Source: Akkermansia sp. | GTDB taxonomy: Bacteria > Verrucomicrobiota > Verrucomicrobiia > Verrucomicrobiales > Akkermansiaceae | DNA length: 11,278 nt | Direction: 5' to 3' | Assembly (NCBI GenBank): GCA_017379255.1 | Contig: JAFNWZ010000275.1 | Span: 1 to 11,278 of the forward strand | In this document: positions 1 to 11,278 of the stretch, piece after piece | Layout of the letters: every line of letters begins with the position of its first letter | Position numbering within the stretch: the stretch's first letter is position 1 | Notes under the pieces: model-generated | Database searches by the model: none | Told to the model about the DNA's origin: nothing | What the model saw: the letters and a program-made list of their open reading frames with translations, nothing else | Position numbers and translations under genes: made by a program

Positions 1-6
1 CGCGCC

Positions 7-35
7 ATGCTATCACATAGACTTCATAAATGCAA
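7..35 (-). promoter_or_regulatory. possible promoter firing out of the left edge
   Basis: Read on the minus strand there is TTGCAT (30-35), a 17-base spacer and TAGCAT (7-12). The other promoters here place the ATG 7-10 bases after the -10 box, so a minus-strand gene would begin just outside the window. This is only a motif match and no coding sequence is visible to support it. The rest of 1-121 shows no gene. Confidence 0.3.
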
Positions 36-121
36 GCCGATAATGCGGTAGCAGCAATCACCGCGGGTGGTTTATATGTACTGTTCTGACGGTAGAGCGC
101 GGGTTTTGCGGCGGATTGTGC

Positions 122-150
122 TTGCGCATCTCCGGATGAGGGCGTATAAT
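122..150 (+). promoter_or_regulatory. pgi promoter
   Basis: TTGCGC (122-127), a 17-base spacer and a perfect TATAAT (145-150). The expected transcription start is near 157, only about four bases before the ATG at 161. The earlier in-frame ATG at 149 overlaps the -10 box itself and so cannot be in the transcript. This argues for the start at 161. Confidence 0.65.
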
Positions 151-160
151 GCTGCGCGTT

Positions 161-1693
161 ATGAAACAGTATGCCAACCAGCTTCTGCGTTACCCCGAAA
201 TGGGGATTTCCCTCGACCTTTCCAAACTGCCGCTCACGCCGGAATACCTGGCAGAGATGCAGCCGCTTATTGAGCGAGCCTATGCCGATATCGCGGCGCT
301 GGAGAGCGGCGTGATTGCCAATCCGGACGAAAACCGCATGGTGGGCCACTACTGGCTGCGCAACAGCGCCATTGCCCCCACGGCTGAGCTGCGCGCTAAG
401 ATTGATGAGCCTCTGGCTGATCTGAAGGCTTTTGCTGCCGATGTGCTGGGCGGCAGGATTCTTGCCCCGAACGGCAAGAAGTACACCACCTGCCTGGTGA
501 TTGGCATTGGTGGTTCTGCCCTGGGTCCGGAGCTGGTGGCCGATGCGCTGCCCGCTGATGGCCTGGCCATGGCTTTCCTTGACAACACCGACCCGGACGG
601 CATGTACAAGGTGCTCGACACGCTGCCGCTGACCGAAACCCTCGCCGTGGTTATCTCCAAGAGCGGCGGCACTCCCGAAACCCGCAACGGCATGGTCTGC
701 GCCCAGCAGTACTTTGCAGACAAGGGCCTCTGCTTTGCCAAGCAGGCTGTGGCCGTGACCGGCGTGGGCTCCACGCTCGATAAGGTAGCCGTGGGTGAGG
801 GCTGGGTGAAGCGCTTCCCCATGGAAGACTGGGTGGGCGGTCGTACCTCTGAGACTTCTGTGGTAGGCCTGGTTCCCGCTGCCCTGCAGGGTGTGGATAT
901 CGACAGCCTGCTGGCCGGTGCTGCCGCCATGGACGCCAAGACCCGCGTGGCTGACACCGCCACCAACATGGCCATGAAGCTGGCTCTTGCCTGGTATGAA
1001 GCCGGTGAGGGTAAGGGTAAGAAGGACATGGTGGTGCTGCCCTACAAGGACAGCCTCGTGCTCTTCTCCAAGTACCTGCAGCAGCTCATCATGGAATCCC
1101 TGGGCAAGGAGCTCGACCTGGACGGCAACACCGTGAACCAGGGTATCTCCGTGTACGGTAACAAGGGCTCCACCGACCAGCATGCATACGTGCAGCAGCT
1201 GCGCGACGGTATCAACAATTTCTTCGTGACCTTTATCGAGGTGCGCCAGTCTCCCTCCGATACCGTGAAGGTGGAAGACAACTTCACCGCTGGTGACTAC
1301 CTGCAGGGCTTCCTGCGCGGTACCCGCAAGGCTCTTTCTGAAAGCGGTCGCAAGAACATCACCATTTCCATCCCCGTGGTGAACGCCTACACGCTGGGTA
1401 TGCTCATCGCTCTCTTTGAGCGCACGGTGAGCTTCTACGCCAGCCTCATCCACATCAATGCCTACCACCAGCCTGGTGTGCAGGCCGGCAAGCTGGCCGC
1501 CAATGTATTCCTGAAGCTGCTGGCCGCCGCTGAGGGGGCTCTGACCACCACTCCCGCTACCGCTGGCGATGTGGCTGCCAAGCTGGGCACCGATGTGGAA
1601 GACACCTACCACGCCCTGGTGCACATTGCCGAGAGCGGCAAGGCCACCTGGACCATGGGTGACTGCCCCTGCCGCGATACCTTTGCTCTGTAA
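161..1693 (+). CDS. pgi: glucose-6-phosphate isomerase
   Basis: Cytoplasmic enzyme interconverting glucose-6-phosphate and fructose-6-phosphate in glycolysis and gluconeogenesis. Counting from the ATG at 161 (510 residues), the first SIS domain has the glycine loop GIGGSALG at 115-122 and the sugar-phosphate loop SKSGGTPET at 166-174. GGRTSETSVVG follows near 226-236. The second SIS domain has MESLGK with the base-catalyst Glu312, GSTDQHAY with His341 and the family signature YHQPGVQAGK ending in Lys444. About 65 residues follow that lysine, a normal tail for this subfamily. An upstream in-frame ATG (149) lies inside the -10 box, so I reject it. A downstream ATG at 200 is possible but would drop family-like N-terminal sequence. 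Codon use is strongly biased (CTG, AAG, GTG), as expected for a highly expressed gene. It appears monocistronic, between its own promoter and a strong terminator. Confidence 0.97.
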   Translation: MKQYANQLLRYPEMGISLDLSKLPLTPEYLAEMQPLIERAYADIAALESGVIANPDENRMVGHYWLRNSAIAPTAELRAKIDEPLADLKAFAADVLGGRILAPNGKKYTTCLVIGIGGSALGPELVADALPADGLAMAFLDNTDPDGMYKVLDTLPLTETLAVVISKSGGTPETRNGMVCAQQYFADKGLCFAKQAVAVTGVGSTLDKVAVGEGWVKRFPMEDWVGGRTSETSVVGLVPAALQGVDIDSLLAGAAAMDAKTRVADTATNMAMKLALAWYEAGEGKGKKDMVVLPYKDSLVLFSKYLQQLIMESLGKELDLDGNTVNQGISVYGNKGSTDQHAYVQQLRDGINNFFVTFIEVRQSPSDTVKVEDNFTAGDYLQGFLRGTRKALSESGRKNITISIPVVNAYTLGMLIALFERTVSFYASLIHINAYHQPGVQAGKLAANVFLKLLAAAEGALTTTPATAGDVAAKLGTDVEDTYHALVHIAESGKATWTMGDCPCRDTFAL

Positions 1694-1712
1694 AGGTTGA
1701 TTGCTAGATTTC

Positions 1713-1746
1713 AAAAAAGCCTGAGCATGCATGCTCAGGCTTTTTT
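1713..1746 (+). terminator. palindromic terminator after pgi
   Basis: A perfect 34-base palindrome: A6, GCCTGAGCAT, then its mirror and T6. It starts 19 bases after the pgi stop codon. It is symmetric and could act on either strand. Its left flank, AGATTTC, and the GCCTGAG stem recur at the terminators in 6911-7090. Confidence 0.9.
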
Positions 1747-1775
1747 GTCGGTGTGTTTGCGTAGCGTTAGCGGCA

Positions 1776-2024
1776 CGGAATTTTGAGCCCACGGAGTGGG
1801 CGAAAAATGTTAGGCACGTGCAGCGTTTGCTCCCACGAAAAAACGAACAAGAACCCGTGATAACGGGTGGCCGAAAACGATGCAATATATTGAAGCTACG
1901 CTTTCTGCCGCCCTCTCGCCATGCTCGGGGCTCCGATGTTATTTTGGATTACCCGGGGTTCCGCGACTTCGTCGCTCCACCCCGGGCTATCATCTGCCGC
2001 CCACTCTGTGGGCTGTACATTCCG
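1776..2024. repeat. hairpin-rich dispersed repeat element with imperfect inverted ends
   Basis: This element fills most of the gap between pgi and the SMUG1 gene. Its ends, 1776-1813 and 1987-2024, are inverted copies matching at 30 of 38 positions. Each end contains a GCCCAC-3-GTGGGC hairpin (1787-1801 and 1999-2013). Inside are ACCCG-6-CGGGT (1853-1868) and a two-storey hairpin, CCCGGGGT (1952-1959) with ACCCCGGG (1979-1986) enclosing GCGAC-TTC-GTCGC (1963-1975). Open frames across it are not codon-like and have no family resemblance. The CCCGGGGT-type hairpin next to a GCCC..GGGC hairpin resembles, from memory, dispersed intergenic repeats of Bacteroidetes, Chlorobi and Verrucomicrobia genomes. 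I cannot attach a published name. The rest of 1694-2166, apart from the terminator and the promoter, shows nothing gene-like. Confidence 0.7.
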
Positions 2025-2130
2025 CTTGCCTGCGTCACTTCAAAGTCCGGTTTGTCGGTGATACCCCATGACTTTTGGCTGATGAGGTTTACTTATTCTT
2101 ATGTTTGCCGTTACAAGTGCGGCAGCGAAC

Positions 2131-2159
2131 TTGTCAACCGGGTGGTTTTCTGCTATTGT
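2131..2159 (+). promoter_or_regulatory. promoter of the SMUG1 gene
   Basis: TTGTCA (2131-2136), a 17-base spacer and TATTGT (2154-2159). The expected start of transcription is 2166 or 2167, which is the A of the ATG at 2167, so the mRNA is predicted to be leaderless. This fixes the start codon: the longer in-frame reading from 2101 would begin upstream of the promoter. Confidence 0.6.
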
Positions 2160-2166
2160 CAATTCC

Positions 2167-2901
2167 ATGCAGAGAGAACAGCTTATTGCCGCCGCTAAGG
2201 AACTGAGCCGCGAGGTGGGTAAACTCGAATTTGCCGCCCCGGTGGCGTATACCTATAATCCGCTGGATTATGCCTGGGAGGGGCACGAGGCCTATATCCG
2301 CAAGTTCGGCGCGGGGCAGAAGGATGTGCTCTACCTGGGGATGAATCCCGGCCCCTTCGGCATGGCGCAGACCGGGGTGCCCTTTGGTGAAATTGCCGCT
2401 GTGACCCTGTGGATGGGCATCATGGCCTCCGTGGGGCAGCCGGAGCAGACGCACCCGAAGCGCCCGGTGCAGGGCTTTTCCTGTCCGCGTTCAGAGGTGA
2501 GCGGCCGCCGTCTCTGGGGGCTGTTCGAGGAAATGTACGGCCCGGCGGAGGAATTTTTCAAGCACGCCTATGTGGCGAACTACTGCCCGCTCATCTGGAT
2601 GGGGGAGACGGGGGCGAATATCACCCCCACGCAGCTGCCCAAGGCGCAGATGGAGGCGCTGGATGCCGCCTGCCAGCGTCATCTGGTGAGTCTGATTGAG
2701 ATTCTGCAGCCCCGCGTGCTCATCGGCGTGGGCGGCTACGCGCTCAAACAGCTGGAACTGGCTGCCGCCGCCCTGCCGGAAATGGTGTTCACCCTGGGGA
2801 CTATCCTGCACCCCAGCCCGGCCAGTCCGGTGGCCAACAAGCACTGGCCCGCCCGCCCGAAGGAGCAGATCCAGGCCATTCTGGCACAGGCCGGACTCTG
2901 A
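2167..2901 (+). CDS. SMUG1-family uracil-DNA glycosylase
   Basis: Removes uracil (and in this family oxidised uracils such as 5-hydroxymethyluracil) from DNA, starting base-excision repair. The 244-residue protein reads like vertebrate SMUG1. YNPLDYAWEGH (30-40) leads to the first catalytic motif, LGMNPGPFGMAQTGVPFG (57-74), where Asn60 is the counterpart of the water-positioning Asn of human SMUG1. HPKRPVQG, CPRSEVSG and ANYCPL follow. The second motif, LHPSPASPVANK (214-225), supplies His215 and the DNA-intercalating loop. Length and motif order are complete. Bacterial SMUG1 enzymes are known from Geobacter and from the verrucomicrobium Opitutus. The start at 2167 is chosen because the promoter lies immediately upstream. 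Its stop codon is one base from the stop of the convergent mntP gene, with no terminator between. Confidence 0.95.
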   Translation: MQREQLIAAAKELSREVGKLEFAAPVAYTYNPLDYAWEGHEAYIRKFGAGQKDVLYLGMNPGPFGMAQTGVPFGEIAAVTLWMGIMASVGQPEQTHPKRPVQGFSCPRSEVSGRRLWGLFEEMYGPAEEFFKHAYVANYCPLIWMGETGANITPTQLPKAQMEALDAACQRHLVSLIEILQPRVLIGVGGYALKQLELAAAALPEMVFTLGTILHPSPASPVANKHWPARPKEQIQAILAQAGL

Positions 2902-2902
2902 T

Positions 2903-3469
2903 TCACAGAATGTTGTGAATGCCCAGTGAAATCAGCAGCACACCTGCCGCCGTTTCCAGCCAGCGGGTGGGCAGGTGGTGCAGCAGGCGGGCGCTGTGAA
3001 AGGCGGCCATGGCGCAGGCAAAGGTGATGCCGCCGATGATGCTGACGGCCAGCCCCAGCTGCAGCTGCGGCCCGCCTATGTTGCCCAGTGCCATGCAGGC
3101 ACCCACGGCCAGTGCGTCAATGCTGGTGGCAATACCTACGAGAATCAGCCCACTGATGCCCAGCGCCGTGGAGGATGCGGTTTCTTCCTCCTCACCGCCG
3201 CTCCAGGCTTTGTAAATGATGCTGCCGCCCAGAGTGGCAAAAACGGCCAGCACAATCCACGGCGCCCAGAGGCTGACCACCGTGCGCAGCGCCTCGCCGC
3301 CCCAGTATCCCAGCAGCGGCATGCCTGCCTGGAACGCCCCCACGCTGAGCGCCAGCCAGAAGGCCGCCAGGCCGCGTTCCTGCCGCAGCACCAGCCCGTA
3401 GGAAAACGCATATACCGTGGCATCCACGGCCAGCGCCAGGGCGATGAGTGTGATTTCGAGGTAATTCAT
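2903..3469 (-). CDS. mntP: manganese efflux pump MntP
   Basis: Inner-membrane exporter protecting against excess Mn(II). The 188 residues form about six hydrophobic helices in two related halves. Each half carries the conserved acidic site: Asp16 in ALAVDATVYAF and Asp118 in GIATSIDALAVG. Both fall at the numbering known for the E. coli protein. A charged cytoplasmic loop (GGEEEE, 91-96) separates the halves. It is the last gene of the four-gene minus-strand operon. Its ATG lies nine bases after the stop of the CHASE2-like gene and has no Shine-Dalgarno sequence, so translation is probably coupled. I see no Mn-sensing (yybP-ykoY) riboswitch or dedicated promoter before it, so Mn-specific control at this gene is not evident. 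No terminator follows; read-through would be antisense to the SMUG1 gene. Confidence 0.93.
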   Translation of the reverse strand: MNYLEITLIALALAVDATVYAFSYGLVLRQERGLAAFWLALSVGAFQAGMPLLGYWGGEALRTVVSLWAPWIVLAVFATLGGSIIYKAWSGGEEEETASSTALGISGLILVGIATSIDALAVGACMALGNIGGPQLQLGLAVSIIGGITFACAMAAFHSARLLHHLPTRWLETAAGVLLISLGIHNIL

Positions 3470-3478
3470 GAAAGATAA

Positions 3479-4834
3479 TTACTTGCGGCGTTTGCCGAAC
3501 AGTCCTTTATCGTAGGTGCGGTGCAGCAGGAAGACAAAGGCCAGCACCAGCCACCAGGCCAGCAGGGGTGCTGCGGCAAACCAATGCTGCTGCTGAACCT
3601 GCTCTGCCGCTGCCCAGATGACCCCGCAGGGCAGTGCCAGCAGGATGAACCAGCGCAGGAATCCGGGCACAAAGGGCATGAGCCACAGGAAGAAGAGCAG
3701 GCAGACGCAGGCGGTGGTGCGGCTCTGCCAGCTTTGCATGAAGGGGAGCTGGCGCAGCACCTGGCCGCCGCAGGGGCGCTCGCTGGTGTGGGTGATGATT
3801 CTTTCTGTGCCCGCCAGTTGGGAAAGGGTGCGGGCCAGGCGCTCCAGCCGCAGTGGGGTGTTCTGTCCGGCGGCGGGTTGCTCCAGCATGATGCAGGGGC
3901 GCTCGCCCAGCTCGGCGGGCAGGGGGGTACCGCTCACGATATCTGCCAGGGGAATGGTGGTCACCTTAGCTTCATTCAACCGGGTGCGGCTGTTGGCATC
4001 AATAGCCAGGGTAAAGCCGCCGTAGGAAATCTCCTTGCCCAGCTTCACCTTCACGTCCTTGCCATCCAGCCCGAGACGCGCCAGCGCCAGGCGGAACGGC
4101 AGGGTGGGGATGGTCTCGCCATTCCAGCGCATGAGCAGGGGGAAGGAAATGCTGTCTACCGCAGAGGGATTCTGGGTGTGCGGCTCGCCTTCCAGCCAGT
4201 CCGGGGCCCAGACCACATCCAGCGCATCGGGTGTTTCGGTGAGCCCGTTTGGCAGGGGGCGGTTGGCAATGGGCAGGCCGCTGGGGTCGCCCTCGATGTT
4301 TTCCTGAGGAATGGAGGCGTTCCGCAGCATGGCCGGGGTGAAATCCGGCTGGGCGGCGGTGCGCCCGCGCAGCCCTACGGCTGAGTGCTCAAAACCGGCC
4401 AGCACCCGGCAGAGCATCTCGCGCACCATGTCGCCCTGTTCGCCCGGCCAGATAAGCGGGGAGGAAAGTCCTACGGTGGTGGCGCCGCTCTGTTTGAGCT
4501 TGTTGAGCAGCACGGCGAAATCCTGCGGGCCGAGCGGCAGCGCGGCAAAGGCTGCGGCGCAGGCGTCATCGTTCAGTTCCACCATACCCACTGCCGGGCA
4601 TTCGCGCAGGCGTGTCTGGGTGACCACCGGTTCCATGGCCACGGGTTGGCCCGGCGCGAGCAGTTGCGGGTAATCTTCCTCCGCCCAGGGGCAGAAAGAA
4701 TGTCCCAGGCGGTTGAAGAGCCACTGGTCGCAGCGGTGCAGGGCGCCATCCAGGGCAAACCATGTACCAATCAGTACGGCCAGCCAGAACAGCACTGCCA
4801 GAAAGCTTACATGTTTAGATGTTGTAGGAGGCAT
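3479..4834 (-). CDS. CHASE2-like extracytoplasmic sensor protein without output domain
   Basis: Predicted inner-membrane protein of 451 residues. One membrane helix (about 10-29) precedes a large extracytoplasmic region (about 30-370). Three C-terminal helices (about 373-390, 392-410, 418-438) and a short basic tail (GLFGKRRK) follow. The extracytoplasmic part has CHASE2-type landmarks: GMVELNDD (83-90), a repeated-unit helix LLNKLKQSGATTVGL (109-123), SFPLLMRW and LPFRLALARLGL (229-256), then ISYGGF (269-274) and IPLADIVSGTPLPAELGERPCIML (294-317). In known CHASE2 proteins the triple helix leads into a cyclase, kinase or GGDEF domain. Here the protein stops 13 residues after the last helix. 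The gene overlaps the end of the kinase gene by 28 bases and is followed nine bases later by mntP. The family call is by pattern only; the ligand is unknown. Confidence 0.65.
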   Translation of the reverse strand: MPPTTSKHVSFLAVLFWLAVLIGTWFALDGALHRCDQWLFNRLGHSFCPWAEEDYPQLLAPGQPVAMEPVVTQTRLRECPAVGMVELNDDACAAAFAALPLGPQDFAVLLNKLKQSGATTVGLSSPLIWPGEQGDMVREMLCRVLAGFEHSAVGLRGRTAAQPDFTPAMLRNASIPQENIEGDPSGLPIANRPLPNGLTETPDALDVVWAPDWLEGEPHTQNPSAVDSISFPLLMRWNGETIPTLPFRLALARLGLDGKDVKVKLGKEISYGGFTLAIDANSRTRLNEAKVTTIPLADIVSGTPLPAELGERPCIMLEQPAAGQNTPLRLERLARTLSQLAGTERIITHTSERPCGGQVLRQLPFMQSWQSRTTACVCLLFFLWLMPFVPGFLRWFILLALPCGVIWAAAEQVQQQHWFAAAPLLAWWLVLAFVFLLHRTYDKGLFGKRRK

Positions 4835-5772
4835 GCGGCAACGGGGGCTGCGGGTGAAGTTTCCGGGGTGTGGGCGGCGGCATGGCGCAGCGCGGCCAGC
4901 CCGGCGGGGATGAGGTTCAGATACCAGTCACGCTGCTGGTTATAGCCGATATTGGCGAACGCGCCCAGCGCCTGCATGAGACGCTGCATGGCGCAGGCGG
5001 AGTAGATGCCGGCATCAATCCTGGTGCCGCTCATCTGCTCCCAGAGCTGCAGCAGTTCGTTGCGCTCGGCTTCGTCCAGCTGCATGTAGGGGTCATAGAG
5101 CAGGGAGGCCAGGTCATATTCCAGCCGCCCATAGCGCATGCCCTGGAAGTCGATGAGCCAGGCTTCGCCGTCATGCAGCATGATATTCTGGCTCTGGCAG
5201 TCGCGGTGCACGGGCACTCGGGGCAGTCCGGCCAGCCAGTCGGCCATGGCCTGCAGCTCCGGCTGGGCCAGGAAAGCAGCGGCATCGCCGCCCAGATGGC
5301 GGCCGATGAGGTGTTCGGCAAAATACTCCTGCTCCCAGCGGTACAGGGCTGCGTCAAAAGGCGGCTGCAGCGGCCAGCCGGGGGTCAGCTGGTAGAGAGG
5401 CAGCAGGGTACGGAAGGCCTGTGCGTAGGCATGGCGGCGTTCGGGCCACGGGGCTTCCCTCAGGCTCAGAATATCTGTTTCCCCTAAATCCTGCACCAGG
5501 CACGCCCCGCAGTTACCGGGGAGCGATGCTTCTGCCAGAATGGCAGGCACGCGGATGCCTGCCTGAGCCAGCCCATGGGCGGCGGGTAAGAAAGAATGGT
5601 TGTCGGCGCGCTGGCCCGTCCAGTGAATGCCCAGCACCCCGGCAGCGCGCATGATGGTGCGTCCGCTCGCTCCGGCGCTGACGGCCTGCAGTTCCTCCGG
5701 CAGCACGGCAATGCCGCAGTGCTGCTGTATCATGTTTGCCAGCTGGCAACGCGCCTGGTCTGCCTTGGGCAT
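4807..5772 (-). CDS. AmgK-like sugar kinase (aminoglycoside phosphotransferase fold)
   Basis: Cytoplasmic small-molecule kinase of 321 residues, close in pattern to the COG3178 group that includes AmgK, the anomeric MurNAc/GlcNAc kinase of peptidoglycan recycling. A nucleotide loop, AGASGRT (33-39), opens the N-lobe. CLVQDLGETDIL (91-102) is the hinge. The catalytic loop is VHRDCQSQN (188-196), with Asp191 and Asn196. The metal-binding site is LIDFQGMRYGRLEYDLASLLYDPY (206-229), with Asp208. AmgK normally works with the nucleotidyltransferase MurU, but no such gene is adjacent. The substrate is therefore inferred only as an amino sugar or related hexose. The ATG sits nine bases after the stop of the upstream membrane-protein gene, preceded by GCCACC rather than a Shine-Dalgarno sequence. 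The 3' end overlaps the CHASE2-like gene by 28 bases. Confidence 0.8.
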   Translation of the reverse strand: MPKADQARCQLANMIQQHCGIAVLPEELQAVSAGASGRTIMRAAGVLGIHWTGQRADNHSFLPAAHGLAQAGIRVPAILAEASLPGNCGACLVQDLGETDILSLREAPWPERRHAYAQAFRTLLPLYQLTPGWPLQPPFDAALYRWEQEYFAEHLIGRHLGGDAAAFLAQPELQAMADWLAGLPRVPVHRDCQSQNIMLHDGEAWLIDFQGMRYGRLEYDLASLLYDPYMQLDEAERNELLQLWEQMSGTRIDAGIYSACAMQRLMQALGAFANIGYNQQRDWYLNLIPAGLAALRHAAAHTPETSPAAPVAACLLQHLNM

Positions 5773-5781
5773 GGTGGCGTA

Positions 5782-6309
5782 TCAGTCAACCTTGAAATAA
5801 CTGAGCCCGGGGGCTTCGAGCTTGCGGGCTGCGCGTTTTGCGCTGGCTGCAGGCGCTGCCGGAACCTCGGCTGTGGGGGCCGGCTGGGGAACGCGGCCTC
5901 CGCCGGGAATGGGAGAATTAGGGTACATTGGTGTTACCGGTGCTGTTACCGGGCGTGCCAGTTCGGCCAGATTAGGGACTGAAGGTTCTGCTTCTTCCTC
6001 ATGGACGGCCTGTTCAACGGGGTTGATGGCAGCCTTTGCTTTCTTCTTCTTTTTCTTGATTGGGGCTGCATCCGCGGCTGGGGTATAGTGCGCAACCAGT
6101 CGCAGCTTCTCAAGCTGTTTGTTGATTTGAATGAGCAGCAGCAGTGCAGAACCGGCAATCACGGGCCAGCTGCGGACAATAAGCTCATGGAGTACCTCCG
6201 GCCCCACGGCGTTTTCCGGTCGGTTTTGCAGAAAATCCATGCCGCTGTATACCCCGCTGGCAAGCAGGATGATGGCCACAAAATACCCAATGGGAATAGC
6301 GATTAGCAT
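5782..6309 (-). CDS. hypothetical two-helix membrane protein with Lys-rich and Pro/Ala-rich tail
   Basis: I do not recognise a family. The 175-residue product has two hydrophobic helices (about 3-22 and 45-62) joined by a polar loop. A long hydrophilic tail follows. It starts with a coiled-coil-like stretch (QINKQLEKLR, 61-70), then six lysines in a row (85-90), a Glu-rich patch (104-108) and low-complexity Pro/Ala/Gly sequence to the end. By the positive-inside rule the tail should be cytoplasmic with both termini inside. It is the first gene of the four-gene operon and has a strong consensus-like promoter directly before the ATG (6307-6309 read in reverse). The next gene begins nine bases after its stop. 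The codon pattern and operon position support a real gene; a scaffold or regulator role for the downstream kinase or sensor is speculation. Confidence 0.8.
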   Translation of the reverse strand: MLIAIPIGYFVAIILLASGVYSGMDFLQNRPENAVGPEVLHELIVRSWPVIAGSALLLLIQINKQLEKLRLVAHYTPAADAAPIKKKKKKAKAAINPVEQAVHEEEAEPSVPNLAELARPVTAPVTPMYPNSPIPGGGRVPQPAPTAEVPAAPAASAKRAARKLEAPGLSYFKVD

Positions 6310-6318
6310 ACCGCGGAT

Positions 6319-6346
6319 ATTGTAACAGAATAGGCCTTTCTGTCAA
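6319..6346 (-). promoter_or_regulatory. promoter of the kinase-CHASE2-mntP operon
   Basis: On the minus strand: perfect TTGACA (6341-6346), a 16-base spacer and TACAAT (6319-6324). The -10 box ends nine bases before the ATG, predicting a leader of about three bases. Its -35 box is nine bases from the -35 box of the divergent rlmH promoter. Confidence 0.75.
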
Positions 6347-6355
6347 GTAAAAGGG

Positions 6356-6384
6356 TTGACGTAGAGCGGTATCTGGTGTACCGT
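6356..6384 (+). promoter_or_regulatory. rlmH promoter
   Basis: TTGACG (6356-6361), a 17-base spacer and TACCGT (6379-6384). The predicted transcription start is about 6391, three bases before the ATG at 6394. An upstream in-frame ATG at 6376 lies within the promoter and is rejected. Confidence 0.6.
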
Positions 6385-6393
6385 TGTCGCGTC

Positions 6394-6834
6394 ATGGATT
6401 TCCGCATTATTGCTGCTGCTAAACCCTCTATCGCCTATACCCGGGATGGCGTTAAATTCTTTGAGGAACGCTTGCGCCCGCTCGGGCGTGTGGAGCTGCG
6501 TTATGTGAAGGCCGGTGATTCGGAATCTGTCTCCGCCCGCTTGCTGGAGGCCAGTGAAGGGTGCATCCGCATTGCCATGGATGAACGCGGCGAAAACTGG
6601 ACCACCCGGGAACTGGAAAAACGCGTGCGCCGCTGGCAACTCCAGGCGGTCAAGCATGTGGCTTTCCTCATCGGCGCGGCAGATGGGCATACCCAGGCGC
6701 TGCGTGATGCCTGCGACCATGTGTTGTGCCTGGGCAGGCACACCATGCAGCACGAGCTGGCCCTCGTGGTGCTGCTGGAGCAGATTTACCGTGTCCATAC
6801 CCTGCTGGCCGGCAGCCCCTACCACAGGGATTGA
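6394..6834 (+). CDS. rlmH: 23S rRNA (pseudouridine1915-N3)-methyltransferase RlmH
   Basis: SPOUT-class methyltransferase that uses S-adenosylmethionine to methylate pseudouridine 1915 in helix 69 of 23S rRNA on the assembled 70S ribosome. The 146-residue product has [14 protein letters not shown] (61-74), the counterpart of the family's LDERGKxWSSxx[13 protein letters not shown] (89-99) is the cofactor loop, here GAADGH rather than the usual GGxx[22 protein letters not shown] (113-133) forms the trefoil knot. The protein ends SPYHRD, matching the conserved family C-terminus, so the 3' end is intact. The start at 6394 rests on the promoter position and on [10 protein letters not shown] matching the family N-terminus. 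The stop codon TGA is also the first three bases of the 38-base repeat at 6832-6869. Confidence 0.93.
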
Positions 6835-6869
6835 GGAATGCAGATTTCAAAACGCAGAATGCAGAATGA
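6832..6869 (+). repeat. 38-base 3'-end repeat, left arm
   Basis: Begins at the rlmH stop codon with TGAGGAATGCAGATTTCA and ends GCAGAATGCAGAATGA. It matches the reverse complement of 7130-7167 at 37 of 38 positions. It contains the short internal direct repeat GCAGAATGCAGAATG. Confidence 0.95.
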
Positions 6870-6877
6870 TTAGTTCG

Positions 6878-6899
6878 CATGCTGCCTCCCGGCAGCATG
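6878..6899 (+). other. GCTGCC hairpin, left copy
   Basis: CATGCTGCC, loop TCCC, GGCAGCATG: a perfect 9-base-pair stem. It sits between the 38-base repeat and the terminator. The mirrored copy at 7099-7120 differs in its outer pairs on both sides at once, so the pairing is kept. Confidence 0.85.
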
Positions 6900-6910
6900 G
6901 GGGAAAGAGA

Positions 6911-6939
6911 AAAAAGCCTGAGATGTTCTCAGGCTTTTT
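6911..6939 (+). terminator. terminator after rlmH
   Basis: AAAAAGCCTGAGA, loop TGT, TCTCAGGCTTTTT: a 13-base-pair stem, including the A/T pairs, with a T-tract. It is about 80 bases downstream of the rlmH stop codon and has the same GCCTGAG core as the pgi terminator. Confidence 0.88.
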
Positions 6940-7059
6940 GGTTATGGCCGCCCGGGGTAGTGAGAATCTGCGCATTCCTTTTTGCGATGTGCAGCACACG
7001 CATGAGTTTAAGGGACAAGCTCATCCATAGCATGTCAACCAGGCATTAAAACAGATATC

Positions 7060-7090
7060 AAAAAAGCCTGAGAGTATCTCAGGCTTTTTT
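7060..7090 (-). terminator. terminator after the GH73-like gene
   Basis: AAAAAAGCCTGAGA, loop GTA, TCTCAGGCTTTTTT. It is symmetric and works on paper in both directions, and it lies 75 bases beyond the GH73-like stop codon. On the + strand, 7053-7072 matches 1706-1725 at the pgi terminator in 19 of 20 bases. The unique stretch 6940-7052 between the two terminators contains a degenerate third copy of the repeat start (6962-6978) and no gene I can support. Confidence 0.88.
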
Positions 7091-7098
7091 TCTCACTC

Positions 7099-7120
7099 CC
7101 AGCTGCCGGGAGGCAGCTGG
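7099..7120 (-). other. GCTGCC hairpin, right copy
   Basis: CCAGCTGCC, a four-base loop, GGCAGCTGG: a perfect 9-base-pair stem and the mirrored counterpart of 6878-6899. The shared 16-base core is GCTGCCTCCCGGCAGC read from the minus strand. The outer pairs differ but are compensated. Confidence 0.85.
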
Positions 7121-7129
7121 CAAATTCAG

Positions 7130-7167
7130 TCATTCTGCATTCTGCGTTCTGAAATCTGCATTCCTCA
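7130..7167 (-). repeat. 38-base 3'-end repeat, right arm
   Basis: Read on the minus strand it starts with the stop codon TGA of the GH73-like gene and repeats the sequence of 6832-6869 with one change (A to G at position 19). The trinucleotide GAT lies just outside both arms (6829-6831 and 7168-7170), too short to prove a target duplication. Confidence 0.95.
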
Positions 7168-7572
7168 GATTTGCCCCCACTTGCCATCGTTGATGTGCTT
7201 CATGTAGGCCGTGACGCCGCGCACCCATTTCTGGTGGCTGGCGCAGTAGACGCGGCTGATCTGCACCAGGGTCACGCGTCCCTTGGCGCGGTACTTGCCA
7301 AGCAATTCGGCAAGGTGTTCCACGCAGGCTTCCTTGGATTCGAAGCGGCGCTGGCCGTTGCGGCCCATGATGCCCGCCAGGTTGTTCTTGCGGCGTGCGG
7401 CGCTTGACGTGGCATTGGCAGATTCGTGCCGGATGATGGCCTCCATCATCACGGGGTCCACACCATGCTTGGCGGCGGCCTCCCTGATAGCGGGGCGCAG
7501 CGCAGCAACCAGCTCGGCTTGCGCTGTGAGCACCATCATCAGGCCTGTCAGTATGGTCAGAGCAACTCTCAT
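7165..7572 (-). CDS. small secreted GH73-like N-acetylglucosaminidase
   Basis: Predicted peptidoglycan-cleaving enzyme of 135 residues exported to the periplasm. Residues 1-19 form a signal peptide (basic MR, hydrophobic core, AQA before the likely cut). The mature part of about 116 residues follows a glucosaminidase (GH73) or lysozyme-like pattern. MMEAIIRHESANATSSAA (42-59) carries the candidate catalytic Glu50. KNNLAGIMG (62-70) matches the family's NNLFGIKG loop. RRFESKEACVEHLAELL (75-91) matches the usual FRxYxSxxES segment. It has no wall-binding repeats and is near the minimum length for the fold. It has its own promoter and is not part of the menD operon. The stop codon lies inside the 38-base repeat shared with rlmH. 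A soluble lytic transglycosylase-like role is an alternative. Confidence 0.75.
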   Translation of the reverse strand: MRVALTILTGLMMVLTAQAELVAALRPAIREAAAKHGVDPVMMEAIIRHESANATSSAARRKNNLAGIMGRNGQRRFESKEACVEHLAELLGKYRAKGRVTLVQISRVYCASHQKWVRGVTAYMKHINDGKWGQI

Positions 7573-7581
7573 GTCGCAGAC

Positions 7582-7610
7582 ATGGTAAAGTTTTGTTAAC
7601 CATTTGTCAA
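7582..7610 (-). promoter_or_regulatory. promoter of the GH73-like gene
   Basis: On the minus strand: perfect TTGACA (7605-7610), a 17-base spacer and TACCAT (7582-7587). The -10 box ends nine bases before the ATG, so a leader of about three bases is predicted. Confidence 0.7.
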
Positions 7611-7613
7611 GCT

Positions 7614-7641
7614 AAAAATGCGGCACCTACGCGATTGGTGC
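7614..7641 (-). terminator. weak possible terminator of the menD operon
   Basis: On the minus strand GCACC, a nine-base loop and GGTGC are followed by CGCATTTTT. The stem is short and the T-tract has five bases, so it is a weak candidate. It lies about 95 bases after the menD stop and just before the -35 box of the GH73-like gene. Nothing else stands out in 7642-7736. Confidence 0.3.
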
Positions 7642-7736
7642 TTGACTGCCCTGGCTGGTTTTTGATAATCTTTATGATTGCGCTCGCTTTTTCCGTTTGG
7701 ATAAAGACACAGGTGTGCTGCGCAAGCGGCTGTAAG

Positions 7737-9278
7737 TCAGTGGGTGATGGAGCCGTCGGGGATGAGTTCCAGCAGGACCAGGCCATTGGAGGTGAGGGAG
7801 TCGAGTACCTCCAGGTCGGCATCGCTGTGAATGGCATAGTACTCTGCGCCCCAGAGGCGGGCGATTTCCTCCATGCGGAAGGGCTGCGGCTGCACGAGCA
7901 GACGTTCCATTTCGGGGTCGCCGGCGGTGTCGCGCAGGGAAGCGGCAGCGCCCTCATTATTCAGCACGGCAATGATGCGCAGGCCGGGGGTAAGTTGCGG
8001 GATGATGGCGGCGGCATTGATATCGCGCAGCAGGGTGAGGTCGCCCACCAGGCAGCAGGCCATGGAGGCATCGGCGGCGTTGCCCAGGAAGGCGCTCAGC
8101 ACGCCATCTGCCCCGGTGCTGTGCAAATCGCGCAGGTAGGGGGTATTCACCTGGCTCTGGGCAAAGCGGTTCCAGAGGCGCATGGTGGTGGCACTGCCCA
8201 CGCAGATGACATCGGCCAGGCAGGCGCGGTGAGAGAAGGCTCGCACCATGGCCTCGGCAGACTCGGGGTAGCCCAGCAGAAGTTCTTCCATTTTGTTGCT
8301 CATGCGGCGGCTCTGGGGCAGCAGGCGCTCGGTATCGCCCACATGCGGCACATCGCCCAGGGCCTTCATCATCTGCTCCAGTTCGCCCTCCACCACGTTG
8401 CTCTTGCGGCTCAGGCCGGAGAAGCCAGTGCGGGTGAGGGAACAGACACTGGTCTGCGGCAGGTTCTCGAGCGCTTTCCAGAAGGCCCCGGTGGGCACAT
8501 CGCCCACGCGCAGCACATGGCGCGGCGGGTTCTGGATGAGCATTTCATCGCCCCCGTGCAGGAGGCAGCCGGCCAGTTCTTCGCGCAGGCCGCTGCTCGC
8601 TTCTGCCAGCACGGGCACGCGCAGGGTTCTGGCCAGCCAGAGGGCGGGTTCCTGTTCATCGGGGTCGAGCGAGCCGATGACGAGGACCAGGCCCTCCATG
8701 GAGCGGAAACGCAGCATTTGCGCCACTTCTGCCAGCGAACCACGGAAACGCGGCGCGGGCGGGGGTCCATTCACCTCAATGGCGCTGAAATCACTGTACG
8801 GCGGCTCGGCGGCGGCATCCAGCCGCACATGCAGGTGCAGCGGGAATCCTTCGCCCAGCTCCTCCACCAGATTGGGTAAGTCTGAAACCGGGCAGGGCAG
8901 GTTCAGTTCCACCGTGGGGGCGTACATGCCGAAAAGCGCTTCCTGCTCCACGCATTGCGGTGCTCCTGTACCGCCGCAGCCGCCGGCGCTGTCCATGGTG
9001 AGCACCACCAACGGCCGCCGGTGGTAATAGGCGTGGATGACCGCCGGAGTCATGGCTGCGGCAGACGAGCCGCTGCCGGCCACCACCACCACGGGACGCC
9101 CGGTTGCCTGCACGCGCCCCAGTGCAAAGAAGGCGGCGGAGCGGTCATCTGCCACACTCCAGCGGTGCACGGCGGGACAATCGGCCAGCGCGCGGTAAAG
9201 CGGGGCATTCAGTTCGCCGGGGCAGCAGACCCATTCGGCCACACCGGCCATGGCAGAGCAGGAGATAAGCGAAAACAT
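7737..9278 (-). CDS. menD: MenD-like ThDP-dependent enzyme (SEPHCHC synthase family), divergent
   Basis: MenD condenses isochorismate with 2-oxoglutarate, using thiamine diphosphate, in menaquinone synthesis. From the ATG at 9278 the protein has 513 residues, near the family length. EWVCCPGELNAPL (15-27) parallels the usual CPGSRSTPL. ADDRSAAFFALG (43-54) parallels DERSxGFxALG. VVVVAGSGSSAAAMTPAVIHA (63-83) parallels the SGTAxAN segment. LHSTGADGVLSAFLG (385-399) parallels the RGASGIDG loop. The ThDP/Mg site is VGDLTLLRDIN (411-421), with Asp413, plus Asn440 and Asn441. The catalytic Glu of DER is Asp45 here, and PGSRS, SGTA and LTADRP are all altered. I reject a longer reading up to 9467: it adds 63 residues that do not fit the family and overlaps the SanA-like gene. 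It is the third gene of its operon, 28 bases after the SanA-like gene, with no Shine-Dalgarno sequence. No other men gene is present. Confidence 0.75.
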   Translation of the reverse strand: MFSLISCSAMAGVAEWVCCPGELNAPLYRALADCPAVHRWSVADDRSAAFFALGRVQATGRPVVVVAGSGSSAAAMTPAVIHAYYHRRPLVVLTMDSAGGCGGTGAPQCVEQEALFGMYAPTVELNLPCPVSDLPNLVEELGEGFPLHLHVRLDAAAEPPYSDFSAIEVNGPPPAPRFRGSLAEVAQMLRFRSMEGLVLVIGSLDPDEQEPALWLARTLRVPVLAEASSGLREELAGCLLHGGDEMLIQNPPRHVLRVGDVPTGAFWKALENLPQTSVCSLTRTGFSGLSRKSNVVEGELEQMMKALGDVPHVGDTERLLPQSRRMSNKMEELLLGYPESAEAMVRAFSHRACLADVICVGSATTMRLWNRFAQSQVNTPYLRDLHSTGADGVLSAFLGNAADASMACCLVGDLTLLRDINAAAIIPQLTPGLRIIAVLNNEGAAASLRDTAGDPEMERLLVQPQPFRMEEIARLWGAEYYAIHSDADLEVLDSLTSNGLVLLELIPDGSITH

Positions 9279-9306
9279 GGTGGAACGAGGGGGTAAAATG
9301 GAAAAA

Positions 9307-9969
9307 TTATTCAGGCAGAGCAATGCGTTCGCCCATGTGGCGGGGCTCGGAACCGATGAGCAAATCAAACACCATGGCCACGCGGGCAGCGCGTTCGCGC
9401 AGGAACTGGCGCAGCCAGGTCGGACGGTTGATGGGGATGAGCGGGGCGTGGAAGCCCTCGGCATCAATACCCAGGTGCCGCGCTGTGGCTACCGCACGCT
9501 TCACGTGGTAGGGCTGGCTGATGATGGTGAGCTTTTCTGCTCCGAAGATGCGCTGGGCCCGCACTACGGAATCAAAGGTGCGCAGCCCGGCGTAATCGCA
9601 CACAATCCGGTCCTCCGGCACGCCGAGCTTCACCAACGCCTCCTTCATGTCGCGCGGCTCGTTGTAGTATTTCTCCCGGTTATCGCCGGAGGCGATGATG
9701 CAGCGCAGCTTGCCGCTCTTCCAGAGTTCTGCGGCGGCCTCCATGCGCCCGGTGAAGTAGAAATTGGCGCGGTTGCGGCTCAGTTTCTTGCTGCATCCCA
9801 GCACCAGCGCCACATCTCCCTGCCGGCAATCGGCGGCCTTCTTGTGGCAATAATCATTGGCCAGGATATTGGTGTAGCAATCTGCCGCCAGAATAATCAA
9901 CAGCACGGAAAGGCACACAAAGCCGCTGAGCTTGGTGAACAGCCTGATGATTTTCCAGACCTTGCGCAT
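9307..9969 (-). CDS. SanA/YdcF-family (DUF218) membrane-anchored protein
   Basis: Resembles E. coli and Salmonella SanA, a protein linked to envelope barrier function and vancomycin exclusion at high temperature; the biochemical activity is not settled. The 220 residues start with a basic segment and one membrane helix (about 14-30). The DUF218 domain then lies on the periplasmic side. Motifs in order: DVALVLGCS (52-60), NFYFTGRMEAAAELWKSGK (69-87), IIASGDN (91-97) with YNEP (102-105), DYAGLRTFDSVVRA (125-138), IISQPYHVKRAVATA (149-163) and GIDAEGF (167-173). It begins five bases after the mutarotase stop codon, without a ribosome-binding site, so translation is probably coupled. It ends 28 bases before menD. 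Confidence 0.85.
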   Translation of the reverse strand: MRKVWKIIRLFTKLSGFVCLSVLLIILAADCYTNILANDYCHKKAADCRQGDVALVLGCSKKLSRNRANFYFTGRMEAAAELWKSGKLRCIIASGDNREKYYNEPRDMKEALVKLGVPEDRIVCDYAGLRTFDSVVRAQRIFGAEKLTIISQPYHVKRAVATARHLGIDAEGFHAPLIPINRPTWLRQFLRERAARVAMVFDLLIGSEPRHMGERIALPE

Positions 9970-9974
9970 AGGAA

Positions 9975-10823
9975 TCAGTTGACCCCGAATACCTGGATGC
10001 GGGTGGTGAGCTCGTGCGTTTCGCCGCAGCGCAGCATGATGTTCTCTGCCGGTACAACACTGGTTTCCACGGCCAGGAAGCCGCGTTCATTGCCTTCGCC
10101 CAGGTCGCCCATGCCGGCAGCCAGCGCCGCACCCGGATTCCACACCACAGCCGAGCCGCTGCCTGCGCGGCAGATGCGGATGCTGCGTTCCCAGGCGGGG
10201 TCGTGGATGGTGATTTCGGCATTCTCCGGCACCGGGTGGTAGATGCGGTCGATGTGCCCCAGGGGGATGAGAGGGTCTTCGGGGTGCGGAATGGCATCAT
10301 CGGCAAATTCGGTGAAGGCCAGTTCTTCCAGTCCGGTCACGGCTACCTGTTCGTAATCGCTCACGGCAAAATAGGTGTGCATGGCGGCGGAGTAGGGCAT
10401 GGCGCGCGGTACATCCAGGGTGATAAGGCTCATGGTCAGTTCATTGCCAATCTCCATACCCAGAGCGGCGCTCGGCAGCATATCATTCTCCGGCGGCAGG
10501 GCCAGCAGCAGGTTCACGCGGCCATCCTCTCCCTCCTCGCAGCGGCCCACCTGCCAGGTGGAAATACGCGCCACACCATGGGCGGGCAGGGAGGCCTCCT
10601 CCGTGTTCTTGCCGAACCACGGCCAGCACAGCGGAATGCCGCCGCGCAGGGCCTTCCCCTTCTTGAATACAGCCTTGGGGCTCATGTAGATAACAGGCTT
10701 GTGGCCGGCGGGGGCCCAGCTGAGCACATGCCCGCCGTAAAGGGAAATTTCAGCCGTGCAGAGGGCTGTTTCAATCTTGAGAATCGGAAAATCTTCGCCG
10801 TAGGGGTAAACTGTCGTGACCAT
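9975..10823 (-). CDS. D-hexose-6-phosphate mutarotase (YeaD-like aldose 1-epimerase family)
   Basis: Cytoplasmic enzyme interconverting the alpha and beta anomers of glucose-6-phosphate and related sugars. The 282-residue beta-sandwich shows the full family pattern: LYGGHVLSW (28-36), GKALRGGIPLCWPWFG (56-71), LPAHGVARISTW (79-90), MHTYFAVSD (148-156) with catalytic His149, TGLEELAFTEFAD (163-175), VVWNPG (226-231) and GFLAVETSVV (248-257) with catalytic Glu253. It is the first gene of a three-gene operon with the SanA-like and MenD-like genes. Functionally it connects to pgi at the other end of the window, but the two are not co-transcribed. The start at 10823 places the ATG 18 bases after the -10 box. 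The bases before it, AAGCACC, are not a Shine-Dalgarno sequence. Confidence 0.93.
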   Translation of the reverse strand: MVTTVYPYGEDFPILKIETALCTAEISLYGGHVLSWAPAGHKPVIYMSPKAVFKKGKALRGGIPLCWPWFGKNTEEASLPAHGVARISTWQVGRCEEGEDGRVNLLLALPPENDMLPSAALGMEIGNELTMSLITLDVPRAMPYSAAMHTYFAVSDYEQVAVTGLEELAFTEFADDAIPHPEDPLIPLGHIDRIYHPVPENAEITIHDPAWERSIRICRAGSGSAVVWNPGAALAAGMGDLGEGNERGFLAVETSVVPAENIMLRCGETHELTTRIQVFGVN

Positions 10824-10841
10824 GGTGCTTGTATGCGCGGG

Positions 10842-10870
10842 AGTGTACCAAAATAGACCTGCTCTTGCAA
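10842..10870 (-). promoter_or_regulatory. promoter of the mutarotase operon
   Basis: On the minus strand: TTGCAA (10865-10870), a 17-base spacer and TACACT (10842-10847). The predicted leader is about 12 bases, the longest among the promoters here. Confidence 0.6.
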
Positions 10871-10877
10871 GTCTATT
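10852..10877. promoter_or_regulatory. possible operator overlapping the mutarotase -35 box
   Basis: A 7-base inverted repeat, AATAGAC (10852-10858) and GTCTATT (10871-10877), spaced by 12 bases. It covers the -35 box and part of the spacer. The -35 box itself lies inside the palindrome CTTGCAAG (10864-10871). The spacing would suit a dimeric repressor, but there is no second site in the window to confirm it. Confidence 0.35.
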
Positions 10878-10880
10878 ATC

Positions 10881-10972
10881 TCGCAGTCGCCAGACTGCGA
10901 AATTCTCTCCGCGCCAGCGGAAATTAACTCGCCCTCCAGGGCGGACTTATCTCCCGCCACAGGCGGGAAATT
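10881..10972. repeat. four tandem hairpins with constant joints and variable stems
   Basis: Stems: TCGCAGTC/GACTGCGA (10881-10900), TCCGC/GCGGA (10908-10921), CGCCC/GGGCG (10930-10943) and TCCCGCC/GGCGGGA (10952-10968). The pitch is about 23 bases. Loops are GCCA, GCCA, TCCA and ACA. The joints follow AATT..CTC, with GAAATT at 10899, 10920 and 10967 and a variant GACTTA at 10944. Every stem differs in sequence yet pairs perfectly. An open frame passing through it is not a plausible gene. Confidence 0.8.
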
Positions 10973-11054
10973 CACTTTGTGCCCTCGGCGTAGATGATAA
11001 AGCCAAATCTCTATTCCCGGCAACCCTCCTCCCCCTCCATGTGTCATATAGGAG

Positions 11055-11144
11055 ATGCTGAAAGAATGGAAATTCGTGCCAGCCTGGAAATTCCCTGTTT
11101 CAGTATGGATGAGAAATCGCTTTTTCTATGCGATAAAAGCTTAA
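11055..11144 (+). CDS. possible 29-residue small ORF, unproven
   Basis: ATG at 11055 to TAA at 11142-11144. The product would be basic and aromatic: MLKEWKFVPAWKFPVSVW at the start, four Phe and three Trp in total. The preceding AGGAG touches the ATG with no spacing, so it is not a usable ribosome-binding site. A twice-repeated TGGAAATTC creates the WKF repeats. It may be chance. Confidence 0.12.
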   Translation: MLKEWKFVPAWKFPVSVWMRNRFFYAIKA

Positions 11145-11273
11145 ATGCTTAATATGAAGTAAATATGAAAATTACAGGCAAATAAAAAGAAGACAATAAT
11201 CTCATCTCGATGATATCTTAATAATTTTTTTTTGAATTGGTTACAACGTTTTTTCTTGCTATCGCATAGAAAA
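11122..11273. repeat. 14-base inverted repeat in an AT-rich gene-free stretch
   Basis: TTTTCTATGCGATA (11122-11135) and its exact reverse complement (11260-11273) enclose about 124 bases that are far richer in A+T than the genes. No promoter or gene is convincing here. The stretch 10973-11121 likewise holds only a short stem (GCCCTCGGC, 10981-10989) and two TGGAAATTC copies. Confidence 0.7.
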
Positions 11274-11278
11274 TACGA

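Follow-up and report, generated by a model that had tools for sequence, protein, structure and literature searches.

Why do two convergent genes of an Akkermansia genome end in mirror images of each other? The window, by which we mean the whole 11,278-nt stretch of DNA that was analysed, carries rlmH and a glucosaminidase-domain gene facing each other across a 330-nt gap, and this gap consists of two inverted modules, each with the order arm, GC hairpin and terminator-like hairpin, around a 120-nt centre:

6394–6834, plus strand: rlmH (SPOUT methyltransferase; PF02590, E 8e-33), the left host gene, stop TGA at 6832–6834
6832–6869, plus strand: left arm, a GAATGCA-type word array that starts at the rlmH stop; 37/38 complementary to 7130–7167
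6878–6899, plus strand: left GC hairpin CATGCTGCC-TCCC-GGCAGCATG, read from the sequence and present in the centroid fold
6911–6939, no strand: left terminator-like hairpin AAAAAGCCTGAGA-TGT-TCTCAGGCTTTTT, with A/T tails on either side (terminator scan)
6940–7059, no strand: centre of 120 nt without a long ORF, similar only to the sister locus L030 among the loci compared
7060–7090, no strand: right terminator-like hairpin, loop TAC on the minus strand (terminator scan)
7099–7120, minus strand: right GC hairpin CCAGCTGCC-GGGA-GGCAGCTGG, loop GGGA on the plus and TCCC on the minus strand, present in the fold
7130–7167, minus strand: right arm, which starts at the stop of the minus-strand gene
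7165–7572, minus strand: glucosaminidase-domain (GH73-like) gene (PF01832, E 1.6e-9), the right host gene, stop TGA at 7165–7167

The initial annotation had described inverted 38-nt arms, GC hairpins and two terminators filling this gap, arms that begin at both stop codons and terminator loops that differ between the two sides, and we confirmed each of these points. The symmetry is far above chance: positions 6800–7200 contain 53 12-mers whose reverse complement also lies in the region, a number that never exceeded 7 when the sequence was shuffled 200 times by mononucleotides. Folding of all 336 nt gives −200.7 kcal/mol, with a z-score of −19.4. The terminator scan found two terminator-like hairpins, both reported on the minus strand, against 0.6 expected. 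A stretch at 6962–6978, which had been read as a third copy, resembles the end of an arm with a 2-nt insertion and carries no weight. Searching Rfam with positions 6700–7300 gave nothing near a gathering score, only four weak Thr_leader matches. Elsewhere in the window, a hairpin resembling the element's terminators lies at 1713–1748, directly after an ORF at 149–1693.

The arm is built of the heptamer word GAATGCA. When the repeat was searched for in the window's own genome (2.5 Mb) and in related genomes, second copies were found. With at most one mismatch, the 14-mer CAGAATGCAGAATG had 26 matches on 14 contigs of the own genome, overlaps counted, of which four single matches look like chance by eye; a reversed control pattern of the 14-mer had none there. 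A 33-nt piece of the left arm recurs exactly on contig C85. The copies in this genome are built in several ways, namely as arm-hairpin-arm (C85), as arm-hairpin-terminator-hairpin-arm (C423 and C407), as single modules (C126) and as one full copy that holds a 137-aa ORF (C299); terminator-less units occur at C85, L119 and L363. We collected 27 paired GAATGCA cassettes, which include several orthologous junctions and are not all independent. Their interiors measure 38–40 nt (3 cassettes), 105–112 nt (11), 140 nt (2), 251–262 nt (3, the window included) or, with an S23 gene, 546–585 nt (4), and the four others hold RRM_1, Mntp, an ORF without a Pfam match and a broken S23. Only S23 recurs as a protein inside them. 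A GC hairpin follows the array in 51 of 71 cases, compared with 20.5% of random stretches, with the loop TCCC in 32 and TTCC in 9. Read on the other strand, these 41 of 51 loops are GGGA or GGAA, which is of the GNRA type. We also noticed that a relative of the window's Mntp gene (2906–3469) is enclosed by GAATGCA arms in genome G034 (L340, 643–1206), beside a rubrerythrin gene.

The ORF in the full copy on C299 encodes an S23/four-helix-bundle protein, of the family that takes its name from 23S rRNA intervening sequences (PF05635, 69.3 bits with a cut-off of 33.8; TIGR02436, 86.4 with a cut-off of 24) with a relative in the PDB, 2rld (E 5.9e-20), and S23-loaded copies are present after rlmH in relatives as well as at other junctions. 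The nearest rlmH loci belong to Akkermansia bins of animal origin, among them water buffalo, sheep and goat. The 8-mer GAATGCAG or its complement lies in the first 400 nt downstream of rlmH in six of 41 Akkermansia-group loci: L030 (genome G036), L031 (G040), L032 (G034), L034, L035 (G043) and L037 (G026). The sister locus, L030, is empty like the window. In L032, an S23 gene antisense to rlmH lies between arms that adjoin rlmH and the glucosaminidase gene, and in L035 (the same locus as L357) an S23 gene in the sense of rlmH lies between both arms, with a different gene beyond the far arm. A broken S23 follows rlmH in L037; L031 holds a 246-aa ORF there that matched no Pfam family. In L034 and L040 the two genes are still paired, 45 and 98 nt apart; the former locus is a remnant and the latter has lost the words. 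The comparison of regions downstream of rlmH that the initial annotation had envisaged yielded S23-loaded and remnant forms. In the window itself, no ORF of at least 80 aa, and so no S23 gene, lies between the arms, and no S23 remnant or similarity to S23 cargo was found in the centre against the loci compared. The window element is tied to S23 by its word, which it shares with the full S23 copy in its own genome (C299) and with those after rlmH (L032 and L035). As the centre retains no trace of S23, loss of cargo at this site is deduced from the relatives, and the cargo may instead have been gained in those relatives. The centre differs from that of L030 at 1 of 120 positions whereas rlmH differs at 39 of 438 nt, which makes the local history a mosaic.

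We asked how general the association between S23 and word arrays is. The own genome has seven S23 genes; by eye, each is flanked by inverted arrays, and the short word repeated in them differs from gene to gene: GATATCGTC, GTGAAAA, GTGAAAT, GAGAAATTCTC, GATGAAAT, AATAGGGAATA and GAATGCA. Across the genus, PF05635 was found in 55 of 76 genomes. To score the flanks, we counted 9-mers in the 400 nt before an S23 gene whose reverse complement occurs in the 400 nt after it; the AATAGGGAATA locus of the own genome (L109) has 7 and the loci L103–L108 have at least 10. The sample comprised 119 ORFs in 118 of 121 loci, 112 of them with at least 250 nt of flank on both sides and 102 after removal of near-identical ones; these were the higher-scoring among the matches listed, plus the rlmH loci, rather than a random draw. 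At least five such 9-mers were present in 82 of the 102 loci, 20 falling under this threshold, and at least ten in 71. Mismatched flanks taken from other S23 loci reached five in 6.5% and ten in 2.0% of 2019 pairs, and control windows elsewhere in Akkermansia rlmH loci did so in 40 and 3 of 863, respectively. Repeats in the same orientation are frequent as well (33 of the 102 S23 loci at ten or more, with a similar mean); since words recur on both strands, 'inverted' applies to the layout as a whole and not to every word.

Word type matches S23 type. For 78 of the 102 loci there were enough shared words to compare S23 identity with word overlap, and over 2873 pairs scored as non-orthologous the correlation was 0.35, a value reached in none of 2000 permutations (maximum 0.10); the orthology filter drops some valid pairs, such as L035/L105, which lie at different sites and were flagged as orthologous. 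Word overlap of at least 0.3 was seen in 14 of 22 pairs with 70–85% S23 identity, compared with 3 of 1712 whose identity was below 40%. Among themselves, the three S23 proteins of the GAATGCA type, which come from two junctions, are 83–88% identical, and they are at most 57% identical to those of the other loci tested; an S23 from G020:C37 is 64% identical to the GAATGCA type over 111 aa. A cognate S23 (at least 82% identity) was found in four of 76 genomes, which have 36, 13, 8 and 4 exact word matches, the last with a broken S23 only. The remaining 72 comprise 66 genomes without an exact word and 6 with one to four. The word reaches its highest counts in the three genomes whose matching S23 is intact. 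The exception is G042, a genome that is 71% complete: it has four exact words, and a cognate S23 was not found in it. A different S23, with different words, occupies the C299 junction in G035 and G042, and in G000 and G033 the array on the right of this junction stops where the adjacent gene has its stop codon. At the same junction, G033 and G026 also have a Y1_Tnp gene with its own hairpins nested in an ATTTCGA array (L416, 876–1322; L419, 861–1307).

Beyond the genus, 181 of 240 genomes of the phylum had a PF05635 match. Among the 28 top-scoring loci, again a small sample (28 of 29 were used), 19 had at least five flank 9-mers, compared with 30 of 756 controls, and only 9 had at least ten. 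On plasmids, likewise a small sample (12 of 25 matches examined, 11 used), nine of 11 loci had at least five, compared with 10 of 110 controls; those that passed come from Cyanobacteria, Bacteroidota and Spirochaetota, and the two failures are one cyanobacterial and one Chloroflexota locus. In six of the 12 plasmid stretches, the four-helix-bundle gene or match lies between genes of a defence locus: L277 and L281 (cas2/cas1), L285 (csx2/cas1), L279 (drmD/pglX), L283 (hsdS/hsdR) and L284 (helicase/N-6 methylase). A figure legend in PMC10910872 lists '23S rRNA IVP' among CRISPR-linked proteins. In the open-access PMC papers searched, we found no description of S23 genes flanked by inverted word arrays.

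Recent spread is indicated by G043, which has ten near-identical empty copies of approximately 200 nt. Their ends are sharp and their flanks for the most part unrelated, those on the left of L351 and L356 being alike; five of the ten copies touch a contig end. For L355, the one copy tried, neither a clean empty site nor a target-site duplication was found, the search returning a relative's left flank plus a nested repeat. Around L355 (1256–1316 and 1502–1550) and in L379, L383 and L385, ends of approximately 50–60 nt that are 92–100% alike between genomes flank variable interiors made of word arrays or REP-like hairpins, apparently a second carrier element. How copies become empty is suggested by a junction between rubrerythrin and ParA genes (named by eye). 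The sister genome G036 has a broken S23 between arms there, and in the own genome the same arms are fused through one hairpin, at an 8-nt direct repeat, TGCGCGGC, that is present in both hairpins. Hairpin and terminator are both palindromes, so that the two inverted copies of either one double as direct repeats, and deletion between these yields just the builds observed. The direction would be loss rather than gain.

The initial annotation had further proposed that the module might be a miniature inverted-repeat element that supplies stop and terminator, with TGA as part of the repeat. TGA does open both arms in the window, but the stop codons in relatives vary among TGA, TAG and TAA. We tabulated the position of arrays relative to stop codons, leaving out five loci with single weak matches judged to be chance and nine arrays near the start of a locus, and counting the G043 family apart. 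Of 66 arrays, which include several at orthologous junctions, 43 begin between −35 and +20 nt relative to the stop of a reading frame 90 codons or more in length, compared with 434 of 3300 random positions (13%). In the recently spread G043 family, however, only two of 13 sides do so. We rejected stop adjacency as an insertion rule on this ground: it is more readily explained by where copies survive than by a target rule that supplies stops, and it is common, not universal. Well supported in the proposal is a miniature inverted-repeat element that brings terminators to a 3′ end, given the dispersed copies, the recent family in a relative and the modules at stops; a stop-supplying role is disfavoured. 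The early reading was supported in part; hidden from it was the central observation, that S23 genes are carried by the fuller copies.

We consider it probable, at roughly 0.7, that the window holds an old copy, devoid of cargo, of a REPIN-like mobile element associated with S23, and that this copy has been kept as a two-way terminator. A full element runs from a word array through a hairpin and a terminator to the S23 gene, and from there through a second terminator and hairpin to the inverted word array. S23, an Avd-related four-helix bundle, would recognize the word or hairpin that belongs to it, in the form of either DNA or RNA, and would be needed in trans for the spread of both full and empty copies. 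Cargo would be deleted between palindromes, turning the full form into arm-hairpin-terminator-hairpin-arm and then into arm-hairpin-arm, and recombination between the arms could flip the cargo. Empty copies stranded at 3′ ends would persist there because they terminate transcription from both sides. We infer that S23 drives mobility. S23 is not known to be catalytically active, so cutting and joining of the DNA would fall to another enzyme. Also against this reading, some cassettes hold unrelated genes (Mntp, RRM_1 and the ORF without a Pfam match). A route through Avd and a reverse transcriptase is disfavoured here, since no PF00078 match was found in the own genome, which is about 90% complete. 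Our confidence in the S23-element reading is slightly lowered by a GAATGTA array near one Y1_Tnp gene and by the different far neighbour in L035.

The same structure could have been retained mainly as a functional 3′-UTR or terminator cassette, exapted from whatever origin. The stop adjacency of the arrays, the two intact terminator-like hairpins of the window and the folding of each single module better than its own shuffles (z −3.8 and −4.7) are in keeping with this. Against it, GAATGCAG or its complement follows rlmH in only six of 41 relatives, and units lacking a terminator exist; we regard it as rather unlikely to be the main reason for the module. Far less probable is a purely local event, in which inverted duplication or quasipalindrome template switching built a symmetric bidirectional terminator. 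A mid-arm slot reads CGC, GTC, GTC, TGC and CGC in five species, with the left arm equal to the right arm within each, as arm-to-arm correction would give; since few sites in only five species are involved, such concerted evolution between arms is no more than suggested. This homogenization is the only part of the local explanation that survives. Many other junctions of the own and related genomes have the arm, the hairpin and the terminator too, with ten near-identical copies in G043, and these dispersed copies contradict the rest, including the view that the arms are a local inversion duplication only.

A third explanation accepts mobility and makes S23 a mere passenger of an ordinary MITE or REPIN moved by a Y1 (RAYT/IS200-like) or other transposase. 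The own genome has three Y1_Tnp genes (L243, L244 and L245, on C418, C455 and C16), which by eye lie beside inverted hairpin repeats of their own and so form a REP/RAYT-like set alongside the S23 sets. Approximately 400 nt from the Y1_Tnp gene of L245 there is a related array, GTAGAATGTAGAATTCTGAATGTAGAATG, a GAATGTA word array at 88–116; at the C299 junction of G033 and G026, a Y1_Tnp gene sits inside a different word array; and the copy L355 lies inside longer ends that are repeated in other genomes. Against this, the two exact GAATGCA words tested were absent from all three Y1_Tnp loci of the own genome, no transposase was recognized by eye among ORFs of at least 80 aa in the 27 paired cassettes, and word type tracks S23 type. 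The exact words lend no support to a RAYT as the mover of GAATGCA, which stays a rival through the related array at L245, and we judge a transposase-driven origin with S23 as passenger to be unlikely.

We compared the preferred reading, a cargo-less copy of an S23-associated element, with known systems. According to passages of PMC3116915, REPINs, which are REP doublets linked to a REP-associated tyrosine transposase (RAYT), are short palindrome-bearing repeats in inverted pairs with non-autonomous extragenic copies, each repeat type being tied to its own protein gene, and in the repeats, the copies and the tie to a protein gene our element is alike; REPs are described in a part of PMC3733652 as lying mostly downstream of coding regions. 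It is unlike REPIN/RAYT in that the linked protein is S23/four-helix bundle and not a Y1 transposase, and in that the arms of the window element are tandem heptamer words with a separate hairpin and terminator. The GTAG or CGTC tag given in that part of PMC3733652, or its complement, is absent by eye from both window modules, and exact GAATGCA words did not flank a matching Y1 transposase at the three Y1_Tnp loci. As protein and tags differ, we rejected membership, although the element may work like a REPIN functionally. It also resembles intervening sequences of 23S rRNA with an S23 ORF, such as that of Coxiella, in which, according to PMC4990558, the ORF lies within terminal inverted repeats that form a long stem, and which is called a selfish element, with a mobile origin discussed. 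Unlike these, the Akkermansia element has terminators, element-specific word arrays and many empty copies, and membership was rejected because the window copy lies between two protein genes and not in a 23S rRNA helix. Its size range and form are those that passages of PMC3116915 give for MITEs (about 100–400 bp, inverted ends, empty dispersed copies), and multiple dispersed copies with shared ends are present in the own genome, with ten in G043; no cognate transposase was recognized in the cassettes examined. Finally, Avd of diversity-generating retroelements resembles PF05635, as stated in an excerpt of PMC10053308, a likeness that suggests nucleic-acid handling by S23; unlike in those retroelements, no reverse transcriptase was found in the own genome. 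For the window feature we use the term S23-associated inverted word-array element, of which it is an empty copy.

More tentatively, and with the odds somewhat against so broad a claim, S23 proteins, familiar as orphan ORF products of 23S rRNA intervening sequences, may be the cognate proteins of phylum-spanning REPIN-like elements with protein-specific words and nested palindromes, which would empty themselves by palindrome-mediated deletion and reshape 3′ ends as they do so; the intervening sequences of rRNA would then be the same elements, stranded. The link between S23 type and repeat word provides a testable handle on what each S23 binds, and one kind of element could explain nested-palindrome intergenic repeats, rRNA intervening sequences and the small-scale remodelling of 3′ ends.
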